Shown here: piece after piece, positions 1 through 64,000 of the stretch
Layout: the number at the start of each line of letters is the position of its first letter
Position numbering within the stretch: the first letter of the stretch is position 1
Assembly (NCBI GenBank): GCA_012862575.1
Contig: BLSF01000058.1
Coordinates: 220,666-284,665, forward strand
Source of the DNA: Parietichytrium sp. I65-24A
Taxonomy: Eukaryota > Sar > Bigyra > Thraustochytrida > Thraustochytriidae
DNA: 64,000 bases
Direction: 5' to 3'
Translations under genes and position numbers: made by a program
The notes under the pieces: model-generated
What the model saw: the letters and a program-made list of their open reading frames with translations, nothing else
The model's database searches: none
What the model was told of the DNA's origin: nothing

Positions 1-900
1 GACTGTTCTGCGGAACTAGGGCTAGGGTATTCATTCTCGCTTCACATCACAACTCGTTCGAGGAACAGCTGCTTATGCCAATCTCCTAACAAACCATGGA
101 TCAACCAATTGCTATCTCGAAGTATAGCAAAGTCCGTAAATATTCATCCAAGTTAATTGTTACATCTAATCATAAAAATTTGATTGATAAGGCTGAGTAT
201 ATTGTGTTAGACGACCAGGGTCTATAACTAATGATTCTAGTTGATTTACAGCGCGTATTAGTCCGGGCAGCATAGCATCCCTCTACATAATTCCCTATCC
301 GGATGTAATGGATGGCCCATTCCCTTAGTCTTTCCATCCACAATCTCCCCCAGCCACCCATCCCTACTTCTACCTATCCCTTCCTACTCTCCTCCCCGCA
401 CAACTAGCCCCGTCCTATTGCCCACTACCGTCCCTGCTACCCTCTCCCATATCACCCCTCTATCCCTCTAGCACGGCCTACTCCTACCGGCTCAATAGCC
501 AGCACTTACGACCAATGAGTGGCTTGTAGTAACCCGCGTCGTAGCGCCTCATGCGCCAGCCTAGTCCATTCCTTAAGTCCACTTAACACTCCTTAGGGCC
601 ACCCGGCATGGTGGGGAATCCGGTAGCGTCATCCTAGCGCGAAAAGAGGAAAGCGATGCGAGCGCAGAGAGAGAGAATTGGGAGGTTAAGGAGGGTCTAG
701 AACTAGAGGCAGAGAGCGCGAGAATGAGAGGAACGGAGTGAATGGAGCGTAATGGAGAGCGATAGATTTAGAGGGAGATGTAGCGACAAAGTAAGAGGCA
801 ACTGGGGCAGGAAAGCAAGGGTCATAATAGTGTAGCATAGCAAAGGTAGTAAAGGCAGTAAAGGTAGCAAAGGTAGCAAGCAGAGCAGAGCAGAGAGCAG
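1..900. other. non-genic stretch upstream of the P1 gene
   Basis: I see no credible coding frame here. The first 600 bases are AT/CT-mixed with no protein-like frame. From about 645 the plus strand becomes purine-rich, with GA runs near 665-680 and AAAGGTAG-type imperfect repeats at 839-880. This is probably the promoter and 5' leader of the ribosomal protein gene that follows. Confidence 0.5.
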
Positions 901-975
901 TCGCGAAAGAGAGTGCTTAAACTGAGTCACAACGCAGATTGGGATCTCCGCACGTACACGCATCGCAGGAAGACA

Positions 976-1329
976 ATGGACCTCAGCAAGGAGCAGCACG
1001 ACGAGAGCTGCTGCGTCTACGCAGCGCTCATCCTCCAGGACGGAGGCGCAGACATCACCTCGGACAAGCTCTCCGAGCTCATCACCGCCAGCGGCAATGA
1101 GGTGGAGGCCTACTGGCCAGCCCTCTTCGCAGGGCTTCTTGGCAAGGTCGACGTGAACAACCTCATCATGGAGTCCGTCAAGGTGGGAGGCGGCGGCGGC
1201 GGCGGTGCTGCTGGAGGCGCTGCAGGAGGCGCTGCTGCTGAGGAGGAGAAGGAAGAGGAGGTCGAGGAAGAGGAGGTCGATGTTGGTGGAGGTGACCTCT
1301 TCGGAGGCGGCGGCGGCGGTGCATACTAA
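976..1329 (+). CDS. RPLP1: 60S acidic ribosomal stalk protein P1
   Basis: This 117-residue protein matches the eukaryotic P1 protein of the large-subunit lateral stalk, which recruits translation GTPases and pairs with P2 on P0. The N-terminal helical domain (residues about 3-65) has the family pattern CVYAALIL, ITSDKL, ELITASG, then VEAYWPALFA and NLI. It is followed by a Gly/Ala hinge and an acidic Glu-rich segment. The start is the ATG at 976; the frame extends 21 codons further up but those residues are not P1-like. The C-terminus is odd. The near-universal DDDMGFGLFD-type tail, which contacts elongation factors, is replaced by an EEEVDVGGGDLFG stretch, a Gly run and Ala-Tyr. P1 is favoured over P2 because of the WPALFA motif. 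The assignment to the P1/P2 family is secure. Confidence 0.9.
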   Translation: MDLSKEQHDESCCVYAALILQDGGADITSDKLSELITASGNEVEAYWPALFAGLLGKVDVNNLIMESVKVGGGGGGGAAGGAAGGAAAEEEKEEEVEEEEVDVGGGDLFGGGGGGAY

Positions 1330-1746
1330 ATTGCTGAATGGTGGTTTGGTATGGAGCGGCCGGTTTGTTTTTGGCGCGTTGGGGCGTGTCACCCGGTGGC
1401 CCGGTTTGACGGGTGGTGGGGCTCTGCTCTGGCGGTGGAAATAAGCTAGTTTTCGTTTTCCTTTGATTCGTTTTTTTTCTTCTTTTCTTTTTCAGTTCTT
1501 GTTTTGGTTGCGGCGGAGGAATCCGAGTTTTGCACATGTGCGATCTTTCTCCTTCTTGCAGAGACGACTGCTCGTTTTGTCCCTTCATTTCCTTCCGACA
1601 AATGTTCTACATTCTGCTTTTTTGCTGCTGTCATCATGTCAGTCAAAGTTGCTTCTTTGTTGCTGTGATCGTGTCAGTCCAAGCGGAATACAAAGTCCGA
1701 CAGATGTTCTGCTTCTTTGATGTCGTGATCGTGTCAGTCCAAGCGG
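1330..1746. other. 3' region of P1 with a degenerate 60-bp repeat
   Basis: This is non-coding. A block beginning GTGATCGTGTCAGTCCAAG recurs at 1665 and 1725, giving a 60-bp period, and a more diverged relative precedes it near 1633. It runs directly into the larger duplication downstream. Confidence 0.6.
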
Positions 1747-2195
1747 ACTACAAAGTTGCTCAAAGCTGCTGTGAGCGACGTCCGCAACCCTGAGTCTCTT
1801 AGCCAGAGAAAATCTTGCCCGTCATTTGCAATCTGGGCACTTGCTGACGCTCTTGTGGCAACCTTGCTGGTTCTCAAGTTGGCTATCATGGTTTTGGACT
1901 ATCGTCAAATATCTTCAAATCGTCAAGATGTAATGGAATGATCGATCAGCCGGCGATCAACACAAATGGAACTACAAAGTTGCTCAAAGCTGCTATGAGC
2001 GACCTCCGCAACCCTGAGTCTCTTTAGCCAGAGAGAATCTTGCCCGTCATTTGCAATCTGGGCACTTGCTGAGGCTCTTGTGGCAACCTTGCTAGTTCTC
2101 AAGTTGGCTATCATGGTTTTGGACTATCGTCAAATATCTTCAAATCGTCAAGATGTAATGGAACGATCGATCAGCCGGCGATCAACACAAATGGA
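1747..2195. repeat. tandem duplication, two copies of about 224 bp
   Basis: Two head-to-tail copies are visible, 1747-1970 and 1971-2195. Each starts ACTACAAAGTTGCTCAAAG and ends CACAAATGGA. They differ by a handful of substitutions and one inserted T in the second copy. There is no open frame of interest in either. The high identity suggests a recent duplication. Confidence 0.9.
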
Positions 2196-2450
2196 ATTGC
2201 GGCCGGCGTTCGTTGACCAGGCTGTTGTTGAATAGCTCTTTTTGCTTTTACCAAGTATTTGTCAGACGACCAATATTTGTCCTGTGAAGAAAACAATAAA
2301 ATGATGATGATGATGCGGGGGAAATATAACAAAATGGCGATCAATCGACGCTTCAGCACAGACTTTAGGAAACAAAAAGACAAAAACATATGGTAGAAAG
2401 TTATCGTCTCGGCGCGGCTATTAGTCTACAAACACAATTTCTAGTTTCTA

Positions 2451-4484
2451 TTATACAGACGCAGAGTGCTCGAAATACTGCGATCGTTCACTGGACTTGT
2501 TAAATTCGTACTCCAACCAAGCGCGATCCTCCGGGTGGAAATGCAGCACCTCCAAGAGAATTTGGTCCTGGAGATCCCGCTTCTGCAACTTGTCATCCGG
2601 CTTGCTGTCCTCAAACATAAAGAGATTGTCGCAAACAGGCTCATCGTCCGGCTGGTGCAAGGAAGCCAAGTAAGGATGCTTGAGAGCGTCCTCCACGGTG
2701 ATGCGCTTCTCAGGGTCAAACTGGAGCATATCATCAAGAAGACTCAGACACTCCTTGGAGGCTTTGGGGAACAATATGGCCAAGCGCTTTTTGCACTTCA
2801 AGGGCTGATTTCGCATGAACCTTTTCGCCTTGTCACTTGTGATAAAGTTCATGTCAGACTCGGACGGTGTACCTAAAACGTCCGTAATCAGCTGCAGCTG
2901 GTGGATATAATCTTCACCGGGGAACAGCGGCTTGCGGGCGAGCAGCTCTGCGAAAATACAGCCAAGCGCCCACACATCGATCGCCTTGGTGTATTCGCGG
3001 CACGCAAGCATGATCTCCGGGGCTCGGTACCACCGAGTGACAACGTACTCGGTGAGCTCTAGCTTCGAGTCCTCCAGCCCGCGGGCCAGGCCAAAGTCGC
3101 AAACTTTTAAGTCACAGTTGGCGTTCAGCAAGAGGTTGGATGGCTTGAGATCGCGATGAATCACATTTGCGGAGTGAATGTACTTGAGCGCGCGGAGGGT
3201 TTGGTATACAAAGTACTGGATATGGTCCTCTGTCAGTTGCTGTTTCGAATAGATCACACGGTGCAGGTCAGTCTCCATCAGCTCAGACACAATGTAAATG
3301 TCTTCAAAGTCGTTGTACCCTCGAGGCGCGAGGAGGTCCTTGATGTGGATTATGTTTTCATGATCAAAGTGGCGAAGCAATTTAATCTCTCGCAGAATCC
3401 GCTTCGCATCCACGAGGTCTTCAAAGGCGCGAGTCACCTTCTTGATGGCCACCTGCTCCCCTGAGGTGCGATCGTTTGCGCTGATTACCACCCCGTAAGC
3501 ACCGGTGCCCACTGGACGGATCATGGCGTACCGCGTGTCCACCTCGAAAGTCGTCGTAGGGGTCTGGAACTTGTGGGTAGGTCTGCGTTCAAATACAGGG
3601 CGAGCGCTGCCAACTTTTCCGCTGCCTTCGCAGCTACTCGCTCCATCGTCCTTTGACTTGCAGTCTGGACTGGTTCGCGGAGCGTCCGATGCCCAAGAGT
3701 CCTTGGCCATAGATGCAAAGCTTGTGTCTCCGGCAGACGAGCTTGCCGGATGGGAGACTTGACTACTTTGCGACACAGGTTGTGGCGGCGCTGCGGCTGT
3801 GCTGTAGATATTCTTGGTAGATGTCTGTGACTGTTGTTCCTGCTGCTCATCAGTTTGATCTTTGTCCTTCTCTACCTCCATGTTGACGTCATCCCCGTCG
3901 TCGATGGAGAAAGAGGTCAAACTCCGCGACACATCTGAACTCTTGATGCTGTTTGATCCCGTCAAACTACTGCTGCTCCGCCTCCGATGTTTTAAGCGCT
4001 TGAAAATACCGCCTCCACGGCTCGTCCCACTTGCAGAGGTGTTAGACTTGCTCTCCTCTTCGTGGAATGACCTGCCGTCCTCCTCGTTCAACTTTTGCTG
4101 GAATCTCGCGTCTGCCTCCGCTTTGGCGTCCGTCAGGCTCTTCGTCCCACTGGAGCCTTTCTCCGTCTTCGCCAGCTGAATAGACTTGTTCAGGGTATCG
4201 AGCCACCGGCTCTGCAGCTCCGCTGACTCTGCGCAGATGATGAGCACGAGCCTATTCGTCGACAGCTCCATGCTGTTCGGCTTGTAGTGCGACACTTTGA
4301 CAAACGCATCGCCCGTGATCATTATCTCCCCCCGCGGTTTCGCGTCCCCCGCGGCTCGAAAGTAACGGAGCACCGTCCCATCCAGCACGAAATACCTACG
4401 TTTCCAGCCCCGTCCGGCCTTCACCGTGCGCTTCACCAGGTACCCTTCTAACCGCACTTTCCTCTCCATGTCGCCAATCATCAT
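2451..4484 (-). CDS. MAP kinase (TEY type) with N-terminal PH domain
   Basis: This 677-residue protein kinase belongs to the ERK-type MAP kinases. Residues about 6-105 form a pleckstrin homology domain (EGYLVKR, then WKRRYFVLDG, ending in SRWLDTL), which would bind phosphoinositides or a partner at membranes. A low-complexity Ser/Gln/Asp-rich linker follows to about residue 310, with a basic RLKHRRRSSSS patch. The kinase domain has the glycine loop GTGAYGVV, the VAIKK lysine, the catalytic HRDLKPSN, DFGLA, the dual-phosphorylation TEY and the MAPK signature RWYRAPEIML. An acidic C-terminal stretch resembles a common docking domain. The start chosen is the first ATG (4484). The frame continues upstream only through non-ATG codons. 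The kinase assignment is certain; which MAPK subclass it belongs to is not. Confidence 0.93.
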   Translation of the reverse strand: MMIGDMERKVRLEGYLVKRTVKAGRGWKRRYFVLDGTVLRYFRAAGDAKPRGEIMITGDAFVKVSHYKPNSMELSTNRLVLIICAESAELQSRWLDTLNKSIQLAKTEKGSSGTKSLTDAKAEADARFQQKLNEEDGRSFHEEESKSNTSASGTSRGGGIFKRLKHRRRSSSSLTGSNSIKSSDVSRSLTSFSIDDGDDVNMEVEKDKDQTDEQQEQQSQTSTKNIYSTAAAPPQPVSQSSQVSHPASSSAGDTSFASMAKDSWASDAPRTSPDCKSKDDGASSCEGSGKVGSARPVFERRPTHKFQTPTTTFEVDTRYAMIRPVGTGAYGVVISANDRTSGEQVAIKKVTRAFEDLVDAKRILREIKLLRHFDHENIIHIKDLLAPRGYNDFEDIYIVSELMETDLHRVIYSKQQLTEDHIQYFVYQTLRALKYIHSANVIHRDLKPSNLLLNANCDLKVCDFGLARGLEDSKLELTEYVVTRWYRAPEIMLACREYTKAIDVWALGCIFAELLARKPLFPGEDYIHQLQLITDVLGTPSESDMNFITSDKAKRFMRNQPLKCKKRLAILFPKASKECLSLLDDMLQFDPEKRITVEDALKHPYLASLHQPDDEPVCDNLFMFEDSKPDDKLQKRDLQDQILLEVLHFHPEDRAWLEYEFNKSSERSQYFEHSASV

Positions 4485-4639
4485 CCTCGCTCGGCTTCTC
4501 CCGCCCCAGCTCCCTCCGGGCCGCGCGCCCGAAACAACTTGGCAAGTGCGAGCGAGGCGTGCGAAGCTTGCGAAAATCAAGCAAAGAGAAAAGAGGACAA
4601 CACAACGCCGCGCGACACACGGAACGAACGGCGAGCCAA

Positions 4640-6614
4640 GAACAGTCAAGTAGTCGAGTAGTCAAGGTCCCTTGGCGCTCTACAACCTGTGCGAGGCTCA
4701 AAGCAAAGTATCCGCCACTCCGCGCGCGCCTGTCTTCTGCTGCTCCCTCAATCTGACACTTGTGCGACTCCAACGAGTCTCCATTCGAAAGCCACTGTGA
4801 CTTCCGAGACGGAAGAGAGAGAGATAGACAGAGAGACAGAGAGACAGAGAGAGAGAGAGAGAGTGCTAGCAAGCACACAGCACATCGACGGCGCGGTGCG
4901 GTTAGATCCGAACGTAGACGGGCGTAGACCGGAGAGTGCGTTCGCTGTAGACAACTGGTACCAGAACGAACAAGTCGCTCTCCGACGAGGCTCCTAAATT
5001 AGCGATGTCGTAAGAGCCAACTCTCTGCGCTCTCTGCGCTCTGCACTGAAGACTGAATGAACACTCAGGACTGACTGGCAGAAAGACCACATTCCAGAGA
5101 AATGGATGTCTTCGCCACTTTTCTTTTTCTTTCTCTTTCACTTTCGCTTTCTCACCTCCCGCCGTGCGCGCTCTCCCCACGGGACGGCCGGACATGAGCA
5201 TTCCATCCTGTCCCATCCTATCCGCTGCCTCACTACTGCTACACTGCTACATTTCGCGTTCAAAGCTTCATCGCCAAAGGTCAATTATTAAATAATCAAA
5301 CAAACAACAAACAAACAAACAAGCAAACAAACGTTGAATGAAGGTGGCATCGGAGCGGGACGCGTTAGTGTAAGACAAACGAAAGTCAAGTTGTCCGTCC
5401 ATCAAAGTCACAATTCACTGTCAAATTCTATTTTTATAATTCTCTCCGCCTTTTCCTCTCTCTCCTCTCTCTTTCTCTTTCTTCGATGAGCACTGAATTT
5501 GATTGATTGATTGACTGATTGTTGACTTGATTGATTAGAATTTAGATAGATTCTGTGCTCAGCTGCGCGACTTTTCCGCGTTTCCAAACTAATTAGATGA
5601 TGTTCACATCCAATGTGGGACGGAGTTACTTTTCACTCCCGCCCGACTACCTTTACCCATAGCCGTCGACAATAACACAGGGATGATAAGGGATTCGCTA
5701 CTAGGTTGGCTAGGATTAGGTTAAAGTGCGATGTACTGTCTCCTGTCCATAATGGTGTTACAAGGGCTGTTATGTAGCTCTAGTTATCGCTATTTATAGT
5801 TCCATTTTGCTTGTATTCATGTAACAGCTGATTGCTAGTGTTATTTTTAAATAGTCGGTATGTAGGCAAGTAGCAGTGGTTGGGAGAGAAAAGGGTTCAA
5901 TTATTGGTCGTCCGAATTGAAGATGGCCATCACGGCCAGTGAAGCTTTGCAACACAAGAGAAGAAGAGAAGCAAGCTACGAAAGCAAGCAGCCATGGAAG
6001 GATGGCAGGCTGGACTTGAAAAGCGCGCGCGTCTTTCATAGCTTCCGGGCCGAGTCATGGATGTGAGCGAATGTTGTGCAACGTATGCGCCGGGCGACTA
6101 TTAGGCGCGGTAGTAGCTCGGTGCTACGCCTCCGAACGGATTTATTTCCTGGGCCATCGCGAGATGAAGGTGCAACGAAACTTGGGAGACGCATTTCGAC
6201 CCTTCCAAGTTAAAGAATCACAGCGCGATTGATCGATCGATGGGCAGCTAGCCTTTGGAAAGCTTCTGTGCAGTGGTAGCTACGAAGCTGGGCCGGGGCC
6301 GTAGCACGATTCAATGTCTGTGTTGTTACGAAGCTACCACTGTGTATAGTGAGCGCTTTCTTACCTGACTCTGCGTGCATGAGGTCTCATGGGTGGAGGC
6401 AAAGCTCCGTGCTTGTCTAAACAAGAAGATCAATCAAGACAGAACTAGGAGGCTAGTCGTGTTTGTAGAGAGCCCGCAAACAGCGGCGACTTCCGCCACA
6501 AGGTGAAGTGGTTGCGGGCTAGCTTTGGTCACGGCTGCAGGTCGATACGACGGTATCGACGAGGCTTGCAGCAAGAGCGCACAGGCGCCGTGACAGACTG
6601 CGCTGCTCGAAAAG
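4640..6614. other. intergenic region between divergent MAPK and NHL genes
   Basis: I see no supported gene. The interval holds a GA/GACA microsatellite at about 4806-4862, which reads as CT-rich on the MAPK sense strand. It also holds a CAAA-type microsatellite near 5297-5333 and ATTG-type repeats near 5497-5540. The rest is mixed sequence with many stops in all frames. Confidence 0.5.
4806..4862. repeat. GA/GACA microsatellite upstream of the MAPK gene
   Basis: A run of GAGA and GACAGAGA units is visible by eye. It lies about 320-380 bp upstream of the kinase start codon, in its likely promoter or leader. Confidence 0.85.
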
Positions 6615-7252
6615 ATGTTTGCTCGCCTTGGGGAGTTTCAAGTAAGTGCGCAAGTGGCTTTTGACGATTGCATGCGGTCAAGAAGCTGACAACGGAGGAC
6701 GGAAAGATCCCTTTCGGAACAGCTATCATGGAAGACGGGACGACATTTCTCTCAGACACCAATGGCAATAGGATCCAGTCGTTCACCATTGATGGCGAGG
6801 AGATCTTCTCCGTTGGAAAAAGGGGCAATATGCCAGGCAGCTTTGACTCCCCCAGGGGGATTTGCATGGTTGGCAGGGATATGTTCGCTGTTGCCGATAC
6901 AGGAAATGCACGCTTGCAACTCCTGCGCTGCGGCTCCGGGCGGCCGGTTCGAACCATCTCCAGTGGCCAACTTAGACGGCCCTGGGATGTGGCTTACTCG
7001 CCAGATGGGTACCTTTTCGTGGCGGATATGAAGCTGAGCGAAGTTGTCGTGTTTACGGCGAAAGGCGAGCTCGTTCACAAATTTCCTTCGCAACATTTTG
7101 AAAGCCCGTGCCGCATCGAGTATCACTCGCACACGAAAATGATTCACGTTGCGGACCGGCAAAACACGAGGGTCCACACTCTGGACCCGAGCCCCGGTAA
7201 ACTTGCGTACAAGGGAAGCAGAGACCTTGACTTGCACGCCAAGCCATGGTAA
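6615..7252 (+). CDS. NHL-repeat (six-bladed propeller type) protein, short
   Basis: The region from 6683 encodes about four NHL repeats, seen as recurring blades: FLSDTNGNRIQSF, FAVADTGNARLQLL, LFVADMKLSEVVVF and IHVADRQNTRVH. These fold into beta-propellers that bind proteins or RNA. The frame at 6683 has no good ATG of its own. An ATG at 6615 encodes MFARLGEFQ and is followed by a consensus donor GTAAGT at 6642. Splicing to an AG at 6681-6682 would remove 41 nt in phase and give a protein of about 199 residues. That intron is shorter than the others in this window, so the 5' model is tentative. The stop at 7250-7252 also overlaps a GTAAGC donor-like site, so a further exon is possible. Four blades are fewer than a closed propeller needs. 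The protein may be incomplete or may multimerise. The family is fairly sure, the gene ends are not. Confidence 0.6.
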
Positions 7253-8886
7253 GCCTTGCTCGTTTTCGAAGGGCATTTTTCTTGCTGTTCCTTCCGAGTC
7301 AAATAACTACGCTTGGCTATGTACTTGGCTATCAGCGTGGGAGAATAGCTCAGTTGTTCGCTGTTGTCGCTGCGCTTGCGTCCTGCGACAGACGAACAAA
7401 GGAACTCGCCGGTGTGCGCGGCGCACACGGCTCGACTGTAAACTTTGAAATCATCTTTCGCGGCAAGTGTTCTAACCGGAGGCCCTGGTAATCGATGATA
7501 TTGATCATTGCCGATCGTTAAACGGCCTTGACGGGCGAGACGAAAGTGAGCAATAAAAAATTAGGTCCTAGTTCTCTTCTTGACTTTCTTTCATTCACAG
7601 ATTCAGAGATGCTGTACAGACTCACGGTCAAGTAGCTTGCTGTTTACAAAACTTTGTTCTCAAAGTGTAAGCGAGGGCTTTCCTTCTTTGCGTGGCGTCC
7701 CTCTCTCTTTCGGCGCTCTCACTCATGCTGCGAACGCGGTGTGCTACTCATACTCTCTCTGACTCTGTCTCTGTCTGCCTTTCTTGAATGACGTAAAGAC
7801 TTTAAAGACGACTCGCACGGCTCACATGTCAAGAGATGTGGCGCCGTGGAGAGACTGACTACAAAGTCGCTGACTGCCAGTGCAAACATGTCCAAACTGC
7901 GAAAACAAAAACAAGTTCACAGCACTTGTCCCTCTTGTCATCTGCAAGCACTCCTACTATGCACGCCGATCCGGCGTGCCAAGTGGATGGCGAATGTTTC
8001 CTCTCCGGCAACAGCAAGTGTACCTCGCAAGCGTTTGTGATTCACTGTCAATCAGTCAATCTCAATCAATCAAGGATAAAAAGTAAAGTCTGCAGGAGAT
8101 CTTGGCAGGCTGGCGATCCCATGGTAGTGGAATGCAGAGAGCAGGGAGTGCAGTGCACTGCAGGCATCGTTTGTCAGGGTGAGAGAATCGCCCGATTCTC
8201 ACGCATTCTCAAACGCCCTGCAGCCCCTTACTCGCCAGCGCTCAGAGATGATGTGCATGCTGCCAGGGAGATCGCGAAGAACAAAAGGATATGACAGAGA
8301 GTTCAACGCCACTCCCATATAAAACAAAACTAACTGCAAACCAACAGTAAGCAAAGGTGCACACGTTGCTAATAGCTACACCTCACACCTCACGCCTCTC
8401 CCGACCCTGAGGCATGGAGTGAGAGGTCCATGATTGTAAGATTATTCGCTGCTGCCAAACAAAACTTTGAGCGTGAACCAAAGCCTGCCTTGGGGATAGG
8501 CGTCGACCAGCTGCCATTGCCATTGCCTTCGCCTTCCATTTCGCACTCGCACTCGGACTCTATGAAGCTTTTCTTCTTCAAACGGTTCAGGACGGTGTGC
8601 GCATTTGCAGTGTCGTTTTACATAGCGGCGAGGATAGAAACGGTGCGCACCACTTCTTTCTTTCCTTGCTTCCTTAGCTTGCCGCCTTTTCACGTTCTCT
8701 CCTCCACGCACTTCACCCATCTTCACCCTCTGAGTCTGAGACTGGGTAACCTTTGTAGTCTCATGTAAAATTTTCGACAGTCTGCACTTGTGTGGAGCCG
8801 AATGAGACAGTGGCAATTCCCCAACTCGGCGCGTCGAAACGACTTGGCACTCGTGTGAAGACTCGCGGAGCTAGCAATCTATCATC
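7253..8886. other. non-genic stretch between NHL and START-like genes
   Basis: No frame here looks like a protein. The longest (7836-8294, 152 codons) has shadow-like composition and no recognisable motif. The final 250 bases before 8887 are presumably the promoter and leader of the next gene. Confidence 0.45.
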
Positions 8887-9855
8887 ATGACGGTCTCGGA
8901 AGAACTCGCTGCCGTGGAGGACAGGCGACAGTCTCTGCTGGCTGCCAAGTTGAACCTGGAGAAAGCTCGCGTTGAGCAGGCCAAGCACGCAAATGTGTAC
9001 GCCAAGACTGGCGCCGAGAAGGTCAGGGCGGCTGGACAAGAGATACAGCTTGAATCCACCAAGAAATGGTACAACTTTTGGGAGAAGGCTTCCCGAGCTC
9101 CGCGCAACTTGACTCTCAGCACTGGAAAGTCCATGGCCTGGGACCAGGCAGCAAAGCAGATGCTCGCCGAAGTTAAGACAGCGTTCATCGATGTTCCTGC
9201 CAACATGATCAAGATCACCAAGGACCTCCCTGTTGAACCACGGAATGTTCTTCTCACTCAGATCCGCGCTGAGCAACAAGGAAGCAGCAACTCTAAAGTG
9301 GTTTACATGCGCGAGCACTACACATTCCGCGGAGGCAAGACTTACTTGTTTCATCAGGTCAAGTCGTATGGCCCATCCATGATCGCACCACGCGATGCTG
9401 CCGTGTTTCTCACCTGGGAGGAGGCTGAGGACGGTGTGATCACCGTCGCTGCCCGTTCTGTTGACGGAAGCATTCGCGCAAAGGCTCTTCCAAACGTTGT
9501 TCGTGGTGCTGTCATGTTGTTTGGCATGCAAATCAAGCCAAAAACTGTCGTAAAGTCCAAGTTCTTGGTTGGTGGCTCCGAGGTCGAAGGCAGTGAGGTT
9601 ACAATCATCTCCGAAGCAAAGTTGAACGGTCTTGTGCCTGGCTTTGTCGCCAAGGAGCTTGTTCGCATGGAACTGTCAGCCTATCTTGCAAATGTGGAGT
9701 CTGTCTCTGCGAAGCTAGTCAGCGAAGGCGTCCTCGAAGATATGATCAACAAGTACGTGGTCTATCCAGACGGCCCAGACGAGGACGACGAGGACGAGGA
9801 GGAGGATGAGAAAGCTGGAGCTGACGAAGAGCCAGCGCCTGCAGATGACAATTAA
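8887..9855 (+). CDS. START/SRPBCC-like lipid-binding protein with acidic tail
   Basis: This is a 322-residue soluble protein. Residues about 1-60 are predicted coiled-coil, with charged heptads (VEDRRQSLLAAKLNLEKAR). Residues about 75-280 resemble a START-type helix-grip domain as seen in stramenopile proteins: a central RDAAVFLTWEE strand, a VAARSVDG strand, and a C-terminal helix region LNGLVPGFVAKELVRMEL that would close the lipid pocket. The last 30 residues are almost entirely Asp/Glu (DEDDEDEEEDE). No signal peptide or membrane segment is visible. The assignment rests on pattern resemblance and not on a signature motif, so the domain is moderately supported and the ligand unknown. The gene is convergent with the prolyl hydroxylase downstream. 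Confidence 0.6.
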   Translation: MTVSEELAAVEDRRQSLLAAKLNLEKARVEQAKHANVYAKTGAEKVRAAGQEIQLESTKKWYNFWEKASRAPRNLTLSTGKSMAWDQAAKQMLAEVKTAFIDVPANMIKITKDLPVEPRNVLLTQIRAEQQGSSNSKVVYMREHYTFRGGKTYLFHQVKSYGPSMIAPRDAAVFLTWEEAEDGVITVAARSVDGSIRAKALPNVVRGAVMLFGMQIKPKTVVKSKFLVGGSEVEGSEVTIISEAKLNGLVPGFVAKELVRMELSAYLANVESVSAKLVSEGVLEDMINKYVVYPDGPDEDDEDEEEDEKAGADEEPAPADDN

Positions 9856-10235
9856 TTTTCTTGTTGATAATGGCAGACCGCACGATTTCTTGATAAGCTT
9901 AAGCCCGACTTCAAAAGGATCTGAGCTAGCCGTTTCAAGGAGCAAGAATGAAGGCATGTCATTCAAGGGCTTCACCTGTTGCCTTTTCACGTTGGTACTT
10001 GTCTTTACTGATGCAGCACGACGATTCAAAGTGTACCTGGTATAAAGAGATTTGTCTTGAGGTACCGCAGCAGGCTCAAGCGCGGATTCAACATTTGAGT
10101 AGTAAATTTGCAACGCAATCGCGCCAAGCATACTTTGTGAAAATAAAATATCAAAATCGACACTCTATATATACTCAACATGTTGTGGGCGATAGTATTA
10201 TTAGCGAAAACAAAGAGCGAGCACTTGCGTGTTGC

Positions 10236-11733
10236 TCAACTGAATGCTCCCGTGCATCCCCACAAATTACTTTTCACAAAGTCGTGCTGTAGAAGAGAAG
10301 CGTCAGAAATTTTTTGAGAGAGAGCTGGTCTCACATCCTCGAAGAATGAAACTTACACTATGAATCCAATGGTTGCTCGCATACTTGACCCCCTTGACGG
10401 GAGGAAGCGCCGCGTGAATTGTGCGCGGATCTTGCTTATACGGGTCCTCGTCCAGAACGCTTGGCCACAGGACAGCACGGCCGGTTTTAGGCTTTACTTT
10501 GATTCCGTCCAAAGCTTTCGGGAAGTGTGTCTCTCCGCCTTCTGCAACATCCGACAAATAAAGGAAAAAGGTCAGAATTCTAGGGCCTGCGGGGTCAAGA
10601 TCATTCGGGGACATGTCATGATGCAATTTGTAGAATTCGCCATTGTGGTACTGAAGCAGCTGGAATGATTCAAAGTTTTCGCTTGGGACGCGCGTGACCT
10701 CCTCGATGCGTTGCGAAACACCTTGGACTATTGGATCGTCAGCGCACTCGCCTGTACACCACGTGTTAGAGGAAGTTCGAGAGAGAGAAATTGTTTTCGT
10801 CGTTTCGCCTCTCTCATTGCGGGCTCCAGTTTCGCTACTTCGTTCAAAGCCCAGCTCCTTGCCCCAATCAATTAAAACACGCGCCTCTTCTGAAGAGAGA
10901 AAGTCCTCAAACACAAGAATCCACGGTCCTTCCGGGGGACGGCTCGCGACCTGAACGGGATATTTGGCCACAATCTCTTCGAAAAGGGCGTTCAATGAGC
11001 CAGGCTGCCACACATGCGCTTCGCTTATGTTCAAGAAGTTTCTGTCGCAGCGTTTAGTAGGGTCTAAGAGCTCGCACGCTCTGCAGGACCGTGGGCAATT
11101 GACAATCATCCAACCAGGGTTGACTTCGCACTCTCCCTGAGCTGCGTACCTCGCGCAGCGTTTTGGCATTCTGTCCGAACAAGTGCCACCGTCCGACTCT
11201 GCCCATCGTTTGCTCCCTTTTTCCAGCACGATCCTGTCTTTTTCGCAATCGACACTCGCCACTTCTCCAACGAAATCTCGTGTTCCTTCTGTGGCGAAGA
11301 GAAATCGGTGACCTGTGAAGGTGCGCATGCTCTCGGAGGTTTGAAGGGAAGGAATCACTTGCACCCATTCATCTTCATCTTTCTCCCAGAACACAGACAC
11401 CGGTCTGCCCCACTCATTCACAAACACGACATCTTTGGGAAGGTCCATTTCGCACTCTTTGCGGTGCTCTTTTCCATCACTAGCCACTTTGCTTGCCTCT
11501 ACCGGCGACTGGAAGAACTCCAATGCCTGACCACCTTTGTCACCTAACACTACGCTTGAAACTGCGACGGCAGCGGCTGCAACGATCGCCCAGAGCCACC
11601 ATTTGCTGCCTTCAGACTTCCCGTCGCCTTTATCTGTCGCTTCCACTTCTCGAGAATGATCATCTTTTCCCTTTGAGGAATCTTTCGCTTCTTCCACCTT
11701 TGGAGAATCTTTGGCTTCCATCTTCGTTTCCAT
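10236..11733 (-). CDS. membrane prolyl 4-hydroxylase with pVHL-beta-like and ShK domains
   Basis: This is a 475-residue two-exon gene. Exon 1 is 11733-10357 and exon 2 is 10286-10236. The 70-nt intron (10287-10356) has donor GTAAGT and acceptor CTACAG; splicing adds HDFVKSNLWGCTGAFS, the usual P4H ending. Order: charged cytosolic residues 1-44; one membrane helix 45-63 (type II); residues 101-170 resembling the beta domain of pVHL (VVFVNEWGRPVSVFW, then RTFTGHRFLF); a six-cysteine ShK module C185-C220; and a 2-oxoglutarate/Fe(II) prolyl 4-hydroxylase domain from about 270. Iron ligands are H371, D373 and H440, and K450 would bind 2-oxoglutarate. P4H enzymes of this kind hydroxylate proline in secretory proteins in the ER/Golgi. 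Catalytic assignment is firm. The pVHL-like module is an inference from sequence pattern. Confidence 0.9.
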
Positions 11734-13153
11734 CGCTCTCGTTCTTTCTTTCTATTGTGTGACGTGTGACACGTGCAACTTCGTTCCTCTTCTCTCTGAA
11801 TTCTGAATTCTGATGTTAATTAAAACTTCACTGAACAGGTTTGTGGATGTTTGTGGACTCGTTCAAACCTACACAAAGCCTCGCCCAAACCAATTTAAAC
11901 TATAAAACACACGAGGACATCATTAGAACATCATTAGAACATCATTAGATGGATCTCTGGCAAAGGCATCGATTGAGTACACATGGCGAGTAGTACGCGC
12001 TCTTGCAAGAGACAAGAGACAAGAAACAAGAAACAAGAAACAAGAAACAAACTCACGGTTAGCCCAGCTTTTCCACTGACTTAACTCAACTGTACTCGTG
12101 ACGTACAGTGCAAAGGACGCCTTTAATGCCGCGAGTCCCTGACGGTTTCGCAAAGTACAGAGAAATTTCTTCGCGGACCTCTGATAACGTACTCTCGTAC
12201 GTACACGTACGTCTGGGTACAGTACGATATTGCCGTACAATGCTCTACTCTCTCGCGTAGCTACTCTATAGCTATCTAACTGACTGACTAACTAACGATC
12301 GAAGTAGCTTGAAGGGGTGCATCGCAGAGCGGAATGTTCCGCATCGCGAATCAGGGTTTTGGAGAGAACCAGAGTTGGGCGGGTTCTCCGTGCAGGAACC
12401 AAGCTAGCCGTTGGAAGGGTCTTAGTGGATAGTAAATGACGACTATAGTGAGGTTGTGCTTCCTTTCTAGGTACTATCTCGATTCATTTTTTCGAACATT
12501 TTCATTCACAATGACAGAGAACAAGAAGATGTTTGTTGACAATGAAAATGAAAAGTATTGAACGTGAACGCAGCAGTTGAGCCGCATCAAAAGGACGGCA
12601 GAAAAGACACACGAAAAAAACGTAAAAACGCTTTGTCAGCGAACTGTCGCATCGCGCGTATCAGGCTCTATTTTGATAGAACGAAGTCGAGGGACAAGCT
12701 GAGCAAGGCACCTGACGAAGGAAAGAATTAAGTAAGTAAGGAAGGAAGGAAGGAAGAGAGAAAGGATCGAGAGCACTAGTACTGACACACCACTCTTTTG
12801 CGCTGCAAGCAACACCGAGCGTCGTACGGGTTTGCTAAATATCATCCCTGTCGCAATCGCCACTGTTGCGGCATTTGAGATCACCTAAGGCACCGGAGAC
12901 AGTGGCGCTCGTATCAGCAGTGTTGCAGACTCTTGGTCAAACTGCATGTTGTATTCTGCATACTGCATACTGCATACCGCAGACTTCATACTGCACCGGT
13001 ACTTTACTACGCCGTGCTTATCCTTGGTTTCGTGCTTGCTGGACGCGCAGCACAAGCCTTGAAAGCTCCAAGCTCTCGAACTTGGCGGCGGCGTGAAGGG
13101 TGGCCATTGACTGCGAACGCAGAACGCAGAACGCACAGCGAATTGCAAGCAAG
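11734..13153. other. intergenic region between divergent P4H and armadillo genes
   Basis: I see no supported gene. Short tandem repeats are obvious: a GAAACAA-type array at about 12008-12050, GAAG/GTAA repeats at about 12728-12762, and a TACTGCA-type array at about 12954-12990 just upstream of the armadillo gene. Two copies of a CATTAGAACAT phrase lie at 11920-11945. Confidence 0.5.
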
Positions 13154-14047
13154 ATGGGATCCTCAGAGTCAAAGAGCGGGGAGCGCGTGAGTCTTTTCCG
13201 AGGGAAGAACAGGAAGAAGGCGGCTGCAGAAGAGGAAGAGCGGGAGTTCGCGAAAACGACTCTGGTGGAGGATGTGGATGAGATGGAAGACGAGGAGTTT
13301 GTAGAGCAGCTGCAGAAGAATCTCAAGCGGCTCATCGCGTACGCCCAGTCCGCCGACCCGGAATTGCAGCGTGAGGTGGCAGAGACATTGGCGAATCAGG
13401 CTGTCCATTCGGCCAGGCAAAGTTTGATCGTGCAGAACGGGGGGTTGGACCTCCTCCTGCCTCTGACGGACAGCATGGATGTGGAGGTGCGCAGACTTGC
13501 GGCTCATGCGCTTGCAAACTTGTCTGTTGACGAGGAAAATCAGATGCTCATGGCAGAGGAAGGTGGGGTAGAGATGATCGTCAAGCTGCTCGAGGACACC
13601 TCAGAAACCGAAAAAACGCTGCGGCAAGCGGCAAAGGCTATCGCAAACCTGGGCGTAAATGCAAACAACAAGCGAATGATTGCTAGCAGAGGAGCGCTCA
13701 AGCCTCTCGTTCGGATTTTGAGCACGTGTGAAGAAAATGTACAAATTGAAGCTGCAGCAGCCTTGGCAAATCTTGCCGTTGATGACGACAACGAAATTGA
13801 GATTGGCGAGCTGGGGGCGCTGGAGCCCCTCTTGAACTGCATGAACAGTGGTAACGAAGAACTGGTTCATCAGTGTGCCCGAGCTCTCCGAAACCTCTCT
13901 GTGAACGATCGCAACAAGCGACTCCTCATAGAACTGAACGCCTCGTTCACCATCAAGCACTGCATGTCTCGCGGAGGCAGCGACATCGAAGCCCAGTGTA
14001 AGCGTATCCTTGCCAACCTCCAAACCTCCTCCAAAAAGAAGAAGTAG
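13154..14047 (+). CDS. N-myristoylated armadillo-repeat protein
   Basis: This 297-residue protein consists mostly of armadillo repeats (residues about 60-285), seen as recurring LAAHALANLSVDEEN, QAAKAIANLGVNANN, EAAAALANLAVDDDN and QCARALRNLSVNDRN. It would form a right-handed solenoid for protein binding. The first ATG is at 13154 and gives MGSSESKS, a good N-myristoylation signal (Gly2, Ser5/6). A basic patch (FRGKNRKK) follows, and the chain ends in SSKKKK. Together these suggest membrane tethering as in yeast Vac8 or plant ARM proteins. The resemblance is architectural and orthology is not shown. The open frame extends 18 codons above the ATG without a start. Confidence 0.85.
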   Translation: MGSSESKSGERVSLFRGKNRKKAAAEEEEREFAKTTLVEDVDEMEDEEFVEQLQKNLKRLIAYAQSADPELQREVAETLANQAVHSARQSLIVQNGGLDLLLPLTDSMDVEVRRLAAHALANLSVDEENQMLMAEEGGVEMIVKLLEDTSETEKTLRQAAKAIANLGVNANNKRMIASRGALKPLVRILSTCEENVQIEAAAALANLAVDDDNEIEIGELGALEPLLNCMNSGNEELVHQCARALRNLSVNDRNKRLLIELNASFTIKHCMSRGGSDIEAQCKRILANLQTSSKKKK

Positions 14048-15405
14048 CTTCGCCCCATTATGTTCTGCTAGACTCCATTTCGACTTAGAAAATACACTTT
14101 CTTATCGCCCCGATTCAAGACGCATTCAAATCACCAAAACGCAAAAGTTCAAACCCCTTCGCCGATGACTTGCCAGGATTGACTTGTGATTGAAGCTTCC
14201 TTCACATCGGCAGACATACTTGGCCAAAACGCCATCGGCTCGTGGTCAACTCCGCTCTTCACGTCCGAAAGCCAATCTGCAAATCTTTTTTACGACAACT
14301 CTCACGCCACCAGAGCGCACGTCTACGTCCACACCATCTGCCGCTTCTCTTCCATTTTTTCCTCAGTGGACCTCGGCGCTCCTCCAACTATCCTTCGGCC
14401 ACAAACAAGATGACACAAGCATAGAGAGGCAGGCCATCATCTCGTGCTCATCCTCATTCTGTTTCTCATTCAGTCGGTTGCGCATTCTCGTTGCTTTGGC
14501 TGATCTCTTTCCATGGAAGTCCTGATCAATTAAAACTTTCGGCCAGAATAGTGTCCGACAAAAAGAAAGTCCATTCCTCCGATTCTTGAGAGCAGTTTAG
14601 TTTGTTTAGTTATTCTCAATTCTCAATCAATCACGAAACCAAGTGAAGCAATGAAACAATCAACCAAAGACAAAACACAAAATGATTGCATGAATACTCT
14701 GCGTCGTCTACAAATTGTTAAGCGCGCTCCATCTATACCTACAATCCAGCTATGCTCCCTTCCGCTTCCGACTGCTACTCCCCTTCTAAATGCCTTGGCT
14801 AAGGGGAAGGTATCTTTTAGGGGAAAGAAGAAGAGTGTGCGCGCACCCAAGTCCTCGTCCCAGTGGCCCAGTGGCCCAGTGTCCCCGCAGTGCTCTAGGC
14901 TAGAGCTGTACTTGTGTTAGATGGCAATTAGCGTGCTAACCCTGACCTTTTAATAGATTCACGGTGGCAAAAAGCGAGTGCAGAGAGTAGTTGCGTGCGT
15001 CTCCTCACAAAGCATACGCGACGGAAACGCTTGTTTGTGGTGAAAGTTGAATGTTGCTTTCGCCCTGGACTGACAGTGTGAAGACTGAAGTGGAAAGCAG
15101 AGCCGTGGTGTAGGTGGTGTTGGGCGGGAACTCGAAGGATCGCTAGAGAAACACAAGGAGGAACGCCTAGACGGTCGAACATATTGAGACTGGCGTCCAA
15201 GTTGTCCAAGTCACGGCTGGGAGTGATTTTGACACGTATATCGAGGTCTCGATTGAGAGAGTTACAAGCACAAGTCATCACAAGTCAGACGCACATATTG
15301 TTCAGGCACAGCGAGGCTAATACACGAGAGGCGGAGGACTACATATCGTGGTCGATCTTACAGGCAAACGCAGAAGAAGACAAGCTTGCCAAAGTGTGAG
15401 AGAAC

Positions 15406-15444
<39 letters not shown>

Positions 15445-15473
15445 TAGCATACCGAGTCCTAAACTGCGGCGCA
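14048..15473. other. intergenic region upstream of the DENND4-like gene
   Basis: I see no supported gene. Just before the next start codon lies a TA run followed by a GA run (15407-15445), only about 30 bp upstream of the ATG at 15474. This would fall in the leader or core promoter. Confidence 0.5.
15407..15445. repeat. (TA)n-(GA)n compound microsatellite at a gene start
   Basis: An alternating TA stretch of about 20 bases runs directly into about 18 bases of GA. It ends 29 bases before the start codon of the DENND4-like gene. Confidence 0.9.
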
Positions 15474-18400
15474 ATGCGCGAGGGGGCGACAGGGTCGTCT
15501 CGCTTGGCGGAGTATTTTGCAGTCTGTGCATTGGGAAGCAGCCCAATTCGCGCTGCGCCAAACGGAATTAGCGGTGACGGTACAATAGGACGCGTGCAGT
15601 CATGGGAAGACCCTAGTGGCAGCCTTCGGGCGCTGAACGGGCCTTTGTACGGGGGGCAGCAGCAGCAATATGACCAGAGCCACGGCCAGCAGCAGCGAAG
15701 GAAGCGGGGAAGCGCGTCGTTGTTTTTGCAGACCGAGCACGATGATCCGATTGTGGATATTTGTGTAATATTTCCTGATCACAAGGAGAAGATTCCCGCG
15801 GGGTACTCGTGCCTTGTTCGCACTCCATTTGGGCACCGAGGAGATTGCAACTCTGGAGTCGTAGGCGGTGAAGGTGTCTTTATTTGCGTGAAGCATGCGC
15901 GTAATGGCCAAGGTCGGGTCGCAGACGGCAGCGTCATCACCGACGTTCAGGTGATATTTGTCGAGAAGGAACCTGTGCCACCAGGTTATGAGCTCATCAA
16001 GTACTCCCGAACAGGTGTTATGCCTGCAAACCTCAACTCTGGCTATCTTGCACAGGCAATTCACCTTGCTGTAAAGCGGGCGTCGCTCAGCCAGGTGTCC
16101 CCTGCGGAGAGGTATCATTCAATTCGCCCGATAGTTGACATGTGCATAATAAATGCATCCAAGAACGAGACAGTTCCTCACGGGTTTGAATGCTTAGCAA
16201 AGAGCACGAGCGACGGTAACTGGACCGGAAGTAAAATGTACATTTGTATTCGACGCGCCGGGCCGTATGGTATGCTCGATCAAGCCTTTGCATCATCTCT
16301 TGTTGACCGGGTTCCGCGTGAGGATCGACCTGAGCTAGAATTTCCTTCTGAAATAGCAATGCTCACGGCTCCAAATGGGATGCAGCTTTATAGACGCGAG
16401 GTCACCAACGTCCCATTACCACAATTTTTTGCGTATGCATTGAGCGGCAACGAATTGTACGCAAACTGCTTCACGTTTTACGAGACATTGGACGAAAAGA
16501 GTGTAGAGTATCTAGAGAGCAGCTATGATTTGTACCTTAGCGAGCTGAACAAAACTACAGAGAATCCCATGATCCAAAGGCAGATCGTGGCATCCTCAAT
16601 GCACGGCAGGTGTGAGGTGGAGGGTGGAGGTCCGTCAAACGCTTCCTTTCGGCGAGGGACTGTGCGATTCTTGAGCTTTGATTCGGCCGAAACCATCTGC
16701 GAGTCAGGTTCTGAGGATGACTCCTCGGACGACGGTGGCGGTCAGGCAACGAACAGCTTAATGAAATCTATGTCCAAGTCCAGTCTTAGGGGGACTGGCA
16801 GTCGGCACAGAAAAGTCACAAAGTCAGGGCCAAGTGATCACAAGATATATTGCCCCGTGACCCTGTGCGTCCTGTCCAAATTTCCCTTTTTCCGCGAGTT
16901 CAAGAAATTCTTAATGCTCCTCTATCAAGTCTCCATATCGAAGACAGTTATACCAGTGGAAGCATACATTGGCCAGCTTCTGTTTCAACTGCCTGTTCCC
17001 CGCCCGGGTTTGGGGGGTTACGAGCTTCAGTTTGGTTCTGGAGATCACACCATTCGATTTTCGCTTCCGTCAGATAGCGGGCTGCCTTTGTGCTCTGTCA
17101 ATTACGAAACGCTTTTCAAATGCCTGGCTCCAAAGGAGGTTGCGCAGGTGCTCACTCTCATGCTGCTAGAGAAGCGAATTATCCTTCACTCGCGTTACAC
17201 GTCCGTCTTGAATCAGATTGCGGAGTCCGTGCGCCTGCTGATGTTTCCGCTAAACTGGCAACACGTTCTTGTGCCCGTTTGCCCAGCAAATTTGATAGAG
17301 TATATTCACGCACCTATGCCATTCCTGCTAGGATTTCACTCGGACGCGCTCAACTCCACCACGCTTCCCGCAGACGCATGGGAAGTAGACTTGGATGAGG
17401 GGAGAGTGTATTATCTGGACAGCTTGACAAATGTGACAAGTGTGGGCGTCTCGTCACTGCTCCAAACGCCACCGGGAGGATCAGAAATCGACCCTCACCG
17501 AGTAGTACGAAGTACGAAAGCGCCACCTACACTGCCCGCATCGATTTTGAACGTTTTTATTCGAAATCTTAACAATGGTATTCGACGATGTGCCCCATCA
17601 TTGCTGGAGGAGATGGGCCAAGGCGCATCCAAAGCGTTCGGATTCCAAAGCCCGGACATGGCGTATGCGATGTCTCCGTTGGAGGCGAGTGGTGAGCAGG
17701 CTCTGTACGCGTTGCAGCTCGTTGTTCGAGACGCCGCCATCCAAGTAATGATCGAGCTGATCGGTTCGTACCGGGAATATCTGTTGCCGCCCAAGCTTGC
17801 CAAGAAGGGCCTTGGCCAGATTGGGGTATCGCCGACAAGTTTGAGTAATATTTTCAATCTGCAAGGGTTCTTGGCGAATGTTCCCAAACCGAATCGATCG
17901 TTCGTAACAGAACTGGCCAAATCGCAGCACTTTACCAAATTCATAGACGAGCGTACGTTTTCCACATTACTGGGGTACAAGTTTCTCTTTTTTGATGCAG
18001 TGACGACGGAGTTCAATCATCGCCAAAACAACACTGGAAACAACTCGAGCGGGTTAGACTTTGCTGTCGATATTGGAAGCCCAACATCGGATGGAGGGAA
18101 CTCGCCACGGTCCTTTCTGGCATCCTCGCCGCCCTCATCGTCTGCATCGTTCTCCGGCATAAGTAACATAGCTGTCGCTTCTGGCGAGGTTGGACGATCG
18201 CTAGCTGCCCAGTCAAACACAAAGACACTCAAACGGCCGTCTTCGTTTGCCTTCAAGTCTATCCGACCCGGAAGCCTGTTTTCGCCGAGCAAGTCTGCGT
18301 CTGGTTCGGCCTCGAAGACCTCTAGCCTTAAGGGCATGAGAACTACGGGCGGGGGCGACCTCATGGAAAAAAGCACTCTGGGGAGAAAGCAAGACTCTCC

Positions 18401-20870
18401 TGGTGGCTCCCAGCTGCTCGTTCAAAAGGTCCTCAACACGCTCGGTCCTTCGATTGGCGGCCACGAAGGCGCGGATTCGCAGCGGTATCAAGCTGGAGGC
18501 GGAGAAGAGCACTTTACTAAACTTCGAGACCTACAGATGAAGAGTGTGAGACGACTTTCACTGGAGAGCGACCGCACAACAACGCCCTGGAGGACCTCCT
18601 ACTCGTATGACCACTTTCCGCAGCTCAATGACGTGCTGCTCATGTCATATCTCCCTGTCGAAGACGGTGTGTTGCGTGCTGTTCCGGGAAAAGCGGAGGT
18701 CTCGTTACCGCCTTCCGGAAGACAGCGTTCGGCTTCGACTCCTCCCCTCGCCATGGTGCGACAAAAGTCAAACGCGGCCATGTTTTCTCCGAAAGGTGTG
18801 ACTAGAAATATTTGGGACGAATCTCCTGATGAGAATGTTCCGAAAATACCGAAAACGGGAAGCGCAGCCTCCATCCCGGTTCCCACGGTGACGGATGTAA
18901 AGCTGGAGAGTATTGACGACGAGGCGAGGGGCGACAAGATCACTCGCGGGACTGGGGGCGCTATTCAGCGGCCTAGCTCTTTTGACGAGCTTCATCACTC
19001 GCCAGAAATGATCAGGCGCTACAGCACAATGTCAGGTTGGATGGCTCGCATTCAAGAGTCCGCCCTCACAGCAGAATCTGCAATTCACTCGCAGCGATCC
19101 CCAGGAGCGCAACTGCACAAAACGCTTGGTCAAGCAAAGGGCGTGAGCGCTAGGGCTCGGGTCGATGATACCCTGCGACGATACGCGTTTGCAGGGATAA
19201 GAATGGGCGAGGAAATAAATCTTGCCAGGTTGGACTTGCAGTTTGCGTTTTCTGAGATTCACACAGGGATACCACGCGCTAAGAGCTGCCTTACACAAGC
19301 ACTTGGTGCGTGGCTCGCGTTGTTGCCACCGCTGCTCGCAACTAAGCAGAGGAGCGGCTCACTGGTGCTCTCCAAGGGTCTTGCTCAAATTGCCAAGGTG
19401 CTGAAAGATCATGGTTTCGTGCTCGACGAAGCAGGTGCACGGGCAATTCTGGCCGGATGTGCATCCGCAGGTCAAGTGTTTGCTCCTGACGCAAACCATA
19501 TTTTTCACTTGCTGGTGGCGAAGGGGCTCAAACCAAATGCAGTGACGTACGGTTTCTTCACGCAAGCGCTGGCTTTGCGTAGGCCCGATTTGGGCGCCGG
19601 GGCCAGGACAAAGCAGGCTCTCGTTATCTGGAAAAAGCTGAGAACGTTTTTAGCTGCACAAAACGGTTTTCGTGCAGCTGGTGCAGGAAACTTGAAGAAA
19701 CTTGAGGGCTGGAAGTTGGAGAAGGGCTCCAAGGTGAAACTCATCTGCATCTCAAGCGGGACAAAGTGCGCAAACTGCAATTCCCGCCTTACGGATGAGC
19801 ACATTATGAATGGATGGGTGGCGGATGACAGCCAGCTTGCGCAAAATTGCCCGTATTGCGACTTTTTGGTGGTGCCGCGCCTCAGCTTTGCTGAACATGC
19901 TTGCGCACTGGATTCTGACACGTTTACGGCAAGTATGGTGGAACATGGACAATGCGAATATATGAGCCCCCTGGTTCTCCGGCGAGCAATTGAGGTGTTG
20001 CTGGAGGAATCAGAGGAGGCCACATCGTTTCTCGTGTCGAGTGCGTATTGTAAAATGAAAAACATTGCAGTCTACTATAATCTGCTGTGGTTTATGGAGC
20101 GAATGAAGCTCTCGGAGAGTTTCCTGGTTCCTACTCCCATGCGTCAGGAGACGCTTGTGTACTGCACATGGCAACAGGTCAAGAGCGACACCCGGACACT
20201 TGAAAAGATTGTGATTGACCTTGTTCAAAGGAGGTGCGGGAAGTCTGGTCGGGACAAGTCTGAGGGCGGGCGCAAGCTGCTCCGGAAGAAGTATGCCACA
20301 TCGGGGATGATAGAAACCTTGGATGCGTCCATGTACGTTGTTGACAACTTGCGTAGTTTCGATCCTTTGGACGGTTGTACTATCTGGGGGAACGAAGAAA
20401 TTGCCACGCTATTTGAGGACGAGGAGCTTGCGAGAACCAAAATCCCGGAGACGTTTTACGTGACTTCGGAGAGCACGCCGGTGAATGTGATTCGCAAGCT
20501 GGTTTATTACCTTCGTGAATCCAGACTTGTTTTTGCGGTGCGGCTCTTCCTCTCCGCACGCATGGCTTCACGTGGTGACGAGGAAAGCGAAAACTACAGT
20601 GAGTATGACTCGATCTATGTCCTTAGGGGATGGGAGGTGTTCTCGAACAGCATCTACATCGAATTGAATGCCCTGACCTTCATCTCAAGGCGTTCTCACC
20701 TCGAAAACGTCGATATTATGGAGCTCGAGTTTGAGCGTTCTCTTGCCAAAGTTTTGAGGGAGATGGACAAGCTTGATCCGACGTTGGCGTCGTACTTGAC
20801 GCCGCAGGATTTCCCGCCAAGTATGGTGGCCCTTGCCTTTCGGACGTACTTTAAGCAGCTCTATCCTTGA
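15474..20870 (+). CDS. DENND4-like Rab guanine-nucleotide exchange factor (MABP-DENN-PPR)
   Basis: This single-exon gene encodes 1,798 residues. The N-terminal part (about 80-300) has MABP-like beta-prism repeats (IVDICVIFPDHKEKIPAGY, ITDVQVIFVEKEPVPPGYE, IVDMCIINASKNETVPHGFE). A split DENN module follows, with the core at about 455-650 (CVLSKFPFFREFKKFL, EKRIILHSRY, then NLIEYIHAPMPFLLG) and the downstream part near 820-850. After a Ser-rich linker come PPR-like helices near 1,310-1,360 (GLKPNAVTYGFFTQAL). A zinc ribbon near 1,430-1,465 has CANC, then GWVADDSQL, then CPYC. This order, including the GW.ADDS zinc ribbon, is that of animal DENND4/Crag proteins, which activate Rab10-type GTPases in secretory trafficking. 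The start is the ATG at 15474, as upstream codons in the frame lack ATG. Family is firm; the Rab partner is inferred. Confidence 0.88.
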   Translation: MREGATGSSRLAEYFAVCALGSSPIRAAPNGISGDGTIGRVQSWEDPSGSLRALNGPLYGGQQQQYDQSHGQQQRRKRGSASLFLQTEHDDPIVDICVIFPDHKEKIPAGYSCLVRTPFGHRGDCNSGVVGGEGVFICVKHARNGQGRVADGSVITDVQVIFVEKEPVPPGYELIKYSRTGVMPANLNSGYLAQAIHLAVKRASLSQVSPAERYHSIRPIVDMCIINASKNETVPHGFECLAKSTSDGNWTGSKMYICIRRAGPYGMLDQAFASSLVDRVPREDRPELEFPSEIAMLTAPNGMQLYRREVTNVPLPQFFAYALSGNELYANCFTFYETLDEKSVEYLESSYDLYLSELNKTTENPMIQRQIVASSMHGRCEVEGGGPSNASFRRGTVRFLSFDSAETICESGSEDDSSDDGGGQATNSLMKSMSKSSLRGTGSRHRKVTKSGPSDHKIYCPVTLCVLSKFPFFREFKKFLMLLYQVSISKTVIPVEAYIGQLLFQLPVPRPGLGGYELQFGSGDHTIRFSLPSDSGLPLCSVNYETLFKCLAPKEVAQVLTLMLLEKRIILHSRYTSVLNQIAESVRLLMFPLNWQHVLVPVCPANLIEYIHAPMPFLLGFHSDALNSTTLPADAWEVDLDEGRVYYLDSLTNVTSVGVSSLLQTPPGGSEIDPHRVVRSTKAPPTLPASILNVFIRNLNNGIRRCAPSLLEEMGQGASKAFGFQSPDMAYAMSPLEASGEQALYALQLVVRDAAIQVMIELIGSYREYLLPPKLAKKGLGQIGVSPTSLSNIFNLQGFLANVPKPNRSFVTELAKSQHFTKFIDERTFSTLLGYKFLFFDAVTTEFNHRQNNTGNNSSGLDFAVDIGSPTSDGGNSPRSFLASSPPSSSASFSGISNIAVASGEVGRSLAAQSNTKTLKRPSSFAFKSIRPGSLFSPSKSASGSASKTSSLKGMRTTGGGDLMEKSTLGRKQDSPGGSQLLVQKVLNTLGPSIGGHEGADSQRYQAGGGEEHFTKLRDLQMKSVRRLSLESDRTTTPWRTSYSYDHFPQLNDVLLMSYLPVEDGVLRAVPGKAEVSLPPSGRQRSASTPPLAMVRQKSNAAMFSPKGVTRNIWDESPDENVPKIPKTGSAASIPVPTVTDVKLESIDDEARGDKITRGTGGAIQRPSSFDELHHSPEMIRRYSTMSGWMARIQESALTAESAIHSQRSPGAQLHKTLGQAKGVSARARVDDTLRRYAFAGIRMGEEINLARLDLQFAFSEIHTGIPRAKSCLTQALGAWLALLPPLLATKQRSGSLVLSKGLAQIAKVLKDHGFVLDEAGARAILAGCASAGQVFAPDANHIFHLLVAKGLKPNAVTYGFFTQALALRRPDLGAGARTKQALVIWKKLRTFLAAQNGFRAAGAGNLKKLEGWKLEKGSKVKLICISSGTKCANCNSRLTDEHIMNGWVADDSQLAQNCPYCDFLVVPRLSFAEHACALDSDTFTASMVEHGQCEYMSPLVLRRAIEVLLEESEEATSFLVSSAYCKMKNIAVYYNLLWFMERMKLSESFLVPTPMRQETLVYCTWQQVKSDTRTLEKIVIDLVQRRCGKSGRDKSEGGRKLLRKKYATSGMIETLDASMYVVDNLRSFDPLDGCTIWGNEEIATLFEDEELARTKIPETFYVTSESTPVNVIRKLVYYLRESRLVFAVRLFLSARMASRGDEESENYSEYDSIYVLRGWEVFSNSIYIELNALTFISRRSHLENVDIMELEFERSLAKVLREMDKLDPTLASYLTPQDFPPSMVALAFRTYFKQLYP

Positions 20871-21302
20871 AAGGGGGAGTGTAGGCTTTTGATGAACGGC
20901 TTTTCTGTCTTGCGTACGCGCGTGCATGTGAGAGAGAATTACTGCCAATTGGCTGCGAAAGAAAATATCTCGCGAAAAGAACAAAGTAGTTGTGAATTGA
21001 ATGTACTGAAGAGCCTTTTTCTCTTAAATTGAAACCACTAAAAGCAATAGATGCATTTTTTCCAAATAATTCGGAATCCCAACCATAAATCAGACGTGTG
21101 AACGGGGGGAGGAAAGACGGAGGACGGGAGATGGGGTGGCTGACAAATAGCTTCCACGCTGGCCTAGCGCATAAAATCGAGAACTTTGAGGGGGGGGGGG
21201 GCTCGCAGTATTTCGATGAAATAAGACGACAACAACTCTCGTTTCGTCGTCAACAAAAACACAATGACGCAAAATCCCAACAAACAAAAACCTGAGGCAC
21301 CT
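20871..21302. other. intergenic region between convergent genes
   Basis: This is about 430 bases between the 3' ends of the DENND4-like gene and a small minus-strand gene. It contains a G10-11 homopolymer near 21191-21200. Nothing coding is visible. Confidence 0.5.
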
Positions 21303-21722
21303 CTATTTGTGAAGCCTTGCTCCAGGCTTCATGAGTTCGTCCACTGCGAGCCCGCAGGTGTACGAATCGCACATTTGCAACGTGGAGTCAATTTCGGACG
21401 GTAACTTGACATTAATCTGTGCCTTGATTCTCTCGCGAAGCTCCATGACTGCAGATATTGCCTCAATCGAAGCATTTTGGGAGAATGTGTATGCTTCTCG
21501 AAGTTTCTGCCACATCTCCAAGCTTTTTCTCTGTGTCCCTCTGCCTACATTCTTGGTGTCCCGCGGCCCAACTTGCCCACTTTGCACGGCATTCTCGCCC
21601 TCAAAGGTACCAAGAAGCTCGTCTATCCTCGAGTCGCCGGACTCGTACTTTGACATTTCCGGGTCCGCGCACGAGTAGAATGACTCCTCCTCCATCATGG
21701 AGTCGTCGAGTCTGTTTTCCAT
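21303..21722 (-). CDS. small acidic/coiled-coil protein of unknown function
   Basis: This is a 139-residue single-exon frame starting with ATG. I do not recognise the family. The N-terminal 50 residues are acidic and Ser-rich (SMMEEESFYSCADPEM). The middle is basic and Gly/Arg-rich. Residues about 65-110 look like an amphipathic helix (MWQKLREAYTFSQNA, then ISAVMELRERIKAQI). The composition and the helix suggest a real small subunit of a complex. No signal peptide or membrane segment is seen. It stands alone between the DENND4-like gene and the gene-poor tract. Confidence 0.5.
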   Translation of the reverse strand: MENRLDDSMMEEESFYSCADPEMSKYESGDSRIDELLGTFEGENAVQSGQVGPRDTKNVGRGTQRKSLEMWQKLREAYTFSQNASIEAISAVMELRERIKAQINVKLPSEIDSTLQMCDSYTCGLAVDELMKPGARLHK

Positions 21723-22714
21723 TTTACTTGCTCAAAACTAGAGCTGCTGCAAACGCCGTCGCTTCTGAAGGGCTTGGGGTCACCAGGTCGTCCTGAGGCA
21801 GCGCAGTGCGGCAGTGCAGCAATGCAGCGGACAGACAGTCGAGAGTTGGGTGTCAGTCGCGCGCCAGCGCTGTCTGCACTGCACTCACAGTCAGTACTCT
21901 GCGGTTTGGTGCGCGACAGTGGCTGACTGCCGCCTCAAATAAAACAGTTTGGTACTATCTGGGAATGTGTACCCCACCCAGTGCCGTGGCAATCCAGGGG
22001 TCTCGGAAGCTCTCGTGCCTCAACAGACCAAGGTCTTGACGGTTTCTTCACGAGGCTAAAGCCCCAGTGGGAAGGTCAAAACAAAAAAGGAGCAGCCAGA
22101 CAAAGCGTGACTCCGACACATGCGCAGTCCAGCTCTAGAGAGCAGTAGATCACACTTGCTTACCAGACCCCAACTTTGGTTGACGCCAAGAGTCAGTCAG
22201 TCAGTCAGTCGTCCACATTTACATCTACATCCACATCCACATCCACTTCGACTTTTACTTGCACATCCCAAGCCCGTTCCGACGTCCAAGTAGTCCAAGT
22301 CAAGCCGACCTGCGAACGTCAGACGCGGTGGTCTTTTCGGTAAGTAGCTGCTTTGCATGCGTGCGAGACGGCGCTTACTGGTCCTTTCTGACTGAGAATG
22401 TGATTGAATTTGAGCGAGAATGTGACACCACTTGCCCTGGCGTACTCAGTACTGTACACTCGGAAGCAATGTCCCGCAGAATGACATTTTAACAAGTTCG
22501 TGCAAAATGCGCAATGCGCAATGTGCAATGTGCAATGCAATGTGCAATGCCAGTGTCGGCCGACACTTTACCGGTACTCACACAGTCGGTACTGCGCTGC
22601 TCTGACTGTGAGAGGGAGTCAGAATATACCTAGTGCGGCTCCAGCATGCCTCCTCCGACTCAAAGCACACGATGCGCACGGAGGCGTGCCTTTTCAGGAG
22701 CACTTTTATGACCT
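21723..22714. other. non-genic stretch with CAGT and CATCCA microsatellites
   Basis: No coding frame is supported. Simple repeats include AGTC units at 22191-22210, ACATCC/ACATCT units at 22218-22250, and TGCAATG units at 22507-22545. Confidence 0.5.
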
Positions 22715-23962
22715 CGTGCTACGGCGTCGCGTATAACGCCGGGTCGCGCGATGAAACATGAAACCGCGGAAAAGAAGGCTAGTTTTCGTAGTTTTTCGTA
22801 GTTTTCGTTGCTGACGTGTACGAGTCGGAGTTGGTTGGCGGCGGGGAGGGATGCTTAGGCGCGCCGTAGGCTGCAGAAGCAGGCTGCGACTCTTTTCTCT
22901 CCGTGCAAATGTGTCTGGACGTGTTTGGACGGCGGAAAGTGTCGGAACTCTCGTCTTAGTGCATCGCTGGAAGAGCGCCATACCACCGAATGAAAAGAGT
23001 GGCCGGGAACTCTCGTGAACGTAGCCCTTGACTGAGTTCCCTGGACGCAGAACAGAATTCTCTCGCGCGGAACATTCGATCGCCTTGCCATGGCCACAGT
23101 GGCCGTGCCCACGGTCAGCACTGGTAGGATTGGCTGGCATGATGACATATGATGCTGATGACGATATGCGTTGCGTTGCATGGAAAGCGGTCAATTGCAG
23201 CGCGATGCCGGATGCATGTCACCTGGCACGCGAACACAAAAGCGCACAGGGTCCTCCTGTGTCACCTTTGGAAAACCCTCGCAACCCGAGCTACGTTTCA
23301 CTGCGAGTCTCGAATCTCGAATCTCAACTTCCGACTCTGTAATTACAATGAATTATTTCGAACTTTGAACTTCGAAAGATTCCCTTGCAACGGATAGATC
23401 TAATCTCGCCTACGATGAGGGTGAGGCTGAACTAACTGCGCCATAGGCTCGTCGAGCATAAGATATGAGCTAATTCCAGGAGTTAGAGATCAATTGACTG
23501 TACATGAACAATAGTACGTGAGTTTGTTCTCTGTTGGAGGTGAGGAAATAGAGGAAATAAATAGAGCAAAGTGATGCATGTCTCGGTCTAGAATTCAGAA
23601 TTCAGAATTCAGAATCATGCAGAAACTTTCATTCCCGAAACTCCGCTCGGAGAGGGGTAAGCGCAGAGCACACTTTATTCATTCAGAGGGGTCCGAGGTC
23701 TTTCCTCCGAGTCTTCTTCCTTCCTTGTAAAATCGGAATTCAGAGTTATTTGGAATAATAATTCTAATCTCCCATAAGAGAAATATTAAGCGCTGGAGCT
23801 TCTGGAAGCTGGAGCTTCCAGCAAGGCGGAGGCGGTGCTGGCGGTTCTGGCGGTGCACAATTTTTGGAAACTAACTCATCAAGCGGCCAGCTCTAGCTAC
23901 TACTAGCAAAGCATTGTGGAACAGCATCTGCCTCTTCTACTTGGCTAATATTTTTAGCTAGC
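22715..23962. repeat. 1,248-bp repeat, copy 1
   Basis: This segment, from CGTGCTACGGCGTCGCG to TTTTTAGCTAGC, recurs in the same orientation at 24551-25798 with only scattered substitutions and small indels. No convincing protein is encoded. The longest minus-strand frame (22706-23194) has no recognisable domain. Within it lies a palindrome near 23800-23820 (CTGGAAGCTGGAGCTTCCAG) and a CAGAATT mini-array near 23593-23615. There are no terminal inverted repeats or target-site duplications I can see, so this is a duplicated segment or an unmerged allele and not a defined transposon. Confidence 0.85.
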
Positions 23963-24549
23963 CTAGCACGCATTATACGCTTCAGTACCAACGGCTCGAT
24001 CAAATTGTGGCTTGGTCGAAATTTAATTAAAGAGGAGGCATTGCGAGTTATGATTTTTAAACGATATTGTTGAGTAGATCTTGATAAAAGGAATCCATCG
24101 ATGCCTTTGATATTTCATAACTCTTCTTGGTTCGAGAGAAATCGAGCTTCGCAAGTTGTACTTGTCCAGCAAGTTTAGCCTAAGTAAGTAGGAGTTGACT
24201 AAGACCTTCGCGAATTATGGAAAAGTGAACAACGTTGTTGATAAATTTGGTTCTTGAGGTTGGTTTTAGTTAGCTTTTAATTGATTTGTGTCGCCCCCAA
24301 TCTCTTTTTGAGCATGTGCTTGACATTGTTGACACGCGTCTTGAATCTCTTGCATGACGCATCGTCCGAGAGCCAATCTTGCTCGTGAAAGGCCTCTCTC
24401 GCACGGTTGAGCAAGATTGTCGGCGCGAGGTTTGGATCCGTCTCCAGACTGTTGTGAATGAACGCCTCCAACTCCGCATGAATTCCAAGCCGTCCAGACC
24501 TTCCACCAGTAGAGGCAGTCTGCGTGGCAGCAGAAGGTGACACGTTTGA
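23963..24549. other. spacer between the two 1.25-kb copies
   Basis: This holds unique sequence between the copies. The part from about 24266 to the N contains an open minus-strand frame described separately. The rest shows nothing coding. Confidence 0.5.
24277..24549 (-). CDS. truncated ORF running into the assembly gap, unknown
   Basis: A minus-strand frame of about 88 residues ends at 24277 and is open to the N at 24550, so its 5' part is missing. It has protein-like composition: LGIHAELEAFIHNSLETD, then RAREAFHEQDWLSDDAS, then FKTRVNNVKHMLKKRLG. The helical, charged pattern with a terminal basic RVNNVKHMLKKRLG is reminiscent of the N-terminal part of Mutator-like transposon proteins in oomycetes, but this is only an impression. 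Treat it as a possible gene or transposon fragment broken by the gap. Confidence 0.3.
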   Translation of the reverse strand, partial: SNVSPSAATQTASTGGRSGRLGIHAELEAFIHNSLETDPNLAPTILLNRAREAFHEQDWLSDDASCKRFKTRVNNVKHMLKKRLGATQIN

Positions 24550-24550
24550 N
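24550..24550. other. assembly junction (single N)
   Basis: A lone ambiguous base separates unrelated sequence on the left from the exact start of repeat copy 2 on the right. This marks a joined contig boundary of unknown true length. Confidence 0.9.
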
Positions 24551-25798
24551 CGTGCTACGGCGTCGCGTATAACGCCGGGTCGCGCGATGAAACATGAAAC
24601 CGCGGAAAAGAAGGCTAGTTTTCGTAGTTTTTCGTAGTTTTCGTTGCTGACGTGTACGAGTCGGAGTTGGTTGGCGGCGGGGAGGTATGCTTAGGCGCGC
24701 CGTAGGCTGCAGAAGCAGGCTGCGACTCTTTTCTCTCCGTGCAAATGTGTCTGGACGTGTTTGGACGGCGGAAAGTGTCGGAACTCTCGTCTTAGTGCAT
24801 CGCTGGAAGAGCGCCATACCACCGAATGAAAAGAGTGGCCGGGAACTCTCGTGAACGTAGCCCTTGACTGAGTTCCCTGGACGCAGAACAGAATACTCTC
24901 GCGCGGAACATTCGATCGCCTTGCCATGGCCACAATAGCCGTGCCCACGGTCAGCACTGGTAGGATTGGCTGGCATGATGACATATGATGCTGATGACGA
25001 TATGCGTTGCGTTGCATGGAAAGCGGTCAATTGCAGCGCGACGCCGGATGCATGTCACCTGGCACGCGAACACAAAAGCGCACAGGGTCCTCCTGTGTCG
25101 CCTTTGGAAAACTCTCGCAACCCGAGCTACGTTTCACTGCGAATCTCGAATCTCGAATCTCAACTCCCGACTCTGTAATTACAAAGAATTATTTCGAACT
25201 TCGAACTTTGAAAGATTCCCTTGCAACGGATAGATCTAATCTCGCCTACGATGAGGCTGAGGCTGAACTAACTGCGCCATAGGCTCGTCGAGCATAAGGT
25301 ATGAGCTAATTCCAGGAGTTAGAGATCAATTGACTGTACATGAACAATAGTACGTGAGTTTGTTCTCTGTTGGAGGAGAGGAAATAAATAGAGCAAAGTG
25401 ATGCAAAGTGGTAAGCATGTCTCGGTCCAGAATTCAGAATAATTTCAGAATCATGCAGAAACTTTCATTTCCGAAACTCCGCTCGGAGAGGGGTAAGCGC
25501 AGAGCACACTTTATTCATTCAGAGGGGTCCGAGGTCTTTCCTCCGAGTCTTCTTCCTTCCTTGTAAAATCGGAATTCAGAGTTATTTGGAATAATAATTC
25601 TAATCTCCCATAAGAGAAATATTACGCGCTGGAGCTTCTGGAAGCTGGAGCTTCCAGCAAGGCGGAGGCGGTGCTGGCGGTTCTAGCGGTGCACAATTTT
25701 TGGAAACTAACTCATCAAGCGGCCAGCTCTAGCTACTACTAGCAAAGCATTGTGGAACAGCATCTGCCTCTTCTACTTGGCTAATATTTTTAGCTAGC
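24551..25798. repeat. 1,248-bp repeat, copy 2
   Basis: This is a direct repeat of 22715-23962, at about 1.84 kb offset. Differences are sparse single-base changes plus small indels, for example around 25376-25440. It begins immediately after the N. It may be a genuine tandem duplication, or the second allele of the same locus retained as a separate contig. Confidence 0.85.
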
Positions 25799-25862
25799 TA
25801 GTTAGAGAGCGAGCTTGCTAGCTGCTCTTTCATGAAGTCCCTGGCAGGTACTTCAGCCTTCG

Positions 25863-26089
25863 AGTGAGAATCTCATACTACCTAAGCAGTCCTGACATTT
25901 TATCCCTGAGCTTCAGCGACAATTAGGAGGAACACGATACTAGTTAACAACCCCCCCACAGACAAGGTGCAGAGCNAGTGAGAATCTCATACTACCTAAG
26001 CAGTCCTGACATTTTATCCCTGAGCTTCAGCGACAATTAGGAGGAACACGATACTAGTTAACAACCCCCCCACAGACAAGGTGCAGAGC
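25863..26089. repeat. 113-bp exact duplication flanking a single N
   Basis: Bases 25863-25975 are repeated without a mismatch that I can find at 25977-26089, with a single N at 25976 between them. The segment begins AGTGAGAATCTCATACTACC and ends CAAGGTGCAGAGC. Identical flanks around one N are what results when two contigs with overlapping ends are concatenated instead of merged. Confidence 0.9.
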
Positions 26090-29000
26090 AGAAGCACGGA
26101 TGAAAGCATTAAACAGGAGGACGCCTTCTTTCTTGAGGTTGCAGGATTCGAGAAGCTTGCTGCAGGCTTTCCAGTGCTTGCAGTGCGGAGTGCTCTCCTC
26201 CACACGCTGTCCTGCGAGCGAAACACTCAGCATTTGCCTCAGAGGTCTTAACCTCTTGGTTACCAGAACCAGATAGACTTCTCCAATGCGCCTCCTCACG
26301 TAGAGTCAAAACCCCACTCGCCATGCTACGCCTAGGTGCGGGACTAAAGGGGTGGCGACCCTTGCAGGGCATATCCAGGAGATAGTAATAGTGTGGTTTG
26401 ACTCGATCAGAGGGGAGGGCGGGAGGAGGAAGGCGGGCAAAGTCAAGGTCTGGGAGGGATGCGGAAGGAAAGTTGAAGGGTTTGCCCCCCCTGAACGGAC
26501 GGAACGTCAGTATTGCGTCACAATCACTGTAAGAGAAGACCAAACCTTTCGAGCGGGCGAAGATCCTCATTTGATTCCTGGTACGGAGGATTTGTTCAGG
26601 TGATGTGGGCGGCTGCAAAGTTGAAAATTAGCTGATGACTGTTTCCTCTTTTTCTCACTTCTCCTAAATTATGGGCAGAAGTATATAGCTGTAGTAATGA
26701 GGTAGGGAAAAAGAAAAAAAACGGTGCCTCGAGTGAGAGCTGTGAGAGCTTTTCATCGAACAGAAATCTTCGAAATCCAGAATCAAAAATTGACTGAGGT
26801 TCACATCATAAGGGAAGCGTTTGCACACTCAAACCGCGCTCCCATCATGGTTTCATACTTTTTACAATCCGTAAAACCTCAGAGAAAAGGTTAACCATCG
26901 ATTACGGGCGGTTGCAGTCACGTTCGCGACTCAAGAACCTGAAATTATAGCGCCGTGTAACTCGGTTGCAAATCTCACAACTGCAGGAGAGCGTGCGAAG
27001 AATGCGAAGATCGACTCACGTGTGCAAGAGGAAAAAATAGAACAAAAAAAACACAGAGACTATCAGTCAGCACAGAGACAAAACAAGCTTGTTTTCTAAA
27101 TTCTAAAATCTGGGCGCCCTCTTTTCTCTTTCTCCAGTCCACCCAGTGAGTCACCCACCACATGCGGCGTCCAGTCAATTGAAGAAAAGGAAGGATTGAT
27201 TCACAGCTAAAAACTTTATACTTCTCTTCTGAACTTCTCTAAAACATAAAATTAGGCATCGAGGGAGAGGCCGAGGGAGAGGCCGTTGCTAGCAAGGTCA
27301 AATTTCATCCGGAAAGACCCAAGATGAAAGGGGCAAAGCAGCTATAAACAGCTGCAGCTTCTCTTGATGCTTTTTCGAGCTACTGTAGGCGGTTGGAAGG
27401 GCTCTGAGGGTAGGTCACGGTGTCTTCTTCACCAAAGATCAGGGAGAATCCAGGAGTTCGTGGATGGAAGGAAGGCCGTGACCTGTCAGGAGTGGGAGGC
27501 GCGAAAAAAATGTTTGTCGCTTCAAATCCTGACTGTCCTGACTGCTTCTTCACAAGATCCGCAAAATCCGAAAATTTCAGTTCAGTCGAGATCAACAGAA
27601 GGCTATCGTTGTGCCCATAAACAAGGTTAATGAAAATAGGACCTCCTCTCGTTCAGGTCACCTCCACGGATTTCCCTTTCTTCATTCCTTCTTTCGTTCT
27701 TTCTCCCCTCACTCACCTTCCAACTTGTAACGCGTGGCTCCGAGACCTCGAGCGATACTATCGCGCGCGTTTGGGGAAACTTTGAGTTTGTACATTCGGC
27801 CCCGAACGACTTGAACGCGGGCTTGCGATACAAGCCGCCTATGGCGCGTTGCAGGACGAGTCATCATCATTCTGACTTTCTGTTACTGATACTGAACTCT
27901 TCTTGGATTTTGGTGGTTGTTGCTGTCGACATCGACACATGGACTGCTCACCACAACGAGTGACACCGGTCGTCAACAATTGATGAAAAAACACCAAGAA
28001 AAGAACGCCATGGCCAAGCAAAACTCGTTCTGATGCGGGATTTCAAGACTCTCTTTTCCAGGCAAGAATTTCCAGTCTTACGATTGCGGTGCGAGTTGTT
28101 TAATTCTTTTTTCTTTCGGGTTCTTTCCTGACCGTCAATCACAGTAAAAAATATAAGTCACACTTCGGAGCTCGGCTGGACTCGCTTTGGTTTTGTCCCA
28201 CTCCAAATTTAAGGATTGGTTTGTTAGGACTTCTTCAAGACTTATCATGGAGCTGTTGGAGTAGTACTAGCATCCGGTAAACCGAGTACAGACAGTGAAA
28301 ACGAGGACCTTCGGATACCACAGCCAATTTGAAGTTGGACGGTTAGTGTGTGACATAATGGGGCGACTAAGACCCCGTTGGAAAAAGGGTCATCACAGGG
28401 GATCGACCGTTTCTACGTAAACGCCTAGAAGGTATAACAACACTAAAGAATATGTATACAAGCGTGGGCTCGATTAAACAACTTGTACTCCCCTATTAGC
28501 CATCTTTTGAGTCAAATCGAGGGGGAAAAAACTGCGACTTCTGGCATCTCCATCTTTCTTCCGAGTTTTCCACCTTCTTCCCAGATATGGAACATTATGC
28601 CTTGCTAATAAATTTCATCTTTCTCCTGCCTCAGCCTCCGTAATCTTTTCGGGGCATTTCGGTGCACCAGTGAGTGGAGCAGTACTAGTCATTGCGCAAA
28701 ACAAGAGCCCCCTCACAACAACTCTCTATCCTTGTTTACAGTAGCACTGTCAAGTAGGGGATCTCATCGAAGTGGAATTCGTCTCGCCATCTGGGAATAA
28801 CTACTGGGGAATTAATATAAATCTCCTCTCATAGGTAGGGCCTCCCTCCCAAGGATGGATTTATCAGATTTCATTTAATAGCTCAAACGCTAAGTGAGAT
28901 GCTTTTAGTTTAAGTCCTAACGTCTGTGTAAACGCTGGCCAGGCTGGAGTGGACGTGCGTCTCTTACGAGAATATCTCTTTGTTATTGCACTACTAAATT

Positions 29001-30650
29001 ATGACGTAAATCAAGCAACGTCAACAGAGTCTTTTCTCGATTCTCGTGAGATCATGTGAGATCTTCAGAATTTACCATGCTTACTCATATTGGAGTCTTA
29101 TTCTCACAAGTACAATAGCCCATACGGTGAGTTGCCTAAGCCCCTGTAAAGTCGCACGGTACTGACACCGACAAAACCGTACAACCATATATCACACATT
29201 AGAGAGAAGTGAGGTTGAAGAAAGTTGAAGAGCAGCAAAGAAATCAAAGATGGGAGAAATCGTCGACGAACCTGATGGGGCGTAATGGCTACACACCTGC
29301 CCTTACACAAGCAATTAGCTTGTGCTCTTTACGAGTTCTTGCTGTCTTGATTTCCCCGGCTTCTTGACGACCTCCATCACCAAGGCCTTCTGCTTCTCTA
29401 CGATGCGACATACTGTTCAAAGGGTAAGAGTACAATAGTACTTGGATGACTTAGAATAAGCTAACAAACTTATTAATATAAAGACGAAATTGTATCCAGC
29501 AATTGCGATGAGGCGGTAGTAGTTTCGGATAATTAGTTGACTGAGGATTACCTGTCCACTGGAGGTATGTTGTAGAGAGGATGAATTTGTCCACAGTCCT
29601 GACTCTGGCTAATTCCCCGTAAGATTTTGGTCACTGGAATGGATAATGTCGTTACCAAAATCAGCTAGATGATAGCGAAGGCTCTATCATGCTCTATCAG
29701 GACAGCATTCTGAGCTACTCTGTTTCTTTGCATCTAGCTGGTCATTTCTATAGTCTTGTGTTCCGCCCATACAAAACAGCTAGTATGTCGTAAGCAAACG
29801 AGAGAACGATAGCGCAACGCTGAGAGTGCGTAATAGCACGTTACTGGGACCATGTGTACGGAGGATCTTAGCCAAAGAGCCAAGAAGGCCAAAAGACTAG
29901 TAGGACAGCATTAGGCAGGTAGAGAGAGGCGGAGAATAGGAAAGCGCTAGGTACATCAAACTTCCTTTCCTCTGCAGAGAGAAATGAGATAAAAAGATTC
30001 CCCCTCCATCCTCTGAGCAGTGAGCAGCAACTTCTCTTGGCCTCCTCCCAGCTCTTCATCAACAGCGAAGAGCTTTGGCGTAAAGCTGTCTGTCGCTGCT
30101 GCAGAAAGCAGACAAAGGGGGCCGTACCCGTTTACACTATCAAACAGTAATTGCTGAGACGGTGGTGTGACAGACAGGCCTCAGCCTCCCCGCTCCCTCC
30201 TGCCTCCACTGAGTCCACTTCGCAACGCTTCTCTAAGCCTTCCTACCATCCCTAGTAGCTGACTGTGTGTTGGGAAGCAGGAGCTCTCTGAGGAGGCAGC
30301 TTTCTGGAGTTCCACTTTCCCTCCCATCAAACTTTTTCTTTCCAGCTACTGAGACAGCGGAGGGACGTTTCTGATATGCTGCTGACTAGCAGCTGGTAGC
30401 AGTGCGGACCAAGTCGCGACACCGCCACGAAGTTGTAGTGAGGGCCTAATAGCTCCGCATAATGCAGACGGCGTGAGTGGGATAAGGTAGGAGGAGACAG
30501 GCAAAGCTGCAACACAGTATTACTAAGTACTATGAGGAAGAAAAAGGAGTACGGCAACATGTGAGAGGGATCAGGTTGACGAGGAAAGCCATCGGAAGGG
30601 AAAAATATCTGAACTGAAAAGAAATAAAACTGCCTCTCTGCGCTCTGCTG
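26090..30650. other. 4.5-kb gene-poor tract
   Basis: No frame in this stretch has protein-like composition or a recognisable motif. Frames of 60-169 codons exist on both strands but look like chance. I looked for tRNA T-loop patterns and snRNA-like stretches and found none I can support. The content is mixed, AT-richer than the gene regions, with a few homopurine runs. Confidence 0.5.
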
Positions 30651-30659
30651 CCGAACCCA

Positions 30660-31330
30660 ACAAGAGAGGCGTGAGAGACAGAGAGGGTGACACACAGAGG
30701 GAGAGAGAGAGAGAGAGACAGAGAGACAGAGAGAGATTGTATCAAAGGGAGGGAAAAAAAAGGAGAACGCCATCTGCAGAGAGAAACACGCGACATCTTT
30801 CCTTCTCCATGTCACACTCCCAATCAAAGCAGCAATCTATCCAAATTCCACTCGGAGGCCCGGAGAGAGAGAAAAAAAAAGAAGAGAGAGAAAAAAAAGA
30901 AGAGAGAGAGAGAGGGAAGCAACTGCTAGGTAGAGCGGCCTCCGATCTGAGGAGACCTTGACTTACCAGGCCCTACCTCCACTCCCACCACTTCCTCTAA
31001 CCGACGCGTTAGGCATGGTAGTGTCTGGAGCTGAGAGGAGGAGAGAGGAGGGAGAGAGCAGGGAAGAAGGAGAAGGAGAAGGAGGAAAATCCTCAGAGGC
31101 GCAGAAGAACAAACGACCAAAGTCCTCGCGCACTCAGTGCGGACACCACCCACAGCAATCACCAGCTACTGAGCACTTCGGACTGAGGAGACCCGCAGGA
31201 GAGGGCGTGCTACCACTCACAGAGACAGAGAGAGGTACAACGAGAGAGGGGGAACGACTCGAGCGAGCGTGCGAACGAGAGAGAGAGAAAGAGAAAGAGA
31301 GAGAGAGAGAAAGAGTGACCGAAGAGTGAA
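30660..31330. repeat. purine-rich region with several GA/GACA/GAAA microsatellites
   Basis: On the plus strand this is strongly purine-biased. GA and GACA runs lie at about 30697-30737, A8/GAGA runs at about 30866-30920, GGAGAA runs at about 31040-31085, and a GA/GAAA run at about 31278-31315. It precedes the HMG-box/receiver gene by 280-950 bp and may include its promoter or long leader. Confidence 0.8.
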
Positions 31331-31608
31331 GAACGGAAACTACGGAAACTACGGAGACGCGCGATTCAAGTGCGTAGATACGGAGAGTGCCGTGTCTTCT
31401 TCGCAGTGGCGAACACCGGTTGGGTTCTCCTGAAAGTGACAGTGACAGTTTAGGGGTTGTCTCGCGAGTTCTGGTGTCGTGTTTGAAAGAGCCATTTTCG
31501 CGGGCTCTCGAGAGCAAGAGAGCAAGGCGGCTCGGTTTGGAGCAGTGATTGGTATTTAGAGCTGAGTTCGCTTGCGAGAGGACCCTTGGAATCCTCCTCG
31601 TCGTCAAA

Positions 31609-33498
31609 ATGTGGCAGCAAGGGCAGTTCAACAACGGGAATGGGAATCAGATGAACTCCAACCAAGGCTTCGGAAATGGCATGGGTGGTTTTCAGAATGG
31701 CGGCCAAGGTGGCCTCCATGCTTCCCAATTCAACAATCTTCTGCAGCAGCAGCAGCAGCAGAGTCTCCAGCAAATGCAGCAAAATCAGCAACAGCAAAAT
31801 TCCAACAACTTCGCCATCCAGCAGCAGCTTCAGCTACATGCCAGCCAGCTCCAGAACTGGATGCCGGATGCCAGCATCTTGCAAGCTCTCCAAGCACAAG
31901 GCGCTGGGCAATACCGCATCACACTGCGCCCTGGCGGAATGATTTCGGGGTCATCCGACTCGTCCAATGGCCAACAGCAACAACAGATGCAGCAGTATGG
32001 ATACCAGCCCCAGAATCAGTTCGCCCAGTATTCACACCCGACCCAGATTCTCATGCAGACAAACCAAGGCGGCTCCGGACAGCAGGGTTTCGTCATTCAG
32101 GCCCCTGTTCTTGTCCCAGGAGGAATCAACATTCCGCAGCAAACCATGCTCAATCAGCAAAAGCTCGGCATGTACTCCGTCGACGTTGTCAACAACGAGC
32201 TTCTAGGAGCTCCCGTCACCTTGTACCAGGCCGGTTCCATTCTACCTCCCGACTTTCAGCGCAAGAAGACTCGCAAGCGCCGCCCAAAAGACCCGCTTGC
32301 CCCAAAGCCTGCGCGATATGCGTGGAATTTCTTCTTTAAAGAGCATTACAAACAGATGCGCAATATGGACAATTCTAGGGAGCATTTCGACGTGCAAAAA
32401 GCCTTTACGGACATCGGTGCCAACCTCGGAGAGAAGTGGAAGAAGCTCACTCAAGAGGAGCGCGCCCCGTACATGAAGCTCGCTCAAGAAGATAAAAAAC
32501 GCTACGAGAGAGAGATGCAGGAGTACATGCGCAACGGCTCCGTTCGCCGCTCCACCTCCTCTTCAACCGCAGATTCCCCACCCGAAGATCCTGCCGATGT
32601 TGCGTCGTCTGCGCCTGCTAGGGAGAGCCGCAATGGCTCTGCTTCGAGCTCCAACGCCAAGCCGCAGCCTCTGGTTGAGGACGATGAGGATGATGAAGCT
32701 GTCGCCCCTGCCGCCGCTGCAGCAGCTCCAGTGTCTTCGTCCACTAGCCCTGAAACCTCCGCCGCGGAGGTGACTCCCTTCAAGCAGGACGGAGCCCAGA
32801 AAGCGCCAAGCGAAAATGGGCCTCTTGCCGGAACCAAGCGCAAGGAGATGTCTTCTGATTCTGCTGTGAAGTCTGAAAAAGAAGATGCCGCCTCGGACAG
32901 CGATAGCTCTTTAGACGAGCAAATCGACGCAATGAACCCTGCCAAAAAGAGCCGCATCGCTGAAGTGATCAATAATTTCAATGGCGCTATCAACGATGGG
33001 GAAATGGAGCTCACCGCGGATATTCTCGTCACTGACGATGATGAAATGTTCATCTTTACCATTCAGCAAAACTTGAGGAAGATTGCGAAGGAGAAGGGCA
33101 TCAACCTGAACATTGAGGTGGCTGCCAACGGCGAGGAAGCCCTCAAGAAAATTGTTGAGCAGAAGAACAAGTACGCCGTTGTTACCATGGACAAGGAGAT
33201 GGGCAATATCAACGGAGTTGAGACTGTGAAGCGCATGCGCGAAGCTGGGTATGATGGCTGCGTCGTTGGAGTCAGCTCCAGCGATGCCACTAGCGACTTT
33301 AGCGCAGTAGGAGCCGATCAGTCTCTCCTCAAAGGCCCATCTCTCGGCCAACGTGTGTACAATATGATCATCGAAAAGAAGCTCGACTCATCCAAGGAGA
33401 AAACCGGTGCCGCGTCTGCAAACAGATCTCCGTCAGAAAAATCAAAATCAGATTCGCCAAAAGCGACCAACGTCACTGCTGTTGAGTCTGGAGCATAA
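31609..33498 (+). CDS. HMG-box protein fused to a two-component receiver domain
   Basis: This 629-residue single-exon gene is likely a nuclear regulator. Residues 1-220 are Gln/Asn/Gly-rich low complexity with a CAG-coded Gln run, as in activation domains. A basic stretch (KKTRKRRPKDPLAPK) leads into an HMG box (about 224-305; YAWNFFFKEHY, then LGEKWKKLTQEERAPYMKLA) that would bend DNA. A disordered Ser/Glu/Ala linker follows, with a possible nuclear signal (NPAKKSR). Residues about 468-585 form a CheY-like receiver: acidic pocket D476-D478, phospho-acceptor D528 in VVTMDKEMGN, switch Ser at 556/557, and K575. All receiver residues look intact, so phosphotransfer from a histidine kinase relay is plausible. 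The start is the ATG at 31609, as the upstream frame has none. Confidence 0.88.
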   Translation: MWQQGQFNNGNGNQMNSNQGFGNGMGGFQNGGQGGLHASQFNNLLQQQQQQSLQQMQQNQQQQNSNNFAIQQQLQLHASQLQNWMPDASILQALQAQGAGQYRITLRPGGMISGSSDSSNGQQQQQMQQYGYQPQNQFAQYSHPTQILMQTNQGGSGQQGFVIQAPVLVPGGINIPQQTMLNQQKLGMYSVDVVNNELLGAPVTLYQAGSILPPDFQRKKTRKRRPKDPLAPKPARYAWNFFFKEHYKQMRNMDNSREHFDVQKAFTDIGANLGEKWKKLTQEERAPYMKLAQEDKKRYEREMQEYMRNGSVRRSTSSSTADSPPEDPADVASSAPARESRNGSASSSNAKPQPLVEDDEDDEAVAPAAAAAAPVSSSTSPETSAAEVTPFKQDGAQKAPSENGPLAGTKRKEMSSDSAVKSEKEDAASDSDSSLDEQIDAMNPAKKSRIAEVINNFNGAINDGEMELTADILVTDDDEMFIFTIQQNLRKIAKEKGINLNIEVAANGEEALKKIVEQKNKYAVVTMDKEMGNINGVETVKRMREAGYDGCVVGVSSSDATSDFSAVGADQSLLKGPSLGQRVYNMIIEKKLDSSKEKTGAASANRSPSEKSKSDSPKATNVTAVESGA

Positions 33499-34496
33499 AG
33501 CCTCGAAATCCGCTACAAAGCTGCTTCGCAGTCTGGCCTCCGCCTCTCGGCCTGCTGCCCCTTTCATTACTGTCGATTTTTTCCAATCACCACGTCCATG
33601 ATTTTGTATGTGCCACTTTCGGTGCGCCGCCTTCTGGAGACTAGGCGACGTTAGCTAGTGCATGTTCGTGCCAATGCATGGCCCTTCCTCATTCATTGTC
33701 AGATCCCTCTGGCTCGCTAAGTCAGGCCCAATTACCTCATTGCCCAATTGTCTATGTGCATTCTGCCACAGCGGTTCGGTTTCACATTCCGGTGCCTTGC
33801 TTATTTCGCCACGAGTACGGTCATTTTGTCTCCACGTCTGAGGAATGGCTCCTCTACCGCATTTTTAAAATCTACTTTTGCCCTGCCATTCTTTCATACA
33901 TTATATTTCACTCTGCATACTTTTTTCACCATTTTTCGTGACTTGGCCCTTCATTGCTGGCTGTTCTCAATCTCTCTTGTTGAATGCTGGCAAATCATCA
34001 ATCAAGAGGAGAACCCAAAACCATTTTTCTTGCCTCATCTTGTCTTTCCACTCCAGCAAAGCTACCGAACGAACGCGTAAAATCAATTCTAATTTTTTGC
34101 CTTGCACTGCCCAAAGAAACCGTGACGGTGCCCTGCCATCCATCGCTTTCCCATCCCATGCCTTCCTTCTTCTCCAGCCTGACAATCCACACACGATCAA
34201 GTCGCAATAACTAAATCATACTAAATCACTTAACCCTAGGATAGAGGTGCTAGCGTTTACAGCTAGTTAAAGTGTCGCCACTGTCTGCCAACGGCTATCC
34301 ATGCCAAAGCCAAGTCCTTCCGAAGTGGTAAGAAGTGAAGAATGAAGAGTGAAGAATGAAGAGTGCAGAGCAGTGGTGCACACAAAACGCGCACGGGCTC
34401 GAAAGAGAAAAGTGCCGCGTATTGCGGGGGAACGAGCTGTGTCACCCACCTGACCACCCTACCGGCCTACCCAGTGGCGCTCAATAAAGAGGCAAA
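33499..34496. other. intergenic region, HMG/receiver to FAM161-like
   Basis: This is one kilobase of AT-rich, pyrimidine-rich sequence with no supported gene. A GAAGAGTGAAGAAT-type short tandem repeat lies at about 34328-34370, about 125 bp before the next start codon. Confidence 0.5.
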
Positions 34497-36848
34497 ATGA
34501 AGCAAGCTCAACTACAGGCGATGTGCAAGCCCACATCAGGTCCGGTGCAGGAGGACCCTCATGCCTACAGGTTCAAGACGCTACGCAACGAAGAGCAACG
34601 CGAGCAACGCAAGAAACTCGGGAGCGCCAGGAAACAAGGCAAGGTCACGGGCAAGAACTCCGCAGCGATGAAAGAAAAAGGAAAGCGGGCCAAGAACGCA
34701 CTTAGCTTGGGGCTCGATATTACTGTCAAGAGTTTGACAAGGGAAGCAAGGCTTCAGGCCGAGGTGGCTGCCAACGCGAATATTGCGAGACGAGCTTGGG
34801 CGAAGAGCAAAGCCGATCACGACGAAGTGAAATACTCGGACAGCGAAGACGATCTCTCTCCCCTGTCGGACGGCGAAAGGTTTTGGAATCCCTTGCGCGC
34901 CCGCCTCACGGTGGACGATGAGATCGACCTTCGTTCCATTGACAAGTGGGTGACATCTCCAACCCCACCACATGATGACGGTGATGGTGATGGTGAGACT
35001 CCTCGCAGCGAGTCGCCTCGCTCTGACTTGTCACCATCTGCTCTACGGCAAAGCATCTCTGGGTTGGAGGCAGCTCGACTTGAGCGAGTGCAGTTGTTGG
35101 CCGCAATGAGACGCGACACCCTCTTGGGACATAGTAAACCCACGAGGAGTTTGCGATCGCCTAGCAAGAGTCCTAAAACTGAATTCAGCGAGGAAGAAGA
35201 ACCCTTTAGTGAAGACGACGTCAAACGGCGACCTTCCGACCTGAATGAGTATAACTCGAGCGGGAGCATCACCTCACCTGAATCGCCTCTCAGATATAGC
35301 ACGAGGCGATCTATATCACCTGCCTCACCATCACCGCCGAGGAGATTTGCTCAATCTCCACAACTCCTCTCGCTCTCTTCGCCAAGAAGCGGCTCTCCGT
35401 TGCTCGCTAGCCCTGGCTTTGGCTCTCCGTGCAGGTCCCCGCGCTCGGATGGCGGGCTCTCTGAGAGTTTTGCTCCGAGGACCGGGCGAACTGGGTCCCC
35501 GACCCACTCTGATCGTCGCCGGTACAGGTCGACATCCCCATTGAGATCGTTACCTTCACGAGTGGGGGACGAGAGGGCATTCGACTTCACGACAGTCTCT
35601 GTTCGCGAACGAAATGCTCTTGAGTACGAGAGGGAGAAGGCCCTTCGCGAGGCGGAAGAAATGAAAGCATGCTCATTTAAATTTCGTGCTCGCCCTGTTC
35701 CAGTGTCGACTCTCCTCCCGCAGTACTCTCACATGGTGGAGGTTGCAGAGGCAAGATCATTGGGCCGCAAGCTCGAGCGAAAGCGCCTGCTGCAGCAAAC
35801 TCAACAGCCCTTCGTTGGTGTCGAAGCCAGATACCGGCACCAGCAAATTAAACGAGAGATCAAGAAGGAGCAAAACCAACAGAGCGAAATATTGGCTAGC
35901 AAACAGCGACGCACCCCAAAGTCGCATGCTCATAAGTTTGCGGACGCGGAGTCCACCAGATTAAGAGAGGAGGCCCTTGAGAGGGAGCGCAGAGAGAGAA
36001 TCGACAGACGAGCCCAAAAGCTGTTGCGGGAATCCACACTGCCCTCTAGCTTCGAACAGCATGAACGGTCGAGTTCTAGGCGGAAGGCCAGATCGGTGGC
36101 TGATCCAAATTGTACGTTCAAGCCTGAGGTCAACACTCGTGTGCCCGATTTCGAAGCCTCAAAGCAGCTATGGCTCACCAACCTGCAGAAGGCCCGAGTG
36201 AGCAACCAAACCACAAAGCCCGACGTTTCAGATCTCAGAATGTTCAGTGAGGCGGCGCAAAGCAGAACCGATGCGCAAAAGAAGAGACGCCAGATGAAGC
36301 GCCTGGAACAGGAGCGGGCAGAGCAAGAAGCCTCTCATGAGTCTCGCATGAAACGGCTCGCTAGCAGAGTGACAGAGCGCACCGACCAAGTTCAAATGAC
36401 GCGAACGCAGGAACTGCGTATGCGCAAGTCCTCCGAAGGACGTGCCAAGTCGTCTCTGGAGGAGCGCGAGAGGCAGGCGGCTCAGCAGGAGCGCGAGCGG
36501 AAAATGCGATTAGCTTCGCAAAAGGTGCGAGAGATCGTAGCTCAGAGCGAGCAAGAGCGCGCTGCCACCAGTGGCTACTTGAGCCTTCAGGCCGCCATGG
36601 AAAAGGCGAAGCAAAAGGCGAAGGAAGCCAGGCGCGCAACGCGCGATCGCCAGTCGATTTCAACGCACGCGAATGCTATTCGGCCAACACTCTTGCAGCG
36701 CAGCTCCGAGGCCCTTCGCCGCACGGAACGCAGGCAAGTTGCCCTCGCGAGAGTCGCTGCTACGTTGGTCTCTACCAGTGCAACGGACAAAGTGCTCTCG
36801 CAGTCAGAGCTCGAGCAGGTGCACGACCACATCAACGACGCGCTCTAG
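34497..36848 (+). CDS. FAM161-like microtubule/ciliary protein
   Basis: This 783-residue protein is rich in Arg, Glu and Ser. The signature is near residues 385-430: a charged helix (EREKALREAEEMKACS) followed by FKFRARPVPVSTLLPQY, which matches the conserved F.F.ARPVP core of FAM161A/B. Those proteins bind microtubules and sit at the basal body and connecting cilium. A second conserved-looking block is CTFKPEVNTRVPDFEASKQ (about 540-560). The C-terminal 230 residues are long coiled-coil. The N-terminal third is Ser/Pro-rich with SPRS and SPLRS repeats, likely disordered and phosphorylated. The start ATG is at 34497 and the frame has no intron. Family assignment is good for the core. Function is inferred from animals and implies a flagellated stage. 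Confidence 0.75.
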   Translation: MKQAQLQAMCKPTSGPVQEDPHAYRFKTLRNEEQREQRKKLGSARKQGKVTGKNSAAMKEKGKRAKNALSLGLDITVKSLTREARLQAEVAANANIARRAWAKSKADHDEVKYSDSEDDLSPLSDGERFWNPLRARLTVDDEIDLRSIDKWVTSPTPPHDDGDGDGETPRSESPRSDLSPSALRQSISGLEAARLERVQLLAAMRRDTLLGHSKPTRSLRSPSKSPKTEFSEEEEPFSEDDVKRRPSDLNEYNSSGSITSPESPLRYSTRRSISPASPSPPRRFAQSPQLLSLSSPRSGSPLLASPGFGSPCRSPRSDGGLSESFAPRTGRTGSPTHSDRRRYRSTSPLRSLPSRVGDERAFDFTTVSVRERNALEYEREKALREAEEMKACSFKFRARPVPVSTLLPQYSHMVEVAEARSLGRKLERKRLLQQTQQPFVGVEARYRHQQIKREIKKEQNQQSEILASKQRRTPKSHAHKFADAESTRLREEALERERRERIDRRAQKLLRESTLPSSFEQHERSSSRRKARSVADPNCTFKPEVNTRVPDFEASKQLWLTNLQKARVSNQTTKPDVSDLRMFSEAAQSRTDAQKKRRQMKRLEQERAEQEASHESRMKRLASRVTERTDQVQMTRTQELRMRKSSEGRAKSSLEERERQAAQQERERKMRLASQKVREIVAQSEQERAATSGYLSLQAAMEKAKQKAKEARRATRDRQSISTHANAIRPTLLQRSSEALRRTERRQVALARVAATLVSTSATDKVLSQSELEQVHDHINDAL

Positions 36849-38959
36849 GCCCTTGTTCGGTCGTTTTCGCCACTTGGGTTCCGGCCGCTCCTCTGCCCGG
36901 TTCGTAAGTTTTCCTGTCTTTTTTTTGGAAGTTCTCGTTCGTTCCCCAGCTCGCCTCTATCCATCCATTCGTTCGCCAGACCGCACGAATGAAGTTCGAG
37001 TATGGAAACTTGGCCGAGCAGAGTAGTATACACTGCATGATGGATCCCAAAGTCAAACAAATTGCTCAAGAATCTGGACGTAAAGTTTCAGCTCGAAGAG
37101 TTTTTGCGGCCAATATTTTGTCACGTGGAAACATATGGAGAGGACTTGCCCGGTTCAGAAGCGCACATGCGTACGACAACAGGATCATAGTTCGCAACAC
37201 AACGAAGCGCGCCGTGGAGAGTCAAGCCACTCATCCAGCAAAACGGTGACAACCGTTCATGGAATCAACAAGATGGACTGCAAAGTCTGATATGAAACGA
37301 GGATCGAAGCGCAAACGTCAAGTCCAGAGCCCTTCCAAATCTCCATGGATTAACTGTAAATAAATGTTAGTGTCACTCTCTTCTTGTGCATTCTCCGTTT
37401 TCCACTCCTTTAGCTACATTATCGCCGTCAGCTATTCTGTCAAGGGAAAAAAGAGTTCCACCATAAACCCCTTCAGTACTTTGTCATACCGCCGCCGGGC
37501 TTGGGAGCCAGTCAGCGGTCCGCCAGCCTGAGGACACCATCGTTTCACGACGTACCCAGCACACTCAGTCTGCTCAAAACGGCAACCGATTCTTGACTTC
37601 GCCCTCATTCTCCTTTAAATCATCGTATACGCGTCATGCCTTTGCTGTGCCCAATCGCCACGCAGTTTGTTCGCTAAGTTAGAAGGAACCATTATGTTTT
37701 TGTGTTTCTGTTTTGAGGTTGATTGATCTTTCATGTCATTTCAATGGATTGATGGATTGATCGATTGATCGGTTGATTTTTGTTATTTTGATTGACAGAT
37801 TGATTGATTGATTGACTGTGAACCACAGTACGAATCAAATTTGTGTTTCAGTGATTTCAGTTCTGGAGTTCTATTTAGACTCTCTAGAGAGGAATAGGTG
37901 TCAGAACCAGAACTGATTTTAATTAACATGTAAATACCGGTATCATGGGTTCCAGTAACGAACAACGAACCGTGTGGGATAAGGTATCGTCAACGACTGC
38001 TACTAAAACTCCTTGTGACTATGGTTTGCATAAGAATGACTGCCGTCTGTGCTATCTTTCGTTATTGTTCCTTGTCCCACTTTTCGATCTCTTCAACTGG
38101 TACTACTGTTTCTCTTCGCAGATGGTTATCACTCTCCCTCTTCACTGCGATCAGCGTAAGTCTCAATAGCGCTATCCGGTACGCTCATGGGCCAAACGGG
38201 GATCTTAGACCGAGTATGGTAGGCACTCTCCTCCTTCCTAATCTCCTTTGTACAGACTTGACTAGTGCTGTTTCGATCCCCTAGTGTACCGGTACCGTAG
38301 CAGTTCTCCTCCTAGAACATATCACTAGCAAGCACTGCCCTCACTCCTAGCTACGTAGATAGAAACGTTCAGAGTTGGGTAGCTGAACGATTCCTTGCGT
38401 AGGGTCACTAGGCGAATGTGATGGGAGTGCGTGCAGATCATTCTGCCAGCACTAGTAGAAGGATAAGAAAGAGAGGTAGGTGCTGGTAAGCCTAAGTTGT
38501 AAGTTATGTGTTGTTTGTTTTGATCTGCGTTGTCTGAATAGTCTGAATAGTCTGAATTCTGAATGATCGACGAGTGAGATGAGTCCACACCCACTCACTC
38601 ACTAACTCACATTCAGTCTCTCGCGGTGCCGCAGTGAAGAGAGCACGCAAGTAAGGAAGCAAGCAAGTAAGAAAGGAAGAAGGAAGGCGCGTTCGGGCCA
38701 CTCCAAAGTCGGAGATCAGAGGAGAGAAGAGAAGAGCGCACGCAGAGTCCTTAAAAAGGTCGCAGCTGCGGCAAAGTGGCCAAGTGGCCAAGTGTGGACA
38801 AGTGTGGCCAAGTGTTGCGAAGTGTGGCCAAGTGTGGCCAAGTGGCAGTCGCTGTGCGGGTAATTAGGACGGGGCTTGTTGGGTCGTTGGGTCGTCAGGT
38901 CGGCTTGGAGACGGCGGAAGAGTGGGAAGAGTGGGAAGAGTGGGAGTGCAGTGGAGAGA
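36849..38959. other. intergenic region with GATT and GTGGCCAA repeats
   Basis: No gene is supported. GATT/GATTGATC repeats are at about 37742-37820. Immediately upstream of the following gene lies a GTGTGGCCAA-type tandem array at about 38776-38848 and a GGAAGAGTG array at about 38919-38946, the latter ending 14 bp before the start codon. Confidence 0.55.
38776..38946. repeat. two short tandem arrays in the leader of the cysteine-rich gene
   Basis: An array of about 10-bp GTGTGGCCAA-like units (about 38776-38848) is followed by three GGAAGAGTG units (about 38919-38946). They sit 10-185 bp upstream of the start codon at 38960. Confidence 0.85.
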
Positions 38960-41503
38960 ATGGCGGCTGGGTTGCTGCTTCTGTGTGTTTCTGCGGCGCT
39001 GGGATTGAGCGCCGGGCAAGTGTCTTCTGGGTTTGAGTCCGGCGTGAATGTGGTGCTGGACGAGAACAATGCGGCGCGCACGTGCCTTTCGGTGATGGCT
39101 GATGGCAAGACTTTGGAGCTTCGACAGGATTGCAGCCCTTCCGACCCCGCACAGGTCTGGTACTACTTTTCGGACCGCAGCTTCGGGACGCAAAGTGCCA
39201 AAATCAAAGATTATAGCGACAATGCTGGGGCTGTGCAGGTGTATGGCGACTCGTACGTTTCGAGATCGCCTCTGGAGGGTAGCTTTGCTTTCCTGAACGG
39301 CGGCAAGATCCGAAACGAACAGAACGGCAAGTGTCTCGCAGTGGGATTTTTCGTGCAATCGCCACAAACCCAACTTGTCAAGTTTGATGACTGCTCTGTC
39401 GCACCCGGGTGGAAGCTGACGGCTGCGAGCCTTTCATACGTCGACCGGTCTAACATGCCCGTCATCCAGCAAGTTCCCAAAGTGATTCAATCGACACCTC
39501 AGGTTGGGCAAAGCACTCCTCAGATCATCTCTCAAACAACTCCGCAGATCACTTCGAGTGCTCCACAGGTTATCATGAACGGTGGTGCCGGAGGCTCAGA
39601 AGTGCCCGTTGTTTCCCGCCAAACGCCGAAGCAAGCAATCATCAACCACGGAGGCAGGCCACAGCGTTCTGATCACTATCTGTGCATCTGTCTTATTTCA
39701 AACAAGGACGATGACTGCCTGAACGCGGTCAAAGCCGCATGCACTATCGGACACATTCCTGCAGAATACTGCAAAGAGTCCTTTGAAGAAGGCGAGCATG
39801 ACCGCATCTCTTCTCATATTCTTAACATGATCAACTCTGGCGCCAAGTGTCCAAGCGCAGATCTGGAACAGATTCGCAAGCAGGCCGCTGATGCCAAACT
39901 GCCCACCCACAGGTTCCACGGGGAGCAGGTGGTCACTTCGGAAGATCACTATCTTTGCGTGTGCCTCTCCACGGACGGCAAAGACGCTGAGCTGAACAAA
40001 CAGTGCGAGGACGCTGTGCGCGTGGCGTGCATGGTCGGCCACATCCCTGAAGCTGACTGTTTTGCTTCATTTGATGATGCGGACCATGCTCAGATTATCA
40101 ATCATATTCTACGCCTCATCGACTCCGGGGCGAACTGCGCGCAAAATTTGGAGACCAAGATGAGCAAGACATGCCCTGCTCCGCCATGCTACAATACTCA
40201 GCGCCATTCCCTCAAGGTCAAAAAGGAGCCTCATTATCTGTGTGTTTGTCTCGAAGACAGGTTGTCCGTACAGTGCCAGGAGATGGTGCAGCGCGCTTGC
40301 AAAGAAGGTTCGATTCCAAAACAAGACTGTGATGTGGCGTTCAAAGCCGACTACAAACATGCAGTTGTTCGTCACGTGATGCATTTGATCGACCATGGGT
40401 CGGAATGTGCGGTCGGTGGAGTGGGGTACCTCACTTTCACAAACAACAGGTGCCATTGCAAACAAGAGTGGAAGGCACCGAATGGCGAACTTTTGAAGTT
40501 CCCCGACAACTGCAAAGACCCAGGAAATCAGCGCGGATTTAGTTGGTGCGAAACTTACGCAGACGAAGGTTGTGTCGGCGTCGGAGATAGCATGAGCTGG
40601 GATCGTTGCGACCATCCACAGCACCCACGCTATCATCTGGGCCAATTTGCACAGACTTCTATCGGTAAGATTACGCCAGTTGATCACTACCTGTGCGTTT
40701 GCGTGGATAAGTCCGCGACCGACGAAGGATGCGAGGCTGCTGTAAAGGCTGCTTGCATGGTGGGGCATATTGACAGTGACAACTGCGCGAAATCTTTCCA
40801 AGAAGACGATCACGAAGCAATCTCTAAGGAGATAATCGAGCTGATATCGAATGGCGCAAAGTGTAACAACGTCGAAATTGGCTTCTCCAGCGAGGTAAGC
40901 TCCTTCGAACAGGTTCCTTACACGTCTATTGCAAGCGGATGCGGCCATGGCGTTCTTCAAGGCGACAATTCTTGCGCTTGTGCTCCTGGGTATGCCGGAG
41001 CCCGATGTGATTATTGCTCTGATGGCTTCGTTGGGTACCCCGACTGCTCTCCAAAGAAGGATTGCGACCCGCCGTGCCATTACGGGACCTGTAACTTTCA
41101 TGCTGGCACGTGCGAGTGCCCGCCAAACCGAAAGGGGGCAACTTGCGAAGAATGTGAATCTGGATACTCTGGCGGTGAGTGCTCCCCTTCGTTTATATCA
41201 GCGCGGAGCCCTGGCATGTGGTTCCTGCTCTTGATCATTGGCGGAGCTCTGTATGCTTGCTGTTGCACGCCTTTTGGAGCGCGCGTACTGGAAAATTTGC
41301 CAGGTAGATCCAACGATCCAAGTGGCGTCTACTCGCACCTCAACCAGGATGTCGATTATTTTGATGATGACGATGAGAAGACCTTAGATGTGGAGTCCTC
41401 GGCGGAAGAGTTGAGCGGGATGGCATTTGCCCCCACACCAAGTACTGAGAAACCAGCTGCGCCAAGTCGGCCGACTCATGCGCACAGCGGTCTTGCAATC
41501 TAG
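38960..41503 (+). CDS. secreted-type I membrane protein with ricin-like, novel Cys-repeat and EGF-like modules
   Basis: This gene encodes 847 residues. A signal peptide (1-20, LLLLCVSAALGLSAG) leads to a ricin-B/beta-trefoil-like region (about 25-160; ends NGKCLAVGFF, then VKFDDCSVAPGWKL). A linker of STPQ repeats follows (about 172-206). Four copies of a roughly 60-residue repeat lie at about 238-298, 329-394, 423-484 and 574-635. Each copy runs DHYLCVC, a loop, CxxAVxAACxxGHI, C, SF, DH, HIxxLIxSGAxC. I do not recognise this repeat. Between copies 3 and 4 is another cysteine-rich insert. EGF/laminin-like modules (about 661-741; CACAPGYAGARC, then CECPPNRKGATCEEC) precede one membrane helix (about 753-774) and an acidic cytosolic tail. 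The layout suggests a cell-surface glycan- or ligand-binding receptor or sorting protein. The start ATG is at 38960. Confidence 0.8.
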   Translation: MAAGLLLLCVSAALGLSAGQVSSGFESGVNVVLDENNAARTCLSVMADGKTLELRQDCSPSDPAQVWYYFSDRSFGTQSAKIKDYSDNAGAVQVYGDSYVSRSPLEGSFAFLNGGKIRNEQNGKCLAVGFFVQSPQTQLVKFDDCSVAPGWKLTAASLSYVDRSNMPVIQQVPKVIQSTPQVGQSTPQIISQTTPQITSSAPQVIMNGGAGGSEVPVVSRQTPKQAIINHGGRPQRSDHYLCICLISNKDDDCLNAVKAACTIGHIPAEYCKESFEEGEHDRISSHILNMINSGAKCPSADLEQIRKQAADAKLPTHRFHGEQVVTSEDHYLCVCLSTDGKDAELNKQCEDAVRVACMVGHIPEADCFASFDDADHAQIINHILRLIDSGANCAQNLETKMSKTCPAPPCYNTQRHSLKVKKEPHYLCVCLEDRLSVQCQEMVQRACKEGSIPKQDCDVAFKADYKHAVVRHVMHLIDHGSECAVGGVGYLTFTNNRCHCKQEWKAPNGELLKFPDNCKDPGNQRGFSWCETYADEGCVGVGDSMSWDRCDHPQHPRYHLGQFAQTSIGKITPVDHYLCVCVDKSATDEGCEAAVKAACMVGHIDSDNCAKSFQEDDHEAISKEIIELISNGAKCNNVEIGFSSEVSSFEQVPYTSIASGCGHGVLQGDNSCACAPGYAGARCDYCSDGFVGYPDCSPKKDCDPPCHYGTCNFHAGTCECPPNRKGATCEECESGYSGGECSPSFISARSPGMWFLLLIIGGALYACCCTPFGARVLENLPGRSNDPSGVYSHLNQDVDYFDDDDEKTLDVESSAEELSGMAFAPTPSTEKPAAPSRPTHAHSGLAI

Positions 41504-41615
41504 ATTTGAGATTTTCGGGCAGTGCCACACACACACTCTCTCTCCCTAGCTTTCGCGGTGAAGGTTTTTTGGCAAGCTGTTCTGCCTTTTAAAAATATGT
41601 AGCAAGTGCGTTTCC

Positions 41616-41638
41616 AGAGAGAGAGAGAGAGAGAAGAA
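41616..41638. repeat. GA microsatellite between convergent genes
   Basis: A short GA run lies in the 270-bp interval between the stop codons of the cysteine-rich gene (+) and MSH4 (-). Confidence 0.85.
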
Positions 41639-41774
41639 GAAACTTTTATTTCGCAAATGTCGCTCAGCGCTTTGCGGTGAACCAAGGAAATTGTACAAGA
41701 CTTTAGATTCAGGAATTCGTGATTTCTTTTTATCCACAATTGTTCAACCTGAGCTCAGCAAAATTGCATCAAGC

Positions 41775-44310
41775 TCAAAAGCGCCTTGCTTGTGCGATTT
41801 CTGCAAGTGCCTCGCGGAGCTGAGAGTTACTCAAAATCGAATGATCTCGAAGTAATACCTTGAAGTGCTGCACTCTGGAGAGGGCATCCACACGCTTCTC
41901 CTCAAGCTCAGCCCGAACATTCCGAGCATTCGAAATTACACTTTCAGGAAAACCAAGGTGCTCAGCAAGACAGATCCCATAATCCAGGCCCTCAAGTGGC
42001 AGCGATTGTTGTTCGTGGATAGTTGAGCGAGACTTTATCTCATATGCTTGGACTAATTCCCCGCCAGATTCTGACGGCAAAGTTGGTTCAAAATACCAGA
42101 TCTTATGGCAAAGAGCGCTCAGCTGCCCGAAGTGCGTAGCAAAGAGAGTTGTCGTGTTTGGTCGATGTAAAAGAGCTTCCGCGATGGCATATGCCAGAGC
42201 AAAACCTTCTTTGGTACTCGTTCCTCTGCCGAGCTCATCAATCAAGACGATTTGCTGCCGCTCCTTTCGGAAGTCGGACGACAAGATATAAGCTGTTTCG
42301 GTCATCTCTAGACTGAATGTTGAAGCATTTGCCTCGAGATTGTCCTCCGTCCCAATACGTGCAAAGATTCGATCACAGAGTGGGAGACAGGCCCTCTCTG
42401 CTGGGACATAGGATCCCATGTGAGACAAGATAACCTGCAAAGCAACAAGTTTCAGCAGAGTGCTCTTTCCTGAGCAGTTTGGGCCCACGACCACCGCTAG
42501 TCTCTCTTTTTCGTCTAGTGCAAAATGGCAGGGCACAAAGTCTTCTGCATTCTCCAGCGCAGATTGCACCAATGGATGTCTTCCACCGGTGATACACAGC
42601 GCTTTCCCTCCTGTACCGGGAAAGAAAATTTCTGGCCTTGTGCACTGGTTCTCTAGACTGAAAACCGCAAGACACTGCATCAAGTCGAGCAAAGACGTGA
42701 GGTCAGACACTTCGTACAGAAAAGGGAGTGCGCGGCCCACAGACGCCCTAATGTCCGAAAGTTGCACTTCGGTCCGTCGAAAGGCCTCATTTGCCGCTTG
42801 TTCTTGTCGAAGGTTGAGTGCGTCCAGATGCTCTGTAGAGCAATCCACTACAGTTTTCTGGAAGGCGGGACGAACAAATCCACTCGACATTTGGGAGCTC
42901 TGAAATTTCTTGCGAGGGATGCGAATGTGGTATCCTCGTTTCGCAGAGAACCGTAATGAGACTGGAATTGAAGTAAAGGTTTGTCCAAGCGAACGCACGT
43001 ACTCCTTCATCTCTTTGATGGTTGCATGAAAACTAGCTCGCGCCACATCAAGCACACCGTCAATCCCAGGCCGAATACAAAAAATTGCCTCGACGCGCTG
43101 TTCTTCGGCGTTACGGTGAAAGTTGGTGTCAGAGCACAACTTCCCCCCAACCTCCTCCAGCAACTTTTCGCAGGTAGGGGCTTCTCGAGAGAGCGCCCCC
43201 GACATTCGCTTAGCAATTGCACATTCGAGGTTTGAGAGCACGAGCGCAAGCTCGGGCAAGAGCTGTAAACATTCTCTTAGGCGAATGATGTTGTCCGCTT
43301 CGCGCTTGAGAGTAAGCATCGTGTACGTTCTTGGCAACACTGCGTAGTGCGAGGTTAACTGGTCAAGATCGTGGAGCTGTGGCAGGAGCTGCCGGATCTT
43401 ATCCAAAATGGCCTGATTTTCCAAAAGCTCCTGAATGATATTTTGCCGCTCCTGGATAACTTCGTGGTCAGATTTTGGACAGGCTAGTTCCGCGCGAAGC
43501 AAGCGATGGCCTGGCTTTGTCACGGTATAATTTAACAAGTCAATCAGGCAACTATTTTCGACGCGATTATCCCGCAACACGTCGCGCCGGTTTGCAAGTA
43601 GCTCAAGATTCCGCACGCAAGCTGAGTATCACCTCAATATTGGTCAGTGGCCACAGTTCCAACTCGTCCGATGTAGATCTGAAGAGAAAAGCCATAGCAC
43701 TTACTTGCGTCCATCACCAGCCTACCTTCCATGTCGTCATCGATTTTGACTTTGAGAGAGTGCTTGGCAAATACTGCTTCTTCATGTTCCTCAACGTGTC
43801 TCAAAAGCGCCGCAGACGCTGCGCGAGCCAGATGCCTTCGTTCGAGATCTGTAGGATCCTGCGATTCAATAAATGTCCCTGTTAGCTACCGTCAAATTGA
43901 CGGTGATTCCACGCAATTCACTTACCAACTGGGTGCATGCCAGAGATGTGAGGTACTCCATTCCGGAATCTTCTGAGAAATGCCTTCGTGGAGCGGGAGT
44001 CATTTCCAGTCCTGCGGATCGAAGGGTTTCGACGAGCGAAGACTTGGCGTGTGTAGATGGGTACAGAATCAGGGGCGCCTCGCCAAGGGTCCTCAGCGTC
44101 CATTCGTACAGCCTGTTGTCTGGGACCTGAAACAGTCTCAGCGACGGATTCTCCAAATCCATCAAAGCTATACCCACTTCCCCTGTCGCGCCGCGAGTGT
44201 TAAAAAACATGAATCGATTCTCACAGTCAGATCAACTACCACAGTTTTCCGTCCCAGATGAACGTACAGTTCCGGTTTCCAATCACCGCTGCAACCGCTT
44301 TGCGCGACAT
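41775..44310 (-). CDS. MSH4: MutS homolog 4, meiotic crossover factor
   Basis: This is a 766-residue, four-exon gene. Exons are 44310-44268, 44182-43926, 43858-43705 and 43621-41775. The introns (85, 67 and 83 nt) have donors GTACGT, GTAAGT and GTAAGT, and AG acceptors. Splicing rebuilds the family blocks VIGNRNWEVGIALMDL and VMDATCVRNLELL. It lacks the mismatch-binding domain I of MSH2/3/6, as MSH4 should. The clamp/lever region follows, then the ATPase: Walker A GPNCSGKST, IGSYVPAE-like GSYVPAERACLPL, IFARIGTEDN, the STFSLEM signature, Walker B VLIDELGRGTST and FATHF. MSH4 pairs with MSH5 to stabilise Holliday junctions in meiosis. DNY-type LLNYTVTKPG matches MSH4 better than MSH5. The gene is good evidence for meiotic capacity. 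Confidence 0.92.
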
Positions 44311-45036
44311 TACTTCTCCTTGTTTGCTCTGCTTGCGTCAAGCCCAACCCCTGCTCACGTTCTTGTTTCTGTCAATCGAAAGGTCTGACCGGAGCACGAC
44401 GAACCCTTCAATTGTGACAGCGCCAAGTGTGAAGAACCACGAAAGCCGGTTCCCCGCTCACGCTTCTCTCCTTTTATTGGTTCCGGTCCCGGTTCTCGTC
44501 TTGAACCAGGTTCCGCTCCGGGTTCCGGTTCTTCGAGGCACCGTAGTATGGAGCCGTAGTTTTCTCCTATATGTGCAGCACACTGTTTGTTCATGTCGTG
44601 AAATGTTGAAGTATTCTAATTTAGAACTGAATAGATAAACGGTGCGATGCAAAAGACGAGTTGTGTATCAAAAAGTCGCTGACATAAGTTTCGTGAAGAC
44701 TTGGGTTTTGCCTTTTTTTTTTTTCGAAGTGTGCAGCTTGACTGTGAATTTGCAATTGAGAGAGGAGAGCGATGTTGAGAGACGGAACGAGGCGCCCTTT
44801 CTGTTGCACGGCATTTTAAGACCTCAGCGGTGGCTGACTGGGCTTTTCGCCTGCCTTCAATTGTAAATTTGAGTCGATTTTTACAGCAAAAAAGCTGTGC
44901 GGGGAAAAAGAGAAGCAGCAAAACTGCAATGGTCAAAGCTATTTCAATCTGCTTGTAGTTTTGCTTTATGAAAGAATTGATTTCAACTGCGTCGCTGCAC
45001 ATCCGCAAAGTTCCGCTTGCGAAAGGGAAAGGCAGC
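44311..45036. other. upstream region of MSH4
   Basis: This holds no coding frame that I support. The stretch 44475-44540 is a run of GGTTCCGG/GGTTCC-like imperfect repeats (GGAACC on the MSH4 sense strand), about 165-230 bp above its start codon. A T11 tract is near 44711-44722. Confidence 0.5.
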
Positions 45037-45531
45037 CTAAGCAGAGTAGAGATCAGAAACGGAGGAGAGAATCTTGGCCTTGTCGCCGGAACGATCAATC
45101 TTGAAGACGAACTGCTCTGGGATTGGCTTCTCTACAGTCTCGCCGTCCTCACTGAAGGACAGGTTCATTTCGCTGCTCTTCGCAGCAATGACCTGGAAGT
45201 CAGCGTTGTCCTGAGTCTCCTTGGAGAGGGTGATGTGGCAACCGTCGGTCTTGTCAATGGCAACGGAGAGGACAGATGCTCCAGGCTTCATGAAAACTTT
45301 GATGCGCTGGCAGTTGGAGATTTCGATGGTGCTCATGACGGAGTCAACATGAATCTCAATCAAGCTGCAGTTATCCACCTGGACGGAGTTGCACTTGCCG
45401 TTGATCTCGATCTTGCCTGGCTTGCCCTTCTCTCCCTTGCACTTGTACAAGCTCACGCTCTTCTTGAAGCTGTCCACGTCCACAGTCTCATTGGCAACGC
45501 CAGTCACGTCGATCAAATTTGGGTTCTTCAT
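45037..45531 (-). CDS. C-CAP-only cyclase-associated protein (actin regulator)
   Basis: This 164-residue protein consists of just the C-terminal beta-helix domain of cyclase-associated protein (C-CAP). The repeating short strands are clear: IEINGKCNSVQVDNC, IHVDSVMSTIEISNC, KVFMKPGASVLSVAI. The strongly conserved family blocks KTDGCHITLSKET and AAKSSEMNLSF are followed by PIPEQFVFKID. C-CAP binds ADP-actin and speeds nucleotide exchange. The helical-folded N-terminal domain and the proline/WH2 region of full CAP are absent. The upstream sequence of the same frame (to 45597) has no ATG and is basic, so the start is placed at the ATG at 45531. An upstream exon cannot be excluded, though none is obvious. 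Solo C-CAP proteins are known in apicomplexans. Confidence 0.85.
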   Translation of the reverse strand: MKNPNLIDVTGVANETVDVDSFKKSVSLYKCKGEKGKPGKIEINGKCNSVQVDNCSLIEIHVDSVMSTIEISNCQRIKVFMKPGASVLSVAIDKTDGCHITLSKETQDNADFQVIAAKSSEMNLSFSEDGETVEKPIPEQFVFKIDRSGDKAKILSSVSDLYSA

Positions 45532-46522
45532 TTTGCCTTTGCTGGCTGCCTTTGTCTTTCTAAAGCGACCAACGTTCAACACGCGACAAACGCACACCGG
45601 AGGAGCAACAACATTTGGTTAGAAACAAACTCCGCAAAGCAACCGCCGCCGAACGCTTGCGCTCCCGCCCCCCACATCCGGGCCAATCACTGCGACACCG
45701 ATGGGATCGGGCGGGATCATCGCACTCTGTAGCTCCTGCGTGACTTACCTGTGACCTTTCAAGTGCAAGTGTTGAAGCGTTGAAGCGTTGAGGATCTGCC
45801 CAGTCTGTTCCGCCTGCTTTCTGCTTTGCGGATCTATCTATGCAATATCTATGCCATCTATCTATCTATCTATCTCCCCTTCGCCCACTTCGCCCATCTT
45901 CTCATATCTTCTCCCTTCCTGTTCTTCTCAGTTCTCTTTGCAAATCTGAATTCTGCTAATTCTGCTCTCCAAATACTCCAAATCTGTATTATGCGCTAGC
46001 TGGTTCATACCTGGCTCTACCCACAGACTATTGTCGGTTAGAATAAAGAGCTCTAGCAGTGGGTTGGTGGTACTGTACCAACTGTACCCAAAAGGTAGAT
46101 ACTTGTACAGGATTCCCCAAGCATGCACTACCGTAACAATCTCTTGTCGTCGCTAAGATTGCCTTACTCGCAAAAAAGTAATCTTTTCCAACAGAAGTCA
46201 TGCAAGCTCTAGTAGCAGCTATACGAAACTTATACCCTTGGAGTGAGAATAGGAACGGGTAGTATGTCAGTATGACCGTCGCGAGGTGGGCAGAGTGGGC
46301 AGGAAGGGATGGTGATCTTGGCACACATGGTGAAGCAAAGGGACAAAAAGATCCAAGATGGCGTCAAGTCTTGCAAGCTGCAGCCGCCTCAACATTGCAC
46401 AACAAAGGAGAAAAAACTTGTGTATACTTTTACAGCCAATTTGCACAAGGAACGAAACTCAGACAGGAAAGCATCTTTCAAAGTGGCGACTCTAATTCTG
46501 CGAGAATGCATCCACGTATCCT
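45532..46522. other. intergenic region with CTAT microsatellite
   Basis: This is a non-coding kilobase between C-CAP and the EXPERA gene. A CTAT array is at about 45834-45876. No frame looks real. Confidence 0.5.
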
Positions 46523-47394
46523 TTAATCCCGTTTCTGGCCATCTGCAGTGGTCACGCATCTCGAGATTTCTTTCCACGTGTGCCTGCAAATAAGAGCGGG
46601 TACGACGATCCACAGAATCCCGCAGAACCAAAAGCCAAACCAGAAAAACAAGAGTCTCTGAAAGGAGAACGCTTCAGAGATTGATTCTGGCCAGCCGCCC
46701 AAATGCGGAAAGCTCTGCAAGGCTTCCGGAATGTAAAAGTACCATACACCAGTCGCATGAAGGACAGAAACGAAGAATGCTGCGAGGTGTCTGTATGGCT
46801 TATTCCTGTGGTAAGCATAAAAGGCGAGAATACCAAAGGGGGATTGGAAGAACAGCTCCAACATACTCGTCATGAAGACTGGGGCCCCGGCATCGCTGAC
46901 GCATCGAAGGGTTGGGTTAGGTTGGGACAAGGACGAATTTCTGCGCACAGGATTCATCATACCAAATACAAACTTACGTAAACACTCCAAGGTGGTACCT
47001 TGGCTCAACTTTCAGATACTGGCGTGACATTTCGTCCATCATCTGAAACTGCCCGCTCACGACATCAAGAAATAAGTTGAAGTAGACTAATGGGAGAAAG
47101 CGTCCATAAAGTGAGTGAGATTCCAGTTCCGCAAGTATTTTATTGCGCTGCGCGGTACGCATACAAAGACGTACCTCCGTTCATCAAGAACCAGTTTGCC
47201 AGCATAGCATCTCTCCCCGAGAGCTGCACACACTTTCCACTGAACGTAACGTACTGCACAATACCCAGATACGCCAGGGACGCGATCATCATGGGGGTTG
47301 TGAGGTACTGAACAGCTCCCGCGACATCACCCACGTACAAGAGCGGCACCAGCACCACCGCCGCGGTGAACAACACTGTTGGATCGCGAAGCAT
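46523..47394 (-). CDS. EXPERA-domain membrane protein (emopamil-binding-protein-like)
   Basis: This is a 233-residue, three-exon gene. Exons are 47394-47175, 47086-46978 and 46895-46523. The introns (88 and 82 nt) have donors GTACGT and GTAAGT and AG acceptors. Splicing restores LMNGVYFNLFLDVVSG and RYHLGVFTDAGAPVF. Four to five membrane helices are predicted. The pattern is that of EBP/EBPL: DEMSRQYLKVEPRYHLG corresponds to LWKEYAKxDxRY, and PYRHLAAFFVSVLHATGVW, FYIPE and FFWFGFWFCGILWIVVP follow in order. EBP is the sterol delta8-delta7 isomerase of the ER. By eye the residues at the catalytic His and both Glu positions are not His or Glu here (see findings), so a non-enzymatic EBPL-like or sterol-binding role is possible. 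The first ATG at 47394 is chosen. The 5' end is less sure because an acceptor-like CTGCAG lies just upstream. Confidence 0.78.
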
Positions 47395-48769
47395 TGTGTT
47401 GGGCAACACGTCTGCAGGGAGACACCCAGACAGGTTATGCAGAGTGCAGCACCACCTCTTCGCGGCAACCAACAACCCACTCTTGGCACAGGTACTCGAG
47501 TATCACTGACTGTGCCCGATGCTCCCTATTCGTCCCTCGGTTTCCAACATCTTTGTATATCTTTCTTTCCTTGTCTTCGTTCACTCTCAATCAATTCAAT
47601 CAATCAGTCAACATCAGTCAACAACAAAGAGAGCGCATTCACTCCAAGTTCGCGCACACCCGTATTGCTACTATCGTGTCTACGTAATAGTATAGGGCAT
47701 TAAACTACTAAACGCTACTATAAGATGGGAGTACTACCACTAGTAAGTACACTACCAAGACGAGTTTTTTATAGATGCGTGCTGACTGGACTGAAGTAAC
47801 AAGAATTTCACGGCAGAGAACGACACCGGGCAGAATCATGACCGTTCAGGACAAGGAATGTCTACGCGGAAGTAAAGAGCCCGTCGGTTCCAATCGCAGC
47901 AGCAGTCGCAGTGCTTGTTGCACCTTCCGGTGACTCGTGAGTCTGTGAATCTGCGACCGGTGCAGCGACGAAGTTCAATTTGACTTGGCGACTTTGTTTG
48001 CGGTAGAGCTTCGCTAAGGAGCTCACATGTGTCCGTTTCAGGAATCATGCGCCGCCACCGCTGTGGCACTGCGGCACTGCACTGCGACACTGGCAGCATA
48101 GTGACCGTGACTGACACTGCGACACTGGCACTGCAAACTCCAGCTTTTGAACCCACTGTTAGGCGTTTTCAACTCTTGGACTGGGTGATGAAGTGATCCG
48201 TGTCTTCCATCAGAAGTCTGATGGTAAACTTTGTCATCAATCAAACTTAGCCGTTGGTGGCTGGAAATTCAAGTTCTCCACGCTTCGTCCAGAGTCTCTC
48301 CACTCGGGGTTGTACCTTCCCACTCAGACGCATCTTCGACCGTGATTGGGGTCGAGTAATGGCGCCCAGCTCCCCCCTGGGCACATGGCTTGACGATTGG
48401 AGAATTTGTGCGCTCCAAACACAATATTTCCATTTATAGCTTGGTTGTTCTTGGCCGAAAGGGGGGAGGGGTTTTGCCATAGCTGAATGGTGGCAACTTT
48501 GACAAGTAGAGTTTCAGGCAGGCCTCTGTCGCAGTGTGGCCACACAAGAAGGAGATTGGTTATTGAATTTGTCAGCAAGCTCTCATTACCGTGTGAGTAG
48601 GTGCGTCAACATCGACTGCAATACCGTTCTGTGCGAAGTGGCCCGGCTCGAGGGAGGATTGGCACCACCAAAGTCCAGACGCGGCTCCGGCGCCGGATTT
48701 TGCAATGTTGATGGTGGGAAGAAGGACAGAGTGAGAGAGTAGTTGAGTGAGTGAGCGAGCGTGGCGCAG
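47395..48769. other. region between divergent EXPERA and bestrophin genes
   Basis: About 1.4 kb with no supported gene. Imperfect CAGTG/GGCACTGC phrases cluster at 48060-48135. The plus strand becomes GA-rich (GAGTGAGTGAGCGAGCG) right before the bestrophin-like start. Confidence 0.5.
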
Positions 48770-50119
48770 ATGGTTTCGTTTCGGCAGCGGAGCACTTCAG
48801 CAGTGTCGCCGCTGAGTCAGGCGATTTTGCACCGCGACAACACACTTGCGATTCAGAAGCACCTCCAAGAAGCTGCACAAGGAGTACACAACAAGTTGGA
48901 TGTTAAGACGTTGGTTCGGCGCGACAAGCAAGCGACATGGCAGACAGCATTCTTCGGAGTGTGGGATTTGATTACACAAACGAGAATTTTCCTCTTCTTC
49001 GTCTACCACGCCTCGATTGTATGCATTGCAACGTACGTCTTTCCGTCGACGGATATTGGCTTCGGCTCTATTGATATTTTGGGTTGGGTTGTCGGTCTGT
49101 TGGTAACTTTCAGGCAGAATCAAGCGATGATGAGATACTGGGAAGGGAGAACTGCATGGGGAAAGCTAGTGTCTACATCGCGAGACTTTGTGAGGACGAT
49201 GGTCACCTACTGCAGAGACAAAGACGGGGCCATGTCCGTGGCCATGTATACAGTGGCATTCTCAATCACACTAAAGAACTTTTTGCGCGAGGAAGACATA
49301 GCGTGCGATGATGAGGAGCTCAGCCAACTGCTTTCCGATGCCGATCTCGAATTCGTATTGAAGCAAAAGCTGCTCGACCGGCCCTGCGCACTGCTGGATC
49401 TCATTTCTGGTATTTTGATGCACTGCATACACGATGGAACGTTGGATCAGTCAACCATCAATCTGATTTTGGAGCCGAAGGTGAGCCAACTGAATGAGGT
49501 AATGGGAACTACACATCGCATCAAAACGACTCCACTTCCGATGGTCTATCGTCTCACGCTTGACATTGCGCAAGGGGCTTTTCTCTTGAGTATCCCGTTC
49601 AGTTTCCTGCGCGAGTGGAACCCAATTCCGTCTATTCTCGTTTGCACCGTGGTGAACCTCGTCCTCAACGGGCTGGCAAAACTTGGCAATCAATTGGAGA
49701 ATCCATTCGGAAAGGCTCTCAACAATTTGCCTCTTGGTATGTACACTGCAGATATTATGAAGCAAGCCTTGCATGTCACGGACCGATGGTATAAGCCGAA
49801 CTCTATTCTTTTCAACAATAAGCTTGAGCAGAACAAGCATTTTAGCTTGAAGAGCAAACTTAAGAAGGCTCAGGTGAAAGCGGCCGTATTTTCTGCTTTT
49901 GGGGGAGGCCAGGGAGACTCTTCCAAACCGAAAGGAGAAGGCTTGAGTGCTGCCCTGCTTCCAAGTCTATTCCCCCAGCTCTCGCTCAAGGAACTCAAAC
50001 CTGTGGAAGAATGTATTGACGACTCCGAGAGCGAACGGTCAGACACCACGTCACCGTCGGGAAATCCAAACCTGGCGCTGCAAGAAGACGAACCAGGCTC
50101 TGAAAGTATATTGAAATGA
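48770..50119 (+). CDS. bestrophin/UPF0187-family anion channel
   Basis: This 449-residue protein matches the bestrophin-like family of pentameric chloride/bicarbonate channels found in bacteria, algae and other protists. Visible are LIFFFVYHA-type first helix (RIFLFFVYHASIVCIATYV), the conserved GLLVTFRQNQAMMRYWEGRTAWGKL block that follows TM2 (F-R-x-N-x-A-x-x-R-x-x-E), and the second pair of helices (QGAFLLSIPFSFL, IPSILVCTVVNLVLNGLAKLG). The family motif NPFG follows in the form ENPFGKALNNLPL. The last 90 residues are a hydrophilic tail with an acidic Ser/Asp cluster. The first ATG at 48770 is used. Two codons upstream in frame are non-ATG. It could conduct chloride or bicarbonate; the sequence does not decide. 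Confidence 0.85.
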   Translation: MVSFRQRSTSAVSPLSQAILHRDNTLAIQKHLQEAAQGVHNKLDVKTLVRRDKQATWQTAFFGVWDLITQTRIFLFFVYHASIVCIATYVFPSTDIGFGSIDILGWVVGLLVTFRQNQAMMRYWEGRTAWGKLVSTSRDFVRTMVTYCRDKDGAMSVAMYTVAFSITLKNFLREEDIACDDEELSQLLSDADLEFVLKQKLLDRPCALLDLISGILMHCIHDGTLDQSTINLILEPKVSQLNEVMGTTHRIKTTPLPMVYRLTLDIAQGAFLLSIPFSFLREWNPIPSILVCTVVNLVLNGLAKLGNQLENPFGKALNNLPLGMYTADIMKQALHVTDRWYKPNSILFNNKLEQNKHFSLKSKLKKAQVKAAVFSAFGGGQGDSSKPKGEGLSAALLPSLFPQLSLKELKPVEECIDDSESERSDTTSPSGNPNLALQEDEPGSESILK

Positions 50120-50541
50120 TCTAAAGTGACAACCATTCGTGTGTTTTGAAATTGTTCTATTCACTTTCATGAACAGTTCAAGTCGAGAACACCAAGACCA
50201 TCTTTTCATGGACCCCGACTTGTCTCGTCTACTACCTAACAAACTTTTGCAGTCCCCACCCACACTACCCCCGCCCCACTCTTACCTGAAATTCCTGAGA
50301 AGCTTAGTATTCTATTCATCAGTGAGATTCAAGACCGTTGGGTGAGGAATACCCGGCAAATGTGCAAATCAGCCATCACGAGGCCTTCGGGTTTGTACTG
50401 AGCATCGAAAGGCTCGAGCTTTCCAAGTTGGCCTGGGAATCGACTTGAGGCATTTGCGTCAACCCGAGGCACAAGCAAGCATACTCAGCTGCAGCTGCGA
50501 GGAGGGAGTGGCGTTTCCGCTTCGCTGTGTGTTGGAGAAAG
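50120..50541. other. short intergenic region
   Basis: About 420 bases between two plus-strand genes. It is non-coding, with a pyrimidine-rich stretch at 50256-50290. Nothing else is noted. Confidence 0.45.
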
Positions 50542-50763
50542 ATGGGACAGGATGGGTTGGACGCTGCTCGGGCGTGCGCGCCGGGTGGTCGTGTTGTGGA
50601 GGCCACAGAAGCAAAGGTGCAGGAGATGAAGGACTATTGCGAGCAGACAAACTGCTCCCTGCTCCTGCAGGACATGTATGAGAAGCTTGTGATTGAGCAG
50701 CCAGACAGCCCTCTCGACTTTTTGATTCAGATGATGGAGGACAAAGTTGCTTCCGGAAAGTGA
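50542..50763 (+). CDS. RIIa/Dpy-30-like dimerisation-domain miniprotein
   Basis: This is a 73-residue protein. Residues about 36-68 follow the RIIa/Dpy-30 pattern: a helix starting YCEQTNCSLLLQDMYEKLV, a turn, then QPDSPLDFLIQMMED, matching the Y-L-x-x-x-V ... L ... P-x-x-P-I-x-F-L motif used for X-type four-helix dimerisation and docking. Such domains occur in PKA regulatory subunits, ciliary radial-spoke proteins and the N-termini of some adenylate kinases. The start is the ATG at 50542. The stop overlaps AAAGTGAGC, a donor-like site, so this could be exon 1 of a longer gene. However, only 127 bp separate it from the convergent SelD fusion, which leaves no room for one. Confidence 0.65.
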   Translation: MGQDGLDAARACAPGGRVVEATEAKVQEMKDYCEQTNCSLLLQDMYEKLVIEQPDSPLDFLIQMMEDKVASGK

Positions 50764-50890
50764 GCTCGCAGCTATTCCCTTCGCCTCACGAGCAGCAGAG
50801 AAATGTTAACTGAACATGGTGTAAGATTCTTGTCTATCTCTTCTCGCTCGCTTCGAATTGAACTTCAAATTAAAAAAAAAAAAAATGTAT

Positions 50891-53584
50891 TCAAAGAATC
50901 TTCACACGGCCAAGCGCGGAGGGCTCCTGCACAATTCTGCCAATTCGCTGGACCGTCACATTAGACCCGGTGGCATTCATCTCCTCAATAAATTTGTCTG
51001 CCTTCGTTTCCGGCAGCGCCACGAGAAGGCCTCCAGCCGTTTGGGGGTCAAACAGCAAAGGGTACTTTGGGAGATTCACGGCTTCAGTCTGGTTTACAAT
51101 TGTATGCCGAAGTCGGTGATTCTCGGGCTGCAACGAGGAAAACACCCCAGCGCGGACGCATTCGAAGGCGCCATCCAAAAGAGGTACTTGGTCAAGCTCG
51201 ACTTCCGCAACGAGGCCATCCTCGCTTGCCTGCATCATTTCTGCGAGATGGCCGAGTAAGCCAAATCCGGTGATATCAGTGCAACAGTGCGCTTTGTGCT
51301 TCAGAGCCAGTGATCCGGCGTCAGCATTCGAGACAATCATTTGCTGCAGGGCTTGCTCGACCCAAATACCTTTTGCGAGAACTCTCATATCTGCGGCAAA
51401 GATGACTCCCGTGCCGATTTTCTTTGTGACTAGGAGTACATCGCCAGCTTTGACGCCTCCTTTGGAGAGGACGGCTCCATCGCGAGGAGGAACGCCGCTC
51501 ACGGATAGGCCAAAAGCTAGCTCGCTGCCTTCGCAAGAATGGCCACCTACGAGAGCACAATTGGTTTTCTTCAGCGCATCACAAGCTCCGGCCATCATCT
51601 GCGTGAGATCACCTTCCACAACATTCGGAGATGCGAATGGAACCACGGCGACAGCCATGGCAGTCACTGGCTGGGCTCCCATAGCATGGCAATCGCTCAA
51701 AGCATGATTTGCTGCAATCTGACCGAACACAAAAGGGTCGTCGATGAAGGACCTAAAAAAATCCACAGTCTGAACTACGAGGCTATTTTTGTTGCCTTTA
51801 TCAAACGCCACGACTGCACAGTCATCAGGATGGTCCAGACCGACGACCACCTCTGGCCGGGAGGGCGGAGTCAAATTTTCCATGACCCTGTCGAGGACCT
51901 TCTTTCCAACCTTTGCTCCACATCCACCGCAACGCATATGGGAAGCTTTCTTCAGTCTCTCGAGGTCGTCGGTCGATCCTGACTCGTCATCTGTGTCCAG
52001 CATAACTGGGAGCTGGCTGGAATAGCCGGCCATCCATTTGCGATCAATCCAGTCTTTCAATTTCCACACCCACTCGCCCTCAAGGGCCATTTCACCGCGC
52101 GAAGCGATCGCGTACCCATCGCCTGCTCCAATAATACCGAGAAACGAAGCTTGTGGCTTAAAGGGCAGAAGCTTGTGGTCTGAGCGCTTTGGTTGAAGCT
52201 GTTGCCGCACTGCTCGACGAATATTTTCGGCAAGCGGGGGGCCTTGGCGAACCGCAAAAACCCCAGCTTTGGGACGGGGGTGTGGGACTACGTTTGCGCA
52301 GTCGCCAGCGCCAAAAACGTGCTTTGTATTCTCAGACTCGAGGGTATCATTAACCCGCATAAATCCACCATCATCAACGGCAAACCCGGCCTCCGAGAGC
52401 CATTCCTGGGTGCGAGCGTTTGTGCACCATATGACTTCGTCCACCGACGTTGTCTGCCCATCGGCAGACGATAAGGTCGCACCTTCCAGCTTTGTCGCCT
52501 GGAAATTGAACAACACCTCAACTTGCCGCTTTTTAAGAATGTTGAGGAACTTTTTCTGCACAAGCTTACCATGAGATGGACAAACCTTGTCTCTGTTGCT
52601 GATCAAGACGAATTGGACCTTCAAAGGGATGTCTCTGGTAGAATTCCTTTCTAACAGCTCTTGGTTGATTCTGTGTTGCATGCAGAGAGTGAGCTCCACT
52701 CCACCCGCGCCTGCTCCAACAACTGCGATCCTAATGTTGTCTTTATCGGTCTCCGACAGAGATTCAAGCATTCTCTCCCATCGAGTGCTAAACCCCGAAA
52801 TCGGTTTCACTGGAGTGAGTGCTGGGGAGTTTCCTTTGGGCACCTGCGCATTCATTCGAGGCGAAGACCCAATGTCTATGGAGAGCACGTCATAACGAAT
52901 CGGCGGTCGCTCGCTTTGCTCCAAAAACACAGCCTTCTCATCACGATCCACCTTGCACACAGTTCCAATAATTAGGCGAACATTCGCAAACCGGCAAAGC
53001 CTGCCTAGGTCAATGTGGCACTCTTCCCGGGTGTAATGCCCTGCCACGTGGCCGGGGAGCATTCCAGAGTACGGCGTCTCTACACCGTTGCAGATTAGCG
53101 TCATCCTGACACCGGGCTCTGGATTCATGCCAAAGTTCTTGATCACAAATGCGTGAGAGTGGCCTCCTCCGACCAACACCACCTCTTTGACCACCGCGGA
53201 AGGCGGTGATTTCATCGTAGACATCCCTGCGGGACCATACTTCTTGCCTGTGAAGAAGGTCGCCATGCCAGCCCACCATGGCTTCGCCTGGAAGGCGGTG
53301 TCGACATGCGGCAGAGCTGTGGACAAGGCGTCCTTCGTTCCCAGCCTCGCGTCCAGAGCGGTCTCCATCAGGTGGTTGACCTCAATCTCCCACAAAAGCT
53401 TGTGTGTTTCTGCCTGGAACCAGAGCCAGGCTATTGGACCGACGTTGCCCACTGCCTCCACACTTGCTCCCAGTTGTCTGCGAAGAAGGACCAAGTTCAC
53501 ACCCAGCCAGTCTAGCCAGAAGAGGCCAGGCGCGCGAACTGTTCCGAACACGAGCCACTGCACCGATGAAACCACTGCGCCCAT
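50891..53584 (-). CDS. NADH-dehydrogenase-like oxidoreductase fused to selenide, water dikinase (SelD)
   Basis: This gene encodes 897 residues. Residues 1-110 are an extension with a hydrophobic N-terminus (VVSSVQWLVFG) and a Trp-rich helical part. Residues about 125-540 form a pyridine-nucleotide/FAD oxidoreductase: FAD loop VVLVGGGHSHAFV, NAD loop IAVVGAGAGGVEL, and FAD-contact HVFGAGDCA. From about 560 to the end is SelD, which makes selenophosphate from selenide and ATP for selenocysteine synthesis. The active-site motif is RCGGCGAKVGKKVLD, with catalytic Cys (a TGC codon, not Sec) and Lys. VGLDHPDDCAV, ALSDCHAMGA, ALVGGHSCEGSELAFGL, CCTDITGFGLLGHL and LFDPQTAGGLL follow in order. The start is the ATG at 53584; higher codons in frame are non-ATG. 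Fusions of this kind are known in bacteria and algae. It implies selenium use here. Confidence 0.93.
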   Translation of the reverse strand: MGAVVSSVQWLVFGTVRAPGLFWLDWLGVNLVLLRRQLGASVEAVGNVGPIAWLWFQAETHKLLWEIEVNHLMETALDARLGTKDALSTALPHVDTAFQAKPWWAGMATFFTGKKYGPAGMSTMKSPPSAVVKEVVLVGGGHSHAFVIKNFGMNPEPGVRMTLICNGVETPYSGMLPGHVAGHYTREECHIDLGRLCRFANVRLIIGTVCKVDRDEKAVFLEQSERPPIRYDVLSIDIGSSPRMNAQVPKGNSPALTPVKPISGFSTRWERMLESLSETDKDNIRIAVVGAGAGGVELTLCMQHRINQELLERNSTRDIPLKVQFVLISNRDKVCPSHGKLVQKKFLNILKKRQVEVLFNFQATKLEGATLSSADGQTTSVDEVIWCTNARTQEWLSEAGFAVDDGGFMRVNDTLESENTKHVFGAGDCANVVPHPRPKAGVFAVRQGPPLAENIRRAVRQQLQPKRSDHKLLPFKPQASFLGIIGAGDGYAIASRGEMALEGEWVWKLKDWIDRKWMAGYSSQLPVMLDTDDESGSTDDLERLKKASHMRCGGCGAKVGKKVLDRVMENLTPPSRPEVVVGLDHPDDCAVVAFDKGNKNSLVVQTVDFFRSFIDDPFVFGQIAANHALSDCHAMGAQPVTAMAVAVVPFASPNVVEGDLTQMMAGACDALKKTNCALVGGHSCEGSELAFGLSVSGVPPRDGAVLSKGGVKAGDVLLVTKKIGTGVIFAADMRVLAKGIWVEQALQQMIVSNADAGSLALKHKAHCCTDITGFGLLGHLAEMMQASEDGLVAEVELDQVPLLDGAFECVRAGVFSSLQPENHRLRHTIVNQTEAVNLPKYPLLFDPQTAGGLLVALPETKADKFIEEMNATGSNVTVQRIGRIVQEPSALGRVKIL

Positions 53585-54009
53585 GCCTTGACGACGCGTG
53601 CTTGCTACGTCTGCTGTCGAATTTACACAGCTCCTGCGGCCTCCAGCCCTTTCCGCAGTGCAGACTGTACAGACGCTTTTGCTCCGGAGTTTGCGCCCGG
53701 GGAATTTTTTGCAGAAGTCAAGTTTTAAGCAAGTAGGCAAGTGCACTCGTAGCCGCTCAGTTTAGTGTACACTAGCTACTAGACCCAGTGAGGAGGAAAG
53801 AGACAGGGCAATGACGTGACTTCTTTCGGAATGATGCTTGTTTGTTGTCGTGTCCACTTCTTACTGACAGTGAATTCTGGTTTTCATTCGAGAGATGATG
53901 TGAAACTTGCTAGTGCAGATTTCTTTTAATTGAAATCAAGGAGAGTTGAAGCTGAACAAAATTATGATGAGGCGGGAGGCTACGTTCCGCAAAAAAATAT
54001 GAGCTATGG
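53585..54009. other. short intergenic region
   Basis: About 425 bases between two minus-strand genes. The part 53585-53746 is an in-frame, ATG-less upstream extension of the SelD fusion and is probably leader. Nothing else coding is visible. Confidence 0.45.
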
Positions 54010-55026
54010 CTAGTATCGCTTCAACCACTTGTTCTTCACCAAGCGGTACTGCAGCCGAATTTGTGCAAACGGGTCCGAGCGGAGTTTAGGGTCAAAAATG
54101 TCAAATTGGGAAGTCTGCTCCAGGCGTTCGTAAAATAAAGCTGCCCAGGTCGCTGGAAGGAAAGCTTCCGCACAGGCCGGAGGCAACTTGTCTCGCATAG
54201 ATCTCGCGTGCTCAAAGTGAAGGTGCCCATGTGTGGCAAACTCAAAGACAGCCTCCTGAAGCGCCGACCGGGCTTCATCCATTTCCTTCTCGGCGAAGGA
54301 ATCCATTTCTAGCTTTTGAGTTTCGTTTCTCGCGCACGAATTCGACATTGAATTGCACTTTTCTGCATCACCTTCCTTTGGACGACTCTCCTCCAAGGCT
54401 TGATCTCCTATCTTGATAAACGCGCGTCTGCGAACCTTGTGCTTGGTCAATATATCATTAGGGATCCGTGTCTGCCCTTGGGCGTGAAAGTAAGGGACGC
54501 TGTTGAGTGCCGTGGCCACGCCAACAGCCTTGCCAATGTGGCTCGCCGCGTGGTCCGCTTCGTCTTCTCTAATACCCATAATTTCGAGGTTGAGATAGTA
54601 GAGCGATGCCACCGCGTTCTCACAATATCGGTCAAAGTCTTGCAAAGTCTCGAGCGCGGGCGCCTCCATATCTGCCTCACGCGCATCGACTAGTCTCTCC
54701 AGCCACCGAGAAGAGAGATCAAATCTTTGGACAGCCTCCTGGAGCTCCTTTGCGATTGGGTGCGCAGCGGTGCTACTTATGCTCGAGCTGGACAGTCTCG
54801 ACCCGGTCCCGTTGTCGCTCGCGTAGGAGACCATGTCCCTCCACCACTGGTAGCGTAACTTGGCGGTGGTTTCGCTGGCCACGTCCGCGACTCTGGACAC
54901 TTCCAAGTTGAACGCTCGAACCGCAAAGAACGCGCGTCTCTTGTCGTTCGCGAGCAGCAAACCTGCAAGGTACGCCCCGCGGTCGTACTTTGCCACGAGG
55001 CTGCGGCAAAACTCCGAGCCCAACAT
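54010..55026 (-). CDS. NDUFAF6: NDUFAF6-like complex I assembly factor (squalene/phytoene synthase family)
   Basis: This 338-residue protein matches human NDUFAF6 along its length. Shared blocks are YDRGAYLAGLLLANDKRRAFF, VRAFNLEVSRVADV, KLRYQWWRDMV, SRWLERLVDAREADM, YCENAVASLYYLNLEIMGI, DHAASHIGKAVGVATAL and HLHFEHARSMRDKLP. The fold is that of squalene/phytoene synthases, but as in NDUFAF6 the paired DxxxD catalytic motifs are not evident. It acts in mitochondrial complex I assembly and is probably matrix-side. A Ser/Lys/Glu-rich insert of about 50 residues (about 225-265) is specific to this protein. The start is the ATG at 55026. An obvious targeting peptide is not seen before FCRSLVAKYD, so an upstream start or exon is possible. 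It is divergently arranged with DNAJC21. Confidence 0.86.
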   Translation of the reverse strand: MLGSEFCRSLVAKYDRGAYLAGLLLANDKRRAFFAVRAFNLEVSRVADVASETTAKLRYQWWRDMVSYASDNGTGSRLSSSSISSTAAHPIAKELQEAVQRFDLSSRWLERLVDAREADMEAPALETLQDFDRYCENAVASLYYLNLEIMGIREDEADHAASHIGKAVGVATALNSVPYFHAQGQTRIPNDILTKHKVRRRAFIKIGDQALEESRPKEGDAEKCNSMSNSCARNETQKLEMDSFAEKEMDEARSALQEAVFEFATHGHLHFEHARSMRDKLPPACAEAFLPATWAALFYERLEQTSQFDIFDPKLRSDPFAQIRLQYRLVKNKWLKRY

Positions 55027-55667
55027 CTCCCTGCGTGGGCCCACTGGGGAAGGAACACTTTCGCTTTCCGAGCTACGTCTCGAGATCCCGCAATATCCCG
55101 CAATATCCCGCAGTCACACAGCTTGTCAGGAAACCTCCCTCTTTCCACTCTTTCCACTCTTTCCACTTTTTCCCTCGCTGCACTGTCTCTCTCCTCACTA
55201 TCCGACCGAGTATCTCCGAGTCCTCACTCTCCTCACTCTCCGCAACGTGACTCTGATATGCTCTGACAACTCTCCACTTCACTGACACACTCTGACCGCA
55301 AGTAACAGTAAGCAGGGCTAATCAAAACTCAATAATTACACTCCAGCTACTACTCCAAGAGGTAGTGCCCGAGTACGGCTTGGCTTGCCACTCAACGATT
55401 CCTATGTGGACCCACTGGATGGGTTCTAACGCTGTGGGTGTGGCTAGGTCGCACAGTAGCGGGGCGCGTAGGGGCGTGGTGGGAGGCACAGGAGAGGAGA
55501 GAGACACATGAGAGAGAGACATGAGAGAGAGATGAGAGGAGGAAGGCAAGTGAGGGTGGAAGGAGTGGAAGGAGTGGAAGGCATGTGGCGTAAGGAGCGT
55601 GAGGAGCGTGAGGAGACGGAGACTTAGACTTACGTGTTGGCTGGTGTTTTTGTTTTGAGAGTGCGCA
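55027..55667. promoter_or_regulatory. bidirectional intergenic region, NDUFAF6/DNAJC21
   Basis: This 640-bp interval separates two divergent start codons. On the side of each gene there is a short repeat that is purine-rich on that gene's sense strand. TTTCCACTC units lie at 55141-55170 (GAGTGGAAA for NDUFAF6). GGAAGGAGT and GAGCGTGAG units lie at 55556-55615 for DNAJC21. That it acts as a shared promoter is inferred. Confidence 0.5.
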
Positions 55668-57356
55668 ATGGCCGTGCAAAAATGCCACTACGAAGTGCTT
55701 GGCGTGGAGAGGGACGCTGACGCTGATGTTTTGAAGAAAGCGTACAGAAAGCTGGCGCTCAAGTGGCACCCGGACAAGAACCGCACGGAGGAAGCTGAGG
55801 CACGGTTTAAAGAGATCAATGCTGCATACGAGGTTCTCAGCGACCCGCAAGAGCGCGCCTGGTACGATGATCATCGTGAGGCCATTCTCAGGGGAGGTGA
55901 TGGGACGGAGGCAGACTCGCTTGCGCCAAATTTGTTCCGCTGGTTCAGCTCGAGCTGCTTCAATGGTTTCGGCGATGACGAGGGCGGTTTCTATGCAACT
56001 TATACAAGAGCTTTCGAGGAGATCGTGCAAGCCGAGACCGCGCGCGGGTCTGGAAGCAGACATGATGAGGCACCAAAGTTTGGGTCCAGCAAAGAAGATC
56101 TGGAGAATGTTAAAAAGTTTTATGCTTACTTTGAAGGGTTCAACACGTCCATGTCGTTCGGTTGGGCGGATGTGTACAACCCAAACGAAGTCGCTGCGAA
56201 TCGTTACCAGCGGCGTATGGTGGAAAAGGAGAATACCAAAGCGCGCTCTGCTGCCAAGAGAGAGTACAATGAGAACGTCCGTAGTTTGGCTAGATTTGTG
56301 AAGAAGAGAGATAAGCGCGTCATTCAGATAGCTATCGAGCGGCAAAAGGCGCAAGAGGAGAGAGAAAAGGCCAGGCTTGATGCCCTTGAAGAAAAGCAAC
56401 AGCGCCGTCGCGAGGCTCGCGAGGCATGGCTTGAGATACAAGAGGAAGAGGAGAGGCGGATTGCCGAGATGGAAGCCGAGACCGGTCAGAAGGTCTTTCG
56501 CCTTGCAGAGGAGCATGAAGAGCAGGCTAAACAGGGAAATGACAATGATGGTGACTCCGAGGAAGAGGACGAACAATCTGCGTGTATATGGAAGTGTGAA
56601 ATATGCTCCAAAACATTCAAGTCGGGGAAGCAGTTCCACAATCACGAAAAATCCAAAAAGCATGTCGAAGCCGTCAAGAAACTCGAGAAGCAGCTCCGGG
56701 CAGAGGAAGCGCAAATGAGAAAGCTCCAAGAGCAGGAAGAGGAAGAAGCTCGGCGAAGGGCTGAGAGCGAAGGTGCCTCCTCCGTGGAAGAAAACCCCGA
56801 CTTTGTCGTTGCTGAAGCCGAGGAACCGAAGACAGGCAATGAGGAGCAAGGATCTGGGGACGAGTCGGGCGTGGAGGATAGTGATAGTGATAGCGAAGTA
56901 GACTTTGGGGCATTTGGCAAGTTTGCACAAGACTCCTCGGAGGGAGAAGAAGAAGAAGACGATGATGACGATGATGATGATAATAATGATGTCGAAGATT
57001 CTGGGGATGTTGACGGCGCGGAGAGAAATAGCGGCCAAATGGTTGACGTTGTTGAGTCTCAAAAGAGGGAAGATGAAAGCGCGAAAGCTTCGGAATCCGA
57101 CAACGAATCTGGCGCTGCGGCTCAGCTTCCCTCAGCGGAGGATGAGGAAGTGCACATCATTCATACTGGCGGAGGAGGTGAAGCGGGCGATGAAGAACCA
57201 GAGGCGAACGGCGCATTTTCTTGTAGCACTTGCAACGAAACCTTCGGTACTCGAAATAAACTCTTCAAACACATCAAAAAGACCAATCACGCTGCGCCAC
57301 TTCAACCTGCTCCTGAATCTGGCAAGAAGAAAAAGAAGGGCAAGAAACGCGGATGA
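55668..57356 (+). CDS. DNAJC21: DnaJ homolog subfamily C member 21-like (ribosome biogenesis co-chaperone)
   Basis: This gene encodes 562 residues. A J domain (residues 4-72) has [13 protein letters not shown], the HPD motif in LKWHPDKNR, and [14 protein letters not shown]. The next segment carries the DNAJC21/JJJ1 block ([17 protein letters not shown], then [40 protein letters not shown]). A long charged coiled-coil follows, then a C2H2 zinc finger ([25 protein letters not shown]), an acidic Asp/Glu-rich stretch with a long GAT/GAA run, and a second C2H2 finger near the end ([16 protein letters not shown]). The tail is lysine-rich ([10 protein letters not shown]). JJJ1/DNAJC21 stimulates Hsp70 to release factors from late cytosolic pre-60S particles. 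The order of all modules matches, so the assignment is strong. Confidence 0.94.
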
Positions 57357-57778
57357 CACTTGTCGTCCCGCGTCGAAATAACTTAAGAATAAGAATAACA
57401 TAGCGCACTTTACTACTATCACAAATGTTCTGGAGAGAGCACTACTAACAGTGATTAATATACTCTGTAATCAGTAGTAGGATGCAACCGCTAACGCCAC
57501 TGTGCACGTCTACTCGATCAGAATTTAGAATAGGATGAATTGACAACAATCGTAAGAGTGCGGAAAGAGTGGGAAAGTAGGGAAAGTAGGGAAAGTGTCA
57601 AGAGTGCCAAGTGGCAGTAACGCTGTGTCCTCGAGGCAGATAGGCAGACAGGCAGATAGGCAGAAGCAGACTTTGTGTTTAAGGAAACTGACCGAGTCGC
57701 TGCAGCAGGCAATCTCGTAGGGAGATAGCTTCTGGCAAAGGGTGCAAGGAGAAGACTTGAGTTGGACAAAGGTGCAAG
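57357..57778. other. intergenic region with GGAAAGTA repeats
   Basis: About 420 bases between DNAJC21 and EMC7. GGAAAGTA units are at about 57566-57598 and AGGCAGA(T/C) units at about 57633-57664, both purine-rich on the sense strand of the following gene. Confidence 0.55.
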
Positions 57779-58372
57779 ATGGTGGTGCTCGCTGCTCTGG
57801 TCGTTGCTGCGATGCTCGTTGCCGCGCAGGCGGAGACGATCACGGGCAAAGTGCGCCTCCCGGACGGGGGCTCCTTAGCGTCCGCCAAAATTCTGCTTAA
57901 TGGTGGGCAGTACCAAACTCTGACTCGTGTGGACGGGCGCTTTGCTTTTGAGAACGTGCCAGCCGGGAGCTATTCTCTCGAGGTCGCCACCCCAATCCTT
58001 ACGTTCCCCCTGTACTCTTTGACCGTAGATGACGATGGCAAAGCCAAAGTGTCCTTTTACAACCAAAAGGGTCAGCCCGTCGACATTCTTCAGCCTTTCA
58101 GGCTAGATCCTGCTGCGGTCCCAACGTACTTTGAGCCACGCAAACAGATGAATATTCTGGCGATGTTTATGAACCCCATGGGTCTCATGATGTTGTTCAT
58201 GGGTGTCACGGCCTTTATCGTGCCAAAGATGATGGACAATATGGATCCTGAGGAGCTCAAGAATGTGCAGGCTCAAATCAAGAAGAACCAGGAATCGCAA
58301 GCTGATATGGGGTCTTTTATGAAGGGCTTTGGCCTGGGAGGAGACGATGGCGCGGACTCGGACTCGGATTAG
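57779..58372 (+). CDS. EMC7: ER membrane protein complex subunit 7
   Basis: This 197-residue type I membrane protein has a signal peptide at 1-18 (LAALVVAAMLVAAQA). A lumenal beta-sandwich follows (about 20-110), with ITGKVRLPDG, LLNGGQYQTLTRVDGRFAF, VPAGSYSLEV and FPLYSLTVDD. The conserved EMC7 signature comes next (YFEPRKQMNILAMFMNPMGLMMLFMG), continuing as one membrane helix and FIVPKMMDNMDPEE. The cytosolic tail ends in an acidic DSDSD. EMC7 is a peripheral subunit of the complex that inserts tail-anchored and multipass proteins into the ER membrane. The start is the first ATG, matching the usual signal peptide position. Confidence 0.92.
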   Translation: MVVLAALVVAAMLVAAQAETITGKVRLPDGGSLASAKILLNGGQYQTLTRVDGRFAFENVPAGSYSLEVATPILTFPLYSLTVDDDGKAKVSFYNQKGQPVDILQPFRLDPAAVPTYFEPRKQMNILAMFMNPMGLMMLFMGVTAFIVPKMMDNMDPEELKNVQAQIKKNQESQADMGSFMKGFGLGGDDGADSDSD

Positions 58373-58611
58373 TCAGCGATCAAATCTTGTGCGTAGTTGT
58401 CGATTTTAACATAATGGCTGAGACGTTTGTGATTTTTTCTTACTGTTAATTAATCGAGGCTTTCATGCAACTCTCATTGTCGCTCTTTGTATGATATTTT
58501 GAACATTGTTGTTTCTTGCTTTCGCTACAGTATATAGAGCTTGCGGCTCGTCATCATATATACAGGAAAACTGGGCAACTGGCCCTTTCTTTCACCAACC
58601 ACGTGGAAATT

Positions 58612-60231
58612 CTAGGCCTCCTCAGAATTTTCTCTAATAGCTTCTCTTGCCAGAGCCGCAAAGAGTGGCTCAGCGCGCCGTCTCGCATGGCGACCACAGT
58701 AGATTGCTGCGAGCATACAAGGAAAGCCGCCCAATTGGAACGATAAAGCAGGATACGCCTGCAAGTGACTAAAGAGAATGCCATACACCAAGTTTCCAAG
58801 CGCCACTGCGGCTAGACTGACTGCCCCAGTATTCGCCAAAAGTTCTCCAGTCTCTTCCTTTGGCGCGAGACCTGTGAGCACCTGCATTAAAGCCGGAAGG
58901 CAACCTAACGAGGAGAATAAGAACCCAACGCCGACAAAGACGAAGGCAGAATCCAGCACAGCAAAGCAGAAACTGAACATCCCGACACATGCGAGACACA
59001 AGGACGCAGCCAAAACCGTGAAGGGGCCCAGTCTGGGGATAAGCGAGAAAGACATTAGCAGACTAACTACCGCGACTGGGGACAAGGTCACAAAGACAAT
59101 TGTGCTGTAGGTTTGAGTCCACCTGTATTCGGCTACGGTGAATGCCTGGAGGGTCGACAAGCTTGCAACGGAAAAGACGAAGAAGAATATTGTCTGCGCC
59201 ACCCAGCGGATTGCAGGCTTTTCTACTAGGATGGTCACAAGCCGCAGAGGACTAGCTTTGTACCACTGCCATTCTTGCGGTTCGTGCAGTGTTTCCGGAA
59301 AGGAAATTGCCAGAAACAAAGTGAATATGGCTGTGATAAATGAGTACCAAGCCCATGGAATCAAGTACATGTCTAGATTTCTGGAAACCACCGTAGACAC
59401 GACGAGTACAAGACCAATGCTGTGCGCAACTCCTTGAGCGACATTCAGAGCACCATACGCATGGCTGTCGTGGTCCACGCTACTGGATGCCATTCCTTTG
59501 TGCTGCAGGTCTCGAATTGAGGCGTGCACGGAGGCCAAAAACACTCCCGTGGCTCCTTGGAAAATCGAACCCCCTATAATGAGAACTCGAGAGAAGAGAC
59601 CGGCCCCATATTCTGCGGCAACGAAAAAGCATGCTCCTTGAACAAACATCCCCATCATACCGAGTTTGATTCCAAATCTGCGTCCGAAGCAGTCGATAGC
59701 GTGTCCTAGAGCTGGAAGAACAAGACAATGCACTGCCTGATCTAGCCCTTCCGCCAGTCCCTTCACGAGCTGCGCCTCGCGCGCAACCAAGTTTAAATCC
59801 GAGCAGTACCTCGATCCAGACCATTCCTCTGAATGAGGGTTGGCAGCAACTATGGAACTGTTACACTCGATTGTCGTGCGCAGGAATGGAAAGAACGCAA
59901 CGGAGCGAAAGGTTCCCAAAAGCCCGTACAAACCTACAGCAACAAGCTGCACCCTGATATCTTTCCCCGTATTCCACACATGGCGAGCAGTGCTAATTGC
60001 TGTGTCAGCCTCCAGCAACCCTGCCTTCTCCCCTTCGTCGCCCATGTTTTGCCGTTCCCGTGCAGTGCCGCCCAAGCTTTGGACGCTTGTCCGCGCTCCA
60101 ACAAATTGTCTTCGTGAACAGGCGAAGCCCTCAAACGGACGGAGCGGCTGCAAAGCAAGCGGTTCCCCGACCCTCTTTGTTTGGCGTACCTTTCGACCTT
60201 TCGTGTTGTCTTCTATCTCAGAAATTGTCAT
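58612..60231 (-). CDS. major facilitator superfamily transporter
   Basis: This gene encodes up to 539 residues with about 11-12 membrane helices. An MFS motif-A-like loop (GHAIDCFGRRFGIKLG) lies between TM2 and TM3, as expected. The first helix is near residue 95 (VQLVAVGLYGLLGTF). Other clear helices are LFSRVLIIGGSIFQGATGVFL, SIGLVLVVSTVVS, FVTLSPVAVVSLLMSFSL and FTVLAASLCLACVGMFSF. The substrate cannot be told from sequence. The longest ATG frame starts at 60231. A second ATG at 60045 (MGDEGEKAGLL) gives 477 residues and looks at least as plausible, because the extra 62 residues are low in conservation features and contain a donor-like GTACGC. The C-terminus is short and cytosolic. Confidence 0.8.
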   Translation of the reverse strand: MTISEIEDNTKGRKVRQTKRVGEPLALQPLRPFEGFACSRRQFVGARTSVQSLGGTARERQNMGDEGEKAGLLEADTAISTARHVWNTGKDIRVQLVAVGLYGLLGTFRSVAFFPFLRTTIECNSSIVAANPHSEEWSGSRYCSDLNLVAREAQLVKGLAEGLDQAVHCLVLPALGHAIDCFGRRFGIKLGMMGMFVQGACFFVAAEYGAGLFSRVLIIGGSIFQGATGVFLASVHASIRDLQHKGMASSSVDHDSHAYGALNVAQGVAHSIGLVLVVSTVVSRNLDMYLIPWAWYSFITAIFTLFLAISFPETLHEPQEWQWYKASPLRLVTILVEKPAIRWVAQTIFFFVFSVASLSTLQAFTVAEYRWTQTYSTIVFVTLSPVAVVSLLMSFSLIPRLGPFTVLAASLCLACVGMFSFCFAVLDSAFVFVGVGFLFSSLGCLPALMQVLTGLAPKEETGELLANTGAVSLAAVALGNLVYGILFSHLQAYPALSFQLGGFPCMLAAIYCGRHARRRAEPLFAALAREAIRENSEEA

Positions 60232-60759
60232 TCTGTCAAACTCTTGTCAGCACTCGTTACATCTCGTTACTCTCTTATAACTCTTACCGCTCCTTGAGCC
60301 TCTTGGTTGATCATACTCCATACTCCATTCAATGGTTACCATAAACATTAATGTGTCGCATTAGCACTATAGCGCAGTCGCTAAATTTATCTCTTGCTTG
60401 CTAGTTAGGCACTAATAGAGAGCGAGGTAGCAGCACTAAGCTCCTCTTATCGAGTACCATGCGCTGTCTGTCAGTGAGTGGAGCGCCACACTCCGCACAC
60501 AGTGGCACTGCACAAGTGGAGCTGAACAAGAACGATGCTGAACGTGCTGAACGGAGTTGGTGAAGTTGAGCACTCGTAGAAAGAACTGAGGATACAGGAT
60601 TCAGGATACAGGATCGTGGCCGCTTGAGCTCGAACTGTAAATTCAGCGTCCAGCAAGAGAGCTGGTCTCAGGGTCCCAAAAACTTTCTTGGCACCGCAAG
60701 CAGACCAGTCCGGGTCGCTTCGAGCGGCTCTGGGCCACGCACTCACAGTGTATTGAGGA
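60232..60759. other. region between divergent MFS and GUF1 genes
   Basis: About 530 bases with no coding frame I support. An AGGATACAGGATTC-type tandem repeat is at about 60588-60613, about 150 bp before the GUF1 start. Confidence 0.5.
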
Positions 60760-62751
60760 ATGGCTCTAAGGGCACTGAGAGTGTTCAGTCCCGCACTGCG
60801 CAGTCCCGCTCATGGCCGGTCGCGCGATTATGCGCTGCGCTGCATGTCCTCGCACGCTCCCAAAAAGGTTCCAGAGCACCTGGAAGAGGAGCGCGTTGGG
60901 GAGATCCCTTTTAAAAATACTAGAAACTTTTCGGTTATTGCGCACATTGACCATGGCAAGTCTTCGTTAAGTGACCGCATGCTTGAGGTGGCTGGTAACC
61001 TAGATCTCAAAGACGGGAAAAGACAAGTGCTGGACGATTTGAGCGTAGAGCGCGAAAGAGGTATTACGATCAAGGCAAGAACGGCTTCCATGGTGTACAA
61101 CGGCCACCTCTTGAATTTGATCGATACGCCGGGGCACGTGGACTTCGAATACGAAGTCAAACGCTCAATATCGTCCTGCGAAGGGGCTCTGCTGCTCGTG
61201 GACAGCACGCAGGGAATACAGGCACAGACGATAGCCAACTTTAATCTTGCCGTTGGAGTGGGCCTGAAGATTCTTCCTGTGCTGACTAAGCTTGATCTCA
61301 CCAACTCAGACCCAGAGAACTGCCTTGAGCAGATAGAACGTGTACTTAAAATCCCTTCGGATGATGTTTTGTGGACCAGCTCCAAGACCGGTGAAGGATG
61401 CGCAGAGCTCCTCCCTGCGATCATAGAGAAATTTCCTCCGCCAAAGCGCGCACCGGCCGCTGTGGTTACAGGGGCAAAATTCCGTGGGGTGATTGTTGAT
61501 TCATGGTACGACCAGCACCAAGGTACGGTGTGCTTGGTTCTTCTTGACCACGGTGAGCTGGCCGCAGGCGACAACTTGCACACGGCATCCTCCATCCTCT
61601 CTAGCGGTAGTGTTCGCCCCTTCACTGTGCGTGAGGTGGGCCAACTTTTGCCACAGCCGGTGCCTCGGAAAAAGCTTTGTGCTGGGCAGTTAGGCTACGT
61701 GATTGCGGGTATCAAAGATCGCGCGGAGACAACTGTGGGGGATTTTGTATCAGATTCCGTCGAAACTGTCAAGCAAAGCGCCGGAGAAACGAAAACAAGT
61801 CAGTCCATGTCCACACCGAAGGTATTTGCAAGTGTGTACCCCATAGACTCGTCAGACTTTGATGAACTTCGAAAGGCCATGGACCGCCTGACACTAAATG
61901 ACTCTAGTGTGGCGCTCAAGCCTGAGACCAGCGGTGCTCTGGGGGCAGGGTTTCGATGCGGATTCTTGGGCCAATTGCACATGGAGGTTTTCATCCAGAG
62001 ATTGCGGGACGAATTTGCGACGGAAATCATTGCCACGGCGCCTTCGGTGCCTTATTGGGCGCAGATGAGGGATGGGACAAGAGTTCTCGCGGAGACACCA
62101 GCTTTGCTGCCTGACTTGTCCACGAACAAGGTGCAGTTTTACTTGGAGCCAATGGCTCTTGTGACACTTCTCACCCCAGTAGAGTACATGGGGGCTATGA
62201 TGAAAGTTTTTCAAGATAGGCGTGCTCGCCAACTTGAGATCACGCACTTGGACGAAACCAAGGTCATTATGAAGTTTATAATGCCGTTCCAGGAGGTCAT
62301 CATCGATCTGCACGATGTGACAAAGACCGAGAGCAGTGGCTTTGCTAGCTTTGAGTATGAGCAAGCCGAGCCAGAACAGTCGAATGTGAATAAAGTGGAC
62401 ATGCTTATTAACGGCAAAGTAGTCGATGCACTTTCTTTTGTGTGTCACACGAGCGTTGCTCACCAGCGCGGTAGAGAGGTGGCCTTGCGACTTAAGAATG
62501 TCATTCGAAGGCAGCAATTTGAGGTAATTATTCAGGCGGCGGTGGGTGCGAAAATCGTTGCTAAAGAGCGAATTCCTCCGTTTCGAAAAGATGTGCTCAC
62601 TAAATCAGGAAAGACTGTAGGAGGTGGTGACATGTCAAGGAAGAGAAAATTGCTCGAGAAGCAGAAAGAAGGAAAGAAGCGCATGAAGAGCGTGGGAAAC
62701 GTGGAGCTAGATCAGAAAGCTTTTTTCGCGGTACTCTCAAAGGACAAATAA
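60760..62751 (+). CDS. GUF1: mitochondrial translation factor GUF1/LepA (EF4)
   Basis: This 663-residue GTPase is of the EF4 family, which acts on mitochondrial ribosomes to reverse or remodel translocation. Residues 1-40 are Arg/Ser/Ala-rich without acids (ALRALRVFSPALRSPAHGRSR), typical of a mitochondrial targeting peptide. The GTPase domain has G1 AHIDHGKSSLSDRM, G2 RERGITIKA, G3 DTPGHVDF and G4 TKLDL. Domain II and the LepA-specific parts follow (GAGFRCGFLGQLHMEV, EYMGAMMKVFQDRR). The C-terminal domain has the hallmark GGGDMSRKRKLLEKQKEGK, then KRMKSVGNVELDQKAF. The length fits the family. The start is the first ATG, at the head of the targeting peptide. Confidence 0.95.
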   Translation: MALRALRVFSPALRSPAHGRSRDYALRCMSSHAPKKVPEHLEEERVGEIPFKNTRNFSVIAHIDHGKSSLSDRMLEVAGNLDLKDGKRQVLDDLSVERERGITIKARTASMVYNGHLLNLIDTPGHVDFEYEVKRSISSCEGALLLVDSTQGIQAQTIANFNLAVGVGLKILPVLTKLDLTNSDPENCLEQIERVLKIPSDDVLWTSSKTGEGCAELLPAIIEKFPPPKRAPAAVVTGAKFRGVIVDSWYDQHQGTVCLVLLDHGELAAGDNLHTASSILSSGSVRPFTVREVGQLLPQPVPRKKLCAGQLGYVIAGIKDRAETTVGDFVSDSVETVKQSAGETKTSQSMSTPKVFASVYPIDSSDFDELRKAMDRLTLNDSSVALKPETSGALGAGFRCGFLGQLHMEVFIQRLRDEFATEIIATAPSVPYWAQMRDGTRVLAETPALLPDLSTNKVQFYLEPMALVTLLTPVEYMGAMMKVFQDRRARQLEITHLDETKVIMKFIMPFQEVIIDLHDVTKTESSGFASFEYEQAEPEQSNVNKVDMLINGKVVDALSFVCHTSVAHQRGREVALRLKNVIRRQQFEVIIQAAVGAKIVAKERIPPFRKDVLTKSGKTVGGGDMSRKRKLLEKQKEGKKRMKSVGNVELDQKAFFAVLSKDK

Positions 62752-63067
62752 TACCGGTCTGGATGTGATTGAAAGGGAACCAAGTATTTGTTTGAGCGAG
62801 AGCTTTTTTTTTTTTTAATTTGAGCAAGTGTTTTGGAGCCTCATTTGGTCCAACAATTTCCGACGAGACGGTCATCTTCTCCCAAATGTTCGCTGTGTCA
62901 CCACTCTTTCCGCCCTTGGTGCTGGCCGTCAGAAAAGAAAATTTGCGAGCAAGGAGCTCCAATTCATGCGGGAGTGCCTTGTCTCGTGTGAAGTACTAAA
63001 ATTGGCCAGTGCTAGGGTGAAGCGGAGCTCGCCGACTGGAAATGCAATGGCGGTTCAATGCTTTGCG
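62752..63067. other. short region between convergent genes
   Basis: About 315 bases between the stops of GUF1 and the EF-hand gene. A T12 tract is at 62805-62816. Nothing coding is supported. Confidence 0.45.
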
Positions 63068-63592
63068 TCAAGGACCCATCATCATTTTAATATACTCGGC
63101 ATAATGAAAATTGCCACTGTTGTCAATCTCCAAGTGACGCAGGATGTCCTTAATCTGTTCTTTTGTCAAAGATTCCTTGCAGTAAACTTGGAGGATATCC
63201 TCCAGGTCTGAGAGATGCATGACTCCAGCATTGCCAGATTCGAAGAGCCGGAATGCGTTGAAGACTTGGTCTGCTGTGTACGTCGCTGTGACCTTGCGTG
63301 ACATCACCTCCACAAACTCCTCGAAGTCAATTTCGCCATTGCTATCTTGGTCGATTTCGTTAATCATCAAATCAATATCGTCCTGCGTCGCATTGATGCC
63401 AAGCGTGTCCAGGAGTTCAGCAAGCTCCTCGTTCGAAATAGACCCGCCCCCGTCTCTATCGACGAGGTTGAATATCTCCCGGTACTCTAAAAGCTCTTCT
63501 TCCGAGAGTTCATTCGCAGTCAGGGTAGTGAATTTCTTGGAGCTCTTGTGCAAAGCGAACGAGTCTCCGCCCGCACGGCTTTTCTGTGACAT
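63068..63592 (-). CDS. calmodulin/centrin-like EF-hand protein
   Basis: This 174-residue protein has four EF-hand positions. EF1 (DRDGGGSISNEE) and EF2 (DQDSNGEIDFEE) carry the acidic ligands at positions 1, 3, 5 and 12. EF3 (ESGNAGVMHLSD) has lost its first Asp and looks unable to bind calcium. EF4 (EIDNSGNFHYAE) keeps part of the loop. The N-terminal 25 residues are basic, as in centrins. The central DEIDQDSNGEIDFEEF block resembles both calmodulin and centrin. The gene could be a centrin-like basal-body protein or another calmodulin-like regulator. The start ATG is at 63592. Confidence 0.85.
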   Translation of the reverse strand: MSQKSRAGGDSFALHKSSKKFTTLTANELSEEELLEYREIFNLVDRDGGGSISNEELAELLDTLGINATQDDIDLMINEIDQDSNGEIDFEEFVEVMSRKVTATYTADQVFNAFRLFESGNAGVMHLSDLEDILQVYCKESLTKEQIKDILRHLEIDNSGNFHYAEYIKMMMGP

Positions 63593-63795
63593 CGCGCTGC
63601 CCTAGTTAGACACACGGTGTCCTCGCCCGCCCTCGCGCACTGGTCGAGGCTGAATAATTCGGTTGGGTTGAGGTGCGCAAGGACCTTGGAGATTGCACAC
63701 GCAGCCCCTTCCAACGCACCTTGTATGGCCTTGTTGCTTTGCGTCTGCTGCAAGTCCTTCAATTGTTCTTCGTATTGCACCTGGCACTGATGCAT
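63520..63795 (-). CDS. possible short ORF of unknown function upstream of the EF-hand gene
   Basis: A 91-residue frame begins with an ATG at 63795 (MHQCQVQYEEQLKDLQQTQ) and is open for some codons further upstream without an ATG. The first 55 residues have a protein-like, mostly helical composition with spaced cysteines. It overlaps the first 73 bp of the EF-hand gene on the same strand, which is unusual for a eukaryotic gene. Either an unseen intron ends it earlier, or it is a chance frame. Confidence 0.22.
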   Translation of the reverse strand: MHQCQVQYEEQLKDLQQTQSNKAIQGALEGAACAISKVLAHLNPTELFSLDQCARAGEDTVCLTRAARCHRKAVRAETRSLCTRAPRNSLP

Positions 63796-64000
63796 TGCCC
63801 AGCCATCAGGAAAGTGAACGCATCTATTATGTAGGGTATGGCTAGTATTTACGTGAAGTGATCGCTTACTAATTTTACCATACTACCTAAGAAAAATAGG
63901 AAATATTAAGGCATCGTTACATCCCAATTCCTTGTAACAATCATGAAGACTGAACTCAGAAATGGACTCTCACTTTCGCATTCTCTTTCGAGAAAGGGGA
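63593..64000. other. right edge of the window
   Basis: Apart from the doubtful short frame at 63520-63795, the last 400 bases are AT-rich with no coding signal. Confidence 0.4.

Follow-up and report, generated by a model that had tools for sequence, protein, structure and literature searches.

A thraustochytrid membrane-anchored prolyl hydroxylase fused to a probable homologue of the pVHL beta domain, a candidate hydroxyproline-binding module

The gene and its protein

The window analysed here is a stretch of 64,000 nucleotides on contig C58 of the Parietichytrium sp. I65-24A genome, which was scanned as a whole (42.5 Mb in 172 contigs). On its minus strand, at 10236..11733, lies a gene for a protein of 475 amino acids in which a putative membrane anchor, a VHL-beta-like module and an ShK domain precede a prolyl hydroxylase (P4H) catalytic domain. 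The gene model consists of an open reading frame and one inferred intron: the minus-strand frame 11733..10303 resumes past a 70-nt GT..AG intron near the 3' end of the gene (10287..10356, minus strand; splice sites picked by eye on the genomic sequence rather than from transcripts), the removal of which links the P4H C-terminus to HDFVKSNLWGCTGAFS and the stop at 10236. A long open reading frame on the plus strand (8887-9855), with a charged C-terminal tail, adjoins the P4H gene. Inspected by eye, the other long open reading frames of the window displayed no functional link to the P4H gene, and across the 64 kb Rfam models gave no hits at their gathering thresholds and ARAGORN predicted no tRNAs.

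Close to its N-terminus, the protein displays a hydrophobic stretch of 19 residues (residues 46-64, 11542..11598 on the minus strand, as for all features below; Kyte-Doolittle mean 2.11) that is a likely type II membrane anchor. The VHL-beta-like module, delimited by Pfam, alignment and profiles, extends over about residues 99-173 (11215..11439) and is followed by the ShK domain at residues 184-220 (11074..11184; PF01549, E 1.1e-6, 29.6 bits for a cut-off of 20.9). The catalytic domain (2OG-FeII_Oxy_3) occupies residues 357-458 (10360..10665; Pfam E 5.8e-14, 53.3 bits). Its translation contains an HxD motif formed by His371 and Asp373 (10615..10623), His440 (10414..10416) and Lys450 (10384..10386), which we take from general knowledge of P4Hs to be, respectively, iron ligands, the distal iron ligand and the expected 2-oxoglutarate ligand. 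The initial annotation of this DNA had proposed a complete P4H motif made of these four residues, accompanied by an ShK module and a membrane anchor in the same chain; the residues and the ShK module are indeed present, and the hydrophobic stretch is a likely anchor. Compared as a whole with Pfam at E values up to 10, the protein matched nothing besides 2OG-FeII_Oxy_3 and ShK, and VHL was absent from the listing. Prolyl hydroxylation activity is predicted for this enzyme from its domain match and motif, and its presumed topology would make it a type II membrane-anchored P4H of the secretory pathway.

Several known P4H architectures provide points of comparison. The catalytic domain is akin to that of plant and algal-type P4Hs, its closest solved relative by sequence being the P4H of PDB 2jig (E 4.6e-23 over residues 270-459), presumably from Chlamydomonas. 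Plant P4Hs also possess a type II anchor; the window protein differs from this type by the addition of ShK and VHL-beta-like modules between the anchor and the catalytic domain. The alpha subunit of collagen P4H carries, beside its P4H domain, a separate peptide-substrate-binding domain that could confer processivity. This N-terminal domain, which we take to be PF08336, was not found by Pfam in the window protein. Animal P4H-TM (PDB 6tp5) is likewise a transmembrane P4H and matches the window protein weakly in sequence (E 1.6e-6), but an EF domain is described there (PMC7948501), where the window protein has a VHL-beta-like module.

Related modules and the proteins that carry them

Pfam and module-only searches of the same genome retrieved at least nine further pocket-bearing modules, at least ten with that of the window, the search taking exons separately and scoring only the best candidates. 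These modules are designated below by their contigs. The window module used as a query led to C30 and C67, at an E of about 0.05 each. The C67 module led to C127 (1.4e-16), C37 (5.4e-4), C13 (0.0042) and C21 (0.028) and, reciprocally, to the window module (0.068) and C30 (0.093), while C37 returned C67 (3.1e-4) and C127 (0.02) in its turn. From C13, the modules of C30, C67, C49 and C5 were reached; from C30, two modules on C49, namely C49a (2.3e-17) and C49b (in two pieces), together with reciprocal matches to C13, C127, the window module (0.027) and C67. The Pfam VHL model alone identified C5, C30, C67, C21 and C13 in the genome, the first four above cut-off, and had no match in 14 named control genomes. 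Two degenerate relatives, C14 and C13b, were uncovered with the C21 module, and the C5 query revealed no further modules in the same genome.

Searches of other collections returned no relative of the module. This was the case for viral contigs, queried with the C67 module and short peptide pairs in a search that needs near-exact short peptides and reaches close relatives only, and for genome contigs, queried among others with the C30 module and again within reach of close relatives only. Four plasmid records were listed for the C67 module, with a best E of 0.8 taken as chance, and a phage search with a whole oxygenase-module protein matched four records, over the oxygenase part only.

The proteins carrying the module are diverse in architecture. 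Four are Pfam-matched P4Hs: the window protein, in the order anchor-module-ShK-P4H; C37, in the order anchor-module-P4H (P4H match of 38.8 bits, two internal stops being read as introns); and C67 and C127, both in the order anchor-P4H-module. In the long proteins of C30, C49a and C49b, the module is C-terminal to a 2OG-oxygenase-like domain, and the two C49 copies lie about 5 kb apart. The catalytic part of the C30/C49 proteins had no 2OG hit in Pfam and no hit in the PDB, and its hhalign comparison with four P4Hs of the same genome aligned the HxD stretch at a non-significant E of 0.055. The label 2OG-oxygenase-like rests on its match, over 95% (E 1e-10), to a Synechococcus phage protein annotated as a 2OG-Fe(II) oxygenase; this phage protein itself matches PF13640 below cut-off (E 0.011). 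The name 'ferrochelatase' given in PHROGs to the family matching the C30/C49 domain was rejected; it looks like a mislabel. In Synechococcus phage S-SCSM1, a gene annotated as a 2OG oxygenase (103925-104620) adjoins an annotated GDP-fucose protein O-fucosyltransferase.

The module also occurs outside oxygenases. On C13 (C13:106478-109711), it stands at the C-terminus of an aldo-keto reductase (E 6.9e-32). This reductase combines a hydrophobic stretch at its N-terminal end with a C-terminal RDEL, and it may be an enzyme of the ER lumen, maybe working alongside P4Hs. C21 encodes an AdoMet decarboxylase/spermidine synthase, as identified by Pfam, with a C-terminal module in which the Trp/Thr/His pocket is kept. 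No ER signal was seen on C21, the start of which is outside the frame read, and this counts against a purely secretory role for the module. The degenerate C14 and C13b proteins were called AdoMet decarboxylase-spermidine synthase fusions by eye and by similarity, and their C-terminal extensions resemble that of C21 (26.3 and 25.0 bits). The C5 protein had no Pfam match above cut-off besides VHL, and one match below it. Overall, seven of the ten pocket-bearing modules reside on oxygenases or 2OG-oxygenase-like proteins, four of them on P4Hs matched by Pfam.

A survey of P4Hs for this module had been recommended in the initial annotation, which also held that absence from close homologues would speak against the proposal. 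Within the same genome, nine loci have an oxygenase part matching the window protein (C58, C39, C51, C37, C67, C127, C8, C3 and C16; C17, which matched by its ShK only, was excluded), and the module is found on four of them, placed N-terminally or C-terminally. The same four are the module-bearing members of the 19 places matching PF13640, and a profile scan of the fetched oxygenase loci with about 1.5 kb on either side detected the module on none beyond these. The closest P4H paralogue of the window protein, C39 (48% identical), has the order anchor-ShK-P4H and lacks the module, so that the absence held to speak against the proposal does apply to this one homologue; three other P4Hs carry the module. 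ShK is present on C39 and also on C51. On C17 (222258-225374), a frame that appears glutathione peroxidase-like by eye continues into an ShK-like stretch that is similar to the ShK of the window protein (46% over 40 residues). The occurrence of the module at either end of the P4Hs and in two oxygenase groups suggests that several fusions took place.

Relationship to the pVHL beta domain and its hydroxyproline site

Taken in isolation, the window module matches the Pfam VHL family (PF01847) below cut-off (14.6 bits, E 0.033, cut-off 21) and is collinear with profile positions 9-64. When nine modules, all but C49b, were submitted in the same way, VHL was listed for seven, above cut-off for four of them (C67, C30, C21 and C5) and below it for the C58, C49a and C13 modules, and was unlisted for C127 and C37. 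For the isolated C13 module, PH_22 (E 0.001, also below cut-off) ranked before VHL (E 0.0025). A profile of eight modules, from which C5 was omitted as it had been found by Pfam, produced 44 rows against 177,635 PDB sequences; the top 24 were all pVHL (E 1.0e-4 to 4.1e-4) and the first unrelated row came at E 0.064. With a six-module profile that included C5, pVHL accounted for 24 of 27 rows (E 4.5e-4 to 6.4e-3), the next row being at 0.068. The four P4H-fused modules alone yielded a profile for which all 23 rows were pVHL, but at E values of 0.64-2.

In a leave-one-out analysis of the nine modules, each omitted module and the human pVHL beta domain outscored all 2000 shuffles. The window module scored 35.8 bits when omitted, for 27.3 bits for human pVHL and 12.2 bits for the best shuffle; across all nine runs, the best shuffle reached 13.0 bits, the weakest omitted module (C5) 21.6 bits and the lowest human score 23.2 bits. 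The modules were gathered by their mutual similarity and pVHL was not used in gathering most of them, which makes pVHL the more independent target. Models predicted by single-sequence AlphaFold2 were of low confidence: a 91-aa version of the window module had a pLDDT of 58.8 and a 75-aa version a pLDDT of 70.3, the latter mostly made of strands with one helix before Thr138. Foldseek returned zero matches at E <= 0.001 for both, and VHL was not among the best 50 of 60 and the best 50 of 207 matches of the two models. Such weak models do not support the VHL fold and do not exclude it either, because they were built without an alignment. The eight-module and leave-one-out profiles uphold the VHL-beta resemblance that had been claimed for residues 101-170, with limits slightly extended to about 99-173, and we consider with high confidence that the module is homologous to the beta domain of pVHL.

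Hydroxyproline is accommodated in pVHL by Trp88, Tyr98, His110, Ser111, His115 and Trp117, its hydroxyl bonding to Ser111 and His115 and its carbonyl to Tyr98 (PMC9528729); most of these residues are described as nearly invariant across animals (PMC6650433). The window module is collinear with the human domain (PDB 1lm8/1lqb) over about 59-61 residues, with Trp88 and His115 identical, Ser111 replaced by Thr, Trp117 by Phe, and the positions of Phe76 and Asn78 kept. The equivalent residues are Trp116 (11386..11388), Thr138 (11320..11322), His142 (11308..11310) and Phe144 (11302..11304). In an alignment of nine modules with human pVHL, 61 columns with at most two gaps were scored, the human row being excluded. 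The median pairwise identity of the modules is 21%, and exactly three of the 61 columns are invariant: Trp88, Ser111 (Thr in 9/9) and His115. Column 117 holds Phe in eight modules and Trp in the ninth, column 112 is Phe or Tyr, and columns 76 and 78 have one deviating module each. At column 98, Gln is found in 6/9 modules and Tyr in none, and column 110 is variable and devoid of His. The pocket proposed in the initial annotation is thus preserved at Trp88, His115, Ser111 (as Thr) and Trp117 (as Phe), and Tyr98 is lost. The same three columns remained invariant when one member per close pair was kept, and the tenth module, C49b, which is split by an inferred intron, retains W, T, H and F.

The rank-sum of the contact columns 88, 98, 111, 115 and 117 was attained by 2 of 200,000 random column sets, and the presence of all three invariant columns within the six pocket columns has a hypergeometric P of 5.6e-4. 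These values are supportive only, since the test assumes exchangeable columns and the conservation of Trp and His has many causes. The degenerate relatives are informative in this respect. C14 keeps Trp88 and has Val at the Ser111 position and Thr at that of His115; C13b has Phe at the Trp88 position and Asp at that of His115. With the nine-module profile, C14 scored only 9.7 bits and C13b was unlisted. As both retain the extension without the pocket, the residues concerned may be dispensable for the fold. Bacterial VHL-beta proteins may often display a similar W...T-x3-H-x-W pattern; if they do share it, the signature would predate any link with P4H.

Possible roles of the module

At the level of sequence comparison, what has been demonstrated for the module is its homology, the conservation of its motif and its association with oxygenases. 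That it binds hydroxyproline is plausible, at a little under an even chance. The overall reading that we favor, an anchored P4H with a fused pVHL-beta homologue acting as a hydroxyproline-binding module, strikes us as an evenly balanced proposition. In this mechanism, the module would bind a 4-hydroxyprolyl residue with the ring resting on Trp and the hydroxyl held by Thr and His, the bound substrate being one already hydroxylated by the window enzyme or by a sister enzyme. A repetitive, proline-rich substrate would thereby be kept near the active site, leading to processive or feed-forward hydroxylation; alternatively, hydroxylated clients might be held at the ER/Golgi membrane. Contrary to a hydroxyproline reading, pocket-intact modules are carried by the aldo-keto reductase and by the AdoMet decarboxylase/spermidine synthase, for which hydroxyproline is no evident ligand, and the conserved W, T and H could be structural or devoted to another ligand.

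Because two unrelated metabolic enzymes carry the module and Tyr98 is lost, the main rival is that of a true VHL-beta fold serving as a general binding add-on for proline-rich peptide in its unmodified form, for a glycan or for some other partner, with Trp, Thr, His and Phe serving the fold or that ligand. We regard it as a serious possibility, held at clearly less than even confidence. The absence of His110 as well as Tyr98, the presence of the same residues on the C13, C21 and C5 proteins and the report of a VHL-beta protein in a bacterium (PMC9002001) are all in keeping with such an add-on. It accounts less readily for the concentration of seven of the ten pocket-bearing modules on 2OG oxygenases or 2OG-oxygenase-like proteins, and for invariant columns that coincide with hydroxyproline contacts instead of being scattered over the core; the persistence of the C14 and C13b extensions without a pocket also argues that these residues may be unneeded for the fold. 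Moreover, the hydrophobic N-terminus and RDEL ending of the C13 reductase may place it in the same ER lumen as the P4Hs.

A hydroxyproline reader might also operate in trans, holding or sorting the clients of other P4Hs for retention or quality control rather than feeding its own active site. The location of the module at either end of the P4Hs, which leaves its geometry to the active site unfixed, is compatible with this scheme, as is its presence on proteins without P4H, including the RDEL-ended reductase; but it has no known client, and the finding of four P4H fusions within a single genome suggests an advantage in cis. We find this scheme rather improbable. The last alternative, in which a beta domain with no kinship to that of pVHL resembles it by chance or convergence, could invoke the sub-cut-off Pfam score of the window module and the lack of VHL among the best Foldseek matches of the single-sequence models. 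It is opposed by the leave-one-out profiles, the PDB-wide profile search and the reciprocal matches between modules, and appears highly improbable.

In the animal PHD-pVHL-HIF system, too, a VHL-beta domain is paired with a prolyl hydroxylase, but the animal partners are separate proteins with ubiquitination as output, whereas here both reside in one chain. Unlike pVHL, the window protein has neither Tyr98 and His110 nor an alpha domain, and its module is fused to a membrane-anchored oxygenase. The lack of an alpha domain for Elongin C binding, advanced in the initial annotation, agrees with the Pfam analysis of the protein. Across the genome, the best match to VHL_C (PF17211) reached 20.1 bits (E 0.027), under the cut-off of 22.4. 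It covers 29 residues of a 39-aa frame (C56:245062-245148) in an apparently intergenic region where other short frames run in either orientation, and on visual inspection it is reminiscent of the pVHL alpha domain. Over the 9.9 kb around it, the nine-module profile scored 3.0 bits at best and revealed no VHL-beta module. Being below cut-off, in so short a frame and with no module nearby, this match was treated as probably due to chance and set aside as a ligase component. We see no sign that the window protein recruits a ubiquitin ligase.

The HIF/PHD/VHL pathway has been treated as an animal pathway and cited as absent in protists, a VHL homologue being nonetheless reported in one choanoflagellate (PMC9618697). 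Among the open-licence PMC papers listed by our literature searches, none dealt with a recurrent VHL-beta/P4H fusion in a protist; domain databases may already show this architecture. It is tempting to speculate, though we hold it as doubtful, that in unicellular eukaryotes the VHL-beta fold already served to read hydroxyproline beside prolyl hydroxylases, often as a fusion with them and outside of any HIF or ubiquitin context, and that the animal PHD-pVHL couple is a later, separated version of this ancient alliance of writer and reader. Some of the natural modules keep the pocket and others have lost it, and together they constitute a small set suited to binding studies. If the module does read hydroxyproline, a writer and a reader of this modification would be united in one enzyme, and this would offer a testable answer to the origin of hydroxyproline recognition by pVHL.
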